Positions 1 through 64,000 of a stretch of 64,000 nt of DNA are shown piece after piece. The notes under the pieces are model-generated. The model saw only the letters and a program-made list of their open reading frames with translations. It did no database searches and was not told the origin of the DNA. The DNA is from an uncultured SAR86 cluster bacterium (lineage in GTDB: Bacteria > Pseudomonadota > Gammaproteobacteria > Magnimaribacterales > D2472), in assembly GCA_902591565.1 (NCBI GenBank), contig CACJBC010000003.1, forward strand, positions 22,289 to 86,288, in the 5' to 3' direction. Position 1 is the first letter of the stretch. The number at the start of each line of letters is the position of its first letter. The translations under genes and the position numbers were made by a program.

Positions 1-130
1 ACCTTAATTTATTGCGAATTAAGAATTTTAGTATAAAATCATCTCAATGATTACTACAGCAACTTTAAAAATTAGCTTTATTTCTTGAAGTTGAGCTTTA
101 TTTATTCTAAATTTTCATAGGTAACTTCCA

Positions 131-664
131 ATAGCTTCTTCAAAAAAAAATACAACTCCGATTAATGATCGAATTGTGGCTGATAGTGTAATGCTTATTG
201 ACGCCAATGGAAAAAAACACGGCATTATTTCTTTTTTAGAAGCAATGGAGTCCGCTAAAGCTGCATCTTTGGATTTAGTTCAAGTATCACCTTCAGATGC
301 TGATCCGGTTGTTTGTAAGCTTTTAGATTATGGAAAATATATTTTTGATAAGAAAAAAAATGTTGGCTCAAATAAAACAAAAGTTAAAAGAAACACTACT
401 AAAGAAATTAAATTTAGACCTTCAACTGATGTAGGTGACTACAATATAAAATTAAAAAAAATAAAAAGCTTTATTCTTGATGGAGATAAGACTAAAATAA
501 GCGTCCGTTTTAGAGGTAGAGAGATTCTAAACAGCGATATGGGTCTTAATATATTAAATAGATTAAAAGATGAGTTAGGTGATATAGCTCAGGTTGACCA
601 AGAGCCTTCACTTGAAGGTCGGCAGTTGCTAATGGTTTTATCACCTCTAAAAAAGAAAAGATAA
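131..664 (+). CDS. infC: Translation initiation factor IF-3, probable AUA start at 131 (ORF track starts at internal GTG 176)
   Basis: IF3 motifs (INDRI..VMLIDANG, DLVQVSP, VCKLLDYGKY, KEIKFRP, KISVRFRGRE); the in-frame region 131-175 encodes IASSKKNTTPINDRIV, matching the conserved IF3 N-terminus; followed by rpmI-rplT. Confidence 0.93.
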   Translation: MASSKKNTTPINDRIVADSVMLIDANGKKHGIISFLEAMESAKAASLDLVQVSPSDADPVVCKLLDYGKYIFDKKKNVGSNKTKVKRNTTKEIKFRPSTDVGDYNIKLKKIKSFILDGDKTKISVRFRGREILNSDMGLNILNRLKDELGDIAQVDQEPSLEGRQLLMVLSPLKKKR

Positions 665-682
665 ATTATTTAAGATAATAAT

Positions 683-877
683 ATGGGATACAAGTTAAAA
701 ACACATTCTGGAGCTGCAAAAAGGTTTAAGAAAACTGGCTCATCTATAAAAAGTAGGAGTGCTAATCGCAATCATATCCTTACAAAGCAGTCCACAAAAA
801 GAAAAAGACATAATAGAGGTCTTAACAAGTTAGGTGGAACTGTTTTAAAAATGGCTTCTGCGTTAATTAGAGGGTAA
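683..877 (+). CDS. rpmI: 50S ribosomal protein L35
   Basis: 64 aa, [20 protein letters not shown]; infC-rpmI-rplT order. Confidence 0.96.
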
Positions 878-882
878 TAGGT

Positions 883-1230
883 ATGCCAAGAGTAACAAAA
901 TCAGTCACAGCAAAATCAAAGCATAAGAAAGTTTTAAGTGCTACTAAGGGTCATTATGGCGCTAGAAGCAGGTTGTTTAAAACTGCTAAACAGTCAAATA
1001 TAAAAGCTCTACAGTATGCTTTTAGAGATAGAAAAAATAGAAAAAGAGCATTCAGATCGCTTTGGATTGCCAGAATAAATGCTGGCGCAAGAGAATTAGG
1101 CGTTTCCTATTCCAATTTAATTGCTGGACTAACAAAAAAAGAAATTCTTATTGATAGAAAAATTCTTTCTGATCTTGCAATAAATGATCAGGCAACTTTT
1201 AAAAAGGTTGTTGAAACAGCAGTTAAATAG
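883..1230 (+). CDS. rplT: 50S ribosomal protein L20
   Basis: [37 protein letters not shown]; synteny. Confidence 0.97.
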
Positions 1231-1242
1231 AATTTTTTAAAA

Positions 1243-1965
1243 ATGTCTGAAGATACTGGCATTTATCCAAAGTTAAATATAGAACCTGGAACAGTTCATC
1301 CAATTAATCAAACCAAAAAGTATATCTTAGATATTCTTTCCAGTATTGGATTCGATAATATTAGCGGTCCAGAAATTGAAACTGAGGAATATAATTTTGA
1401 TATGCTCAATATTAAAAAAACTCATCCTGCAAGACAAATGCATGACACTTTTTATGCTCAAGATAAAAAATATGTATTAAGAACGCATACTTCCCCTGTA
1501 CAAATTAGAGCTATGCTTGCTAATAAACCTCCCATGTCTTTTACCTCTGGTGGAAAAGTTTATAGAAAAGATGATGATGCTACGCATTTACCAATGTTTC
1601 ACCAGGTTGAAGGAATTCACATAGATAAAAGTGTTAACTTTGCTCAATTAAAAAGTTTAATATTTCAAATAATCTCTGAAATATTTGGTGATGATGTAGA
1701 GGTGAGGTTCAGGCCTTCATATTTTCCTTTTACAGAGCCATCAGCAGAGGTTGATATATTATCTAAAGAGAGTAAGTGGTTAGAAATTCTAGGTTGTGGA
1801 ATTGTTAATCCAATTGTTTTAGAAAACTGTAATATTAATTCTGAAAAATATAGTGGCTTGGCCTTTGGTCTTGGAGTAGAAAGAATTGCAATGCTCAAAT
1901 ATGGGGTCACAGATATTAGAGACTTTTATAAATCCAACTTAGACTTTTTAAAACAATTCAATTAA
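1243..1965 (+). CDS. pheS: Phenylalanyl-tRNA synthetase alpha subunit, lacking the N-terminal coiled-coil domain (240 aa)
   Basis: Class II aaRS motifs (FRPSYFPFTEPSAEVD, GLAFGLGVERIAMLKYGVTDIRDFY); begins 12 nt after rplT, directly at the catalytic domain. Confidence 0.95.
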   Translation: MSEDTGIYPKLNIEPGTVHPINQTKKYILDILSSIGFDNISGPEIETEEYNFDMLNIKKTHPARQMHDTFYAQDKKYVLRTHTSPVQIRAMLANKPPMSFTSGGKVYRKDDDATHLPMFHQVEGIHIDKSVNFAQLKSLIFQIISEIFGDDVEVRFRPSYFPFTEPSAEVDILSKESKWLEILGCGIVNPIVLENCNINSEKYSGLAFGLGVERIAMLKYGVTDIRDFYKSNLDFLKQFN

Positions 1966-1969
1966 CGAG

Positions 1970-3871
1970 ATGAAGATTGCATACTCACATCTTGTTAGTT
2001 TTTTTGAAGAACAACCATCAATTGAAGAAGTTTCCAATAATCTTTTTCAGTTAGGGCATGAAAATGAAATAGACGATGATATCTTAGATATTGAATTTAC
2101 CCCTAATAGAGGAGACTGTTTATCTTTACTAGGTTTGGCTAGAGACTTAGCAACTTTTTACACTATTTCTGAGCCATTAACTTATTATGAAGATGATCTA
2201 GCACCACTAGAAATAGATTTTGTAAATCATTCAGTTAACGACTGTCCCAATATTTCTTTTTTAACTATTGAAGTTGATGAAGTTCCTAGTGTTTATAAAG
2301 ATTATTTAGAGAGCTATTACAGCACTTTTAAAATAAATAAAAACAATTTTTTTACCGATGTCTCGAATTATATTGCATATGAAATGGGTCAACCAACACA
2401 TTGTTATGATAATTCATTAATTCATGGGGGTATTGAGTTTACATCGGATATCATAAATGAGGATTTTGAAACTTTACTTGATAAAACAATAACCCTTGAA
2501 GGCACAAATTGTGTTTTTAAGTCAAATAATGAAGTAATCAATCTAGCTGGAGTTATGGGAGGCAAGTCAACAGCATGCAATAAAGATACTAAAAGTGTTT
2601 TAATTGAATGTGCTTACTTTAAGCCTGAATCAATTATTGGAAAAGCACAAAAATATAATTTGCATTCGGATGCATCATATAAGTTTGAAAGAGGGGTAGA
2701 TCCATACATTCAAGAGCAAACCTTAAGAAGATTTATCAAAATCGTATCAGAACACACAACAATAAAAGATATTAAGTTTAAAAATTTTTTCTCCAAAGAA
2801 TTACCTCTTAAAAAGATAAAATTTGATCATGAAAGAATTCAAAATATACTCGGAACTGAAATTCATGATGAAACTTACAAAGATTCCTTAACAAAAATTG
2901 GATTTGAAGTTGAAAATGATGAAGTAATCGTTCCTTCGTATAGACATGATATTATTCATCAAAATGACCTCGCTGAAGAAATGGCTAGAATTGTAGGCTA
3001 TGACAATATTCAAGCAGCAGAATTTAAGATAACTAATTCTGAAAGTAATAAAAATTTTGACGAAGAGAATACATTGAGATATTTTTTAGCTGGCCATGGT
3101 TTTAATGAAGTTGTTAATATGCCATTTACATCAAATAGCCCCGCTTCTTTAAAAATAGATAATCCCTTAGATTCAAACAGAAGTTTTTTTAGAACTACTT
3201 TGAAAAATTCACTTATAGACAATCTTTTATACAATGAAAAAAGACAAAAGGAATCAATAAAGTTATTTGAAATATCAGATATTTATTCAATAGATAGTGA
3301 TGGTGAAATAGTAGTTGATAAATATCTTGGCATTATTGTGTCTGGTCGTGTGGGAAATAATTATAAAGAATTCTCTCAAAAACTTGATTCAAAATATCTA
3401 ACTAGACTACTAGAAATTGATCAAAATCAGGTTTATGAAATATCAAGAGAAGAACTAGATACTAAAATTAAAAATAAAATTTATGTTGCGTTGCTTGAAT
3501 TTAATAATTTACCAAAAAATTTAACTAATATAGAAAATCAAAAATTAGATAATATAAAATTTAATAAGTACATACCTATATCTGATTTTCCATCGTCAAC
3601 CAGGGATTTATCATTCGTTTTATCAGATGAAAGCAAAATCAATAAAATAGAAGATTTTATTTTTAGCTTTAGATCTATTAATCTTAAAAATGCTTTTGTA
3701 TTTGATTTTTATAATGATAGAAAAAATGACCAAATTAAAATAGGATTTAGGTTCATATTTAACTCAAAAAATAAAACCTTAACAGTTGATGATGTGGATA
3801 AAGAAATTGATGATATAGTAACATTATGTATGGAAATTGGCGGTGTTGAAGTGCCAGGATATTCTCAATGA
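1970..3871 (+). CDS. pheT: Phenylalanyl-tRNA synthetase beta subunit, reduced (633 aa)
   Basis: IEFTPNRGDCLSLLGLARD, INLAGVMGGKST, C-terminal FDX-ACB (FPSSTRDLSFV..FDFY); follows pheS. Confidence 0.94.
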   Translation: MKIAYSHLVSFFEEQPSIEEVSNNLFQLGHENEIDDDILDIEFTPNRGDCLSLLGLARDLATFYTISEPLTYYEDDLAPLEIDFVNHSVNDCPNISFLTIEVDEVPSVYKDYLESYYSTFKINKNNFFTDVSNYIAYEMGQPTHCYDNSLIHGGIEFTSDIINEDFETLLDKTITLEGTNCVFKSNNEVINLAGVMGGKSTACNKDTKSVLIECAYFKPESIIGKAQKYNLHSDASYKFERGVDPYIQEQTLRRFIKIVSEHTTIKDIKFKNFFSKELPLKKIKFDHERIQNILGTEIHDETYKDSLTKIGFEVENDEVIVPSYRHDIIHQNDLAEEMARIVGYDNIQAAEFKITNSESNKNFDEENTLRYFLAGHGFNEVVNMPFTSNSPASLKIDNPLDSNRSFFRTTLKNSLIDNLLYNEKRQKESIKLFEISDIYSIDSDGEIVVDKYLGIIVSGRVGNNYKEFSQKLDSKYLTRLLEIDQNQVYEISREELDTKIKNKIYVALLEFNNLPKNLTNIENQKLDNIKFNKYIPISDFPSSTRDLSFVLSDESKINKIEDFIFSFRSINLKNAFVFDFYNDRKNDQIKIGFRFIFNSKNKTLTVDDVDKEIDDIVTLCMEIGGVEVPGYSQ

Positions 3872-4143
3872 CTGTAACAAAAAGAAAAATTGCAAAAAAA
3901 ATTGCAAAAAATATTCAAATTAATGAATCAGAATCCTTAGCAATTGCTAATGGTTTCTTTGAAATTATAAAATCTAATTTATCTCATAATATTGTTAAGA
4001 TATCTGGATTTGGAAGTTTTCATCGAACAATAACCGCTCAAAGAATTGGTAGAAATCCAAAAACAAAAGAAGAGTTTATTATCCCATCAGTTAGCAAGCC
4101 TATTTTCAAAGCATCTGCAGCTTCTAAAGGAGTATTTAATTGA
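3868..4143 (+). CDS. ihfA: Integration host factor alpha-like HU/IHF protein
   Basis: 91 aa HU/IHF fold, KISGFGSFHRTITAQRIGRNPKT; follows pheT as in other Gammaproteobacteria. Confidence 0.88.
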   Translation: MTVTKRKIAKKIAKNIQINESESLAIANGFFEIIKSNLSHNIVKISGFGSFHRTITAQRIGRNPKTKEEFIIPSVSKPIFKASAASKGVFN

Positions 4144-5867
4144 AATTTCTAAAACATCATTTATTTTTTCTTTTATTTTTTTCAGTTATTGTCTCGTCTC
4201 AGGATTTTGATAAAGCCTATTTAGATAGTCTTCCAGCCGAAGTGAGGAATGCATTGGCGGCACAAGCTGAAATGAAAGAGGAGCTTTCAAATCCTGTTTA
4301 TAACAGACAATCTACATCTATTGACAAAAAAAAAGTATCAATAAGATTTGGCGATAATTTCTTTAAGTCGATTCAAACCACATTTATGCCCATTAACGAG
4401 CCTAATATGGATGCATCATATGTTTTGGACTTTGGTGATGCTATTACGTTACAACTAGTTGGTCAGCAGCAATCTATAAATGAATTGCAGATACAAAGAG
4501 ATGGCTCTGTTAATCTACCTAATCTTGGTAAAGTGCAGCTCTCAGGACTATCGTTAGAAGAGGCGTCTAAACTAATTAAAGCTAAAATTGAGTCTGCTTA
4601 TATTGGCGTTGATGCATTTATTACTCTTTCAAATGTTAGAGATATTCAAATTCTTGTTACAGGAAATGCGGAACAACCTGGAGTTTACACTGTTAATGGC
4701 AATACTTCCTTTCTTCAAGCTATTGCTATAGCTGGAGGTCCATCTAATTTTGGGTCGATTAGAGAATTTGTGCTTAAAAGGAACAATGAAACTATAAGCA
4801 AAATAGATCTATATGATGTAATTATCAAAGGCGATATATCAACTAATGAAAGGCTAAGAAGTGGTGATGTTATTCATATTAGTCCTCTAAATAAATTAGT
4901 AAATATTACTGGGGCTGTTAAGCGACCAGATAATTACGAACTTTTGACAGATGAAACATTTGATGATTTATTATTTTTTGCAAATGGTATTAAAAACAAT
5001 ATTGATAGAAATAATGTACAACATATATCACTTAAAGACGGTACTGCATTAGAGCGTCCTGTTAAAATAAATCAATTGAGTTCAATAGTTCCAGAATCTG
5101 GCGATTCTCTTTATATAGGAGAATTTGTATACAGAACAGTTAGCATTGAAGGAGCCGTTGTTAATCCTGGTTCATATAAAATTGAAGAAGGAGCAACCTT
5201 ATCATCTTTAATTAAAAGGGCTGGTGGCTATCTTGAATCTGCATTTCCAGAGGGAGGTATATATATAAATCAAGATGCAAAAAGAATTGCTAATATATAT
5301 AAAGATAAATTAATACAAGATATTTCAAAAAACATAGCTTCTAAAATTACTAGCCCTTCAGTGGCAGGAAATGCAGATCAAGCCATACTTTCTATAGTTA
5401 CAAATGAAATTAAAAACCAAGAAGTATCTGGAAGAGTGGTTGTTGAATTTGATCTAAAAAAGATAGCCCTAAACAAAAATATAGATACTACTCTTCAAGA
5501 TGGGGATTCTATTTATATTCCAAGAAAGACTAATAATATTCATATTCTAGGTGAGGTTAGGAATCCAGCAACAATTTCTTATTTTCAAAATATGACAATT
5601 TCAGAAGCCATAAACTCTAGCGGTAGCTACACTGATTTTGCTGACACTAAAAATATAATCATTGTTGATCCTGACGGTAGTATTAACTTTGTTACCAATA
5701 GATGGGGAATGACATCTAGTAATGCTCTGCAGGCAGGAAGTGTTGTTTATATTCCAAGAGAAATTGGTGAAATTGAAGGTATAGACAAGTGGGCCATATA
5801 CACACCAATAATAGGTAATATTGCATTATCATTAGCTTCGCTGGCTTCATTGAATAATAATTTATAA
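4140..5867 (+). CDS. Polysaccharide biosynthesis/export protein with SLBB repeats (Wza-like)
   Basis: Signal peptide; [38 protein letters not shown] export domain; repeated [13 protein letters not shown] / [29 protein letters not shown] / [13 protein letters not shown] units; TTG start overlaps the ihfA stop. Confidence 0.85.
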
Positions 5868-5869
5868 AC

Positions 5870-5946
5870 TGGTCGGGATGGCCGGATTTGAACCGACGAC
5901 CACTACACCCCCAGTGTAGTGCGCTACCAGGCTGCGCTACATCCCG
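5870..5946 (-). tRNA. tRNA-Pro(GGG)
   Basis: Reverse complement CGGGATG TA GCGC AGCCTGGTA GCGC A CTACA CTGGGGG TGTAG TGGTC GTCGG TTCAAAT CCGGC CATCCCG ACCA folds as a cloverleaf; anticodon GGG; CCA encoded. Confidence 0.97.
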
Positions 5947-5986
5947 AATAAATTGAAGATTTATTATACTTTTGCTTAAATATATT

Positions 5987-7750
5987 ATGAAAATTTTATT
6001 TGCACTCAGTTTAACCATCTTTGGTTTATCTTTCAGTTTGTATTCAGAAGAACAAAACTTCTTAGTTAAAACTAGTTCAGGCTTTATAGAGGGACAAAAA
6101 GGAAAAGGAGTTATTACCTGGAATAATATTCCATATGCAAAAGCTCCAGTTGGCGATCTTAGATGGAAGGCTCCAAGATCCTTTGTATCAAATACATTAA
6201 TAGAAGATACAAAAAAAGAGACTTTTTGTGTTCAAGAGCCAAGTGGTCTTGGGGGCGCAGATGGTGAAGGCTTAATTGTTGGATCTGAGGATTGTTTATA
6301 TCTTGATATCAAATCGCCAATAAAAATAGATAAATCACTTCCGGTAATGTTTTGGATACATGGCGGAGGAAATATCACTGGAAGAAAAGATATTTATGAC
6401 TTTTCTAAGATGGTAAAAGATCATGAAGTTATTGTTGTTACCATTAATTATAGGCTTGGTCCTTTGGGATGGTTTACTCATCCAAGCATACAAGATAATC
6501 AATCTGGTTTAGATAAGGCCTCTAACTTTGGTACCTTGGACATTATTCAAGCTCTTAAATGGGTTAACCAAAACATAGAAAACTTTGGTGGAGATAAAAA
6601 TAACATTACAATTTTTGGTGAATCTGCTGGTGGTCATAATGTTTTAAGTTTATTGGTTTCGCCTCTAGCGAAAGGCTTATTTCATAAAGCAATAAGTCAG
6701 TCTGGTTATACAACAAGCATTAGCACCAATAATGCATTTAAACAATCAAAAAAATCAGATACCAGTGAAAATACAAGCAGCGAATTTGTAAAAAAAATTT
6801 TATTAAAAAAGAATAGCATTGATGCCGAAGATATTAGAGATATTTTATTAAGTTTAAGCCCTGAAGATATTTATTATGAATATCTTGGGGAGAGTAATCA
6901 AAATATACCTTTAATGACTAATGACGGTATCGTTATTCCTAAAGTAGGAATAAAAGAAGCATTATCAAAATCAGAATATGTTAATAAAGTTCCTGTAATT
7001 GCTGGCTCAAACAAAGATGAAGTGAAGCTTTGGTTAGGTTCAGCAAAGTATTTTGTTGGTTTGGAATACTCAGTTATAGGTAATATTTTTAATGTACCAA
7101 GTGTTAAATTAAAAAATAAAGATGCTTTTGAAGCATTTAATTATTATCGAAGCAATGCTTGGCAAATTAGAGGAGTTGACGAGCCTTTATCAGGGCTAAA
7201 AGAGACCGGTATTAATCAATTATATGCCTATCGCTATGATTGGGATGACCATAGAAGATATATTGTTGCAGATTTTAAAGAGATTATTGGTGCAGCTCAC
7301 GCAACTGAGATACCATTGCTTACAGGCAACAATAAACTTGTCGGTGACTACGGCTTCTTTATTTACCCAAGAGGACCTTCAAAAAAATATACCTCAAAAA
7401 ATATGATGCAATTTTGGACTAACTTTGCAAAAACAGGATCTCCAGGTTTTTCAACAAACGGTATCAAATGGGAGCCATATTTTAATAATGATAAAAAGTC
7501 ATACATTATTCTTGATAATAAAAAGAATCTAAAAATGATTTCATCAGTGCCAAATTATAAAAATTTAGTTAAAGAACTGGCTTTTGATGAAAGGCTTAAT
7601 GACTTAGAAAAATGCGTTGTTTTGTTGCAAATGGGTACTTATGTTGGATTAGATATTTATGATAGTCTTGAGAGTATCTTTCCGTATAAGTGCAATCGAG
7701 ATAGATCGATTCAATTCTTAGAACAAAATGCTTCTTTTATAGATTATTAG
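5987..7750 (+). CDS. Carboxylesterase type B family protein, exported
   Basis: Signal peptide MKILFALSLTIFGLSFSLYS; GESAGGHNVL nucleophile elbow; NNIPYAKAPVGDLRWKAP; SEDCLYLDI. Confidence 0.88.
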   Translation: MKILFALSLTIFGLSFSLYSEEQNFLVKTSSGFIEGQKGKGVITWNNIPYAKAPVGDLRWKAPRSFVSNTLIEDTKKETFCVQEPSGLGGADGEGLIVGSEDCLYLDIKSPIKIDKSLPVMFWIHGGGNITGRKDIYDFSKMVKDHEVIVVTINYRLGPLGWFTHPSIQDNQSGLDKASNFGTLDIIQALKWVNQNIENFGGDKNNITIFGESAGGHNVLSLLVSPLAKGLFHKAISQSGYTTSISTNNAFKQSKKSDTSENTSSEFVKKILLKKNSIDAEDIRDILLSLSPEDIYYEYLGESNQNIPLMTNDGIVIPKVGIKEALSKSEYVNKVPVIAGSNKDEVKLWLGSAKYFVGLEYSVIGNIFNVPSVKLKNKDAFEAFNYYRSNAWQIRGVDEPLSGLKETGINQLYAYRYDWDDHRRYIVADFKEIIGAAHATEIPLLTGNNKLVGDYGFFIYPRGPSKKYTSKNMMQFWTNFAKTGSPGFSTNGIKWEPYFNNDKKSYIILDNKKNLKMISSVPNYKNLVKELAFDERLNDLEKCVVLLQMGTYVGLDIYDSLESIFPYKCNRDRSIQFLEQNASFIDY

Positions 7751-8189
7751 GATTAGCCTCATCTTTGAGTCTAAGCATATCTATATTTTTAATATTTAAT
7801 AAGTCCGTGATTTTTCTAATTAATGCATCTTCATACTTGTCTAAACCATTCGTTGCATAAGCAATAACCCATAGTGATTTAATCAAGACATGTTTATCAT
7901 TTTTATCAAATGTATTATTGATTTCAGTAATTAAATCATAAAGAGAAACACTATTTTCACTATAGGAATCAATCTGATCTAATATTTGATCAATATTATT
8001 GGTACCTTCAACAGACATCTCAATAGATTGTTTGAGGATTTTGAGTTCATCTTCATCAATTTCACCATCTGCTTTAGCAACCTCATATGCCAGATAAACT
8101 GCTAATAAATTATGATCATATGCTTTTTCATTATTCTCTATAGAAACTTTATTATTGTATGATTTTTTAAAAAAATTAAGAATTTTCAT
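7737..8189 (-). CDS. TerB-like domain protein
   Basis: LLAVYLAYEVAKADGEIDEDELKILKQSIEMS resembles TerB/DjlA-type acidic helical domains. Confidence 0.6.
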   Translation of the reverse strand: MKILNFFKKSYNNKVSIENNEKAYDHNLLAVYLAYEVAKADGEIDEDELKILKQSIEMSVEGTNNIDQILDQIDSYSENSVSLYDLITEINNTFDKNDKHVLIKSLWVIAYATNGLDKYEDALIRKITDLLNIKNIDMLRLKDEANPNNL

Positions 8190-9258
8190 TATTAGATCTT
8201 AGTTTTGTACATAAAAATAAATATATAAAAGATGAAAATACAAAGCAATAAAAACTGACATATGGAGTATCATGGTAAATTTTTTCAAGCATAATTCCTA
8301 AAAAACCTAAAACAAAAGATAGCATAGTATAGACTCTTAAAATATTTTTAGCTGATAAACCTTGATCTAATAAAATATGATGAAAATGATCCCTTCCAGG
8401 ACTAAAAGGCAACCTGTTTTCTGCAATTCTGCTAAGTATAACCCTGATGCAGTCCCATAAAGGAATTGCAACAAGCCAAAGCATAGTTACAGCTGAAGTT
8501 GTTCCAATAGAGTTAGTAGAATTGATATCATCTGATAAAACAATGCAGTAGACAGCAATAGCCATGCCTAAAAAATTAGATCCACTATCACCTAAAAAAA
8601 TGGTTCTTTTTTTCCCAAAAAAACCAATATTGTAAAGCATAAATCCTGTTACTGACCCCATAAGAATAATTGGAAGAATCGTTGATGGATTATCTATAAA
8701 CAACATAAACAATGCATTAGTTACAACTGCTGCACAAAGACCATTTAAACCATCAATCATATTAAATGCATTCATCATGCCAACGCAGCAAAAAATAGTA
8801 AAAGGAATGCCAAAGTAACCAAGATTAATTGAGCCAAAGGAAAGTAAATCAGGTAATGTTGATATATATGTTCCCGTAGAAAGTATCAAAGCTAATACTA
8901 TTAAAGCCTGAAGTAATAATCTCATTTTTGCAGACATAGAGAATATATCGTCAAGCATAAAAATTAATAAACAGCCAAATGAGCCAAGTAAAAATTGGTA
9001 TAACCCTCTTGGATATGCAATTTCTTGAAATTGAGGTTCTGTTAATGAATTAAGTACAAAAAAAGTTATACACAGAGCTAAATAAATTCCAAATCCACCT
9101 ACAAGAGGGGTAGGTCGAGCATGAAATTTTCGAACATCATCAGGAAGATCTATTAAAAAAGACAATGATTTGGATAAATTTCTTAGTAGTGCATTCAAAA
9201 TTGCTGAGAAAGTTGTAGAAATTATAAAAATTGAAATTATCAGCTCAAGACTTAACAT
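8176..9258 (-). CDS. wecA: Undecaprenyl-phosphate N-acetylglucosaminyl 1-phosphate transferase (WecA/MraY family)
   Basis: Multi-TM; KFHARPTPLVGG, FNMIDGLNGL, FLGDSGSNFLGM, PFSPGRDHFHHILLDQG. Confidence 0.85.
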   Translation of the reverse strand: MLSLELIISIFIISTTFSAILNALLRNLSKSLSFLIDLPDDVRKFHARPTPLVGGFGIYLALCITFFVLNSLTEPQFQEIAYPRGLYQFLLGSFGCLLIFMLDDIFSMSAKMRLLLQALIVLALILSTGTYISTLPDLLSFGSINLGYFGIPFTIFCCVGMMNAFNMIDGLNGLCAAVVTNALFMLFIDNPSTILPIILMGSVTGFMLYNIGFFGKKRTIFLGDSGSNFLGMAIAVYCIVLSDDINSTNSIGTTSAVTMLWLVAIPLWDCIRVILSRIAENRLPFSPGRDHFHHILLDQGLSAKNILRVYTMLSFVLGFLGIMLEKIYHDTPYVSFYCFVFSSFIYLFLCTKLRSNNENS

Positions 9259-9316
9259 GCGTGCAATAATAACACATGTTAATCTTGTATTAAGTGTAAT
9301 ATAGTCAAATTATAAA

Positions 9317-10063
9317 ATGAATAAAAATGAAGTACTAAAAGAACACCATATAGCAAAGAAAGCATCAGTTTCAGCTGGAGAATTATTGCAAAATAAGAAC
9401 TTGATAGCTGAAATTTTTTCCTCTGATAAAGACATTAAACTTACTGCTGATATTCAAGCAGAACAAAGAATTAAAGATATAATTAGCGCAGAATCTTCAT
9501 ACCCTATACTTGCTGAGGAAAGTGGCAAGTCTGTTGAGAAATTAGGTGATACTTATTGGATTATCGATCCACTTGATGGTACCGCAAATTATTCTCGATC
9601 TATACCGATTTCTGCAGTTTCGATTTGTTTAATGCATCAGTTAAATCCAGTTTTAGGAGTAATCTATGATTTTAATAATGATCATTTATATGAAGGAAGT
9701 ATTGTCAGTGATGCTCTATTAAATGATGAAAAAATCAAAGTTTCCTCTATCGATAATTCTAAATCAGGAATACTAATCACAGGACTACCAAATAATACTG
9801 ATTATTCCGATAAAGCATTAATAAAAATGATAAGAGATTTTCAAGATTGGAGAAAAGTCAGGATGCTAGGTTCCGCTGCAATGGCAGCTGCATTCGTTGC
9901 CTCTGGTAAAGCAGATGTCTATAAGGAAAAAAATTCATACATTTGGGATGTTGCTGCCGGTGCAGCTATTGTAAAAGCTGCTGGAGGACATGTTTCACTT
10001 ACCAATCAAAATGAAAGTTTTCAAGTTGATGTATTTTTTTCAAACGGACATATATTAGGATAA
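9317..10063 (+). CDS. cysQ: Inositol monophosphatase family / 3'(2'),5'-bisphosphate nucleotidase
   Basis: ILAEESG, WIIDPLDGTANYSRSIP, YIWDVAAGAAIVKAAGG. Confidence 0.85.
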   Translation: MNKNEVLKEHHIAKKASVSAGELLQNKNLIAEIFSSDKDIKLTADIQAEQRIKDIISAESSYPILAEESGKSVEKLGDTYWIIDPLDGTANYSRSIPISAVSICLMHQLNPVLGVIYDFNNDHLYEGSIVSDALLNDEKIKVSSIDNSKSGILITGLPNNTDYSDKALIKMIRDFQDWRKVRMLGSAAMAAAFVASGKADVYKEKNSYIWDVAAGAAIVKAAGGHVSLTNQNESFQVDVFFSNGHILG

Positions 10064-10067
10064 ATCA

Positions 10068-11483
10068 ATGAAAAGCTTGGTGTGGTTTAGATCTGATTTA
10101 AGAGTACATGATAATCCTTCTTTAAAAGAAGCTTGTATAAATTTTGATGAAGTTCATGCCGTTTATCTTTACTCTCCAAAACAGCTTAAAGAACACAATG
10201 AAGCAAATGTTAAGACTGAGTTTTTAATAAATAACCTTCATTCTCTTTCGCAAGATTTAGAAAAATTAAACATTCCGCTTACGATTTTAAAAAGTGATGG
10301 CTTTAAAAATGATCCACAATTAATTCAAGAAATTATTACACAAAGAAATATCCAAAAAGTTTTTTGGAATAACCAAATAGGTACTGATGAGCTTGATCGT
10401 GATATGTTGATGAAAGAAATATTAGATAAAGAGAAAGTTGATTATGAATCTTATTTTGATCAATTAGTATTTAATCCTGGATCATTGCTCTCAGGCCAAG
10501 GGACGCCTTATTCAGTTTTCACACCTTTTAAAAAAAAATGGATAGAGAATTTTGATTTAGAACTCCTAGATATTGATTTTGAGTATAAGCCAAAAAAACT
10601 AACAGAAATTACATCAAATATTAAAAGCTTTGATTTTAATTTTTCATCAAAGCATTTTGTTGATATGACTTTATGGCAGGCTGGTGAAAAAGAAGCTGAT
10701 ATAAGATTATCATTCTTTTTAACAAAAAAAATATCTCAATATGCTCAAGATAGAAACGATCCAATTATTGATGGCACTAGCAGAATATCACCATACCTTG
10801 CTTTAGGAGTCATATCGGCAAAAAAATGCATTCTAGAGGCTTTAAAAATTAATAATTTTGAGCTTACTTCAGGAAAAAAAGGTATCACCAAATGGATAGA
10901 TGAAATTATATGGCGAGAGTTTTATAAAAATATAATGTTTTCATTTCCAAAAGTAAGCAAAGGACAACCTTTTCAAGAATACTCAAAAGCTATTAAGTGG
11001 CGATATGATGAATTTGAATATAATGCTTGGAAAAAGGGTATGACTGGTTTTCCTATTGTTGATGCAGCTATGCGACAACTTGTTGCAGAGGGATGGATGC
11101 ATAATAGATTAAGAATGGTTGTGGCAATGTTTTTTACTAAAAACATGCTACATGATTGGAGATTAGGCGAAGCTTACTTTATGCAAAACCTAATTGACGG
11201 TGATTTTTCATCAAATAATGGAGGCTGGCAGTGGAGTAGCTCAACTGGCACAGATGCAGCACCTTATTTCAGGATATTTAACCCAATCACACAGTCAACT
11301 AATTTTGATAAAAATGGGGAATTTATAAAGAAATATATTCCTGAATTAAGAGATTTAGATAAATCTGTTATTCATAACCCACCAAAAGAACACAGAAAAT
11401 ATTGTAATTATCCCGAGCCAATATTAGATCTCAAACAGTCAAGATTAAGGGCTATTGAGGCATTTAAAGCAGCCAAATCATAG
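10068..11483 (+). CDS. phrB: Deoxyribodipyrimidine photolyase
   Basis: SLVWFRSDLRVHDNPSL; GVISAKKC; WREFYKNIMFSFP; TGFPIVDAAMRQLVAEGWMHNRLRM; FSSNNGGWQWSSSTGTDAAPYFRIFNP. Confidence 0.95.
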   Translation: MKSLVWFRSDLRVHDNPSLKEACINFDEVHAVYLYSPKQLKEHNEANVKTEFLINNLHSLSQDLEKLNIPLTILKSDGFKNDPQLIQEIITQRNIQKVFWNNQIGTDELDRDMLMKEILDKEKVDYESYFDQLVFNPGSLLSGQGTPYSVFTPFKKKWIENFDLELLDIDFEYKPKKLTEITSNIKSFDFNFSSKHFVDMTLWQAGEKEADIRLSFFLTKKISQYAQDRNDPIIDGTSRISPYLALGVISAKKCILEALKINNFELTSGKKGITKWIDEIIWREFYKNIMFSFPKVSKGQPFQEYSKAIKWRYDEFEYNAWKKGMTGFPIVDAAMRQLVAEGWMHNRLRMVVAMFFTKNMLHDWRLGEAYFMQNLIDGDFSSNNGGWQWSSSTGTDAAPYFRIFNPITQSTNFDKNGEFIKKYIPELRDLDKSVIHNPPKEHRKYCNYPEPILDLKQSRLRAIEAFKAAKS

Positions 11484-11562
11484 CACAAAAATTCATAGTT
11501 TAGTTATTTAACTTTATGTATACTTGTTGCAGCGAATTAAATATATAAATGGGGTTAAATGT

Positions 11563-13236
11563 ATGCACAAAACAGATTTAGAAATTGCCAATAATGCTAC
11601 TAAAAAGCATATAAAAGACGTTGCTACATCTTTAAATATCCCTGAGGAAGCATTGATTGTTTATGGTGATGATAAGGCAAAAATTAATTATGATTATTTA
11701 GATTCCTGTAAAAAAAATAAAGATGGAAAATTAATTTTGGTGACTGCAATTTCACCAACACCTGCAGGTGAGGGAAAGACAACCACAAGTGTTGGTTTGG
11801 TAGATGGACTTTGTCATATTGGCAAAAAAGCAATGATTTGTTTAAGAGAACCTAGCCTAGGGCCATGTTTTGGCATGAAAGGTGGTGCTGCAGGGGGTGG
11901 TTATGCTCAGGTAATACCTATGACAGATATTAATCTTCATTTTACTGGAGATTTTCATGCAATTGGAGCCGCTCACAATCTTCTATCAGCGATAGTTGAT
12001 AACCATATACACTGGGAAAATGAATTAAATATAGACCCAAGAAGAATAACCTGGAGAAGGGTTGTTGATATGAACGATAGATCTTTACGAGATATTACAT
12101 GTGGACTTGGAGGAACAGGAAATGGTATACCTAGACAAAGCGGTTTTGACATAACAGTAGCCTCAGAAATAATGGCTGTTTTTTGTTTGGCTAATGATCT
12201 TGAAGATTTACAAGAAAGGGTAGGAAACATTGTAATTGGTTATACAAGAAAACAAGAACCTGTAAAAGTCTCACAATTAAATGCACAAGGAGCAATTACA
12301 GCGTTGTTAAGAGATGCATTCCAGCCAAATTTAGTACAAACTCTTGAGAATAATCCAGCATTTATGCATGGGGGACCATTTGCAAATATCGCTCATGGAT
12401 GTAATTCAGTTATGGCAACAAAAAGTGCTCTAAAAATGGCAGATTATGTTGTTACTGAGGCTGGTTTTGGAGCAGATTTGGGAGCTGAAAAGTTTTTTGA
12501 TATTAAATGTAGAAAAGCTGGCCTATCACCAGATGCTGTTGTTCTAGTTGCTACAACAAAAGCTCTAAAAATGCATGGCGGAGTTAAAAAAGATGATCTA
12601 AAAGATGAGAATGTTCAAGCTATTAAAGATGGTTGTAAAAATTTAGAAAGACACATACAAAATATTGCAAAATTTGGAGTGCCTGTGACTGTAGGAATTA
12701 ATGAATATTTCACTGATACAAAAGAGGAGCACCAAGCAATAATTGATTTCTGTGAAAACTTAGGTGTGGCTTGCAAAATATCATCCCATTGGTCTAATGG
12801 TGGAAAAGGTGCGGCAAATTTAGCAACTCATGTTGCCGAATTAGCTGATAGTAATAACGCATCATTTAAAACTTTATACGACGATGAGATGCCTTTATGG
12901 AAAAAAACAGAACATATTGCCAAAAGTATTTATGGAGCATCAGGAATTATTGGTGATAAAAAAGTTAGAAATAAATTTAAGAAATTAGAAGACGATGGTT
13001 ATGGAAGTTATCCAATTTGCATGGCAAAAACGCAATATAGTTTCTCAACAGATCCTTTACTAATAGGAGCACCTTCAGATCATGAAGTTCCAATTCGAGA
13101 AGTAAGACTATGCTCAGGAGCAGAGTTCATTGTTGTGATATGTGGAGACATAATGACCATGCCCGGTCTTCCCAGAAAACCAGCATCGGAAAATATTGGG
13201 GTTGATAAAGATAAGAATATCGAAGGCTTGTTTTAA
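11563..13236 (+). CDS. fhs: Formate--tetrahydrofolate ligase
   Basis: [67 protein letters not shown] at 11563 preferred over upstream TTG. Confidence 0.96.
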
Positions 13237-13276
13237 AAATTTTATATAATATTGTGCTTAGTTTTAGGAATAAGAA

Positions 13277-14695
13277 ATGAAAGATAAATTACAGTTTTAT
13301 ATTAATGGTTCGTGGGTAGATTCAGAATCTACTGAAAAAATAGAAGTCATTAATCCTGCAAATGAAGAATTAATTGGTCATGTATCAGCTGGTACTAAAG
13401 GTGATATTGATAAAGCAGTAAATGCTGCATCTCAAGCTTTTTTAACTTTTCAACATACCTCTAAAGAAGAAAGAATTGAGTTGCTAAATAATATTATTAC
13501 TGAGTATGAAAATAGATATGATGATTTTGTGCAGACTATTACTGAGGAAATGGGTGCGCCCTTGTGGTTATCAGAAAAGGCTCAAGCCTCAACAGGAATT
13601 AAAAATATCCACGAAACACTTGATGCTTTAAAAGACTATCAATTTGAGAAACCTGAAGGTGATTATATTTTGATTAAAGAGCCTATTGGAGTTATTGGGA
13701 TGATTACTCCATGGAATTGGCCGATGAATCAAATAACGACAAAAGTTTCAGCGGCGTTGGCAGCAGGTTGCACAATGGTGTTAAAGCCAAGTGAAATATC
13801 ACCTTATTGTGCAATGCTTTTAGCAGAAGTATTTGATAAAGCAGGTGTCCCCGATGGTGTTTTTAATGTTGTAAATGGTTATGGTCCAACCGTAGGTGCT
13901 GCATTATCCGAGCATCCAGATGTAGCCATGATGTCATTTACTGGCTCAACAAGAGCTGGTATAGCAGTGGCACAAGCATCAGCTGTTTCTGTAAAACGTG
14001 TTCACCAAGAGCTAGGTGGAAAATCTTCAAATATCATCCTTGATGATGTTGCTGATATAGAAAAATCAGTTAAAGGTGGAGCTGGACATTGTTTTCTTAA
14101 TTCAGGCCAATCATGTAATGCACCGACAAAAATGTTAGTTTCAGCTAAAAATTATGATAAGGCTGTTGAGGTAGCTGTCCAGACTGCAAACTCTACCACT
14201 GTTGGTGATCCTCAGGGTGAATTTAGAATCGGACCCATTGCTAATAAAGCACAATATGAAAAGATTTTAAGAATGATTGAAATCGGTATTGAAGAGGGTG
14301 CTTCTTTGGTTGCTGGTGGTGTTGAAAAACCTGAAGGTTACGAAAAAGGTTATTACGTAAAACCAACGGTCTTTGCAGACGTAACAAATGATATGACGAT
14401 AGCTAAGGAAGAAATATTTGGTCCTGTTTTATCAATCATTAAATATGATAGTGAAGATGAAGCAATTGAAATAGCAAATGATACTGAGTATGGTCTTGCA
14501 GGCTATGTTCAGGGCGAGCCAGAGCATGCAAAAGCAGTTGCGCGTAAAATCAGAGCTGGTCAAGTTATTATAAACGGTGGTGCAAGAGGTACAGGAGCAC
14601 CTTTTGGCGGTTATAAATCCTCAGGTAATGGAAGAGAACATGGTATTCATGGTCTTGAAGAATGTTTAGAAACTAAAGCTGTAATTGCTCCGTAA
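13277..14695 (+). CDS. Aldehyde dehydrogenase family protein
   Basis: ITPWNWPMNQ, FTGSTRAGIAVAQ, HQELGGKSSNIIL, NSGQSCNAPTKM, EEIFGPVLSI. Confidence 0.93.
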   Translation: MKDKLQFYINGSWVDSESTEKIEVINPANEELIGHVSAGTKGDIDKAVNAASQAFLTFQHTSKEERIELLNNIITEYENRYDDFVQTITEEMGAPLWLSEKAQASTGIKNIHETLDALKDYQFEKPEGDYILIKEPIGVIGMITPWNWPMNQITTKVSAALAAGCTMVLKPSEISPYCAMLLAEVFDKAGVPDGVFNVVNGYGPTVGAALSEHPDVAMMSFTGSTRAGIAVAQASAVSVKRVHQELGGKSSNIILDDVADIEKSVKGGAGHCFLNSGQSCNAPTKMLVSAKNYDKAVEVAVQTANSTTVGDPQGEFRIGPIANKAQYEKILRMIEIGIEEGASLVAGGVEKPEGYEKGYYVKPTVFADVTNDMTIAKEEIFGPVLSIIKYDSEDEAIEIANDTEYGLAGYVQGEPEHAKAVARKIRAGQVIINGGARGTGAPFGGYKSSGNGREHGIHGLEECLETKAVIAP

Positions 14696-14696
14696 T

Positions 14697-15506
14697 CTAG
14701 TCTAATAAATCAGGCTGCATTTTAACTATCTTATCAAATGCAGGCTGATAACTTGCCCAAGCAGCTATATCATTTGCAATAAACTCTCTAGTTTTGATTG
14801 CTGTTTCATGAGGAACTGAAATTGGTTTACCTGCTGATTCAGCCATTAACTGCGCCTGACAACATCTTTCCATGGACATATAAAACCATAGCGCAATATC
14901 AACAGACGGACCTGTAGTCAAAATACCATGGTTTTGTAATATAGCTACTTTTTTGTTGCCTAAGGCTTTTGCTATTTCATCTCCTTCATCTACCTCTTCA
15001 ACAACACCTGAAAAATCTTTGTAGATAGCTTGATTTTCATAAAATGCACACGCATCTTGAGAAATTGGATCAAGTAATTTGCCTAGAGTTGAAAAAGTTC
15101 TTCCATATATTGAGTGTGAGTGAGCAGCAGCATTAATATCAGGTCTTGCTTTATGCAGCCTTGAATGAATTGCAAATGCAGCAACATTTACATCCTTTTC
15201 GCCTTGAACTACCTTTCCGTCATGATTAACCAGAATAAGATCTGAAACAGATATTTGAGAAAAATGAACTCCAAGAGGATTAACCCAAAAGTGATCTTTA
15301 AATTCAGGATCTCTATAAGTTATATGTCCTGCAACACCTTCATTGAATCCAAAATAGTCAAACAACCTAAACCCAGCTGCTAATTTTTCTAATTGATTTC
15401 GTCTTTCTTCTGCTGGACTTGCAAACTCTTGAAAAACTAATCCTTTCTCTTTAATAGGGAGTCTTCCATCTGTAATATCTATTTTTAAAGGTGTAACATT
15501 TGACAT
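14697..15506 (-). CDS. Class II aldolase/adducin family protein
   Basis: GHITYRDPE, AAHSHSIYGRTFSTLG, ILQNHGILTTG; start at MSNVTPLK with AGGAGA upstream. Confidence 0.88.
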   Translation of the reverse strand: MSNVTPLKIDITDGRLPIKEKGLVFQEFASPAEERRNQLEKLAAGFRLFDYFGFNEGVAGHITYRDPEFKDHFWVNPLGVHFSQISVSDLILVNHDGKVVQGEKDVNVAAFAIHSRLHKARPDINAAAHSHSIYGRTFSTLGKLLDPISQDACAFYENQAIYKDFSGVVEEVDEGDEIAKALGNKKVAILQNHGILTTGPSVDIALWFYMSMERCCQAQLMAESAGKPISVPHETAIKTREFIANDIAAWASYQPAFDKIVKMQPDLLD

Positions 15507-15565
15507 ACTTATTATTCTCCTAAGCTCAATAATGTTAAAATAGCTTACCAAATAAATAATTAAAT

Positions 15566-16957
15566 ATGAAATATAGAATTGAAAAAGATAGCTTAGGTGA
15601 TGTTAAGGTACCAGCGAAAGCATTATGGGGGGCTCAAACACAAAGGGCATTAGATAATTTCACTATAAGTGGTATTAAATTTGCCTTTCCTTTTGGAAGA
15701 TCATTTATTGAAGCTTTGGGTATGATTAAATTCTCAGCTGCAGCTGCTAATAATAAGTTAAAACTATTGCCAGCCAACAAAGCAGCAGCTATAAAATCAG
15801 CATCAAAAGATGTGCTTAATGGATTGCATGACGACTCATTCCCTCTTGATGTTTTTCAAACTGGATCAGGAACAAGCACGAACATGAATGCGAATGAGGT
15901 TATTGCCAATTTAGCCTCAAAAAAATCAAAATTAAAAATTAATGCAAACGACGATGTAAATATGAGTCAAAGCTCTAATGATGTTATTCCAACAGCTATT
16001 TGTGTTAGCGCTTTAATTGACATGAACAGATTACTTTTGCCAAATCTTGATAAATTAATAAATTCAATTGATTTAAAAATGAAACAAGTTAAAGGTAATG
16101 TTAAAACAGGTAGAACTCATTTAATGGATGCTATGCCAATAGATTTCTCACAAGAGTTATCTGGATGGAAGGCGCAATTAGAAGCAAATAAGAAAGCTAT
16201 TGTTCAAGCAACAAACAGGATGAATGAACTTTCTCAAGGTGGAACAGCAATTGGCACCGGAATAAATGCACATAAAGATTTTTCAAAACATTTTTGTTCT
16301 GAATTAAATAAGCTTTCTAAATTTAAAACCAAACCTGCTAAGAATTTTTATCAAGGATTAAGTTCTGTTGATAATGCAGTTGAGCTTTCTTCAGCTTTAA
16401 AAAATTTAAGCATCATTTTAATGAAAATATCTAATGATCTTAGATGGATGAATAGTGGACCATTGACTGGTTTAGGTGAGATAGAGCTTCAGGCTTTACA
16501 GCCTGGAAGCAGTATTATGCCCGGAAAGGTCAACCCAGTAATTCCAGAAGCAGTGGCAATGGCTTGCGCTGATGTAATTGGAAATGATGTAACTGTTACT
16601 CTTGCTGGTCAAAGCGGTAACTTTCAACTAAATGTGATGTTGCCTGTTGTTGCTTATAACCTTTTAAAAAGCATCAACTTGCTTGGTAACGCAATGCCAC
16701 TTCTTGCAAATAAAGCCATCAAAACATTCAAAGTAAATTCAAAAAATATCAACCAATCTTTATCAAAAAATCCGATTCTTGTTACGGCATTAAATAGGGT
16801 AATTGGCTATAGCAAGGCCGCTGCTATTGCAAAGAAAGCATACAAAGAGAATAAATCAATTATCGACGTTGCTCATGAAGAAACAGGCATAAATAAGTCC
16901 GAATTAACAAAACTTCTAGATCCATCAAAGCTAACAAAAGGTGGGATTAGTGAATGA
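15566..16957 (+). CDS. fumC: Class II fumarate hydratase
   Basis: GDVKVPAKALWGAQTQRA, TGSGTSTNMNANEVI, GRTHLMDAMPI, PGSSIMPGKVNPV. Confidence 0.95.
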   Translation: MKYRIEKDSLGDVKVPAKALWGAQTQRALDNFTISGIKFAFPFGRSFIEALGMIKFSAAAANNKLKLLPANKAAAIKSASKDVLNGLHDDSFPLDVFQTGSGTSTNMNANEVIANLASKKSKLKINANDDVNMSQSSNDVIPTAICVSALIDMNRLLLPNLDKLINSIDLKMKQVKGNVKTGRTHLMDAMPIDFSQELSGWKAQLEANKKAIVQATNRMNELSQGGTAIGTGINAHKDFSKHFCSELNKLSKFKTKPAKNFYQGLSSVDNAVELSSALKNLSIILMKISNDLRWMNSGPLTGLGEIELQALQPGSSIMPGKVNPVIPEAVAMACADVIGNDVTVTLAGQSGNFQLNVMLPVVAYNLLKSINLLGNAMPLLANKAIKTFKVNSKNINQSLSKNPILVTALNRVIGYSKAAAIAKKAYKENKSIIDVAHEETGINKSELTKLLDPSKLTKGGISE

Positions 16958-17288
16958 TTTAGCTGCAAGTTCCTGCGAGGCTTGTAGAATTGATGCTCCA
17001 ATGGTTTCAGATGATGAAGCTTCTGTACTCATAAAGGAAATAGAGGGCTGGCACCTAATTAATGATGGGGTGAAGAAGCTAAAAAAAGAATTTAATTTTT
17101 CTAGTTATAGTGATTCAAAAGATTTTACAAATAAAGTTGCTGATATGGCTGATCAAGAAGATCACCATCCACAAATTATTCTGGAGTGGGGCAAAGTTAC
17201 AGTTATTTGGTGGTCTCATAAAATTAAGGGGTTGCATAAAAATGATTTTATTTGCGCTGCAAAGACAAACAATATAAGTAAAAATTAA
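16941..17288 (+). CDS. phhB: 4a-hydroxytetrahydrobiopterin dehydratase
   Basis: WHLINDGVKKLKKEFNFSSY..ADQEDHHPQIILEWGKVTVIWWSHKIKGL pterin-carbinolamine dehydratase core. Confidence 0.88.
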   Translation: MGLVNDLAASSCEACRIDAPMVSDDEASVLIKEIEGWHLINDGVKKLKKEFNFSSYSDSKDFTNKVADMADQEDHHPQIILEWGKVTVIWWSHKIKGLHKNDFICAAKTNNISKN

Positions 17289-17289
17289 T

Positions 17290-17517
17290 ATGGAACAAAA
17301 CGAAAAACCTTATCAATCACTAGCTTGGTTAGCTACTGGAATTCTTATCATTGCTGCAGCATTAGCAAGCTTCGTTCCTGAGTTGGAATATCATCATTGG
17401 GCTTTTATATCTGCAAATACTTTATGGGTCTATGTGGGATGGCTTTGGAGAGAGCAATCTTTAGTCGTTCTAAATGGTGGATTGACGTTAATTTACATTT
17501 TAGGACTAATATCCTAA
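17290..17517 (+). CDS. Small membrane protein of unknown function (75 aa)
   Basis: Two hydrophobic segments; starts 2 nt after phhB stop. Confidence 0.55.
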   Translation: MEQNEKPYQSLAWLATGILIIAAALASFVPELEYHHWAFISANTLWVYVGWLWREQSLVVLNGGLTLIYILGLIS

Positions 17518-17543
17518 GAATTATTTTTTTTTAAATTAAGTCT

Positions 17544-17552
17544 TGCTATAAT
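17544..17552 (+). promoter_or_regulatory. Extended -10 element TGCTATAAT upstream of guaB
   Basis: TGnTATAAT, followed by only 5 nt before the guaB ATG. Confidence 0.6.
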
Positions 17553-17557
17553 CCGAC

Positions 17558-19021
17558 ATGGAAAAAGTAAAACAAAAAGCCCTAACGTTTGACGATGTTC
17601 TTCTTTTACCAAGGTACAGCGACTTTGTACCTAGCGAAGCATCAACTCAAACTAAACTCACAAAAAATATAAATATCAAAGTACCTTTGGTTTCAGCTGC
17701 TATGGATACTGTGACTGAATCACGTATGGCTATTGCTTTAGCTGAAGTTGGAGGAATTGGTATTATTCATAAAAATAACTCTATTGATGAACAGGTTTTA
17801 GAAGTTAAGACTGTAAAAAAATATGAAAGTGGTGTTGTAAGAAATCCATTAACAATTGAATCCAATAAGTCTATTGGCGAATTAATTCAACTAACCACAG
17901 AATTAAACATTTCTGGTATGCCTGTTGTAGATAATGGAAAGCTCAAAGGAATTGTTACTAGTAGAGACTTTAGATATGCAGATAATATGGATGCACAAGT
18001 ATCATCAATTATGACCCCGCATGATCAGTTAATAACTGTAGAGGAGGGAACATCTCAAGAAACAGTAAAAAAACTAATGCATGAAAATAGAATTGAAAAA
18101 GTTTTAGTTATTGATAAATCAGGAGCGTTAGGTGGATTGGTAACTATGAAAGATATAGAGAAGTCTGCAGAGCATCCAGATGCAACCAAAGATGATTCTG
18201 GGAGCTTAATGGTTGGAGCTGCTTTAGGAACTAGCCCAGATACCCTTGAAAGAGCGAAAGCTTTATATGAAGCTGGAGTTGACTTATTTGTCATTGATAG
18301 TGCTCATGGACATTCAAAAAATGTTATTGAAACTATAAAAATTATAAAAAAAGAATTCCCTTATATTGATGTAATAGGTGGAAATGTTGCTACTCCTGAA
18401 GGAGCTTTAGAGCTTGTTAAAGCTGGAGCTGATGCGGTTAAAGTAGGAATGGGCCCAGGTTCTATTTGTACAACAAGAATTATTGCTGGTATTGGTGTTC
18501 CTCAAATATCAGCAATTTTAGATATAAAAAAAGCTCTTGCAAAAATGGATGTAGGCATTATTGCTGATGGAGGGATAAGATTCTCAGGTGACATAGCTAA
18601 AGCTATTGCAGCAGGCGCTGATTCTGTGATGCTTGGTGGTTTATTTGCAGGCACCGAAGAGGCGCCTGGTAAAGTCGAGCTCTTTCAAGGAAGAAGTTTT
18701 AAAACTTATCGAGGTATGGGATCTATTGGTGCTATGACTGAAAGGCAGGATGCAAACAGATACATGCAAGAAGAAACGGATGCAGAAAAATTAGTACCAG
18801 AAGGTATAGAAGGTAGAGTTCCCTATAAAGGACTAGTCATAAATGTAATTAATCAATTGATTGGCGGACTAAGGCAATCTATGGGTTACATAGGTTGTAA
18901 AACCATTGACGAGGTTCATGATAATAGTGAATTTGTTGAAATCACAAATGCTGGCATGACAGAAAGTCATGTTCATGATGTCATGATTACAAAGGAAGCA
19001 CCTAACTATCAAAGAAGTTAA
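17558..19021 (+). CDS. guaB: Inosine-5'-monophosphate dehydrogenase
   Basis: [19 protein letters not shown] domains, [22 protein letters not shown]. Confidence 0.98.
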
Positions 19022-19030
19022 TAATCAACA

Positions 19031-20599
19031 ATGACTGTTAATTTATCATCTTCAAACAAACAAATAGATACCATTTTGGTTCTAGATTTTGGTTCTCAAT
19101 ATACTCAATTAATTGCGCGAAGGGTCCGAGAGAGCAATGTTTATTCAGAAATCCTTCCATGGGATATCGATGAAGAAAAAATTAAATTAATTAATCCAAA
19201 AGGTATTATTTTATCTGGAGGCCCTGATTCAGTTACCAATAGTTATACCCCTAGAGTTCCGCAAATAGTCTTTGATCTAAATATACCTATTTTAGGTATA
19301 TGTTACGGAATGCAGACTCTTGCTGAACAACTAGGAGGACAAGTTATATCTTCAGATCAAAAAGAATTTGGATATTCAGAACTTCAAGTTACTGCAGACT
19401 GTGTTTTATTTTCTGATTTAGGAACAACTCTTAATGTATGGATGAGTCATGGTGACCAAGTTCAAGACTTACCAGATAATTTTGAATTAGTTGCAGCTAC
19501 TTCAACTGCACCAATTGCTGCAATGCAACATATAACCAAATCAATCTATGCTCTTCAATTTCACCCTGAAGTAACCCATACAGAGGACGGAAAAACTGTT
19601 TTAGATAATTTTATTTTTAAAGTATGCAGTGCCAAAAAAGATTGGAAGATGGATGATTTGATTGGACAAAGAGTTACAGAAATCAAAGAGCAGGTTCAAA
19701 ATAACAAGGTGTTGCTTGGTCTTTCTGGTGGAGTAGATTCTTCAGTTACTGCAGCTCTTTTAAATAAAGCAATTGGTAATAAATTAGTATGTGTTTTTGT
19801 TGATAACGGTCTTCTTAGGAAAGGCGAAGCAGAAGAAGTCATGAATACTTTTAAAGAAAATATGAACTTGAATGTGATTAAATCTGATAGTGAGGAAGTA
19901 TTTTTAAGGCATTTAAAGGGTGTTGAGGACCCCGAACAAAAACGAAAAATTATAGGCAGAACTTTTATTGATATTTTTGATGCTGAGGCTACGAAATTAA
20001 AAGACGTACATTTTTTAGCACAAGGCACAATTTATCCAGATGTTATTGAATCTTCTGGCTCAGAATCTAAGGAAGCTAGAGTAATAAAATCACATCATAA
20101 TGTTGGTGGTCTCCCTGAGGAAATGAAAATGGACCTTGTTGAGCCGTTAAGAGATCTTTTTAAAGATGAAGTTAGAAGAATGGGTGTTGAGCTTGGCCTT
20201 TCTCCTGAAATGCTCAATAGGCATCCATTCCCTGGCCCTGGTCTAGGAGTAAGAATCCTTGGAGATATTACTAAAGAAAAGACCAGTGTTTTAAAAGAAG
20301 CAGATCATATTTTTATAGAAGAATTAATTAAAGCTGATCTCTACAAAACAGTAAGCCAAGCTTTTGCAGTTTATCTACCAATCAAATCAGTCGGCGTTGT
20401 TGGGGATGAAAGAAGATATGCTGAAGTCATTGGTCTAAGAGCAGTAGAGACTGTTGATTTTATGACAGCAAGATGGGCACATTTACCATATGAGTTTTTA
20501 GAGCATGTTTCCAACCGAATAGTAAATGAGATAGAAGAAGTTAGTAGAGTGGTTTATGACATATCAAGCAAACCACCAGCAACCATTGAGTGGGAGTAG
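19031..20599 (+). CDS. guaA: GMP synthase (glutamine-hydrolysing)
   Basis: [41 protein letters not shown]-terminal KPPATIEWE. Confidence 0.98.
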
Positions 20600-20702
20600 T
20601 TTATAAATTCAGATATAATTCACAAGTGTCACATGCTAAAAAATTTTATTTACATATAGATTTTTGAAACCTTTCACACTTTATTTGGAGTAATTTAATA
20701 AA

Positions 20703-22058
20703 ATGGATTTAGAACAACGTGTATTAAAGGTATTTTCAGATCTATTTCCTATTAATAGAAGCTTAACCGGTAAAGGAGTTGAAGAAACTTTTAATTATCT
20801 TATTGAAAAATTTCTTCCAAATTCAAAGATTAATTCTATTCCTTCCGGAACCAAGGCTTATGATTGGATTGTCCCTGAAGAGTGGAATATTAAAGATGCT
20901 TATGTTTTAAATGGGTTGGGTGAAAAAATAATTGATTTTAAGGAATCAAATCTTCATGTAATGTCATATTCAAAATCTATTAATAAGACAATTGATGCTA
21001 AAGAGTTGCTTCAACATCTTCACACCCTCCCAAATTATCCTGACCGTATCCCCTATAGAACAACTTATTACAATAAAAATTGGGGCTTTTGTTGTAAGCA
21101 TGAGCTTTTAGAAAGTGATAAATTTATTCCACCATTTAAAGTTTTTATAGATTCTGAACATAACTCTAATGGAAGTCTAAAATGGTTAGAATGTGTTAAA
21201 AAAGGCAGTACAAAAAAAGAAATTATAATCTCAACGTATTGCTGTCATCCGAGTCTTGCAAATGATAATCTAAGCGGAATCGTCTTGTCAGTATTTCTCT
21301 ATGAATATTTAAGTTCATTAGATACAAAATTTACATATAGACTTGTAATTGCTCCCGAAACAATAGGAGCAATTTCATTTCTCTCTAAGGCAAAAACTAA
21401 AAATATTATTGGCGGGATGGTCTTATCATGTGTTGCAGGACCGGATAAAATATCATTAAAAGAGGGTTTTAATGTCAATCATTTTATGAATAAAAGCGCT
21501 CATATGGCCATAAAACAACATCTTAATTCAGATTATATTGTTTATCCTTTTGCTCCAGATGGCAGTGATGAGCGACAATATTCTTCTCCAGGATTTAAAA
21601 TAGTTACGCCTTCAATTCATAAATCAAAGTATTATGAATATGACGAATATCATACATCAGCTGATAATTTGGATTATGTTAATCCTGCTTTTCTTATTGA
21701 AACATTGGAATTGCATAAAACATGGATAAGTTTGTTAGAGACTTTTTGTTATCCAAAAAGAAAAAATATGTTCTGTGAGTTTCAGCTTGGAAGACGTGAT
21801 TTATATCCACAAGTAGGTGGAACTTTAAATCAATCTGCACACCTAGATAGTGATAAAGGAAACGAATATAGAAATTTTGGCTTTAATAAAAATATTGACA
21901 TTACAGGAAAACATTTAAATGCATTCAATTGGTTAATGCATTTAGCAGATGGCTCTAACTCGAATTTTGATATAGCCGAAAAAAGTGGAATTGAAATTGT
22001 TATAATTAATCAATCTATTGAAGCCATGTTTCAGAGAGACCTATTAGAGTTATTATGA
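20703..22058 (+). CDS. DUF4910-like / aminopeptidase-like domain protein
   Basis: LFPINRSLTGKGVEET..PSGTKAYDWIVPEEWNIKDAYV; STYCCHPSLANDNLSGIV; DGSDERQYSSPG; YHTSADNLDYV metallopeptidase-like layout. Confidence 0.75.
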   Translation: MDLEQRVLKVFSDLFPINRSLTGKGVEETFNYLIEKFLPNSKINSIPSGTKAYDWIVPEEWNIKDAYVLNGLGEKIIDFKESNLHVMSYSKSINKTIDAKELLQHLHTLPNYPDRIPYRTTYYNKNWGFCCKHELLESDKFIPPFKVFIDSEHNSNGSLKWLECVKKGSTKKEIIISTYCCHPSLANDNLSGIVLSVFLYEYLSSLDTKFTYRLVIAPETIGAISFLSKAKTKNIIGGMVLSCVAGPDKISLKEGFNVNHFMNKSAHMAIKQHLNSDYIVYPFAPDGSDERQYSSPGFKIVTPSIHKSKYYEYDEYHTSADNLDYVNPAFLIETLELHKTWISLLETFCYPKRKNMFCEFQLGRRDLYPQVGGTLNQSAHLDSDKGNEYRNFGFNKNIDITGKHLNAFNWLMHLADGSNSNFDIAEKSGIEIVIINQSIEAMFQRDLLELL

Positions 22059-22861
22059 AGCTTATCTTATTTTCTGGTGATCATCCTAGACATCTATTTG
22101 TTAATAAAGAAATTCTTGGATATTTTGATGAAGTCTTAATAATAATTATGAACAGAGAGGAAACAATTCCAAGCCCTCCAAGTGGCATTAGTAAGCATGA
22201 TATACATTTATTCAAGAAGCATTTTAAAAATAGATATCTAATAGAATCAGCAAATTATGGTCACTTAAATGCTAAAGATGTATTCCAACATCATGAGACA
22301 ATTTATGTAAATCGCGATACTCTTAATTCTGAAAAGATTGCGTCAAGAGTAAGAGAGTTTAATGCAGATTTTTGTTTTATTTTTGGTGTTGGCTTGATAC
22401 TCGATCCAGTAATTGGAGAGCTACCTAATGATAAAATAAATCTTCATTTAGGGTTATCACCATGGTACAAAGGTGCAGCAACACTTTTTTGGCCATTTTA
22501 TCATCTGGAGCCTCAATTTTGTGGTTCCACCTTTCATCAAATATCAAAACAAGCAGATGCTGGTGAAATAATTCATCAATGTGTTCCAGAGCTATTTAAA
22601 GGGGATACTATTCATGATGTTGGTGCTCGCGCCGTTATAAAAGCAAAAGAAGATCTGTGTGATATCGTATCATTTTGGAAAAAAAATAGAGAATTTAAAG
22701 GAATGATACAAACTACTTCAGGTCGTAATTGGCGTGGTATAGATTTTCACCCATCACAACTTCGCGTTATATATGATTTATTTGATGATAAGATTGTTGA
22801 TAATTATTTATTAGGTAAGTTAAATAAACGAACACCAAAACTATTCTCATGTATCAAATAG
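22055..22861 (+). CDS. Formyltransferase family protein
   Basis: INLHLGLSPWYKGAATLFWPFYHLEPQFCGSTFHQISKQADAGEIIHQ resembles the Fmt/ArnA formyltransferase catalytic region; 4-nt overlap with preceding gene. Confidence 0.75.
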   Translation: MKLILFSGDHPRHLFVNKEILGYFDEVLIIIMNREETIPSPPSGISKHDIHLFKKHFKNRYLIESANYGHLNAKDVFQHHETIYVNRDTLNSEKIASRVREFNADFCFIFGVGLILDPVIGELPNDKINLHLGLSPWYKGAATLFWPFYHLEPQFCGSTFHQISKQADAGEIIHQCVPELFKGDTIHDVGARAVIKAKEDLCDIVSFWKKNREFKGMIQTTSGRNWRGIDFHPSQLRVIYDLFDDKIVDNYLLGKLNKRTPKLFSCIK

Positions 22862-22905
22862 GAATCTTTATAATATTAAAATAACTATAAAAATTAAATG
22901 AAAGC

Positions 22906-23448
22906 ATGAGTGATACTTTAGATTTAAAAAAATATATAAGAAATGTTGATGATTTTCCTATACCAGGAATTAAGTTTAGAGATATAACTAGTTTGATTGA
23001 AAGCCCAAAACCATTCAGAAAAACCTGTAAAGAGCTTACAAGAATTTCTCGAGATTTTTCAGCAGATTTAGTTGTAAGCATTGAAAGTCGAGGTTTTATC
23101 TTTGCTGGATCAGTTGCTTCAGACTTACTACTGCCTTTCATCCTAGCTCGCAAGCCTGGCAAACTCCCAAATGAGACTTATATTAAAAATTTTGATCTAG
23201 AATATGGCAGTACATCAATCGAGATTCAAAAGAATACAAATATTAAAAATGGGCAACGCGTTGTTATTATTGATGACTTGGTTGCTACAGGAGGAACAGC
23301 TATTGCCTGTGCAGAACTATTAACTGAAAACTTTAATGTTAAAAAATCAGATATCTTAATTTTATGTATTATCGACTTACCTGATTTAGGCGGAAGTAAA
23401 TTAATAGTCGATAAAGGTTATAGTATTGAAACTCTTGTTTCGTATTAA
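22906..23448 (+). CDS. apt: Adenine phosphoribosyltransferase
   Basis: IPGIKFRDITSLIESP, ESRGFIFAGSVA, VVIIDDLVATGGTAIA. Confidence 0.95.
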   Translation: MSDTLDLKKYIRNVDDFPIPGIKFRDITSLIESPKPFRKTCKELTRISRDFSADLVVSIESRGFIFAGSVASDLLLPFILARKPGKLPNETYIKNFDLEYGSTSIEIQKNTNIKNGQRVVIIDDLVATGGTAIACAELLTENFNVKKSDILILCIIDLPDLGGSKLIVDKGYSIETLVSY

Positions 23449-23459
23449 ATTTGTTTACC

Positions 23460-24761
23460 TCAATCTAGTAAAATAAATTTAAATAAAAAAATTACAAATA
23501 AAAACCAAGCTCCCATACTGATTTCTGAAGCTTTTTGAGCAGCTAACTTAAGAACAACATATGCAATAAAACCTATCGCTATCCCGTTAGCAATTGAAAA
23601 GGTTAGTGGAATCATTATTATCATAATAAGCGCAGGTAACAACTCACTATTATCAGACCAATCAAGTCTTTCCATTCCACTTAGCATTAATATCGCAACA
23701 TAGATTAAAGCACCTGCTGTTGCATAGCTTGGTACCATAGAAGCAATCGGGGAGAAGAAAATTGCAATCAAAAAGAATAATCCCACAGTTACTGCAGTCA
23801 ATCCAGTTCTTCCTCCTGCCTCAACACCAGCAGAACTTTCAACATAACTTGTTACAGGAGAGCAGCCAAATAATGAACCAGCAACACTTGCTGAGCTGTC
23901 CGCTTTTAGCGCCTTATCAAGATTCAAAATTTTTCCTGAGTCTTTGATTAAATTTGCTCTAGATGCAACACCAAGCAAAGTACCAGCAGTATCAAAAAGA
24001 TTCACAAAAAGAAAGGATATAATTACACTAATCATAGCTACATCAAAAGCACCCCATATATCTAACTTAAGTAATATTGGTTGTAAATTAGGTGGTGAGG
24101 CAACAATCCCATTAAATTCTATTAAGCCAAGCAATAAACCTGTGATAGTTACTGCTAAAACTCCAATTACTATTGATCCAACCACTTGCCTAATGGATAA
24201 AATCAATATTAAAAGAAACCCCAATACCGCAAGTAAAGTTTCAATATTTTTAAAATTTCCTAAACTTAAAAATGTTGCTTCGTTTTGAACAATTATGCCG
24301 CCAGTTTTTAGTCCAATAAATCCAACAAATAGACCAACACCTGCTCCCATTGCAATTCTAAGATTCATAGGAATACTATTGAGCATCCATTGTCTCAATG
24401 GCGTAACACTAATTATTACAAATAAAATGCCAGCCAAAAAAACAGCACCTAATGCAATTTCCCAGCTATAACCCATTTCACCGACAACTGTATATGTAAA
24501 AAATGCATTTAAACCCATGCCTGGAGCTAGACCGACAGGCCAATTAGAATAAAAACCCATGGCAAAACACGCAATCGCAGCTGCTATACATGTACCAACA
24601 AAACTTGCACCTAAATCCATACCACTTGCTGCCATCATTTGTGGATTTACAAAAATAATGTATGCCATTGTAATGAAGGTAGTAAAACCAGCTAAGAATT
24701 CTTGTTTAAAAGATGTATGATTTAATTGGAGCGCAAAGGTATTTTCAAGGAATTTTTTCAT
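23460..24761 (-). CDS. NCS2/AzgA-type guanine/hypoxanthine permease
   Basis: Multi-TM; EFLAGFTTFITMAYIIFVNPQMM, GMGLNAFFTYTVV, SYVESSAGVEAGGRTGLTAV. Confidence 0.92.
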   Translation of the reverse strand: MKKFLENTFALQLNHTSFKQEFLAGFTTFITMAYIIFVNPQMMAASGMDLGASFVGTCIAAAIACFAMGFYSNWPVGLAPGMGLNAFFTYTVVGEMGYSWEIALGAVFLAGILFVIISVTPLRQWMLNSIPMNLRIAMGAGVGLFVGFIGLKTGGIIVQNEATFLSLGNFKNIETLLAVLGFLLILILSIRQVVGSIVIGVLAVTITGLLLGLIEFNGIVASPPNLQPILLKLDIWGAFDVAMISVIISFLFVNLFDTAGTLLGVASRANLIKDSGKILNLDKALKADSSASVAGSLFGCSPVTSYVESSAGVEAGGRTGLTAVTVGLFFLIAIFFSPIASMVPSYATAGALIYVAILMLSGMERLDWSDNSELLPALIMIIMIPLTFSIANGIAIGFIAYVVLKLAAQKASEISMGAWFLFVIFLFKFILLD

Positions 24762-24932
24762 GTTTTTTATGGATTGTAATTTACTTAATTATTCTACAAT
24801 TTATAATGCTAAATTGCTTAATTACTTTTAATTTTATGTTAGCTGTATTTTGGCATATAAATTGCTTTCTATATATTATAAAAATAACTTAACAAGTGCT
24901 GCAGTTTTACATAAGCACAGGGGAAAATACCA

Positions 24933-27290
24933 ATGAAAATTTTTAATCTAAGATTAGCACTATCTTTATCATTAATCTTTATGTTTAATTTTGAAGTCAA
25001 TGCACAAAACTCTGCAATAGAAGAGGTCATCGTTTCTGCTGAAAAAAGAGATGAAAGCCTACAAGATATATCTCAAGCAGTCTCTGCTTTGACTGATTCT
25101 GATCTAGAAAACAAAAATATTGAATCTTTTGTAGACCTAAGTGCTATTGTTCCAGGTGTAACTGTTTCAAAGAATGAAGGTTATAAAACTGTTATTTCTA
25201 TCAGAGGTGTCGGAAATGAAACAAACCAGAATGCAATCGCAGCTCCATCAGTTGCTTTTCATATTGACGGTGTATTTATTGCTTCACCATTTTCTTTACT
25301 AACTGATTTTATTGATATTGATAGGATTGAGGTTCTTAGAGGGCCTCAAGGCACCTTATTTGGACAAAACTCTACAGGTGGAGCTATCAATGTAATTAGT
25401 AAAAAACCAACTACTGATGATTATTATGGAAAAGCTGACGTAACACTTGGTAATTATGATTTATTAAAATATAGATCATCAGTCAATATCCCAATAAATG
25501 AAAAAGTAGCAACAAGGTTTTCTTTCAGTTCTACAGAACGTGATGGTTTTTCAGAAAATATTGTAAATGGCCAAGACTTAGATGATGCTAATAATTTAAG
25601 TATAAGAAGCGATTGGGCTATAGAAACTAGTGAAACATCCTCATTAAGAATTTTTGCACAATATTTTGATATTGATAGAAATGGCGCAGCTATGAGAGGT
25701 ATTGATGATCAAACATCAGGCATGCGTCACTTAGCTCAAGATACTCTTTCCAATCAAGAACTTACTTCTAAAGTATTTGCAGCTATATACGAGCAAGATC
25801 TTGGATATGCAAGTTTAAAAATTCTTGCTAGTTCACAAGAAGATGACATTAGCGTTACTAGAGATAACGATAGACATAATCTTGGTGAAACTGTTGCAGC
25901 AATTCCAGGTCTAGAAGGAACAACATATATTAAGGCTGAGTTCAGACCAGAAACATCTCTTGTCGAAACAAAAACTCTTGAAGTAAATCTTATCTCTAAT
26001 GAGCCTATTTTAAACGGAAAATTAGATTGGGTTGCTGGAGCATTTTATATGGATCATAAAATAGAAAATCATATTAAAGGTTACAGAGACTGGGACGCAA
26101 ATGGTGAAATTAAATATGTATGTGATGAGTCTTTTGCTAATCCTGATTATTGTTATACACATAATTATAGTTTTCCTGCCGCTTTAGATGTTTTTTCTGT
26201 AGGAGAGTTTGACTTTGTAACAGATGCATATCCCTCAAGAAAGTCTTATTCTTTTTATGGGCAGACAACGTATTCACTTAGTGATACAGCACGTCTAATT
26301 TCTGGTTTCCGTTATTCAAAAGATACTTTTAAAACTGACGTAGCAAATTTCTTTAATATTGATATCTTCGAAGATGAAGGCACAGACGATGAAATAACTG
26401 GAAAAGTTACTGCAGAGTTTGATGTTAATCCGGACACAATGACTTATGTATCATATACAAGAGGCTTTAAACCTGGTGGAACAAACTTAACTTATGGTAG
26501 AGCTACAAGAGAGGAATTAGATGCAATATTTAGATTCAATGCCGTAGTTGCCCCTCCAATGGTATACAGAACCTTTGAGAAAGAAACCATTGATGCTTTA
26601 GAAGTAGGTCTAAAAACTGACATGCTTGATGGGAGAGTAAGAACAAATTTAGCAGCCTTCTCATATACATACAAAAATCTTCAATTCCAAGCAACTGACC
26701 CTGATCAATTCCAAGGAGGTGTCGCTAACATTCCAGAATCTGACATTTCAGGACTAGAAGTCGAATTAAAAGGAATTATTACTGACAACTTGATGATAGA
26801 TGCAAATCTTGCATTTATAGACAGTGAGGTAAGTTCTGATTACGAGGTTCTAGATAATGTTGACGCTTTTCAATATTCAGCGGAAGGAGAAGAATTAATA
26901 AGGTATGGGCTGAGAGAGAACGTTAAAGGTAATAGTTTAGCTAAAACACCAGAATCAAATGCTGACTTAAGTTTAATTTATGAAACTGGCCTAGCTTCTG
27001 GAAACGATTTAACAGCTATTCTTCAGATTATTAAAAGAGGAGACTTCATGCAAAGAGTTTCTAATAATCCTGTAGTTGATGCAATTGATGGTTATACAGT
27101 AGTTAATCTTAGTGTTGGTATCGAATATCCTGACGACTATCCTATTAACAAGCTAGACCTAATCCTATTAAATGCTTCAGATAAAGATGGTGTAAATTCA
27201 AGTATGACAGATGTTTTTGGTGTTGCTGCTACAGGCATTGAGCTTATTGCACCAAGACAATTTATGGTAAGAGTAAGTAAAAACTTTTAA
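24933..27290 (+). CDS. TonB-dependent receptor
   Basis: Signal peptide; EEVIVSAEKRDESLQDISQAVSAL; RIEVLRGPQGTLFGQNSTGGAINVISKKP; C-terminal beta-barrel ending in F. Confidence 0.95.
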   Translation: MKIFNLRLALSLSLIFMFNFEVNAQNSAIEEVIVSAEKRDESLQDISQAVSALTDSDLENKNIESFVDLSAIVPGVTVSKNEGYKTVISIRGVGNETNQNAIAAPSVAFHIDGVFIASPFSLLTDFIDIDRIEVLRGPQGTLFGQNSTGGAINVISKKPTTDDYYGKADVTLGNYDLLKYRSSVNIPINEKVATRFSFSSTERDGFSENIVNGQDLDDANNLSIRSDWAIETSETSSLRIFAQYFDIDRNGAAMRGIDDQTSGMRHLAQDTLSNQELTSKVFAAIYEQDLGYASLKILASSQEDDISVTRDNDRHNLGETVAAIPGLEGTTYIKAEFRPETSLVETKTLEVNLISNEPILNGKLDWVAGAFYMDHKIENHIKGYRDWDANGEIKYVCDESFANPDYCYTHNYSFPAALDVFSVGEFDFVTDAYPSRKSYSFYGQTTYSLSDTARLISGFRYSKDTFKTDVANFFNIDIFEDEGTDDEITGKVTAEFDVNPDTMTYVSYTRGFKPGGTNLTYGRATREELDAIFRFNAVVAPPMVYRTFEKETIDALEVGLKTDMLDGRVRTNLAAFSYTYKNLQFQATDPDQFQGGVANIPESDISGLEVELKGIITDNLMIDANLAFIDSEVSSDYEVLDNVDAFQYSAEGEELIRYGLRENVKGNSLAKTPESNADLSLIYETGLASGNDLTAILQIIKRGDFMQRVSNNPVVDAIDGYTVVNLSVGIEYPDDYPINKLDLILLNASDKDGVNSSMTDVFGVAATGIELIAPRQFMVRVSKNF

Positions 27291-27306
27291 CATAATTTAA
27301 TTTTTT

Positions 27307-27345
27307 TATACGAGTACATATTGTTATCAATCATGTACTCGTATA
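27307..27345. repeat. Inverted repeat / hairpin, 13-bp perfect arms plus 4-bp inner stem
   Basis: TATACGAGTACAT-ATTG-TTAT-CAAT-c-ATGTACTCGTATA; one bulged C. Confidence 0.9.
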
Positions 27346-27355
27346 GCATTTGCAG

Positions 27356-27925
27356 ATGAAAAAAACTTTTATCCAAGCAGACCAGTTGCTAGAAGATTCT
27401 TTCAAGCTTGCTTGGAAGGTATACGAAAGTGGTTTTCGGCCTGATTATATAGTTGGTGTTTGGAGAGGCGGTGCCCCCATAGGAATTGCCGTTCAAGAAT
27501 TTTTAGAAGTTTTGGGGATATCCTCTGATCATATTGCAATTAGAACATCGCATTATTCAGGAATTGATCAACATAATTCTAGCGTTAAAGTTTATGGATT
27601 GAATTATGTAATCAGACAGTTAGAATCTGAAGATTCATTGCTAATTGTAGATGATGTCCATGATACTGGATTATCTATTCAACAAATAATTAGCGATTTA
27701 AAAACAGCCTGCAAAAAAAATACTCCAGAGATTAAAGTAGCGACTCCATACTTTAAGCCGTCAAAAAATAAAACTGAAAGAAAACCAGATTTCTATTTGC
27801 ATGAAACAGATGAATGGTTGGTATTTCCCCATGAGCTAGACGGACTCACAATAGATGAAATAAAGGAAAATAAACCAGCAGTAAAAGACTTAATTGAAAA
27901 AATATCATCTATAATCAAGCAATAA
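27356..27925 (+). CDS. Purine (xanthine/hypoxanthine-type) phosphoribosyltransferase
   Basis: YIVGVWRGGAPIGIAVQEFL; LLIVDDVHDTGLSIQ PRPP-binding motif. Confidence 0.82.
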   Translation: MKKTFIQADQLLEDSFKLAWKVYESGFRPDYIVGVWRGGAPIGIAVQEFLEVLGISSDHIAIRTSHYSGIDQHNSSVKVYGLNYVIRQLESEDSLLIVDDVHDTGLSIQQIISDLKTACKKNTPEIKVATPYFKPSKNKTERKPDFYLHETDEWLVFPHELDGLTIDEIKENKPAVKDLIEKISSIIKQ

Positions 27926-27969
27926 TCATTCATTGAGTTTACAACTCAGTATCTAATAGGGGAAATAAG

Positions 27970-29109
27970 ATGTCAGAGACTATCTCAAAAGAAATTCGTT
28001 CAATTGTGACAAATGATGGAAACATCGAGTTATCTATTAAAACCTCTGAAATACCCACACCATTGGCTGATGAAGTAATTATAAAAGTTGAAGCAGCTCC
28101 TATAAATCCCTCTGATCTTGGGCTTCTTCTAAGTTTTGCTGCTGATATTTCATCCATAAATACATCAGGATCTGGTGATGAAACAAAAACAATTATAAAA
28201 ATACATCCTGCTCTAATGGGCGCTATGAAACCAAGATTAGACCAATCGATGCAAGTTGGTAATGAGGGCGCAGGTGTGGTTATTGATTCAGGAGAAAATG
28301 TAAAGGATTTGATTGGTAAAACAGTAGGGTTAGCTGGAGGAGCAATGTATTCTCAATATAGATGTGTTCCAGCTGCAAGTTGCTTGGTAATGGATGAAGG
28401 AACCAAATCTTCAGAAGCAGCATCATCTTTTGTAAATCCTTTAACAGCTTTATCTTTTGTAGAAACTATGAAAATGGAAAACCATTCGGCTCTTGTTCAT
28501 ACTGCGGCTGCATCTAATCTTGGCCAAATGTTAGTAAAGATTTGTAAAGATGATGGAATACCTTTAGTAAATATTGTTCGAAAATCAGAGCATGTAAAAC
28601 TTTTAAAAGAACTTGGTGCTGAATATGTATGTAATACTAATGATCAAAGTTTTATGGATGATTTAGTTGCTGCCTTAGTTGCTACTGGAGCTACTCTTGG
28701 CTTTGATGCAACTGGTGGAGGAAACAATGGTGAACTTCCAAGTCAAATATTGGCTGCCATGGAAATAGCTGCCAATAAAACAGCTAACGAATATAGCAGA
28801 TACGGTTCTGATACATACAAACAAGTCTATATTTATGGGGGCTTAGATCAATCTCCTACTATTTTAAAGAGGTCCTATGGAATGTCATGGGGTCTTGGTG
28901 GTTGGCTGTTAACTCCAATGATTGGGCGAATAGGTATGGAGAAATTTGGCCAAATGAGAATGCGTGTAGCTAAAGAGATTAAAACAACATTTGCAAGTTC
29001 ATATGCAAAAGAAATTTCTTTTGAAGAAATGCTGCAGCCTGAAATTATTAAGTCTTATGCAAAACAAGCAACTGGAGAAAAGTATTTAGTTAATCCACAT
29101 AAGGAATAA
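27970..29109 (+). CDS. Zinc-binding dehydrogenase / quinone oxidoreductase-like MDR protein
   Basis: EVIIKVEAAPINPSDLGLL; GNEGAGVVIDSG; ALVHTAAASNLGQMLVKICKDDGI. Confidence 0.85.
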   Translation: MSETISKEIRSIVTNDGNIELSIKTSEIPTPLADEVIIKVEAAPINPSDLGLLLSFAADISSINTSGSGDETKTIIKIHPALMGAMKPRLDQSMQVGNEGAGVVIDSGENVKDLIGKTVGLAGGAMYSQYRCVPAASCLVMDEGTKSSEAASSFVNPLTALSFVETMKMENHSALVHTAAASNLGQMLVKICKDDGIPLVNIVRKSEHVKLLKELGAEYVCNTNDQSFMDDLVAALVATGATLGFDATGGGNNGELPSQILAAMEIAANKTANEYSRYGSDTYKQVYIYGGLDQSPTILKRSYGMSWGLGGWLLTPMIGRIGMEKFGQMRMRVAKEIKTTFASSYAKEISFEEMLQPEIIKSYAKQATGEKYLVNPHKE

Positions 29110-29125
29110 ATACTATAATCATTTG

Positions 29126-29536
29126 ATGAGTATAGAATATTCTAAGTTTTATTTAAGTGATATTTTGAATGAGGTTAAAACAATAGCGGTTGTTGGAGCA
29201 AGCTCAAAAAAACATAGAGATAGTTATAAGGTGATGAAAAGCCTTATTGAAAATGGCTATAAAGTATTTCCCATAAATCCAAACGAGTCTGGCAAAAATA
29301 TTCTGAATTTAGAGTGTTTGCCTAATCTTGATGCAGTCAAAGAAAATATTGATATGGTAGATATTTTTCGTAAACACGATGCTGTAATGGATATTGCAAA
29401 GGATGCTATCAAAATAGGTGCAAAAGTTTTATGGATGCAAGAAGGTATTGTTCATCATGAAGCAGCCAATCTAGCTACAAGTGCTGGATTGAGAGTTGTA
29501 ATGGATCGTTGTCCTAAAAAAGAACTCATTAAGTAG
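29126..29536 (+). CDS. CoA-binding domain protein (YccU-like)
   Basis: KTIAVVGASSKKHRDSYKVMKSLIENGYKVFPINP; LWMQEGIVHHEA; MDRCPKKE. Confidence 0.88.
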   Translation: MSIEYSKFYLSDILNEVKTIAVVGASSKKHRDSYKVMKSLIENGYKVFPINPNESGKNILNLECLPNLDAVKENIDMVDIFRKHDAVMDIAKDAIKIGAKVLWMQEGIVHHEAANLATSAGLRVVMDRCPKKELIK

Positions 29537-29576
29537 ATTGGACTAGTAAAACAAAATAGCTTTTAATAGATTAGTT

Positions 29577-30380
29577 ATGAATAACGAATCTGAATTACTT
29601 ATTAAAGAAGCGCCTATAAATAGCATTTTGCGATTGGTCATGAATGATCAGAATAGTAAAAATGCGCTTTCAAATAAGATGATCTCTGCTTTAATGGATG
29701 CTATTGCATTTGCTAATAATGATAATTCAATCAAAGTAATAGTTATTGCTTCAAAAGGTAACGTATATAGTGCTGGACATGACCTAAAAGAAATTACTCA
29801 AGCTAGGAAAAATCCAGATAATGGAGAAAGTTTTTTTAAAGAGCTGTTTCGTTCATGTTCGGTTTTAATGCAGGCAATAGTTAACTCCTCAAAACCTGTA
29901 ATAGCTGAGGTTAACGGTGTTGCTACAGCTGCAGGCTGCCAATTAGTTGCTAGTTGTGATTTAGCAATAGCATCAAATAATGCCAAATTCGCTACGCCTG
30001 GAGTTAATATTGGGCTTTTTTGTTCTACTCCAATGGTTGCTCTCTCAAGAAATGTTCATAAAAAGAATGCGATGGAAATGCTTTTAACTGGAGATATGAT
30101 TAATGCACAAAAAGCTAAAGATATTGGTCTGATTAATAATTATGTTGAAGTTGAAGAGTTAGAATCGACAGTTATGCAATTAGCACGAATGATTGCAAGT
30201 AAACCGTCTTTAACAATAGCTACTGGGAAGAAGGCTTTTTATGAGCAAGCTAACATGAGCTTGCCAAAAGCTTATGAATATACATCAGAAGTTATGAAAA
30301 GTAATATTCTTAGAGAGGATGCTAAAGAAGGAATAAGCGCTTTTATTGAAAAAAGATCTCCAAACTGGAAAGAAGAATAA
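29577..30380 (+). CDS. Enoyl-CoA hydratase/isomerase family protein
   Basis: SAGHDLKEI; KPVIAEVNGVATAAGCQLVASCDLAIAS. Confidence 0.92.
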   Translation: MNNESELLIKEAPINSILRLVMNDQNSKNALSNKMISALMDAIAFANNDNSIKVIVIASKGNVYSAGHDLKEITQARKNPDNGESFFKELFRSCSVLMQAIVNSSKPVIAEVNGVATAAGCQLVASCDLAIASNNAKFATPGVNIGLFCSTPMVALSRNVHKKNAMEMLLTGDMINAQKAKDIGLINNYVEVEELESTVMQLARMIASKPSLTIATGKKAFYEQANMSLPKAYEYTSEVMKSNILREDAKEGISAFIEKRSPNWKEE

Positions 30381-30382
30381 GA

Positions 30383-31132
30383 ATGAAAAAAGCTTTGATA
30401 ACTGGATTCTCTTCTGGAATAGGTCTCGCATATGCTAAACATTTAATAAAAAATAATTGGCATTTAGATTTAGTTTCTCAAGATATTGAAAGATCTAAAT
30501 TAGCTTTAGAAGCATTAAATTCTTCAAACTGTAGCGCCTATTCATGTGACCTGAGTTCACCAGAGGATCTTGATAGGTTAATCTTAAAAATATCAACGCC
30601 TGATTTGTTAATTGCAAATGCAGGAATAGGTATAAATGGAAGTGTTGGCAAAAACTCATCAAAAGAAATTAAAGATGCAACCTATTTGATGTTTGGTGGA
30701 GTTATAAATCTTATTGAATATTTTTTACCTAAAATGAAAGAAAAAGATGCCGGAAGAGTTGTAATAATTTCTAGCATAGGGGCTTTAATACCAATGCCTA
30801 AATCTTCAATTTATGCAGCAGTCAAATCAGGAATATATGCTTATGGAAGATCTTTAAATGAAGAATTAGAAAATACAAACATTTCAGTAACAGTTAGTTT
30901 ACCAGGATATGTTAGAACAAATATTCATCAAAGATCTGGTCTAGAACATTTAACAAGAAAAATACCAAATTGGATGTGGGTTTCAGCTGATAAAGTGGTG
31001 ACTGAGACTGAAAAAGCTTCTATAAAAGGAAAGTCGCACATTATTCCTGGGTTTTTATATAGAATTACTAGCATCTTCTTTAATCTAAAAATTACAAAGA
31101 TAATTTGGAAGACATTAAATGCAAGAAAGTAA
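30383..31132 (+). CDS. Short-chain dehydrogenase/reductase
   Basis: ALITGFSSGIGLAYA; LIANAGIG; SIYAAVKSGIYAYGRSLNEEL. Confidence 0.92.
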   Translation: MKKALITGFSSGIGLAYAKHLIKNNWHLDLVSQDIERSKLALEALNSSNCSAYSCDLSSPEDLDRLILKISTPDLLIANAGIGINGSVGKNSSKEIKDATYLMFGGVINLIEYFLPKMKEKDAGRVVIISSIGALIPMPKSSIYAAVKSGIYAYGRSLNEELENTNISVTVSLPGYVRTNIHQRSGLEHLTRKIPNWMWVSADKVVTETEKASIKGKSHIIPGFLYRITSIFFNLKITKIIWKTLNARK

Positions 31133-32147
31133 TTTTTTAAATAGTTTTGGTCGGTTAATGACAAGCCTTGAAGGAACATCATTAACATCTGTGGAAAAGG
31201 AATTAATCTCAAATAAGCATATTGGTGGGATTATTCTTTTTTCTAAAAATTTTGAATCACAATCACAAATTCAGTCATTATGTTTAGATATTAAATCTAT
31301 AAAGCAAAATATTATTATTGCAGTTGATCAAGAGGGCGGTAGAGTTCAAAGATTTAAAAATGAATTTACCGTATTACCTTCAATGCAAGATCTTGGTGAT
31401 TACGCTATTAAAAAAAATAATTTGAGAATATGCCATGAAATAGGCTGGCTTATGGCAAGTGAGTTAGCTGCTTCAGGCATTGATATAAGCTTTGCTCCAG
31501 TATTAGATGTAGATAGAGAAACTAGTAGTATTATAGGAAATAGGGCATTTTCAAATGACCCTAAGTTACTTGTCCAATTAGCAGGAAATTTTATCAATGG
31601 AATGAATGAGGCAGGTATGCAGGCGACTGGCAAGCATTTTCCTGGACATGGAGGTATATTTGAGGATAGCCATATATCCGAACCTGTTGATACAAGATCT
31701 TATGAACAATTATTTGAGTTAGATTTAAAACCTTTTACAGAACTAAAAGATAATTTAGGCGCTATGATGACAGCGCATATAACTTTCCCAAATATTGATA
31801 GCGTTTGTGTGAGTTACTCAAATATATGGATTAAAAAAATATTAAGAGAAAGATTAGCATTTGAAGGCATAGTATTTAGTGATGACTTATCTATGAAAGG
31901 TGCTGGTGATTGCTCTATGGGTGAAAAGGCAGTTAAATCGATCGAAGCTGGCTCTGACATGGTTTTAGTTTGTAATAATTATGATGGAACAATGGACGTT
32001 GTTGATGCATTTGAAAAAAATAATATTCAAAATTCAAGCAAAATCGTAGCCTTACAGAATTCAAGTAATATTGAATGGAGTGACCTAGTGAAAAAAGATA
32101 GAGTTAAAGATATTAAAAATCATATTAAAGAAATGGGGAGAGCTTAA
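31119..32147 (+). CDS. nagZ: Beta-N-acetylhexosaminidase, GH3 family
   Basis: AVDQEGGRVQRFK; GKHFPGHGGIFEDSHIS; GIVFSDDLSMKGA. Confidence 0.9.
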   Translation: MQESNFLNSFGRLMTSLEGTSLTSVEKELISNKHIGGIILFSKNFESQSQIQSLCLDIKSIKQNIIIAVDQEGGRVQRFKNEFTVLPSMQDLGDYAIKKNNLRICHEIGWLMASELAASGIDISFAPVLDVDRETSSIIGNRAFSNDPKLLVQLAGNFINGMNEAGMQATGKHFPGHGGIFEDSHISEPVDTRSYEQLFELDLKPFTELKDNLGAMMTAHITFPNIDSVCVSYSNIWIKKILRERLAFEGIVFSDDLSMKGAGDCSMGEKAVKSIEAGSDMVLVCNNYDGTMDVVDAFEKNNIQNSSKIVALQNSSNIEWSDLVKKDRVKDIKNHIKEMGRA

Positions 32148-32668
32148 TGAGAAGAATAATTACAGGCCATAATAGTGAAGGTAAATCTATTATTACTATC
32201 GACGGTCCTCCAGCGCGATCAATTGGTGAGGATGTTGGTGGTTTATTTGAGATATGGAACACAGATGGAAATTTAATTGATACAACTGATTCAATTGATA
32301 GGGCAGATACTGATATTATTTTATCTCCACCTGAAAACGGTTCCAAATTTAGGTATTTTCAAATAAACCCGACTCCAGAAGGATTGCCAATGGAGATAAT
32401 GCAAGAAATCGCAGCTGATGCATTTGAAAAGATAGGTGCGGCTCATCACAGAATTGATACATCGAAACATCCAGCTATGCACAAAACGGACACTATTGAT
32501 TACATTATATTATTAGAAGGCGATGTAACTCTAATTCTAGATGAAGAGGAGGTAAGACTAAAGCCGCATGATGTAGTGGTTCAAAGGGGTACCAATCATG
32601 CTTGGGTTAATAATGGGGACGAACCAGCATTATTAATAGCTGTGCTTATAGACAGTGATTTAAGATAG
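32147..32668 (+). CDS. Cupin-domain protein
   Basis: MHKTDTIDYIILLEGDVTLILDEEEVRLKPHDVVVQRGTNHAWVN. Confidence 0.85.
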   Translation: MRRIITGHNSEGKSIITIDGPPARSIGEDVGGLFEIWNTDGNLIDTTDSIDRADTDIILSPPENGSKFRYFQINPTPEGLPMEIMQEIAADAFEKIGAAHHRIDTSKHPAMHKTDTIDYIILLEGDVTLILDEEEVRLKPHDVVVQRGTNHAWVNNGDEPALLIAVLIDSDLR

Positions 32669-32673
32669 ATTAA

Positions 32674-34482
32674 CTAGAAATTAATAGTTCCGTTATTAAT
32701 TTTTTCGTAATTATCATTAGTAAGCCTGGTATAGCATTCACTTTTTGGCTCTCTTATAAATACTAAATCATTATTAACTTTATCTAAATGAAACGCCTCA
32801 TCTCTAAGTTCATTTTTCTTTAATTTGAAGGTTCCAGTAGTTTCCAGCTCATCAATAATTCGCACAAAAACAGGTCTTGCATAAAATGGTAGATTTTCAT
32901 CAACAAAAGATGAAAAAGCAGCCCAATCAAATGTATCAGGGTCGCAATTAAAGGCTACCATTCCAGCTCTTCCCTCAGTATTTGGGACTTGAACACCGTA
33001 TACATTTGCCATATTGACTTGTTCAAATGCATTAAGAATTTCCGCAACCTCATTAGTAGAAACATTTTCAGACTTCCACCTAAAAGTATCTCCAACTCTA
33101 TCAACAAACTGATAATGCTTTCTTCCAAGTGCAAAACCTACGTCCATAGTTTTTAAGAGATCTCCTGTATTAAACCAACGATCTCCATCTTCAATAACGT
33201 CTGTAACAACCTTTTTTTCACTTGCTTGAGCATCTGTATAGCCAGCGTATACTGCATTTGGTGCAATTTTCATAAGAGCCAAGCCTGGAGAATGATCTTT
33301 TATTTCAATATATTTGCCATTTTCATCAACTTTTAATTTGTCTTCAGCAACATCATATTCAAATAGTCTAATATCAATGTTAGACATTCCTATTGTTTGA
33401 TCTTTGTTTAAAAGATTCATGAACATGCCGTTTGCTTCACTTGCACCATAAATCTCACAAATTCTTTCAACATCAAATCTATTTCTAAAGGTATCCCATA
33501 GATCTGGTCTTAAACCATTTCCAACCATTTTTGTAATTGGGTTGTTTACTTCCTCAGGACAGGCTTCTTGAAAGCTTAAATATCTGCACAATTCACCAAC
33601 GTAAACAAATGCAGTGGTATTAAATTTTTGAACTTCACCCCAAAAAGACGAAGCAGAAAATTTTCGTTTAATAAATGTTGAAGCGCCTACTTGTATACAT
33701 GCAGACAGTCCTAAAATTAACCCAGTTGAGTGGTATAAAGGTAAACAGTTATACATGCAATCTTCGCTAGTTAGCCTATAACCAGCCATAACTATATTTT
33801 TAGATCCAGCTACTAACTTTTGGTTTGTAAATAATGCAGCTTTTGGAACACCTGTTGTGCCGGAAGTAAATATATAAAACGCAGTATCTCCTGCAATAAC
33901 TTGATCTGTTTCGTTAAGATTTGAAGTTTTGGAATGATCTAAGTTATTTTTTATATTTGATGCCCATTCTGGACAATTATCAGGATTAGAGTCTTCAACC
34001 CACAATAAATCAGATGATTTTGTAATATTAATTTCTGATAGCACACCTTCTAATGAGCCAGATAATTCATCTCCAAATATACATTTTTTAGAATCAGAAG
34101 TATTAATGCAATGTACTAGAGGCTTTCCTGTGAGACTTGTATTAATTAAAACACCTATACCACCAACTTTATTTATAGCTATCAGTGAAATCACAAAATC
34201 TGGTCTATTTTCCATAAATAGAACAACTCTATCTCCATGTTCTACACCTTCATTTGCTAATTTATTTGCGAGAATATTTGCTGCTTCATTTACTTGAGAA
34301 TAGGTCCATACCTCATCCTCGAAATACAAAAAATCTTTATCACTATATTCTTTAACTGTATCTTGAAAAAAATGTGCAAGCGATGCATTAGAATCCAATT
34401 CAGGCCATTTATACCTTAACAATGGCACAATATATTTAAGTTCAAATATAACTCTAAAGAATTCTTTAATAGAAGCAAGCAT
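32674..34482 (-). CDS. Long-chain acyl-CoA synthetase (FATP-like AMP-binding enzyme)
   Basis: DTAFYIFTSGTTGVPKAALFTN; EIYGASEANGMF; WFNTGDLLKTMDVGFALGRKHYQFVDRVGDTFRWKSENVSTNEVAE. Confidence 0.92.
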   Translation of the reverse strand: MLASIKEFFRVIFELKYIVPLLRYKWPELDSNASLAHFFQDTVKEYSDKDFLYFEDEVWTYSQVNEAANILANKLANEGVEHGDRVVLFMENRPDFVISLIAINKVGGIGVLINTSLTGKPLVHCINTSDSKKCIFGDELSGSLEGVLSEINITKSSDLLWVEDSNPDNCPEWASNIKNNLDHSKTSNLNETDQVIAGDTAFYIFTSGTTGVPKAALFTNQKLVAGSKNIVMAGYRLTSEDCMYNCLPLYHSTGLILGLSACIQVGASTFIKRKFSASSFWGEVQKFNTTAFVYVGELCRYLSFQEACPEEVNNPITKMVGNGLRPDLWDTFRNRFDVERICEIYGASEANGMFMNLLNKDQTIGMSNIDIRLFEYDVAEDKLKVDENGKYIEIKDHSPGLALMKIAPNAVYAGYTDAQASEKKVVTDVIEDGDRWFNTGDLLKTMDVGFALGRKHYQFVDRVGDTFRWKSENVSTNEVAEILNAFEQVNMANVYGVQVPNTEGRAGMVAFNCDPDTFDWAAFSSFVDENLPFYARPVFVRIIDELETTGTFKLKKNELRDEAFHLDKVNNDLVFIREPKSECYTRLTNDNYEKINNGTINF

Positions 34483-34510
34483 GTCTATATCCCCCTGATA
34501 TAGTGTTAAA

Positions 34511-35575
34511 TTAATCTACAGATGTAACAATAATATCATCTGAATCTAGTGGTAATACTACCATAGTGCCATCATGAGAGGCAGTCCAATTTTGCATGAT
34601 TTTATCAACGCCTCTGTACATAACATTTTCCATTAATTGATTCCTAGGAGCAGGAAGATGATGATAAAAAACTAAATGACCCACATTGGCTTCTTTTGCA
34701 GCTTGAACAACTTCAAGTATAGGAGTGTGATAATCTTGAATATCGATAGTTACTTTTGCAGCCATTGTATTGCCAATTCTTTGAGCATTTTTATTTATTA
34801 AATTTACAAGATCAAGCGACATAGATTCATGGAATAGAACGTCAACATTTTTTGAATTATTTACAAGGTTTTTATCATATATTGTGTCTCCACTTATGCT
34901 TACAGATCTACCTTTGTAATCAATTCTGTATCCTAATGCAGGATCGACTGGATCATGCGAAACACTATATGCTGTAATCTTAAGATTGCCGTCATCAATT
35001 AATATAGGACTATTTAAATCAACAGTATGTGTGTCAAAGCCAGCTGCATCTAATGGTGCAATAGTATCTCCATGATGCTCATTTCTAAAAAAATAGTCTC
35101 TTGTGTAAGCAAGCTCTATTCCATCAGTTAGCATTTGAACCCCCATAGGTCCATAAACTTTCTGTTTATATTTTCTACCTCCATTAATCCATGTCGCTTG
35201 ATGGAAATCAGCGATATCAAAAATATGGTCAGAATGAAGATGGGTATAAAATATAGCCTGTACTCTTTCCCATGGCGTATTCCAGTTGTTAAGATTTTCA
35301 ATGCTACCCCCGCCAGTATCAAATATATAGATATCTTTTCCTGCTTGGATAAGGATACATGTTTCAGCTCTTGCAGGATCAGGTATAGGCGCTCTTGAGC
35401 CACAAACGACTGCAGTTAATGCATCTTCTTCTGGTAAATATGAAGATGGGATAGCAATATTCTCAATTGCTGATTCTAAAAGTCTATCTTGAAATGCTGG
35501 TTGCCTTAAAAGAATAAATGTTATGACAATAATAATAATTACAAAGATAACTAAATACTTAAAAAGCTTTTTCAT
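34511..35575 (-). CDS. Metallo-beta-lactamase-fold hydrolase with N-terminal membrane anchor
   Basis: FYTHLHSDHIFDI, GYRIDYKGRSVSISGDTIYDKN; N-terminal hydrophobic segment. Confidence 0.9.
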   Translation of the reverse strand: MKKLFKYLVIFVIIIIVITFILLRQPAFQDRLLESAIENIAIPSSYLPEEDALTAVVCGSRAPIPDPARAETCILIQAGKDIYIFDTGGGSIENLNNWNTPWERVQAIFYTHLHSDHIFDIADFHQATWINGGRKYKQKVYGPMGVQMLTDGIELAYTRDYFFRNEHHGDTIAPLDAAGFDTHTVDLNSPILIDDGNLKITAYSVSHDPVDPALGYRIDYKGRSVSISGDTIYDKNLVNNSKNVDVLFHESMSLDLVNLINKNAQRIGNTMAAKVTIDIQDYHTPILEVVQAAKEANVGHLVFYHHLPAPRNQLMENVMYRGVDKIMQNWTASHDGTMVVLPLDSDDIIVTSVD

Positions 35576-35588
35576 AAAATAAACCTAA

Positions 35589-36428
35589 TTACTGAGAATT
35601 TAATATTTCCATTATTCTATATGCCGTCTCATGACCAGAATTTTGATTTTGTCCTGTTACAAATCTTTTCTCATCATCCACTACTGTTAATGTAGCAAAA
35701 ACATCTCTAAAAGCAGTTTCACTTTGAAAAATTACCCCAGCTTTTTTTAATTCTTCTTCTGGGTGCTGAGGCGTAAAAAAAATGCCAAGTTCTTTGAGTT
35801 GTTTGTCAGTAACCCCAGTCATTTTTCTTCCTGCAATAAGGGGACTTCCATCTTCATTTTTAGCATTTATAAAACCCAATACTCCATGACAAACTCCACC
35901 TATGATTGCTTGAGATGAATAATATGCATCAGATATTTTTTCACCCAGTAATTCTGAGAAGCCCAAATCATAAGCAGCTCCCCAGCCACCTGAAATAAAA
36001 ATGATATCGTATTCAGTAAAATCAATATCTTTTATTGGAATAGAGTTTTGCAATAAGTTCATTGTTTCTTGATCTTTTTTAAATTTCTTATCCTCTGTTG
36101 TCTCTATAAAAAACGGAACTGGTTCTAAAGGAATTTTTCCACCTTTTATACTTGCAATATCTACTTTGATATTAGCTTTCTTAAAATCATAGTAGGGTAT
36201 TGATAATTCTGAGAGAAAAAGACCAGTTGATTTACCATCAATCTCACCCGGTTTATTTAAAACTCCATGATTAGTTGCAATAATCAAAGCTTTTTTTCCT
36301 TGAAGATCAAAAGTTTCTCCATCAAATTTTGGATGAAGTCCTGCAAAATTAAGAATAGATGGCAAAGCTAATGCAATTACGATTACAAAAGAAATAATTA
36401 TTAATAAAATCTTTAGAACAATATTCAT
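35589..36428 (-). CDS. DJ-1/PfpI-type glutamine amidotransferase-like protein with N-terminal membrane anchor
   Basis: ALIIATNHG; IIFISGGWGAAYDLG; IIGGVCHGVLGF; N-terminal TM helix. Confidence 0.87.
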   Translation of the reverse strand: MNIVLKILLIIISFVIVIALALPSILNFAGLHPKFDGETFDLQGKKALIIATNHGVLNKPGEIDGKSTGLFLSELSIPYYDFKKANIKVDIASIKGGKIPLEPVPFFIETTEDKKFKKDQETMNLLQNSIPIKDIDFTEYDIIFISGGWGAAYDLGFSELLGEKISDAYYSSQAIIGGVCHGVLGFINAKNEDGSPLIAGRKMTGVTDKQLKELGIFFTPQHPEEELKKAGVIFQSETAFRDVFATLTVVDDEKRFVTGQNQNSGHETAYRIMEILNSQ

Positions 36429-36566
36429 AAAACTTCCTATTTTTAATCTATATTACACCCCAGTATTTATTGTGTATATTTAATTGGCTATGAGTTCGTT
36501 GTGCAAAAAACATCAATGAACTGTTATAGTTATCTATTTTTACTATCTATATAAAAGGGGATAAAT

Positions 36567-37736
36567 ATGAATAAAATCAAAGAATATGATTTTGTTGTTT
36601 ATGGAGCTACAGGGTTTACTGGAAAGCTTGTTGTAGAGTATTTGGTGCATAAATATTCTAATAACTCACAGATTAAATGGGCTTTGGCTGGACGAAATCT
36701 TGAGAAACTAGAATCTGTTGCTGTCTCTAAAAATGTGCCTGAAGGTACAGGGCTCTTAGAAGTTAATAGTAATAATATTGCAAGTATCGAAGAGATGATC
36801 TCAAAAACAAAATGTGTTTTAACAACTGTTGGTCCTTATCAGCTATACGGTAATGATATTGTAAGTGCTTGTGCTAAATCGGGAATAGACTATGTTGATT
36901 TATGCGGTGAGCCCGGATGGATGCATGAAAAAATTAATGAATTAACGGAAACAGCTAGAGAGACAGGATCAAGAATAGTATTCTCATGTGGTTTTGATAG
37001 TATTCCTTTTGATTTAGGTGTTTTGTTTTTACAAAATGAGGTTACTCGAAGGTATGGTAAGCCTTCGGTAAATGTTCGTGGAAGAGTTAGAGAAATGAAT
37101 GGGGAGTTTTCTGGAGGAACCGCTGCATCACTTGGCGCTACCATGGCTGCATTAAAAGAGAAACCAGAACTTTTTGCAGTTTTAGCTAACCCGTTTTCAC
37201 TTTCAAATGGTTTTGCAGGACCAGATCAGCCGGCGGATAACAAACCGATTTTTGATGATAAATTAGATACATGGGTGGCTCCATTCTTTATGGCACCAAT
37301 TAATACAAAAAATGTCCACAGATCTAATGCGCTAATGAATCATATGTATGGTAAAGATTTTTGTTATAACGAAATGTGGGTTATGGGACCTGGAGATGAT
37401 GGTAAAGCTGCGGCAGATTTTATTTCTTCTTCAAACCCACTTAGTAACGCACCAAAACCAGGCGAAGGGCCATCAAGAGAGTCAAGAGAAAATGGCAATT
37501 ATGATATCTTGTTTTGCGGAGATATTAATGATGAAAGTGTTCATGTTTCAGTGGTCGGAGACATGGATCCAGGCTACGGCTCAACTTCAAAAATGATTGC
37601 TGAGAGTGCGATATGTTTGGTGAAAGAATGCGAAGATCTTAATGGCGGTATTTATACACCGGCACCATCTATGGGAACTAAATTAATAAAAAGACTGCAA
37701 GATAATGCAGGATTAACATTTAAAATTGAAAACTAA
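36567..37736 (+). CDS. Saccharopine dehydrogenase-like (trans-acting enoyl reductase family) protein
   Basis: DFVVYGATGFTGKLVVEYL; ALAGRNLEKLE; YVDLCGEPGWM; FSCGFDSIPFDLGVLFL. Confidence 0.88.
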   Translation: MNKIKEYDFVVYGATGFTGKLVVEYLVHKYSNNSQIKWALAGRNLEKLESVAVSKNVPEGTGLLEVNSNNIASIEEMISKTKCVLTTVGPYQLYGNDIVSACAKSGIDYVDLCGEPGWMHEKINELTETARETGSRIVFSCGFDSIPFDLGVLFLQNEVTRRYGKPSVNVRGRVREMNGEFSGGTAASLGATMAALKEKPELFAVLANPFSLSNGFAGPDQPADNKPIFDDKLDTWVAPFFMAPINTKNVHRSNALMNHMYGKDFCYNEMWVMGPGDDGKAAADFISSSNPLSNAPKPGEGPSRESRENGNYDILFCGDINDESVHVSVVGDMDPGYGSTSKMIAESAICLVKECEDLNGGIYTPAPSMGTKLIKRLQDNAGLTFKIEN

Positions 37737-38155
37737 TGATCAAAGAGAATATAAAAAAATGGCATGATCATATAAATGGAGACTTTCCTGGAGGCTTTGA
37801 GGAGCTTCTCGCTGATGATATTATTTTTTATTCGCCAATTGTTTTTTCTCCTCAAAAAGGTAAAGATCTCACAACACTATATCTTATGGCTGCTGGCAAT
37901 ACATTTGGTGGTGATAATTCTAAGAATGGAAGCCTTCAGGAGTCCAGTTTTAAATATATCAAAGAAGTTTTAGATGGCAATCAAGCTATTTTAGAATTCG
38001 AAACTCAAATAGACGGCATATATGTGAATGGTGTTGATGTTATTACTTTTAACAAGCAAGGAAAAATAAGTGAATTTAAAGTCATGATAAGACCTCTTCA
38101 AGCTGTAAATATTATTCATGAAAAAATGCAAAAAATGCTCAATCAATATAAATGA
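37736..38155 (+). CDS. SnoaL/NTF2-like protein
   Basis: Small alpha+beta fold, DDIIFYSPIVFSPQKGKD..VDVITFNKQGKISEFKVMIRPLQAV. Confidence 0.7.
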   Translation: MIKENIKKWHDHINGDFPGGFEELLADDIIFYSPIVFSPQKGKDLTTLYLMAAGNTFGGDNSKNGSLQESSFKYIKEVLDGNQAILEFETQIDGIYVNGVDVITFNKQGKISEFKVMIRPLQAVNIIHEKMQKMLNQYK

Positions 38156-38502
38156 GCGTATACAAAATTTTCCACAATCCTAGATGCAGCAAATCAAGAC
38201 AAACTCTTCAGTTGCTTAAGGACAATAATTGTAAAATTGAAATTATTAGTTATCTTGAAATTGATTTGAAAGTTTCTTTAATAAAAGATATTTTAAAAAA
38301 GCTTACACTAAAGCCAAGAGATATTTTAAGAAAAGGCGAGCAAGAATATAAAGATAACAATCTTAAAAAAGACAATTTGTCTGAAGAAGATTTAATTAAT
38401 TTTATGATTAAGTATCCAAAACTAATTGAAAGACCAATTGTAGTAAAAGGAGATAAAGCTGTTATAGGAAGGCCTCCTGAAAAAGTTCTAGAATTAATCT
38501 AG
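38152..38502 (+). CDS. arsC: Arsenate reductase-like (ArsC/Spx family)
   Basis: KIFHNPRCSKSRQTLQLLKDN; RPIVVKGDKAVIGRPPEKVLELI. Confidence 0.9.
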   Translation: MSVYKIFHNPRCSKSRQTLQLLKDNNCKIEIISYLEIDLKVSLIKDILKKLTLKPRDILRKGEQEYKDNNLKKDNLSEEDLINFMIKYPKLIERPIVVKGDKAVIGRPPEKVLELI

Positions 38503-38886
38503 ATTACCTTCTTTCCTTAATTTCTCTCTAATTTTTGTTGCGCTTATACTGTTTATAGAATCATCAAAAACTTCTTCCTCAAAGACATAGCCGACTCCAC
38601 GACCATAAGAAATATTTACTATGTTTGGAACAAGCATAATTTCATATTCAACACCTTTCTTGAAACCATCCTTCAATAAACCGTTCTCTATGTTTTTACA
38701 AACCGTTTCCCAATCAAAAGGATTGTCTTCTTGACCACTGCCACCAGATGATCCTTGAACGTCTCTTACTTGAATAATAACCTGACCAGTTTTTGCAACA
38801 CAGCGTTTAAAAAGTTCTTGATGTCCTTGATGCCATGGTTGCCATCTACCAAGCATTTGCACAGTTGGCTTTTTCCAATCAAACAT
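38494..38886 (-). CDS. Nucleotidyltransferase of the cytidylyl/adenylyltransferase superfamily
   Basis: QMLGRWQPWHQGHQELFKR (HxGH) and NSISATKIREKLRKEG (ISxTxxR-like). Confidence 0.78.
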   Translation of the reverse strand: MFDWKKPTVQMLGRWQPWHQGHQELFKRCVAKTGQVIIQVRDVQGSSGGSGQEDNPFDWETVCKNIENGLLKDGFKKGVEYEIMLVPNIVNISYGRGVGYVFEEEVFDDSINSISATKIREKLRKEGNLD

Positions 38887-39289
38887 TTTTCATTATTTCC
38901 TTGGCTATATCATGATGGTTTGTATCATTCATTTCTTTAATGTGAAAATTAACTTCTTTTGGCTCTTCGAACATTTGATTTGTATCCTCAAACCTACCTT
39001 TTGATATTGTATTCATCCATATTGTTATGTCGGGGTTAAAGTTCGCTCTAGTTTGATCAGTAGGACAAACGAAATCGCATATAACGAATCTATTATTGCT
39101 TTTTTCAAAATCTGCAAAAGTTTTCATTCTCATACTTTGTCTGATTCTGCCTTCGGGAGAAAAATCCCAATCATTCGCCATATTTCTAACTACATCTGCG
39201 TTATACCAAGCTGCATTTATGAGAGGTTGAAGGCGTTCAGCTAAATAGGTTTTACCACTTCCTGGAAGACCCATAATTAAGATTTTCAT
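38879..39289 (-). CDS. Small P-loop kinase, adenylylsulfate-kinase-like
   Basis: MKILIMGLPGSGKTYLAERL Walker A; WYNADVVRN; RFVICDFVCPT; 136 aa. Confidence 0.75.
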   Translation of the reverse strand: MKILIMGLPGSGKTYLAERLQPLINAAWYNADVVRNMANDWDFSPEGRIRQSMRMKTFADFEKSNNRFVICDFVCPTDQTRANFNPDITIWMNTISKGRFEDTNQMFEEPKEVNFHIKEMNDTNHHDIAKEIMKNV

Positions 39290-39291
39290 AA

Positions 39292-40389
39292 TTATCTAAT
39301 TTTTTTTATGCTAAAAATTTCGTTTCTAAAGAACATTTTATCTTCTTTGTTAATAGCAGTCTTAATTTTTTTTTGAGCTATAGAAGATTTTTCTATTGTT
39401 TGGATTTCTTTATCAGGAATTTGCCCTATGTACAATATATTTGCCCATTTGGCATCTACATCGTGACCGAATAACTCAGAAACTGTTTGATCAGGACTCC
39501 GTTTAAAGTTAAAGGTATAAAATTTTGGTTTTGAATAAGAGTATTTATTATTTTCACCTACTGGATTATTTTTTAGATACTCAATAATATCTTTAGCATT
39601 ATTAGGGAAGGGGTTTTTATTTTTCCAAGCAATTTTTACAATTTTTTCTACTGAATCACCTCCGCATGAGTGCGTCACCAGCAGCCGACCTGATTTGTTT
39701 AATAATCTCATTAGCGGAGCAATTACATTATTTACTTTGACCTTAACTAGTGATGCTGCTCTGTAAGCTTGTGAAGCAATAATTAAATCATAATTATTAT
39801 TTTTATAATCATTATCCAAAAACGGTTCAAGATATCTTTTATGATCTTCTCTATAAATTTTTATTATGCAAGGATGAGCATACGAAGTTCTTGATTTATT
39901 ATCAATTTCAATCCCCCAATATTTTTTAATAAAGTTATTTAATTTATTAATTTGATCATGAAAATCATAAGAATTATCTTCTTTAAGGATTAGAGTGTAA
40001 GTTTTCACTTTCTTATTTTTAATTTTATTATTGTTCTCAATGTGACCAAGCTCAGCAAACTTTACATTAGTCATGGTTACTAATAAGTTTGGATGTTCTA
40101 CAAACCTATCAGGCATTTTTTCAAGAGTATTTTTTAAATCCTCGTAACTTATTTCTTTTCCTGTAATTAATAGTGAAGTGTATGGATGATATTTATGAAA
40201 TGTCTTAATAACATTGGATTTAACTGTCCCATCTCCAGTGCCAGCATCCAGAATTCTTAAAAAAGTTCTGTTTTTTGGCATGGATGCTATATAAGGCGCC
40301 AGCTGCTTAGATATAGCTCTTTTTTCGCTAGTATTTTGAATAAATGACAGGTATTTCAGCCTGTCATCAAAGAATCTTTTTTTCCCCAT
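39292..40389 (-). CDS. Class I SAM-dependent methyltransferase-like protein
   Basis: FLRILDAGTGDGTVKS (motif I); NYDLIIASQAYRAASLV; LLNKSGRLLVTHSC. Confidence 0.68.
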   Translation of the reverse strand: MGKKRFFDDRLKYLSFIQNTSEKRAISKQLAPYIASMPKNRTFLRILDAGTGDGTVKSNVIKTFHKYHPYTSLLITGKEISYEDLKNTLEKMPDRFVEHPNLLVTMTNVKFAELGHIENNNKIKNKKVKTYTLILKEDNSYDFHDQINKLNNFIKKYWGIEIDNKSRTSYAHPCIIKIYREDHKRYLEPFLDNDYKNNNYDLIIASQAYRAASLVKVKVNNVIAPLMRLLNKSGRLLVTHSCGGDSVEKIVKIAWKNKNPFPNNAKDIIEYLKNNPVGENNKYSYSKPKFYTFNFKRSPDQTVSELFGHDVDAKWANILYIGQIPDKEIQTIEKSSIAQKKIKTAINKEDKMFFRNEIFSIKKIR

Positions 40390-40494
40390 AATTTGTCCTT
40401 AGTCTTAATAATATATTATTTTTGCAATTGCTCAATAACACGTTTACGAGTTCATTATTTTGATACTAAAATATGAATTAAGGGGAAAAAGATA

Positions 40495-41649
40495 ATGAAA
40501 GAAACTAAGTTACCGTTATTAATTGGAATTGGATCAAGGATAAGAAAATCTCCTTATTTTGATTCAACAATAAAATATGGCGTAACTGGATTTACAATCT
40601 ACAACAGGATGTATCTACCAACTGCATTTTCAGGTCCAACAAGTGAATATAATAGTTTAATAAATGATGTCACTTTTGGTGATTTTGCAGCAGAGAGACA
40701 AGTAGAAGTTTCAGGACCTGATGCTTATAACTTCATTAGATACATTAACCCAAGAAATCTATCAAAATGTGAAATTGGTGACTGTAAATATATTGTTTTA
40801 ACTGATCAAAATGGTGGGATTATCAATGATGCATGTTTATTAAGGCTAGAACCAAATAAGTTTTGGGTTTCTCCTGGAGATGGAGATGTCCTTTTATGGT
40901 TGCAAGGCATAGCAATTAATTCTGGCATGGATGTAGATATTCATGAACCAGATGTATCACCACTTCAAATCAGTGGCCCAAAAGCTGGAAAATTAATTCG
41001 TAAATTATTTAATGGTGCTCATGATGACCTAGGCTACTACAAAGCAAGAGCAACGTCTTTAAATGATATTCCTATGGTAATTGCTAGAACGGGTTGGAGT
41101 GGTGAACTTAGTTATGAGCTTTATCTACAGAATAGAAAAAAAGGTGATGAGTTATTTGAGATAGTTTACGAAGCTGCAAAAGAGTTTAATGGGGCAGTTA
41201 TAGCTCCTAATACAATTAGGACTATTGAAGGAGGATTGTTGTCTTATCAGAGCGACTTTGGTCGTGAACACAATCCCTTCACTATAGGCCTGGATAGGCT
41301 TGTAGATTTAAATCAAGATATAGATTTTATAGGTAAGGAAGCCTTGAAAAAAATTAAAGCAGATGGTATTTCAGAGAAATTAGTTGGAGTAGAAATTGAT
41401 GGCGATCCTATAGAAAAAGTGCCTGAAAATTTTTGGCCAGTATTTGATGTAAATAATAAAAAAATTGGTAGGCTCTCTAGATGTTTTTTTTCACCGAGAC
41501 TAAAGAAAAATATTGGCCTTGCAATTATTAATATTAATTATACAGAGCCAGGAACAGCATTGATTATTGAATCACCTAAATCACATTTAAAAGCACAAGT
41601 TCATGCATTGCCATGGTTTCCAGCAGAAAAAAGTACCAATTTAGATTAA
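40495..41649 (+). CDS. GcvT-family aminomethyltransferase, DmdA-like (possible DMSP demethylase)
   Basis: GcvT fold: AERQVEVSGPDAYNFI, YIVLTDQNGGIINDACLLRL, ARTGWSGELSYELYL, IGLDRLVD; N-terminus SRIRKSPYFDSTIKYGVTGFTIYNRMYLP resembles DmdA from memory. Confidence 0.75.
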   Translation: MKETKLPLLIGIGSRIRKSPYFDSTIKYGVTGFTIYNRMYLPTAFSGPTSEYNSLINDVTFGDFAAERQVEVSGPDAYNFIRYINPRNLSKCEIGDCKYIVLTDQNGGIINDACLLRLEPNKFWVSPGDGDVLLWLQGIAINSGMDVDIHEPDVSPLQISGPKAGKLIRKLFNGAHDDLGYYKARATSLNDIPMVIARTGWSGELSYELYLQNRKKGDELFEIVYEAAKEFNGAVIAPNTIRTIEGGLLSYQSDFGREHNPFTIGLDRLVDLNQDIDFIGKEALKKIKADGISEKLVGVEIDGDPIEKVPENFWPVFDVNNKKIGRLSRCFFSPRLKKNIGLAIININYTEPGTALIIESPKSHLKAQVHALPWFPAEKSTNLD

Positions 41650-42179
41650 TGACAAAATTACTTTTATTAATAATACTTATTTTTACAAATAATATTTTTT
41701 CTATGATTATTGATAATTTAGACGACAAGAGAGCCAGTTGGAGTGCCATTTCAGATAATGTTATGGGAGGAATATCTGAGGTTAACTTTTACGAAGTTGA
41801 GGAGAGTGGAGAAAAATTTTATAGACTAGAAGGGACCGTTAGTACTGCTAATAATGGCGGTTTTATTCAATCTGTTATTCGTTTTCCGTTTAATGCAGAA
41901 GAATATAATGGAATAAGAATTAAAACTAGAGGCACAAATGATACTTATTATGTTTGGATAAGGACTCCTGCCAGTAGGTTTCCATGGGATAGATATATTG
42001 CTTCATTTTCCCCTGAAGATGAATGGTCTACTATTGAAATCCCATTTAATGAGTTTAATAAGTCCAATTTTTACATGCCGAAGAAGATGAATATTTCTAA
42101 AATAAGAACAATTGCTTTTGCTGCATATGGAAAAGACTTTCAAGCTGAACTTGATTTAGCTCAAATAGAGCTTTACTAA
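41649..42179 (+). CDS. CIA30 family protein
   Basis: WSAISDNVMGGISEVNF..GTVSTANNGGFIQSVI..YNGIRIKTRGTNDTYYVWIRT. Confidence 0.82.
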   Translation: MTKLLLLIILIFTNNIFSMIIDNLDDKRASWSAISDNVMGGISEVNFYEVEESGEKFYRLEGTVSTANNGGFIQSVIRFPFNAEEYNGIRIKTRGTNDTYYVWIRTPASRFPWDRYIASFSPEDEWSTIEIPFNEFNKSNFYMPKKMNISKIRTIAFAAYGKDFQAELDLAQIELY

Positions 42180-42180
42180 A

Positions 42181-42636
42181 ATGTTTTCTGACCAAGACAG
42201 GTCATATATGATAATGGCATTAAATGAGGCCCAACTCTCATTTGATCATAATGAAGTTCCTGTTGGAGCCATAATAGTTAAAGATAATGAAGTCATTGGA
42301 TCTGGCCGTAATCAGGTCATAAAAAACAATAATGTAGCGTCTCATGCTGAAATCAATGCAATTATCAATGCATCAAAAAATATAAATAATTACAGGCTCA
42401 ATAATACAAAAATGTATGTAACTCTAGAGCCATGTCACATGTGTGCAAAAGCAATAATTGATGCAAGAATTGACGAGATTATTTTTGCAGTACCTGAGCC
42501 CAAGACTGGAAGCATTATTTCAATTGATAATATATATGAAAGAATTAAGTTTAATCACAAAATTTCTTATAAACACGGTTTGTTGATGGATGAGAGTTCA
42601 AAGCTGTTGAAAGATTTTTTTAAAACTAGAAGATAG
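42181..42636 (+). CDS. tadA: tRNA-specific adenosine deaminase
   Basis: SHAEINAI and YVTLEPCHMCAKAIIDARI zinc deaminase motifs. Confidence 0.93.
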   Translation: MFSDQDRSYMIMALNEAQLSFDHNEVPVGAIIVKDNEVIGSGRNQVIKNNNVASHAEINAIINASKNINNYRLNNTKMYVTLEPCHMCAKAIIDARIDEIIFAVPEPKTGSIISIDNIYERIKFNHKISYKHGLLMDESSKLLKDFFKTRR

Positions 42637-43077
42637 TTAAGTAAGTATTTTTTCCATTCTTGTGTGTGGTATTTTTATATCAGATTCATATGGCTCTATT
42701 TCAATATAGCCTAAAGATTTATAGAAATCCAAGGCAACATTTCTTGCATTTAGTGCAACGTATGTTGCCCCTAGCGATCTAGCTTTTTCCTCTAATTTTT
42801 CAACTATTGAAGTTCCAATACCCATTCTTCTAACATTAAAAGATACACCCATATATCTTATTTGAGCTTCTTTATTACTATTCATGTGAACTCTACCACA
42901 AGCTAAAATATTATTAGATATATTAATTGCCATATAATGGTAGCTTCTTTCCTCAAGATTATCTTTTAATGGTATATGCGACATTTTTAGTGGTTTTCTT
43001 AAAACTTCCCACCTGAAATCATCATATTTTTTCCATTCTTCTTCGGATTTTGGGGATCTTATTTCAACTTGATCCAT
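42637..43077 (-). CDS. GNAT family N-acetyltransferase
   Basis: YMGVSFNVRRMGIGTSIVEKLEEKARSLGATYVALNARNVALDFYKSLGY. Confidence 0.9.
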   Translation of the reverse strand: MDQVEIRSPKSEEEWKKYDDFRWEVLRKPLKMSHIPLKDNLEERSYHYMAINISNNILACGRVHMNSNKEAQIRYMGVSFNVRRMGIGTSIVEKLEEKARSLGATYVALNARNVALDFYKSLGYIEIEPYESDIKIPHTRMEKILT

Positions 43078-43089
43078 AATTTTTATGTA

Positions 43090-43902
43090 TTAAATATCTA
43101 AATCCACCCAAACAGGACAGTGATCAGAAGGTTTTTCCATAGCTCTAGCATCATAGTCAATCCCCGTTCCAGATATTGAATTAGTTAAGTTATTTGAAAC
43201 CATTATATGATCAATCCTGAGCCCTCTTTTTGGATTGTCATCAAACATTCTAGATCTGTAGTCAAACCATGAATAAATAGTTGATTCATTAGGATTTTGA
43301 ATTCTCCATGAATCCATAAACCCTAAATTTTTTATGCTGTTCCACATTTCTCGCTCTTGTGGTTGAAAAGATGTCTTACCATCACGCAGCCATCTCTTAA
43401 TATTTTCAGGACCAATTCCAATGTCAGTATCTTCAGGAGCCACATTAAAATCACCCATAACAACTATATTCTCTTTTGTTTTTTGTAGATCTTTGATGTG
43501 TTTTTTAAGGTCATCATAGTACTTAATTTTCTTTGGAAATTTTGTCTCGTGATTGATATTTTCTCCTTGAGGAAAATAACCATTCATGATGGTTATTTCA
43601 GAATCTTTTGTCGCAAACGTACACTCTATAAATCTTTTTTGATCTTCAGGTTTATCATTTTTAAAGCCTTTAATAGTTTTCATAGGCTTTTCTTTACTAA
43701 GAATTGCTACACCATAATGTCCTTTTTGACCCCAGTATTCAGAGTGATAACCAATTTCTTCAATAACATCTATAGGAAAGTCAGGATCATTCACTTTAGT
43801 TTCTTGAAGCCCAATGACATCTGGGTTGAGGGTATCTCTTAAATGGATAAGTTGGTGTGGACGAGCTCTGATGCTATTAATGTTAAAAGATATGATTCTC
43901 AT
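43090..43902 (-). CDS. xthA: Exodeoxyribonuclease III
   Basis: RIISFNINSIRARPHQL, GLQETKVND, VMGDFNVAPEDTDIG, LRIDHIMVS, SDHCPVW. Confidence 0.95.
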   Translation of the reverse strand: MRIISFNINSIRARPHQLIHLRDTLNPDVIGLQETKVNDPDFPIDVIEEIGYHSEYWGQKGHYGVAILSKEKPMKTIKGFKNDKPEDQKRFIECTFATKDSEITIMNGYFPQGENINHETKFPKKIKYYDDLKKHIKDLQKTKENIVVMGDFNVAPEDTDIGIGPENIKRWLRDGKTSFQPQEREMWNSIKNLGFMDSWRIQNPNESTIYSWFDYRSRMFDDNPKRGLRIDHIMVSNNLTNSISGTGIDYDARAMEKPSDHCPVWVDLDI

Positions 43903-43905
43903 AAT

Positions 43906-45975
43906 TTATTCTACTTTAGAAACAAGTATTTTTTTATTTAAATTAAGGTAATCATTTATGATATTAGCTGACTCTATTAATAAATAGTCTTCTTTAAAAT
44001 CAATATCATTATTTATATTTTCATCTTTTTTGTTTTTTTCGATTAATTCTTCATAGTTTACAAATTTTTTAAGACCAAGACCTTCTCTCCTTTTATTTTC
44101 TATTTGTAGCAGCCATTCTTTTCTTGACTCCATTTCAGACCTTCTAATATCTAGATTAAGACTAAGTAGTTTTTTATCTTTATTTATGTAATATCTATCT
44201 CTTACAGCACCAAGATATTCTAGATTTGGGCTTGTAGTTAATCTTTGAGAATACAAATTTTTTATCTTAATAATTTTATCAGCATCAAAGTCAAACTTTT
44301 TATGTCTGTAAGGTCTAACAGTATCCCATTCCAATGCAGTAGGGTAAGAGCTTTCACCTACAGATTCAATATCCCAAGTAGAAAGAAGCTCTATGTCAGG
44401 CAAAACCCCTCTATTTTGTGTACTAGAACCATCAACGCGGTAATATTTTGATTCTGTAATTTTAACTTGACCTTTTGAAATACTATCTAAGCTTTGCACA
44501 GTTCCTTTACCAAACGTTCTTTGTCCAAGAACAATACCTCTTTTATAGTCTTGAATAGCTCCAGCAACAATTTCGGAAGCAGACGCAGAATAACGATTAA
44601 CCAAAACTGCCATAGGTTTTTTCCAAGCTTGTTCAGTTTTACTCGCACCATAAGGCTGAATATAGCCAGTCTTGTGTTTAACTTGAACCGTTGGACCAGA
44701 AGATATAAACAAACCAACTATTTTATTCGCCTCAATTAATGCACCACCACCATTATTTCTGAGATCTAAAATAACAGCATCAACATCCTTATTATTAAAA
44801 TCTAAAAGAATATCCTCCACATCACTGCTACTACTTCTGTAGTCTGAATCTCTATTTTGATATGCATTAAAGTCAATATAAAAGGAAGGTAAATCTATTA
44901 TTCCAATTTTATTTCCTTCATTTGTTTCTATAATTTTTGATTTGGCAGCCCTATCTTCAAGTTTTATTTCCTCTCTAGTTAAAGTGACTAATTTTCTTGT
45001 ATTATCCGCAGAATCAGAGGATATAAACTCTATTTCAACTTGTGTGCCTGATTTACCTCTTATTAAGTCTACAACTTCGTCTATTCTCCAACCCACAACA
45101 TCAACGTATTCTTTTTCTTCAGAATCTATTTGGCGTATTCGTGTTATTTTATCTTCTGGTAATATTTCTCCTGATTTTTCAGCAGGACCACCAGGAACTA
45201 AGCTAACAATTTTTGTATAGTCATCATCAGCACCTAATAAGGCACCAATGCCCTCTAGCTTAAGACTCATGTTCATATCAAAATCCTCTGCAGATCTTGG
45301 AGATAGATATGCTGAATGAGGATCAAATTGATTAGTTAAAGTGTTTATGGCTATTGAGAAAATATCGTCTTCTTTTTGTTGTTGTATTCTTCTAATTTTA
45401 TTTTTATATCTCTTCAGTAAAACTTTTTTTGGATCATCAGAAAGAGTCTCTGACATTAAAGCCACAAGCAAATCATTTTTAGTTTCATTTCTCCATATAT
45501 TTTTTTGATGATACTCTGATTCAGGCCACTGATTATCTTCATAATAGATGTCAATGAATTCTTCCTTTGTAAAATCAAATGAATCTTCCTCAATAAGTTT
45601 TATTTGATATTCAGAAAAGGTCAAAAGCCTTTCAAAATATAAATTAATGATCAAGTATGCTAAATCTATATCAAAATATTTTTCTGAGTATTTATTCGAT
45701 TCTTCTTGGAATTTTTTTATCTCTGATGAAACAAAATATAATTTATTTTCATCAAGTCTATTTATCAATGCATCTACATAATTACTATTGAAATCTTCTT
45801 TTACAAAGTTTTTTATGTAATGTTCTTTTTTAAGCTTACTAAAAACCTCTTTGCTAAGGTTAACTTTTTCTTCTGTTAGATTTGTAGATATATATTTTTG
45901 GGGTTCATAGCTTGAGTTACCGCACCCAAACAAAGCAAGGCAAACGAAAGACCAGATAAGTTTATTTTTAATCAC
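43906..45975 (-). CDS. prc: Carboxy-terminal (tail-specific) protease
   Basis: PDZ region; VILDLRNNGGGALIEA; NRYSASASEIVAGAIQDYKRGIVLGQRTFGKGTVQ catalytic Ser/Lys region. Confidence 0.93.
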   Translation of the reverse strand: MIKNKLIWSFVCLALFGCGNSSYEPQKYISTNLTEEKVNLSKEVFSKLKKEHYIKNFVKEDFNSNYVDALINRLDENKLYFVSSEIKKFQEESNKYSEKYFDIDLAYLIINLYFERLLTFSEYQIKLIEEDSFDFTKEEFIDIYYEDNQWPESEYHQKNIWRNETKNDLLVALMSETLSDDPKKVLLKRYKNKIRRIQQQKEDDIFSIAINTLTNQFDPHSAYLSPRSAEDFDMNMSLKLEGIGALLGADDDYTKIVSLVPGGPAEKSGEILPEDKITRIRQIDSEEKEYVDVVGWRIDEVVDLIRGKSGTQVEIEFISSDSADNTRKLVTLTREEIKLEDRAAKSKIIETNEGNKIGIIDLPSFYIDFNAYQNRDSDYRSSSSDVEDILLDFNNKDVDAVILDLRNNGGGALIEANKIVGLFISSGPTVQVKHKTGYIQPYGASKTEQAWKKPMAVLVNRYSASASEIVAGAIQDYKRGIVLGQRTFGKGTVQSLDSISKGQVKITESKYYRVDGSSTQNRGVLPDIELLSTWDIESVGESSYPTALEWDTVRPYRHKKFDFDADKIIKIKNLYSQRLTTSPNLEYLGAVRDRYYINKDKKLLSLNLDIRRSEMESRKEWLLQIENKRREGLGLKKFVNYEELIEKNKKDENINNDIDFKEDYLLIESANIINDYLNLNKKILVSKVE

Positions 45976-46103
45976 AAGCTTATAAATTATATATTTTTGC
46001 TGTTTTAATGAATTATTATCAGAAGAATATGATGCACACTAGTTGTTAATTATACAAGTATAAAAATCTATCACATTTTTATCCATATATAATGTTAGGG
46101 CAC

Positions 46104-47363
46104 ATGAGAAATTTTTTTATATTTTTATTATTAAATACAATCTGCTTTAGATTAGACTCAGATGAGACCAGTACATCTCATTTAGAATCTATTGTCTTAG
46201 GCTCTGGTTGCTTTTGGGGTGCTGAAAAAGGCTATGAATCATTAGATGGAGTTAAAGATGCTGTATCTGGTTATTCAGACGGTAGCGGAATTAGACCTAC
46301 ATATAGAGAAATAACAAAACTTAAAAATAAGTTCAATGAAAATAATTTTGCAGAAGTTGTTGAAGTTACTTTTAATAAAGAAGTTATAAGCTTGAGATCA
46401 TTGCTTGAACATTTTTATGAATCCCATGATCCAACTCAATTTAATCGACAGGGAAATGATATTGGTACTCAATATAGATCAATAATTTTATACACAAAGC
46501 AATCCCAAAAGAAAGTTATTGATGAAACTACAAATGAATTTCAAAAGCTATTGTTAGAAAAAGGGTATGGAGAAATACAGACGAAAATTAAACCTCTAGA
46601 GAAATTTTATGTTGCAGAAGAATATCATCAGGATTACATAAAAAAAAATCCTAATGGTTATTGTCCAGATCACTCAACTGGAGTGGTTTTTGATAAAACC
46701 AATGTAGAGACAATAGATAACTCTTCATTACTTAAAGGCATGTTTATTCTTGTAATAGATTCTCAAGATTATTGTCCATATTGTGAGAAATTTAAAATTG
46801 ATGTTGCAGACGAATATCTAGGAAGTATTCCTATGGTTTTTAGAACAGCAAGCCAATTAAATGATCTAAACATCAAGACGCCTACTTGGGCAACGCCAAC
46901 AATTATTTTTTTAAAAGACGGTAAAGAATTTTTTTCTTATCAAGGCTATATGGATTCAAAATTATTTTATAAAGCACTAGGAAAATTTAAGCTTGGTGAC
47001 TCGGATGTTTATGATGTTGCCTTTAACAAGGGAACAGATGCAAGATTTTGTAAAGAATATCAAATCTTTAAAAATACTCCTGATGGTATTTTTATTGATA
47101 AATTAAGCGGAGTGCCATTATTTGATACAAGAGATAGATTTATTTCGCCTACCGGCTGGTTATCATTTACAGCACCAATTCCAAACTCAACCTATGAAAT
47201 TCCAGACAATTCATATGGGATGAAAAGGACCGAAGTAAAATCATTGTCTAGTGATATACATTTAGGTCATGTTTTTGATGATGGCCCTAACGGTATGCCA
47301 AGGTATTGCATTAATGCAACAGTGCTTGAGTTTATTGCAAGAAATGATTTACAAAATTTATAA
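46104..47363 (+). CDS. msrAB: Methionine sulfoxide reductase fusion MsrA - thioredoxin-like - MsrB, exported
   Basis: MsrA GSGCFWGAEKGYESL; middle DYCPYCEKFKIDVADEYLG thioredoxin-like; MsrB FISPTGWLSFTAPI, LGHVFDDGPNGMPRYCINATVLEF. Confidence 0.92.
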   Translation: MRNFFIFLLLNTICFRLDSDETSTSHLESIVLGSGCFWGAEKGYESLDGVKDAVSGYSDGSGIRPTYREITKLKNKFNENNFAEVVEVTFNKEVISLRSLLEHFYESHDPTQFNRQGNDIGTQYRSIILYTKQSQKKVIDETTNEFQKLLLEKGYGEIQTKIKPLEKFYVAEEYHQDYIKKNPNGYCPDHSTGVVFDKTNVETIDNSSLLKGMFILVIDSQDYCPYCEKFKIDVADEYLGSIPMVFRTASQLNDLNIKTPTWATPTIIFLKDGKEFFSYQGYMDSKLFYKALGKFKLGDSDVYDVAFNKGTDARFCKEYQIFKNTPDGIFIDKLSGVPLFDTRDRFISPTGWLSFTAPIPNSTYEIPDNSYGMKRTEVKSLSSDIHLGHVFDDGPNGMPRYCINATVLEFIARNDLQNL

Positions 47364-47372
47364 TAATATTCA

Positions 47373-47867
47373 ATGAGTAATTCTGATTTTACAGTACCAG
47401 ATATATGTGACGCATATGGAGATAAGATAGCAATAGGTGATATTTTTCTGACTTCTTACGGCGGCATAGAAAAATTCTTCGGAGAAATTAGAACAGTCGA
47501 TTGTCCTCATAGTAATAGTGTTGTTAAAGAATTAGTCCAAGAAAATGGTGAAGAAAAAGTTCTAGTTATAAATCATTCTGGTGATAAATTATGTTCAATG
47601 GTTGGCGATCAAATTGCTCAAAAAGCTTATGAAAATAATTGGAAAGGTATATTTGTAAATGGTTATATTAGAGATATAGAATTAATCAAGAATATTTCAA
47701 TTGGTGTTTGTGCAAAAAACGCTTTCCCAATGAAGACTGATAAAGCAGTTGGAGTTGGAACTAAGGATACAAGTTTTAAAATTGGTTCAGTTGAAATAAG
47801 TAGCGGAAATTGGATTTATGTTGATGCTAATGGATGGGTTGTAAGCAAAAATAAACTAGAATTTTAA
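47373..47867 (+). CDS. rraA: RraA family protein
   Basis: PDICDAYGD; FFGEIRTVDCPHSNSVVKEL; GIFVNGYIRDIELIKNISIGVCAKNAFPMKT. Confidence 0.92.
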   Translation: MSNSDFTVPDICDAYGDKIAIGDIFLTSYGGIEKFFGEIRTVDCPHSNSVVKELVQENGEEKVLVINHSGDKLCSMVGDQIAQKAYENNWKGIFVNGYIRDIELIKNISIGVCAKNAFPMKTDKAVGVGTKDTSFKIGSVEISSGNWIYVDANGWVVSKNKLEF

Positions 47868-48740
47868 TTTTTCAATCTCTAAATCTTTTTCTTTCCAAAT
47901 TTCCTCAATCCATTCCTTAAAATCTTTTCTATATTGGTCATCGGTAGAGTAATTTTTATTCTTAAGGTTCTCAGGTATTTCATATTTTTTAACCAATACT
48001 TTTACATCGCGCATATCGCCTTTCAAGAATGCCCAAGCTCCTCTTTTTTTTGACTTATAAACAACTGAGTAGTCAACGAGAACATTTATGTTTGGCATAG
48101 CTGAAAGGGCAGTAGCAATACCGCCGGTTCTTGGTTTTAATAAATTTTTATATGGTGAATTTTGTAATTTATGTTTTGTAGCATTATTTCTAGTTCCCTC
48201 TGCGTAACTAAAAATTGTTGAGGGTGATCTTAAGAATCTTTGGCATGCTTTAACAGTATTTTCATAATCTTTAAATCTTAAATTTGGATTTTTTTCGATT
48301 TGCTCTTTTGAATGCCTATTAACAAAAGGCATGTTTAAGGTTTTGTTAGCTAAAAAAATAAATGGTATCCAGGCCAATTCTTTTTTCATAAAGAATTTTA
48401 GCAGTGGTATTCTATTATGTGCAGCAACTAAAACAATAAATATATCCGCCCACGATTGATGATTGGATACAGCCATATACCAATTATTTTTATCAAACTC
48501 ATTATCATCAAAAACTTGCATAGAATCTTTATGCATGATTTTCATAATAATTTTTAGGCCATATACAGTTATGTCCCCAATAGTATTTGAGATTTTACTT
48601 AATTTAATTTTAAAAGATTTAAATGGGAATATTGCTCTTGGGATATTAATAATGGCCAATGTGCCAAAACCAATTGTTAGCTCAGTAACAATTAAAATAA
48701 ATGTAAAAAATCCTATAAAGGTGGACTTTATGTGATACAT
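47856..48740 (-). CDS. Lysophospholipid acyltransferase (PlsC/YihG-like)
   Basis: YMAVSNHQSWADIFIV; KELAWIPFIFLANKTLNMPFVNR; FSYAEGTRNN; LLKPRTGGI. Confidence 0.9.
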   Translation of the reverse strand: MYHIKSTFIGFFTFILIVTELTIGFGTLAIINIPRAIFPFKSFKIKLSKISNTIGDITVYGLKIIMKIMHKDSMQVFDDNEFDKNNWYMAVSNHQSWADIFIVLVAAHNRIPLLKFFMKKELAWIPFIFLANKTLNMPFVNRHSKEQIEKNPNLRFKDYENTVKACQRFLRSPSTIFSYAEGTRNNATKHKLQNSPYKNLLKPRTGGIATALSAMPNINVLVDYSVVYKSKKRGAWAFLKGDMRDVKVLVKKYEIPENLKNKNYSTDDQYRKDFKEWIEEIWKEKDLEIEKLKF

Positions 48741-48756
48741 ATATATTTTTTTAAAT

Positions 48757-49896
48757 CTAAAACCCGCTTAGATTAGCATATCTTTCAGTATGATATGTAG
48801 AACTACCAAAAATTTGTTCAGCAACTCTTGATCTTTTTATAAAAAAGCCAAGGTCATATTCATCTGTAACACCAATACCACCATGCATTTGAATTGCTTC
48901 ATTGGATACTAGATGAAGAGTCTCTCCGGCTACTGTTTTAGCAAGACTAGATAACCTTTGGAGTTCATTAGATCGTTCGTCAGCACCATGGACAGCTGCC
49001 ATAACTGCAGACTTGGTAAGCTCAATTTCACAAAACATTGCAGCTGCTCTGTGTTGGAGTGCCTGAAACGTGCCAATTAATACACCAAATTGTTTTCTTT
49101 GTTTAAGATATTCAATCGTTGTTTCAAAGGCAGACTCAGCATTACCTAACATTTCGGCTGAAATAGCTATTCTTCCAATATCAAGAATACTTTCAACTGT
49201 TTCACCACCAGATTCTAGTGCTCCTAAAATATCTTGGTTAGAACATTTAACATCATTAAAATTAATATTTGCATAATTTCGTGAATCAGCCATATCAAGT
49301 TTAGTCTTATCAATACCATCTGCATTTGAATCAATAATAAATAGAGTTAATCCGGTTAGTTCATCAGAATTACCTGATGTTCTTGTAAGCACTATTAATA
49401 CATCAGCACTAGCGCCGTCTATAACAAAAGTTTTTTTACCATTTAAAATATATTTATCATCTTTTTTTTCTGCTGTAAGAGACGTTTTTGATGGATCATG
49501 ATGACTAGACTCATCTACAGCAAGAGCTGTTGTAATTTTCCCATTTAGTATTTTTGGAAGGTATTGTTCTTTTTGTTCCTGTGTTCCAAAATTTGAAATG
49601 GCATATGCACCTAGAACACCTGTTGAAAATAGGGGTGAGGGCGTAAGTGTTTTACCACATTCTTGTAAAATTACGCTTATACCTGCCACGCCAAAGTTAG
49701 AACCACCAAATTCTTCAGGTATTAGTATCCCAGACCACCCTAAATTAACCATTTCTTGCCAAATATCTTTATCCCATAGATTTTGATCATTGCTGTCTCT
49801 GAGCGCTCTAAAATGTGCTACTGGAGTTCTTTCTTGTGCAAAATTTTTAGCTGTATCTCTAAGGAATTCTTGTTCTTCCGTAAGTATTAATTTCAT
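48757..49896 (-). CDS. Acyl-CoA dehydrogenase family protein
   Basis: MVNLGWSGILIPEEFGGSNFGVAGISVI; YLKQRKQFGVLIGTFQALQHRAA; AIQMHGGIGVTDEYD. Confidence 0.92.
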   Translation of the reverse strand: MKLILTEEQEFLRDTAKNFAQERTPVAHFRALRDSNDQNLWDKDIWQEMVNLGWSGILIPEEFGGSNFGVAGISVILQECGKTLTPSPLFSTGVLGAYAISNFGTQEQKEQYLPKILNGKITTALAVDESSHHDPSKTSLTAEKKDDKYILNGKKTFVIDGASADVLIVLTRTSGNSDELTGLTLFIIDSNADGIDKTKLDMADSRNYANINFNDVKCSNQDILGALESGGETVESILDIGRIAISAEMLGNAESAFETTIEYLKQRKQFGVLIGTFQALQHRAAAMFCEIELTKSAVMAAVHGADERSNELQRLSSLAKTVAGETLHLVSNEAIQMHGGIGVTDEYDLGFFIKRSRVAEQIFGSSTYHTERYANLSGF

Positions 49897-49915
49897 ATTA
49901 AATTCCTATTAAAAC

Positions 49916-51106
49916 TCAGCTTGGAAGACCTAATACTCTTTTAGATATAACATTTAGCTGGACTTCAGAAGTGCCACCCTCAATAGAATTTCCTTTTGTT
50001 CTTAACCATGCTCTGGTGAGATTTTTTTCTTCTTTATCAAATTCATCACCATCCCAGGCAACTCCATTTATACCAGTAGCTGCAATCATAAGCTCATGAC
50101 GTTTTTTATTATGTTCTGTTCCGTAAAGTTTAAACATTGATGCAGTTGCACTAGCTTTTCCGCCTTCGTCTCTAGCTCTTTTGAATGTCAATCCAAAAGC
50201 ATGTTCTTTTATTTTGTGTGAAGCTATTTGAGATCGATAAAAACCATTACTTATTTTTCCATTTTCTTCACCAATATATTTTTTTGCAATCGAAACAAGA
50301 TCTCTGCCACTGCCCATACCAGATCCAAGACCAAAGCTTGAGATAAAAGCTCTTTCGTGTTGAAGAAGCGCTTTTGCAATGGCCCAGCCAGCATTGAGTT
50401 GACCTATAAGATTTTCTTTTGGTACTTTAACATCATCAAAAAATGTTTCACAAAAAGGTGATTTTCCAGATATCAGAGTAATTGGCTTTGTGCTAACTCC
50501 TGCTGTTGCCATATCTATTAACAGAAAACTAATACCGTCATGTTTAGGCTCTTTGGGACCAGTCCTTACTAATGCAAATATCCAATCTGCTTTATCTGCA
50601 TATGAGGTCCATACTTTTTGCCCATTAACTAAAAAATGATTACCGTTATCTTCAGCTTTTGTTGAGAGGCTTGCTAAATCAGACCCTGAACCAGGTTCTG
50701 AATAGCCTTGGCACCACCTAATTTCACCTTTTATAATTTTTGGGAGATGTTCTTTTTTTTGTTCTTCTGATCCATATTCTAGTAATACTGGAGCAAGCAT
50801 CCAAATACCAAAACTTAGTAAAGGCTGTTTAGCACCAATAGCAAACATTTCTTGATTAAGAATCGTTAATTGCTCAGCATTCAAGCCACCGCCACCATAT
50901 TCTTTAGGCACTGTTGGCATAGTCCATCCTTTTTCACCCATTCTGTCCAGCCATATTTTAGATTCAGGATTTTTATAGACCGCATTTCTGCCTCCCCAAA
51001 CTTCGTCAACTGGTATGGACGGATCAGCACCACTTCTCATAGATGGAGGACAATTTTTATCCAGCCATTCTTTAACTTCTTTTCTAAATTCTTCTAAGTT
51101 TTGCAT
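49916..51106 (-). CDS. Acyl-CoA dehydrogenase family protein
   Basis: GWTMPTVPKEYGGGGLNAEQ; CQGYSEPGSGSDLASLSTKAE; GGTSEVQLNVISKRVLGLP. Confidence 0.93.
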   Translation of the reverse strand: MQNLEEFRKEVKEWLDKNCPPSMRSGADPSIPVDEVWGGRNAVYKNPESKIWLDRMGEKGWTMPTVPKEYGGGGLNAEQLTILNQEMFAIGAKQPLLSFGIWMLAPVLLEYGSEEQKKEHLPKIIKGEIRWCQGYSEPGSGSDLASLSTKAEDNGNHFLVNGQKVWTSYADKADWIFALVRTGPKEPKHDGISFLLIDMATAGVSTKPITLISGKSPFCETFFDDVKVPKENLIGQLNAGWAIAKALLQHERAFISSFGLGSGMGSGRDLVSIAKKYIGEENGKISNGFYRSQIASHKIKEHAFGLTFKRARDEGGKASATASMFKLYGTEHNKKRHELMIAATGINGVAWDGDEFDKEEKNLTRAWLRTKGNSIEGGTSEVQLNVISKRVLGLPS

Positions 51107-51232
51107 TTTATAATATATATATTTTTCGATTGTAAATCATACTATAGCAAACTTGATAGATAGCAAAAATCTAAAATGTTCAAAATTTATCAATGATATC
51201 TATATTCTTATAGCTTGAGCTAATTGAAATAG

Positions 51233-51238
51233 TATAAT
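51233..51238 (+). promoter_or_regulatory. -10 box TATAAT upstream of nadK
   Basis: Perfect TATAAT, 6 nt before ATG. Confidence 0.5.
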
Positions 51239-51244
51239 TACGAC

Positions 51245-52108
51245 ATGTTTAAAAATATTGGCATCTATGTGAGAGAAAAATCAGGTGAGGGTATAGACTC
51301 TAGCAGTCTTGACGCGCTAATTTTATCTTTAAAAAAACATACCTCTGATATTTTTATAGATGAAACATCAAAATATAAAAATAATTCTTTAGCTGCATTA
51401 AAGCATGATGAGTTTGTGTCTAAAGTTGACTTGCTTATTGTTTTTGGAGGTGATGGAACGCTCCTTAGATCAGCTAGAAAATACTTTGAATATAATATCC
51501 CTATCCTTGGAATTAATATGGGAACCGTAGGGTTTTTGACTGATGTTAAAACAAAGGACTTTGAATCAATAATAAAAGATGTCATTGATGGTAATTGCGA
51601 GATTGAAGAAAGACATCTTGTTAGAGCTGACTTTGGCAAAAAAACAGCTTACGGTCTAAACGAAATAGTTATTCATTCTGGAGGTTACACTCAATTAATG
51701 AGATACAGATTGTCAGTAAATGATAAAGTTGTTTACGAGCAAAGGTCAGATGGTTTAATAATAGCAACACCAACGGGCTCAACTGCATACGCTTTATCTG
51801 CAGGCGGACCAATTATTCATCCTTCACTAGATGTATGGACTATTTTGCCTATGCTTCCTCAAAGTATTTCTGCCAGGCCTTTTGTTATATCTTCAAATGA
51901 TAGAGTTACAGTCAATCTAATAAGCGGACCTATGAATCAGGCAAAAATTTGCGCCGATGGCCAAGAAGATGAAAATGCTTCATATGCTGAAGATATTGTT
52001 ATATCTAAAATGAATTCTAAGCTTCGTTTAGTTCATCCTCTTAATAATAATTTTTTTGAAGCATGCAGAGAAAAGCTTGGTTGGAGCTTAGATATTTCTA
52101 AAAAATAA
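51245..52108 (+). CDS. nadK: NAD kinase
   Basis: LIVFGGDGTLLRSARKY; GINMGTVGFLTDV; TPTGSTAYALSAGGPIIHP. Confidence 0.96.
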   Translation: MFKNIGIYVREKSGEGIDSSSLDALILSLKKHTSDIFIDETSKYKNNSLAALKHDEFVSKVDLLIVFGGDGTLLRSARKYFEYNIPILGINMGTVGFLTDVKTKDFESIIKDVIDGNCEIEERHLVRADFGKKTAYGLNEIVIHSGGYTQLMRYRLSVNDKVVYEQRSDGLIIATPTGSTAYALSAGGPIIHPSLDVWTILPMLPQSISARPFVISSNDRVTVNLISGPMNQAKICADGQEDENASYAEDIVISKMNSKLRLVHPLNNNFFEACREKLGWSLDISKK

Positions 52109-52111
52109 TAA

Positions 52112-52747
52112 GTGAATATTAAAAATTTCCACATGCCAATAATATTGATATCAATATTAATTGCTTTTTTATCAAACTATGGAAGTGTCTTAGCTTTCAT
52201 AGAACCTTTTACTTTTACCAAAATTGACTTAGATTCCTATCAAAAAGGCTATGTAAATTTTTATTCTCTAGAGATCACCTATTTTCTTAATAATGAATGG
52301 TGGAGATTAATTACGCCTATGTTTATTCATTTTTCTCTAACTCATTTGGTCTTTAATTGTCTATGGATTTATGTACTCGGCTCAAAAATTGAGTTGAATG
52401 ATGGTTATTTTAAATTTATAAATCTAGTAATTTTTTCATCTATCATTTCAAATTTAGCGCAACATTTTTTTGGAGGATCTGCTCTTTTTGGAGGGCTTTC
52501 AGGGGTTATTTATGGCTTGCTTGGATATTGCATGATAATAGAAATTGATACCAAACAAGAAAGATATGATCTGCCTCCAGCGCTTTATTTATTTATGCTG
52601 ATTTGGTTGTTTCTTGGTTTTCTTGGAATACTAAATTTATTTGGTTTTGGTAATGTTGCAAATTACGCTCATCTTGGCGGGCTTATATCAGGTATAATTT
52701 TTGGCATGATAACTAGATATGTTTTTATTAGAGACATAAATGAATAA
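52112..52747 (+). CDS. Rhomboid family intramembrane serine protease
   Basis: WWRLITPMFIHFSLTHLVFN; ALFGGLSGVIYGLLGY (GxSG); ANYAHLGGLISGIIFG. Confidence 0.92.
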   Translation: MNIKNFHMPIILISILIAFLSNYGSVLAFIEPFTFTKIDLDSYQKGYVNFYSLEITYFLNNEWWRLITPMFIHFSLTHLVFNCLWIYVLGSKIELNDGYFKFINLVIFSSIISNLAQHFFGGSALFGGLSGVIYGLLGYCMIIEIDTKQERYDLPPALYLFMLIWLFLGFLGILNLFGFGNVANYAHLGGLISGIIFGMITRYVFIRDINE

Positions 52748-53627
52748 AATAAAAAAAGCAGTTTTGCCAGTTGCTGGTCTTGGCACTAGGTTTCTACCAG
52801 CTTCCAAGGCAACACCTAAAGAGATGTTGCCAATTATTGACAAACCGTTGGTTCAATATGCAGTTGAAGAGGCAATAGAAATTGGCATTGAAGAAATTAT
52901 TTTTATTACAAGTCCATCAAAATATTCAATAAAAAAACATTTTGATTTTAACCAGGCAATCGATAATAAATTGAGGAATTCAGGCAAACAAAAGCTTGCC
53001 GAATTAGCAAATCCTAATATTTTCCATGAAATAGATTTTAGGTACATAAATCAAGATGAGCAAAAAGGTTTAGGACATGCAGTTTTGCTTGCCAAAGAGT
53101 ATATTCAAGATGAGCCATTTGCAGTTCTTCTGCCTGATGATTTATTTTTTTCAGAAATAAGCTGCCTCTCTCAACTCAGTTCAATCTATAGAGATACTGG
53201 CAATTCAGTTATTGCTGTAAATAAAATAGACCCTGATAATATTCATAAATATGGAGTTATTGATCCAGGTAAAATAGAAGGTAGCTACATGGAAATTAAT
53301 AATATTATTGAAAAACCATCAAGAGAAGAGGCTCCTTCAGATATTGCTGTATGTGGGAGATATATATTAAAGAGCACTATCTTTGAATTTTTAGAAAAAA
53401 CTCATGCTGACGGCTCAGACGAAATACAATTAACTGATGCAATAAAATCGATGTTATCTAAAGAAAAAGTTTTAGCCACTATATATGAGGGTGAAAAATT
53501 TGATTGTGGCAGTAAAAAAGGTTTTGTAGAAGCAACTATTGCTATTTCTTTGAGAGATAATGATCTTAAGAATGATATAAAAAGTTACATTCATAACATT
53601 AATGAAGTTAATTCTAAAGATAATTAA
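52740..53627 (+). CDS. galU: UTP--glucose-1-phosphate uridylyltransferase
   Basis: KKAVLPVAGLGTRFLPASKATPKEMLPIIDKPLVQYAVEEA; FAVLLPDDLF; EKFDCGSKKGFVEA. Confidence 0.97.
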   Translation: MNKIKKAVLPVAGLGTRFLPASKATPKEMLPIIDKPLVQYAVEEAIEIGIEEIIFITSPSKYSIKKHFDFNQAIDNKLRNSGKQKLAELANPNIFHEIDFRYINQDEQKGLGHAVLLAKEYIQDEPFAVLLPDDLFFSEISCLSQLSSIYRDTGNSVIAVNKIDPDNIHKYGVIDPGKIEGSYMEINNIIEKPSREEAPSDIAVCGRYILKSTIFEFLEKTHADGSDEIQLTDAIKSMLSKEKVLATIYEGEKFDCGSKKGFVEATIAISLRDNDLKNDIKSYIHNINEVNSKDN

Positions 53628-54585
53628 AATTTTTCCACCTGAGGCATCTCATAAGATTGCTCTTTTTTTACTAAAGATCTTATATCAATTAAAAATCTTA
53701 AATTTTGTCTTCCCAATTAGTAAACAAGATAACTTCAAATATCTGAATCTTAATTTTAACAATAGGCTTGGAACTGCAGCAGGACTTGATAAAAATGGTG
53801 ATTACATAGACTCACTTGGTGCCTTAGGTTTTGGATTTCTTGAAGTAGGTACTGTTACGCCACTACCCCAAAAAGGTAACCCCAAGCCTAGAGTATTTAG
53901 GCTATTTGATGAACAAGCAGTAATTAATAGACTTGGCTTTAATAATAAAGGCGTAGATTATCTTGTAAGGAACCTTAAAAAAAGAAGATACAATGGTGTT
54001 GTTGGGGTAAATATTGGAGCAAATAAAACCTCTGAGGGTCAGCAGAGAATCAATGATTATCTAATTTGTTTTGAAAAGGTCGCAGAATACTCTGACTATA
54101 TAACTATAAATATTTCTTCTCCTAACACTCCAGGTTTAAGAAATCTTCATCAAGACAAGCATATTAAAAACCTTATAGATTCCTTAGAGGAAAGAGTTAT
54201 AGAACTAAATTTCATTAAACCTATCTTTATCAAAATATCTCCTGACGAATCATTGGAAGTAATTAAAAGCACTGCTGAATATATAAAAAATTCAAATTTA
54301 ACTGGTTTGATAATATCAAACACTACAACAAATCGAGAGATGCTTAAGAATTCAAAATATAAAGACTACCAAGGTGGCTTGTCAGGCAGTCCTTTGATGG
54401 AAAGATCTACATCTTTATTGAAAAAGATCAATGAAGAATTTCCTGAACTTCCAATTATTGGTGTTGGCGGAGTTATGAATAAACTAGATTTTGATAATAA
54501 GCTTGAATCAGGCGCATCACTGGTTCAAATTTACACAGGTTTTATAATCAGTGGGCCTCAAATCGTAAGCGATATATTAAATTAA
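53602..54585 (+). CDS. pyrD: Dihydroorotate dehydrogenase (quinone)
   Basis: NRLGTAAGLDKNGDYIDSLGALGFGFLEVGTVTPLPQKGNPKPRVFRL; YITINISSPNTPGLR; IIGVGGV. Confidence 0.95.
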   Translation: MKLILKIIKIFPPEASHKIALFLLKILYQLKILNFVFPISKQDNFKYLNLNFNNRLGTAAGLDKNGDYIDSLGALGFGFLEVGTVTPLPQKGNPKPRVFRLFDEQAVINRLGFNNKGVDYLVRNLKKRRYNGVVGVNIGANKTSEGQQRINDYLICFEKVAEYSDYITINISSPNTPGLRNLHQDKHIKNLIDSLEERVIELNFIKPIFIKISPDESLEVIKSTAEYIKNSNLTGLIISNTTTNREMLKNSKYKDYQGGLSGSPLMERSTSLLKKINEEFPELPIIGVGGVMNKLDFDNKLESGASLVQIYTGFIISGPQIVSDILN

Positions 54586-54592
54586 AAAGCTG

Positions 54593-55027
54593 ATGGAATT
54601 ATTAATTATTTTTATTGTAATATCTTTTCTAATTGGAACCGTCAGCTTTGCATTACCATCAAAGTCTTCAAAAAAAATTTCAGAATTAAGGATGAATGCA
54701 TCTAGGCTAGGATTAAAAATAACACCATCAAATATTGGTAAAAATACATTTAAAAACAGAGATTTAAATTTAATGATTTACAGCCTTAAAAATAATACAA
54801 ATTTAAAAGAAGCACATTTTATTAGAGACAAAGATGAATTAATTTTGTATTCTCCTCTCAAGTTGAAGTACTCAGATGAGTATGATGAGATAAAAAGTAA
54901 ACTTAGATCTCTATCACCGAACGTATTAGAGATAATATTTTCAAACTCTGTTATCGCTTTTATTTGGAGAGAAAAAGCAGGAATTGATGAGCTTGAAAAG
55001 ATATTAAATTTATTAAAAGTTTTCTAA
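54593..55027 (+). CDS. Hypothetical membrane-anchored protein (144 aa)
   Basis: N-terminal TM segment, no recognised domain; between pyrD and topA. Confidence 0.6.
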   Translation: MELLIIFIVISFLIGTVSFALPSKSSKKISELRMNASRLGLKITPSNIGKNTFKNRDLNLMIYSLKNNTNLKEAHFIRDKDELILYSPLKLKYSDEYDEIKSKLRSLSPNVLEIIFSNSVIAFIWREKAGIDELEKILNLLKVF

Positions 55028-55086
55028 AACTCTTGTCAAACCAAACTATTTAATGGTATTTCTAAAAAAGGAACAAATTATTTATT

Positions 55087-57702
55087 ATGGCAAAATCATT
55101 AGTAATCGTTGAATCTCCAGCAAAAGCTAAAACAATATCTAAGTACTTGGGTAATGATTTTATTGTTGAATCAAGTGTTGGTCATATCAGAGACCTTCCA
55201 AAAAAATCATCACCAGCTAGCAAAAGAGCATCTATCCCAAAGGATGTGAGTCCTGAAGAAAAAATTAGATTAAAAGCTATCAATGATAGAAATAGGCTCA
55301 TAAGAAGAATGGGTATTGATCCTGATAATGGATGGACTGCTGATTGGCAAATTATTCCAGAAAAAGAAAAAGTAATAAAAAATCTTAGAAAGGCAGCAAA
55401 ACAAGTTGATCGTATTTATTTAGCTACCGACTTAGATAGAGAGGGTGAGGCAATAGCATGGCATCTCAAAGAAGCACTGGGGCCAGAAAAATATGATTAT
55501 TCAAGAGTTAGATTTAATCAAATTACCAAAGCAGCAATTGTTGATTCATTTGCTGACCCAAAAGAAATTGATTTAGATTTAGTCAAAGCATACAGGGCTC
55601 GAAGGTTCCTTGATAAGGTAATTGGATTCGAGTTATCACCTTTATTATGGAAAAAAATTGCTAGAGGACTATCAGCCGGTAGGGTGCAGTCTGTAGCATT
55701 AAGAGTTTTAGATGAAAGAGAAAGATTGATTCAAGAATTTGTTCCCGAAGAATTTTGGGAAGTTTCAATGAGCTTAGGCAAAAGTGATTTATCTATACCT
55801 TTTTCGCTCAATAGAAAAAAATCAGACCCATTATTAAAAGAAGAAGAAGCTAGGAGAATAGAAACTTTAATTAATAATTCTGAGTTATCTATCAATGAGA
55901 TAATAAAAAAACCTGTCAAAGCTAAACCAAGGCCTCCATTTATAACATCAACCCTTCAACAGGCTGCCAGCACTAAGTTAAGTTTTACGGTCAAAAGAAC
56001 TATGCGAGTTGCACAAAAGTTATATGAGGCAGGACACATAACTTACATGAGAACAGACGCTCCAAGTCTTAGTAAAGAATCAATCCAAGACGCAAGAAAT
56101 TACATTAATGAAAGAATTGGTGATAAATATCTCACTAATGCTCCTAGAATATATGCAAGTACAGAAAATGCTCAAGAAGCTCATGAGGCCATCAGACCTA
56201 CTAATGCTTATATGACTCCTAATGATTTGTTGAATCAAACAGAAGAAGAAAAAAGACTCTATCAACTAATATGGCAGCAATACATAGCTTCTCAAATGCC
56301 TGACGCTGAATATTTATCTACTTCAGCAAAAATAGTTATTGATGAATACATTTTTTCTGCTAAAGGTAGAGAAGTTGTCTTTGATGGTTATACGAAAGTA
56401 TCTCAACCTGCCAAATCAGATGATGAAGATATTTTGCCCCCATTGAATGAAGGACAAGTTCTGACATTAAATGAGGTTAATTTAGAACAAAAATTTACCA
56501 AACCACCTGCAAGATTCTCTGAAGCAGCATTAGTTAAAGAATTAGAAAAGAAAGGAATAGGCAGACCCTCAACTTATGCAAATATTATTTCTACTATCCA
56601 AGATAGAGGTTATGTTGAAATTCAAAACAGAAGATTTTTTGTTAAAAAAATTGGACACATAGTAACTGAAAGATTACTAGAAAGTTTTGATGACATCATG
56701 GATTATGAATTTACTGCTAATTTAGAAAATAATTTGGATAGAGTTGCGCAAGGTGAAGTTGATTGGAGAAACGTATTAGATGATTTTTATACATCATTTA
56801 AAACTGATTTAGCTTCAGCATCAGATGAAAATACTGGAATGAGGGGTAATAGGCCAACTTCTACAGACATTATATGCCCATGTGGCAAAACCAATATGGT
56901 TATAAGAAATTCTTCAAATGGTGTTTTTCTTGGTTGCTCTGGATATCAAAATACTGGCGATGATAAATGTAAAGAAACTTTAAATCTTATTTCCGGTGAT
57001 GAAGCAGTCAGTATAGATGATACCGAAGAGGCTGAAAATCTATTAATCAAAAAAAGATGTCCTAAGTGTGATACCAGTATGGACAATTACCTTATTGACG
57101 AAAATAGAAAACTTCATGTATGTGGTAAAAACCCTGATTGTGACGGATACCTTGTTGAACAAGGACAATTTAAGATAAAAGGATATGATGGTCCTACACT
57201 AGAATGTCATAAATGTGGCTCAGAGATGCAATTAAAAACTGGAAGATTTGGTAAATATTTCGGTTGTCTTAATGATAATTGTGGTGCAACTAGGGCATTG
57301 CAAAGAAATGGTGAGCCAAAGCCGTTAATGATGGAACCTATTTCTTTGCCTGATTTGTCATGTTTAAAGTGTGAGGATCATTATCTTCTTAGAGATAGCA
57401 TGAAGGGCTTGTTCTTAGCAGCAAGTAAGTATCCTAAAAATAGAGAGACTAGAGCTCCAAAGGTTTCAGAAATTAATAATTTATCAAATGAAATTCTAGA
57501 AGCGTGTAGATTTCTTCCAAATACCGATAAGCATTCGTATCTTATGAGTGCTCCAGAAAAAGACAGGGATGGCAATCCTTATGTCATAAGATATAACAAA
57601 TCTGAAGATGTTCACTACTTGGCATCTGAAAAAGATGGAAAAAAAACAAAATGGACTGCTGTTTATAATAATGGAGAGTGGGTTCAAAACCTCAAAAGTT
57701 AG
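55087..57702 (+). CDS. topA: DNA topoisomerase I
   Basis: SLVIVESPAKAKTISKYLG; ATDLDREGEAIAWHL; YMRTDAPSLS; C-terminal CPCGKTNM / CPKCDTSM / CHKCGSEM zinc-finger units. Confidence 0.98.
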   Translation: MAKSLVIVESPAKAKTISKYLGNDFIVESSVGHIRDLPKKSSPASKRASIPKDVSPEEKIRLKAINDRNRLIRRMGIDPDNGWTADWQIIPEKEKVIKNLRKAAKQVDRIYLATDLDREGEAIAWHLKEALGPEKYDYSRVRFNQITKAAIVDSFADPKEIDLDLVKAYRARRFLDKVIGFELSPLLWKKIARGLSAGRVQSVALRVLDERERLIQEFVPEEFWEVSMSLGKSDLSIPFSLNRKKSDPLLKEEEARRIETLINNSELSINEIIKKPVKAKPRPPFITSTLQQAASTKLSFTVKRTMRVAQKLYEAGHITYMRTDAPSLSKESIQDARNYINERIGDKYLTNAPRIYASTENAQEAHEAIRPTNAYMTPNDLLNQTEEEKRLYQLIWQQYIASQMPDAEYLSTSAKIVIDEYIFSAKGREVVFDGYTKVSQPAKSDDEDILPPLNEGQVLTLNEVNLEQKFTKPPARFSEAALVKELEKKGIGRPSTYANIISTIQDRGYVEIQNRRFFVKKIGHIVTERLLESFDDIMDYEFTANLENNLDRVAQGEVDWRNVLDDFYTSFKTDLASASDENTGMRGNRPTSTDIICPCGKTNMVIRNSSNGVFLGCSGYQNTGDDKCKETLNLISGDEAVSIDDTEEAENLLIKKRCPKCDTSMDNYLIDENRKLHVCGKNPDCDGYLVEQGQFKIKGYDGPTLECHKCGSEMQLKTGRFGKYFGCLNDNCGATRALQRNGEPKPLMMEPISLPDLSCLKCEDHYLLRDSMKGLFLAASKYPKNRETRAPKVSEINNLSNEILEACRFLPNTDKHSYLMSAPEKDRDGNPYVIRYNKSEDVHYLASEKDGKKTKWTAVYNNGEWVQNLKS

Positions 57703-58124
57703 TGAGTGCAAAAGAATTAGTCAATCTATATATAGATATCTGTGATCAAATCTTAGTTGATAATAATTTAAATCAAAATAATAAATATTTATTTTTTTCC
57801 TCTATTGAGCAAAGCATTGATCAGTTTGCAGTTAATTTGCATACAGAATTAAATTTAAATATTTCAAATTTTCATGATTTTAATTTTTATGCTAAGTGGA
57901 AACTACTATCCAATGAAGCTGCTCTTGCAAACATTATCAAAAGAGAGATAAATGATGATGGATTTTTATCAGATATATTGATAGCAAAAGATAAACTTTT
58001 AAAACCTATAGATACATCAATAATTACCTCAAATGATCCTATTAACTTGAAAAAACTAAATTCGATATTAGATAAATATAAAAGCTTTATATTGTTGCTT
58101 CGCAAAACCCTCGAGGAGTGTTAA
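57702..58124 (+). CDS. Conserved hypothetical protein between topA and lexA (DUF6586-like?)
   Basis: Helical 141-148 aa protein; GTG at 57702 overlaps the topA stop; topA-lexA neighbourhood resembles Pseudomonas (from memory). Confidence 0.6.
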   Translation: MSAKELVNLYIDICDQILVDNNLNQNNKYLFFSSIEQSIDQFAVNLHTELNLNISNFHDFNFYAKWKLLSNEAALANIIKREINDDGFLSDILIAKDKLLKPIDTSIITSNDPINLKKLNSILDKYKSFILLLRKTLEEC

Positions 58125-58146
58125 GCTTCATTAATACGGAGAAATT

Positions 58147-58404
58147 ATGTCAAATTACTTAGAATTAGCTCAATTACCAGACGGAACTATTGTTTTAAGA
58201 AGATCAGATGATCACGATAACCCAATAGTGAAGATTGAGTTTTCAAATGAATCTAAGGAATTTTTGCAAGGACAGGAACTTTCTGTTGCTAAGGAGATGA
58301 TCAGAGCTGGTATTGAAAGTGTAAGTGGTAATGTAAGTGATTTTGATGAGTTTTTTGACAATCAAAAAGAGAGACTCTCAAAGAAGACAGTGATATTGCA
58401 CTAA
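58147..58404 (+). CDS. Small conserved hypothetical protein (85 aa)
   Basis: MSNYLELAQLPDGTIVLRRSDDHDNPIVKIEFS; RBS upstream; topA-lexA neighbourhood. Confidence 0.65.
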   Translation: MSNYLELAQLPDGTIVLRRSDDHDNPIVKIEFSNESKEFLQGQELSVAKEMIRAGIESVSGNVSDFDEFFDNQKERLSKKTVILH

Positions 58405-59015
58405 TTCTCTCTGATTAGTCCGACACTTTTTCCTTCTATATATAACTCAGTCTCCTCAAGATTAACTTCAATATCACTAAACTCTTTATTTGCTGGTTTT
58501 AAGTGAACTATATTTGGAGCACTTCTTTGAAAATATTTAACCGTTACCTCATCTTCTATTCTTGCAATAACAATATCACCATTTTTAATTTCTTGAGTTT
58601 TTTTAACAGCAATCAAATCATCTTCCATAATTCCAGCATCTTTCATACTAAGACCTCTAACCCTTAGGAAATAATCAAAGTCAGATCCAAAGAAACCTTT
58701 TGGACAATTTAGTACTTTTTCAACATTTTCACTTGCTAAAGTTGGTGACCCAGCAGCAACTAATCCAACTATGGGATACTCGTTACCCTCATGCTTAATT
58801 TCTGGATTATTTATTGATATACCTCTTGAGGTACCGCTTTCTATTGAAATAAAGTCTTTCTTTTCAAGAGCTCTTAGGTGAGTTTCAGCCGAATTAGGTG
58901 ATTTAAATCCTAGCTCTCTACAAATATCTGCTCTTGTAGGAGGAAAGCCTGTTTTATTTATGTATACTTGAATACAATCAAGCACTTTTTGTTGTTGAGG
59001 TGTAATATTTTTCAT
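58401..59015 (-). CDS. lexA: LexA repressor
   Basis: N-terminal wHTH (GFPPTRADICRELGFKSPNSAETHLRALEKK); LVAAGSPTLA cleavage site; LRVRGLSMKDAGI; IAVKKTQE. Confidence 0.97.
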   Translation of the reverse strand: MKNITPQQQKVLDCIQVYINKTGFPPTRADICRELGFKSPNSAETHLRALEKKDFISIESGTSRGISINNPEIKHEGNEYPIVGLVAAGSPTLASENVEKVLNCPKGFFGSDFDYFLRVRGLSMKDAGIMEDDLIAVKKTQEIKNGDIVIARIEDEVTVKYFQRSAPNIVHLKPANKEFSDIEVNLEETELYIEGKSVGLIREN

Positions 59016-59028
59016 AATGTTTTAAATA

Positions 59029-59048
59029 TACTATATATTTATACAGTA
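59029..59048. promoter_or_regulatory. LexA binding site (SOS box)
   Basis: TACTATATATTTATACAGTA (reverse complement TACTGTATAAATATATAGTA), close to TACTGTATATATATACAGTA; directly upstream of lexA. Confidence 0.8.
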
Positions 59049-59083
59049 TAATGCCATTTAGCTTTTAAAATCAATATAAAATT

Positions 59084-59986
59084 ATGAGTAAAAAATCAAA
59101 ATTAATTATAGGCATATCTTCAAGAGCTTTATTTAATCTTGATAAAAGCCATGAGATATATGAAAAAGAAGGCTTAGAATCATACAGAGATTATCAAATA
59201 GCAAATGAAGATAAAACACTTGAGCCAGGTGAAGCTTTTGGTTTGGTTAAAAAAATTCTAGGCATTAATTCCTTATACAAAGACGAAAATAGAATTGAAG
59301 TAATTCTATTATCTAGAAATACATCAGATACTGGCTTAAGAATAAGAAACTCTATAGAAGCTCATGGCTTAGATATAAGCAGAGCAGCATTTTGTGGAGG
59401 TGAAAGCCCTCATAGGTATGTAAAAGATTTTGGGGTTCATCTTTTTTTATCAAGCAGCTTTGAGGATGTAAAACTGGCCATTGAAAGCAATGTTGCAGCG
59501 GCAACAATAATTTCAAGAGATGGAGAATGCAACATGCATTCTGAAAATGATCAATTGAAAATAGCATTTGATGGAGATGCAGTGATTTTCTCAGATGATT
59601 CTGAAAAAGTTTTTCATGAAGAAGGGTTAGATGCATTTATTGAAAATGAAGTTAAGGCAACTACCACATTAAAAGAGGGGCCATTTAAATCATTTTTAGT
59701 AGAACTAAATAAAATTCAAAATGATTTTGATATCAATCAATGCCCAATCAGAACAGCACTTGTAACCGCTAGATCGGCTCCATCTGACAAGCGTGTAATA
59801 AAAACATTGAGAGAATGGGGTGTCAGGATTGATGAATCATTATTCCTTGGTGGGATGTCTAAACAACATTTTCTTAAATCTTTTCAAGCAGACATCTTTT
59901 TTGATGACCAAAAAAAACATATCATGGACGCTATTGAAACAACCGCCTCTGGACATGTTCCCTATGGCATAAAAAATAAACAATAA
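59084..59986 (+). CDS. 5'-nucleotidase (cytosolic NT5C1-like family)
   Basis: LIIGISSRALFNLDKSHEIYEKEG; VILLSRNTSDTGLRIRNSIEAHGLDISRAAFCGGESPHRYVKDFGVHLFLSSSFEDVKLAIE; ALVTARSAPSDKRVIKTLREWGVRIDESLFLGG. Confidence 0.85.
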   Translation: MSKKSKLIIGISSRALFNLDKSHEIYEKEGLESYRDYQIANEDKTLEPGEAFGLVKKILGINSLYKDENRIEVILLSRNTSDTGLRIRNSIEAHGLDISRAAFCGGESPHRYVKDFGVHLFLSSSFEDVKLAIESNVAAATIISRDGECNMHSENDQLKIAFDGDAVIFSDDSEKVFHEEGLDAFIENEVKATTTLKEGPFKSFLVELNKIQNDFDINQCPIRTALVTARSAPSDKRVIKTLREWGVRIDESLFLGGMSKQHFLKSFQADIFFDDQKKHIMDAIETTASGHVPYGIKNKQ

Positions 59987-59995
59987 GGATCACAA

Positions 59996-60604
59996 ATGGA
60001 AATAGTATGTTTTGATATGGAAGGAACTTTAACACCTGAAATATGGGAGCAAATAGCTTTAAATACTGGAGTTGAAGAATTCAATAAAACTACTAGAGAT
60101 ATACCTGATTATTCAGATCTAATGGACTTTAGACTTGAAGTCATGAAAAAACATAATCTTAAATTATCAGATATCCAAAAAGCATCAGGAGAATTAAATC
60201 TTTTAGATGGTGCAGAAGATTTCTTAAACAGTATTAGATCTAATTTCCAAGTTGTTATTCTTTCGGATACATTCCATGAAATAGCTAAAGCTTTAATGGA
60301 AAAGATGGGTCACCCATTTTTATTATGTCATAACTTAGAGGTTGAAAATGATGAGGTCATCTCATATAAGCTAAGGCATAAGCAAGCTAAAAAACAAGCA
60401 ATTATGGCTTTTCAATCAATTGGATATAGATGTATTGCTGCGGGAGACTCTTATAATGATATACAGATGTTCGAAGTTGCTGAAAAAGGTTTTTTTATGA
60501 ATGCACCAGAAAAGATTGCTGCAAGTCATCCTGACATTCCATCATTCCATAATTACGACGATTTAGAAAATGCCATTCTAAAAAGTTCTATTTTTGTAAA
60601 ATGA
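59996..60604 (+). CDS. thrH: Phosphoserine phosphatase / homoserine phosphotransferase
   Basis: [80 protein letters not shown]. Confidence 0.93.
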
Positions 60605-61263
60605 GTGACTATTTAAAATTAGATAATTACGAAAGACCAAAACTTCAGATGCCTAAAGAAGGCTCTGATTTATTGCTTCATAGTTGTTGTGCTCCATGTG
60701 CTGGAGAAATATTGGAGGCCTTGGCAGCATCTGATATTAAAACAACAGTCTATTTTTATAATCCGAATATCCACCCAAAGGAAGAATATGAAATTAGAAA
60801 AAATGAAAATAGAAGATTTTGTGAAAAGCTAGGATTTGAATGCATTGACGGTGATTATGATAAAGATAATTGGTTTGAGAGAATTAAAGGTCTTGAAGAT
60901 GAGCCTGAAAGAGGAGAAAGGTGTACAAAGTGCTTTGATATGAGGTTTGAGAGGTCCGCTCTTTATGCAAAAGAAAACAATTTTTCTGTTTATGCAACAA
61001 CACTTGGTATATCCAGATGGAAAGACATGAATCAAATTAATTCAGCAGGTCATAGAGCTGCTGATAGATATGATGATGTTGTTTATTGGGACTTCAATTG
61101 GAGAAAGCAGGGTGGTTCCTCAAGGATGATTGAGATTTCTAAAAGAGAAGAATTTTATCAGCAAGAATATTGTGGTTGTGTTTATAGCCTAAGAGATACC
61201 AATCGATGGAGAAGAAAGAACAACAAAGACAGAATTATCAGAGGAGTAAAATTCTATAGTTAG
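60601..61263 (+). CDS. queH: Epoxyqueuosine reductase QueH
   Basis: [53 protein letters not shown]. Confidence 0.93.
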
Positions 61264-61269
61264 TCAGAT

Positions 61270-61299
61270 TTGGGAATTGGTATATTTGTGTTCTATAAT
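61270..61299 (+). promoter_or_regulatory. Putative promoter TTGGGA-N18-TATAAT upstream of prpB
   Basis: -35-like TTGGGA 61270-61275 and TATAAT 61294-61299; ATG at 61308. Confidence 0.55.
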
Positions 61300-61307
61300 C
61301 TCCAACC

Positions 61308-62177
61308 ATGTCAGCAGGCAGAAAATTCAGAAAAGTACTTAAAGATAATACTCCACTTATTATTCCAGGCGCTATTAATGCCTACTCAGCAATATTAGCT
61401 GAAAAATCAGGTCATAAAGCAGTGTACTTATCAGGCGGTGGAGTTGCTGCTGCTTCATATGGAATTCCTGATTTAGGGATTACATCTATGGAAGATGTTC
61501 TTATAGATGTTAAAAGAATTACAAGCGCTTCGTCTTTACCACTCCTTGTTGATATTGATACTGGTTGGGGAGGAGCTTATAACATTGCTAAAACAATAAA
61601 AAATATGATTGATGCTGGCTGTGCTGCAGTTCATATGGAAGATCAAATATCACAAAAAAGATGTGGTCACAGACCTAACAAATCATTAGTTTCGAAAAAT
61701 GAAATGCAAGACAGAATAAAAGCAGCTGTGGATGGAAGGCATGATGAAGAATTTTTTATTATGGCCAGAACTGATGCAATTGCATCAGAGGGCATTGAGG
61801 GTGCAATTGATCGAATTGGTTCTTATATTACCGAAGGAGCTGATGGTATATTTCTTGAGGCAGCAACAACTCTTGATGAATATGATGCTGTAAAAAAAGC
61901 ATTTAATATTCCAATTCTTGCAAACATTACTGAGTTTGGAAAAACTCCATTATTTACAAAAGACGAACTTCATAAGGTTGGGGTTGATATGATTCTCTTC
62001 CCATTAAGTGCTTTTAGGGCAATGAGCAAGATTGCGGAAAAAGTTTACATTTCGATTGCTAAAGAGGGGACACAGAAAGATCTGTTAGATATAATGCAGA
62101 CCCGGGAAGAATTATACGATCGATTAAATTATCACAGTTTTGAACAAAAATTGGATGAACTATATAAAGAAGAATAA
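61308..62177 (+). CDS. prpB: Methylisocitrate lyase
   Basis: PGAINAYSAILAEKSGHKAVYLSGGGVAAASYGIPDLG; DIDTGWGGAYNIAKTI; HMEDQISQKRCGHRPNK; prpBCD order. Confidence 0.95.
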   Translation: MSAGRKFRKVLKDNTPLIIPGAINAYSAILAEKSGHKAVYLSGGGVAAASYGIPDLGITSMEDVLIDVKRITSASSLPLLVDIDTGWGGAYNIAKTIKNMIDAGCAAVHMEDQISQKRCGHRPNKSLVSKNEMQDRIKAAVDGRHDEEFFIMARTDAIASEGIEGAIDRIGSYITEGADGIFLEAATTLDEYDAVKKAFNIPILANITEFGKTPLFTKDELHKVGVDMILFPLSAFRAMSKIAEKVYISIAKEGTQKDLLDIMQTREELYDRLNYHSFEQKLDELYKEE

Positions 62178-62195
62178 AGAGGGATACTAAATATT

Positions 62196-63317
62196 ATGGT
62201 TAAGAAGTTAGAAGGTGCTGGTCTCAGAGGCCAGGTGGCAGGAGAAACGTCATTATCTACAGTTGGTCAGATTGAAGGCCTTGCATATAGGGGCCATAAG
62301 GTTGAAACCTTGGCTGACAAAGCATCATTCGAAGAGGTAGCATATCTACTTCTTTATAATAAACTTCCTAATAAGAGCGAACTTTCAGAATATAAAGCAC
62401 TTCTTAAAAGTCAAAGAGATCTTCCTCAAGCACTAAAAGAAGTACTTCAAAAAATACCAGCGTCTGCTCATCCAATGGATGTTATGAGAACTGGAACATC
62501 AATGTTGGGAAATCTTGAGCCTGAAGGTGATTTCAGCAATCAATTAAATTCAATAAATAGAATGATAGCTACTATGGCTTCAATATTTACCTATTGGTAC
62601 AAGTATTCTCATGAGGGCGAAGATATTAGTTTGGTTAATGACGAGGATTCAATGGCAGGTCACTTCTTGCATATACTTCACGGAAAAACTCCTAGTGATC
62701 TTCATAGAAAAGTAATGGATGTATCTTTAGTGCTTTATGCTGAGCATGAATTTAATGCTTCAACTTTTACCGGCAGAGTTTGTGCATCAACCATGTCTGA
62801 TATTCATTCTTGTGTTGTGGCTGCTATTGGTTCATTAAGAGGTCCTCTTCATGGAGGAGCTAATGAAAAAGCAATGGAGCTAATTGAAAACTGGACCTCA
62901 AGAGAAGAAGCAAAAGAGAATATTTTAGCTATGCTTGCTAATAAAGAAAAAATTATGGGTTTTGGGCATGCAGTCTATTCTATTCGTGATCCTAGAAATG
63001 CTGTTATTAAAGAGTATGCAAAGGAACTTTCTTTGCTTCATGATAACGATACCTTATATCAAGTTGCAGAAGAGGTTGAAAAGGTTATGGCTGATGAGAA
63101 AAAAATGTTTGCCAATGCAGACTTTTTTCACGCTCCAGCATATTTTTATATGGGTATACCAACAAAATTATTCACACCAATATTTGTAATGTCCAGAGTT
63201 TCAGGGTGGACAGCTCATTGTATGGAACAAAGGGCAAATAATAGAATCATTAGACCAAGTGCTGAATACATTGGCGTTGAAAGTTCTGAGTGGGTTGATA
63301 TAGAAGATAGGGACTAA
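62196..63317 (+). CDS. prpC: 2-methylcitrate synthase
   Basis: GLRGQVAGETSLSTVGQIEGLAYRGHKVETLAD; GSLRGPLHGGANEKAM; MGFGHAVYSIRDPRN. Confidence 0.95.
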   Translation: MVKKLEGAGLRGQVAGETSLSTVGQIEGLAYRGHKVETLADKASFEEVAYLLLYNKLPNKSELSEYKALLKSQRDLPQALKEVLQKIPASAHPMDVMRTGTSMLGNLEPEGDFSNQLNSINRMIATMASIFTYWYKYSHEGEDISLVNDEDSMAGHFLHILHGKTPSDLHRKVMDVSLVLYAEHEFNASTFTGRVCASTMSDIHSCVVAAIGSLRGPLHGGANEKAMELIENWTSREEAKENILAMLANKEKIMGFGHAVYSIRDPRNAVIKEYAKELSLLHDNDTLYQVAEEVEKVMADEKKMFANADFFHAPAYFYMGIPTKLFTPIFVMSRVSGWTAHCMEQRANNRIIRPSAEYIGVESSEWVDIEDRD

Positions 63318-63320
63318 TTC

Positions 63321-64000
63321 ATGTCTTCTAATGTTGATTTAAATGTTAGGCCTGGATATGACTCAGCAATTTCTGAAATTGCCAACTATGTATCAAATTA
63401 TCAAATTGATTCTGAGCTAGCACTAGACACTGCAAGAAATTGCCTCATAGACACAATAGGATGTGGTCTTCTTGCCTTAAAATTTCCAGCCTGCACAAAA
63501 ATGCTTGGACCTGTTGTTGATGGAACATCAGTACCTCATGGAGTTCGAGTCCCAGGAACAAATTTTAAACTTGACCCTATTAAAGGTGCTTTTGACATTG
63601 GTTGTATTATAAGGTGGCTCGATTATAACGATACTTGGTTAGCTGCTGAGTGGGGGCATCCTTCAGATAATCTTGGTGGCATTTTAGCTGTAGCAGATTT
63701 TATTTCACAAAAAAATATTGAAGAGGGAAAAGACTCTCTTACTATGAAAGATGTTTTAGAAGCCATGATTATGGCTCATGAAATTCAAGGAGTTTTAGCG
63801 CTTAAGAACAGCTTTAATAAAGTTGGTCTAGATCATGTTGTTCTTGTAAAAGTTGCATCAACAGCTGTAGTAACAAAATTAATGGGCGGCACTAATGAGC
63901 AAATTAAGGATGCAATTAGTCAGGCTTGGGTAGATGGACAAAGCTTAAGAACATATAGGCATGCGCCAAATGCTGGCTCAAGAAAAAGCTGGGCAGCAGG
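63321..64000 (+). CDS. prpD: 2-methylcitrate dehydratase, truncated by window end
   Basis: My translation [81 protein letters not shown]; open to window end; follows prpC. Confidence 0.92.

Follow-up and report, generated by a model that had tools for sequence, protein, structure and literature searches.

The window, a stretch of 64,000 nucleotides from an uncultured SAR86 cluster bacterium, carries on its forward strand the genes rplT (883..1230), pheS (1243..1965), pheT (1970..3871) and an ihfA-like gene (3868..4143) that shares 4 nt with the end of pheT. The genes pheS and pheT encode the alpha and beta subunits of phenylalanyl-tRNA synthetase (PheRS), an essential enzyme that charges tRNA-Phe with phenylalanine. 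The order rplT-pheS-pheT, with rplT as the upstream neighbour of pheS, is constant across all SAR86 loci read, and the ihfA-like gene was also detected in SAR86 members with a long PheS and at the locus L027.

PheS has 240 residues and consists of the class II core alone (PF01409 at residues 10-239, E=7.5e-97), with a TIGR00468 score of 301 bits against a cut-off of 237. By Pfam, the coiled coil (PF02912) is absent from this protein and from the whole genome of the window, and because pheS starts 12 nt after rplT, there is no room for an N-terminal extension. An earlier note on this DNA had described PheS as truncated, which is borne out by these results.

The pheT product, identified by its open reading frame and by Pfam and PDB matches, is a beta subunit of 633 aa without the B2 domain. 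B1 is represented by an N-terminal half (residues 1-34; 1970..2071) that ends where B2 is missing, and by a second half with the TPNRGDC motif (residues 35-63; 2072..2158); the former was placed by aligning the protein with PheTs of E. coli and other organisms, the latter by Pfam and alignment, and Pfam gives only a weak partial match to B1 at residues 27-63. The B3/B4 editing domain follows (residues 121-262; 2330..2755; PF03483, E=2.3e-40), with its active-site residues kept, and then the B5 domain (residues 283-344; 2816..3001; PF03484, E=8.1e-20). The CLM (B6/B7; residues 353-479; 3026..3406) matches positions 9-148 of the 214 of PF17759, which leaves the C-terminal third of the profile missing, and the FDX-ACB (B8) anticodon-binding domain (residues 538-621; 3581..3832) matches positions 1-86 of the 94 of PF03147 (E=4.7e-15).

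The Pfam scan did not find PF01588 (tRNA_bind) in the window PheT, whereas the same scan of E. coli PheT located it at residues 45-145 and recovered complete CLM and FDX-ACB domains. At the junction 2071/2072 the protein passes from GHENEI, which ends at residue 34, to DDDILDIEFTPNRGD, and it is here that E. coli PheT has about 118 extra aligned residues, corresponding to B2/EMAP. From TPNR to the C-terminus the window PheT is about 40 residues shorter in the alignment; nearly all of this deficit falls within DFYDLKG..HPGQ..GFVGVVHP, the stretch at 600-690 in E. coli, and a diverged LDSKYLTRLLE stands at the usual DFYDLKG position. Absence of the B2 insert, loss of this C-terminal stretch and retention of FDX-ACB had all been read from the sequence in the earlier note, and all three readings hold, with the qualification that two residues of the anticodon-binding domain, the equivalents of E. 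coli Ser755 and Arg794, are replaced. As would be expected of a PheT with missing parts, its TIGR00472 score for the bacterial equivalog (386.7 bits) falls just under the cut-off of 402.65, which is a score threshold and not a biological feature. B2 (PF01588) counts among the marks of bacterial PheRS, and other accepted bacterial PheTs also lack it; the domain is not strictly defining for the bacterial enzyme.

Against the PDB, PheT matched beta chains of bacterial PheRS best, and PheS the alpha chains; a fold search gave about 52% identity between the PheS core and E. coli PheRS alpha. AlphaFold2 returned a mean pLDDT of 88.8 and a pTM of 0.65 for PheT, and 71.3 and 0.73 for PheS; these single-chain models, which are silent on the tetramer, support intact domains in both subunits. 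The canonical bacterial enzyme (alpha2beta2 in E. coli and T. thermophilus) is the best match in sequence and fold, and shares with the window the pheS-pheT operon between rplT and ihfA as well as the class II core, B1, the B3/B4 editing site, B5, CLM and FDX-ACB. In contrast to it, the window enzyme lacks the coiled coil and B2, has a shorter CLM and carries replacements of two near-invariant FDX-ACB residues, which leaves 873 residues per alpha-beta pair compared to 1122.

The window's genome (G000; 1.07 Mb) is fragmented, with 34 contigs and 83% completeness, and an assembly or gene-calling artefact, or an intact second pheST elsewhere in the genome, could in principle account for such an architecture. 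However, the identical arrangement is found in dozens of independent genomes and in named SAR86 records, e.g. AG-287-G07, AG-430-O03, AG-918-K05, AG-898-K03 and AG-422-P06, where a contig scan with PheTs of the clade that has the short PheS (hereafter the short clade) revealed PheS of 238-241 aa and PheT of 633-645 aa; these matches place the window in SAR86. The earlier note had named a second full-length pheST, or the missing domains elsewhere in the protein, as observations that would overturn it. No second pheT or pheS was found in the window's genome or in its relatives, and near-complete relatives likewise have a single pheT ORF. Across 116 genomes of the order, pheS matches above the cut-off amount to one gene per genome, except in G533, where a contig end carries an additional incomplete copy, and the rate at which pheS is missing agrees with genome completeness. 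The only PF01588 in the window's genome lies at the end of an ORF that looks by its sequence like MetRS. An artefact or a backup copy can therefore be given next to no credence.

Several observations concern individual records. In the genome G007 (L028), pheT is intact and pheS is seemingly interrupted by a frameshift or stops, possibly through sequencing error, while a SAR86-type short pheST in a metagenome-assembled genome labelled Flavobacteriaceae (L151, JADHME010000003.1) probably reflects mislabelling or mis-binning. In the SAR86 families f2, f3 and f4, tRNA_bind is found as a separate protein of about 110 aa (e.g. G042:C1:585369-585650), and in most genomes of f1, the window's own family, the domain lies inside an ORF of 650-680 aa, which is the MetRS in the window's genome. 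The standalone protein is no clear substitute for B2, as it also occurs alongside long PheS and the window's genome has the domain fused to MetRS.

B2 is missing throughout the order, where every intact PheT found has an open frame of 632-699 aa and the match to the family model begins near position 155. PheS, on the other hand, is bimodal: its open frames measure 239-262 aa in genera g1, g2, g4, g5, g6 and g8 of f1 and in f4 (g13), and 324-346 aa in g7, g9 and g10 of f1 and in f2 and f3. The intact genes read at individual loci divide without exception into PheS of 240-241 versus 323-333 aa and PheT of 632-645 versus 661-679 aa, and the genus-by-genus split is repeated across 100 genomes of the order. 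Accordingly named, the short clade has PF02912 above cut-off in none of 16 genomes, compared to all eight of the long-form SAR86 genomes. In a survey of Pseudomonadota, in which every genome except the window's was at least 95% complete, PF02912 was present in 246 of 249; the window's genome is one of the three without it, and the other two are probably assembly gaps, with close relatives that carry the domain.

In the wider class, PheT measures 790-800 aa in most families, and at least nine other scattered gammaproteobacterial families have PheTs of 653-692 aa without B2 (L039-L042, L047, L048, L050, L054, L056). All nine retain a PheS of normal length (326-358 aa), and this distribution suggests that B2 was lost repeatedly across gammaproteobacterial families. 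Absence of B2 from PheRS beta has also been reported for many CPR bacteria (PMC5370408). In the Pseudomonadota surveyed, the coiled-coil loss was found only in one pheST clade, comprising six genera of the window's family and another SAR86 family, f4. In f4 the CLM is whole, matching the profile to 213 of 214, as it is in long SAR86 PheTs; only the subgroup to which the window belongs has a truncated one (profile to 148 and 158). Since B2 is absent order-wide and the CLM tail is intact in f4, the order of losses is B2, then the coiled coil, then the CLM tail; B2 loss is recurrent and first, and the coiled-coil loss later, rare and placed once on the pheST tree.

This order bears on the proposal of the earlier note that two tRNA-contacting modules had been lost together to give a coordinated minimal PheRS, with one loss making the other module useless. 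Both modules are indeed gone from the window and from every short-clade genome, and the coiled-coil loss is seen on a B2-less background only. The joint timing does not stand, however, as B2 was lost earlier: a phylogenetic check of whether the losses co-occur, which the note had suggested, found B2 absent from SAR86 lineages that keep the coiled coil (f2, f3 and the long-form members of f1) and from the at least nine outside families with normal PheS, and the coiled-coil loss has a single origin. A simultaneous event is already contradicted by these lineages, and a coordinated loss seems quite improbable.

The history of the short form was followed with a pheST tree built from conserved PheS and PheT columns, from which the lost modules were left out. 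The short loci of f1 and f4 group together (SH-aLRT 100), and the stem leading to them measures 1.39-1.55 changes per column. All SAR86 sequences form a single clade in the focused version of this tree, but not in a wider tree with long-branched rows. In the rpoB tree, in contrast, short and long members of f1 form one clade with a support of 100 and f4 falls outside. Monophyly of f1 is rejected on the pheST data (AU p=4.9e-5, log-likelihood 209 worse), and the conflict concerns L021-L025 (f4) against L026-L031 and the window (f1 short). The reduced pheST has thus probably moved between the f4 and f1-short lineages, in either direction and into the same position after rplT. An rplT tree, which addressed whether flanking DNA moved with pheST, was limited by a gene too short to resolve. 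The coiled-coil loss and the two anticodon-domain replacements occur together in the short clade, and the CLM tail is also lost in part of it; all these traits share one origin and offer no independent replicates of their association.

In Thermus PheT, G34 of the tRNA is contacted by Asp729, Tyr731, Ser742 and Arg780 (PMC9976931). The first three correspond to E. coli Asp742, Tyr744 and Ser755 by PDB alignment coordinates, with which the spacing agrees, and the near-invariant E. coli Arg794 is most likely Thermus Arg780, with a mapping that is off by one. In the window, Lys590 (codon 3737..3739) replaces the near-invariant serine, and Pro629 (codon 3854..3856) replaces the near-invariant arginine. 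The Ser755 position is Lys in 20/20 short-clade PheTs and Ser in 19/19 long SAR86 and 110/113 other sequences; the Arg794 position is Pro or Glu in all 20 of the short clade, Arg or Lys in all 19 long SAR86 PheTs and Arg in 112 of the 113 others. Asp742 is kept in 20/20 short-clade PheTs, where Tyr744 is Tyr or Phe. These alignments indicate that the short clade has an altered anticodon-reading surface in addition to its altered domain content, a feature that is absent from the earlier note; the Ser755 and Arg794 replacements in short-clade PheTs are new here. The G34-stacking Tyr is also Phe in five of five long-form f1 loci (L016-L020), and drift of the anticodon domain may have begun before the coiled coil was lost.

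Across the order, tRNA-Phe hardly varies, and U20, G34, A35, A36, G44, U45, U59 and A73 are kept in the short-form genomes. The sole clade-specific change is U60 to C60, which is found in the window's subgroup and not in f4: C60 is present in L128 and 13 other f1-short tRNA-Phe loci, and U60 in 14/14 long-form SAR86 and in f4. Co-evolution of tRNA-Phe with the short PheRS was considered and nearly nothing beyond this substitution was found; in f4, the tRNA-Phe comparison gives no tRNA-side support for rewired recognition. As far as the compared genes indicate, the enzyme changed and tRNA-Phe did not.

The residues at E. coli positions Asn254, Gly261, Gln262, Pro263, His265, Gly315, Gly318 and Glu334 are unchanged in 11/11 short-clade PheTs, the Thr354 position is Ser and Ala356 is kept in 10 of the 11. 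From the E. coli and Thermus literature we take these positions to be the editing pocket. The region that had been called editing-like is therefore more than that, as its active-site residues are conserved. Such conservation argues against the possibility that the short pheST is decaying, with editing and specificity fading and Tyr-for-Phe errors tolerated, for which some mycoplasmas and mitochondria offer a comparison. Decay would fit the very long stem of the short clade, the replacement of two anticodon-domain residues and the loss of B2, a domain that is reportedly dispensable and contributes to editing, to go by the title of a 2006 paper by Roy and Ibba. The short form is, however, conserved across two families, and since it has been kept in many of their species at 43-50% PheT identity, it is under selection, which makes decay unlikely.

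The locus is better explained as a functional PheRS, the only one in this SAR86 bacterium, reduced stepwise by genome streamlining, competent in editing, and reduced and rewired in its tRNA recognition, a reading that we consider likely. The losses, their order, the conserved active site and the unchanged tRNA are read directly from sequence. B2 was lost first, in all SAR86 examined; in one pheST lineage the coiled coil of PheS then disappeared, and in the same lineage B8 of PheT lost two residues, at least one of them a G34 contact in Thermus PheRS; the subgroup of the window lost the CLM tail last. What is retained is the catalytic core, the editing site in B3/B4 and, in B8, the Asp-x-Tyr/Phe pair.

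It is from this pattern that we infer activity, weaker or rewired tRNA binding and the efficiency of editing. The coiled coil participates in tRNA binding and aminoacylation (PMC3275996), and with this contact gone, tRNA-Phe would still be charged and proofread, but through fewer contacts. Without the coiled coil and B2, the acceptor end would be gripped chiefly by the catalytic core and the anticodon by the altered B8, where G34 would be read through a changed surface. Such a hold would be comparable in principle to that of mitochondrial PheRS, whose recognition is restricted (PMC9976931), and editing would persist, although it may be weaker without B2.

In bacterial PheRS a single tRNA is in contact with all four subunits, a feature given as the reason for the tetramer, and the tetrameric arrangement has been called conserved in every known species (PMC3275996). 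A more speculative idea, to which we give only a small chance, is that the short-clade enzyme is an alpha-beta heterodimer, in which the tRNA would be independent of a second heterodimer and the altered B8, with Lys590 and without the C-terminal Arg, would read the anticodon in a new manner. If true, the short clade would provide the first two-subunit PheRS in bacteria to escape the tetramer rule.

The SAR86 enzyme shares the lack of B2 with the PheTs of CPR bacteria, for whose PheRS beta the absence of B2 is the one feature reported (PMC5370408). Human mitochondrial monomeric PheRS also lacks both the coiled coil and B2, and has a restricted identity set (PMC9976931); however, it is a single chain of core and B8 without editing domain or CLM (PMC3275996), whereas the SAR86 enzyme has two subunits and keeps the editing domain, and no mitochondrial-type fusion of core and B8 is present in the window, where pheS and pheT are separate genes. 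Archaeal and eukaryotic cytosolic PheRSs are heterotetramers that have core domains in common with it, but have no B8 and carry DNA-binding-fold extensions on alpha (PMC3275996), while SAR86 keeps B8. In the literature covered, no paper was found that deals with SAR86 together with either phenylalanyl-tRNA or aminoacyl-tRNA synthetases. The short PheRS of SAR86 is a known enzyme in a new form, the B2 loss itself having already been published for CPR bacteria.

To conclude, a natural PheRS without the coiled coil in abundant free-living ocean bacteria makes the explanation given for the tetramer directly testable, with the long-form relatives within the same order serving as natural controls. 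It also offers a minimal two-subunit PheRS for work on tRNA identity, editing and orthogonal aminoacylation. The SAR86 bacteria, abundant in the ocean and small in genome, thereby provide a natural test of how little a PheRS needs.
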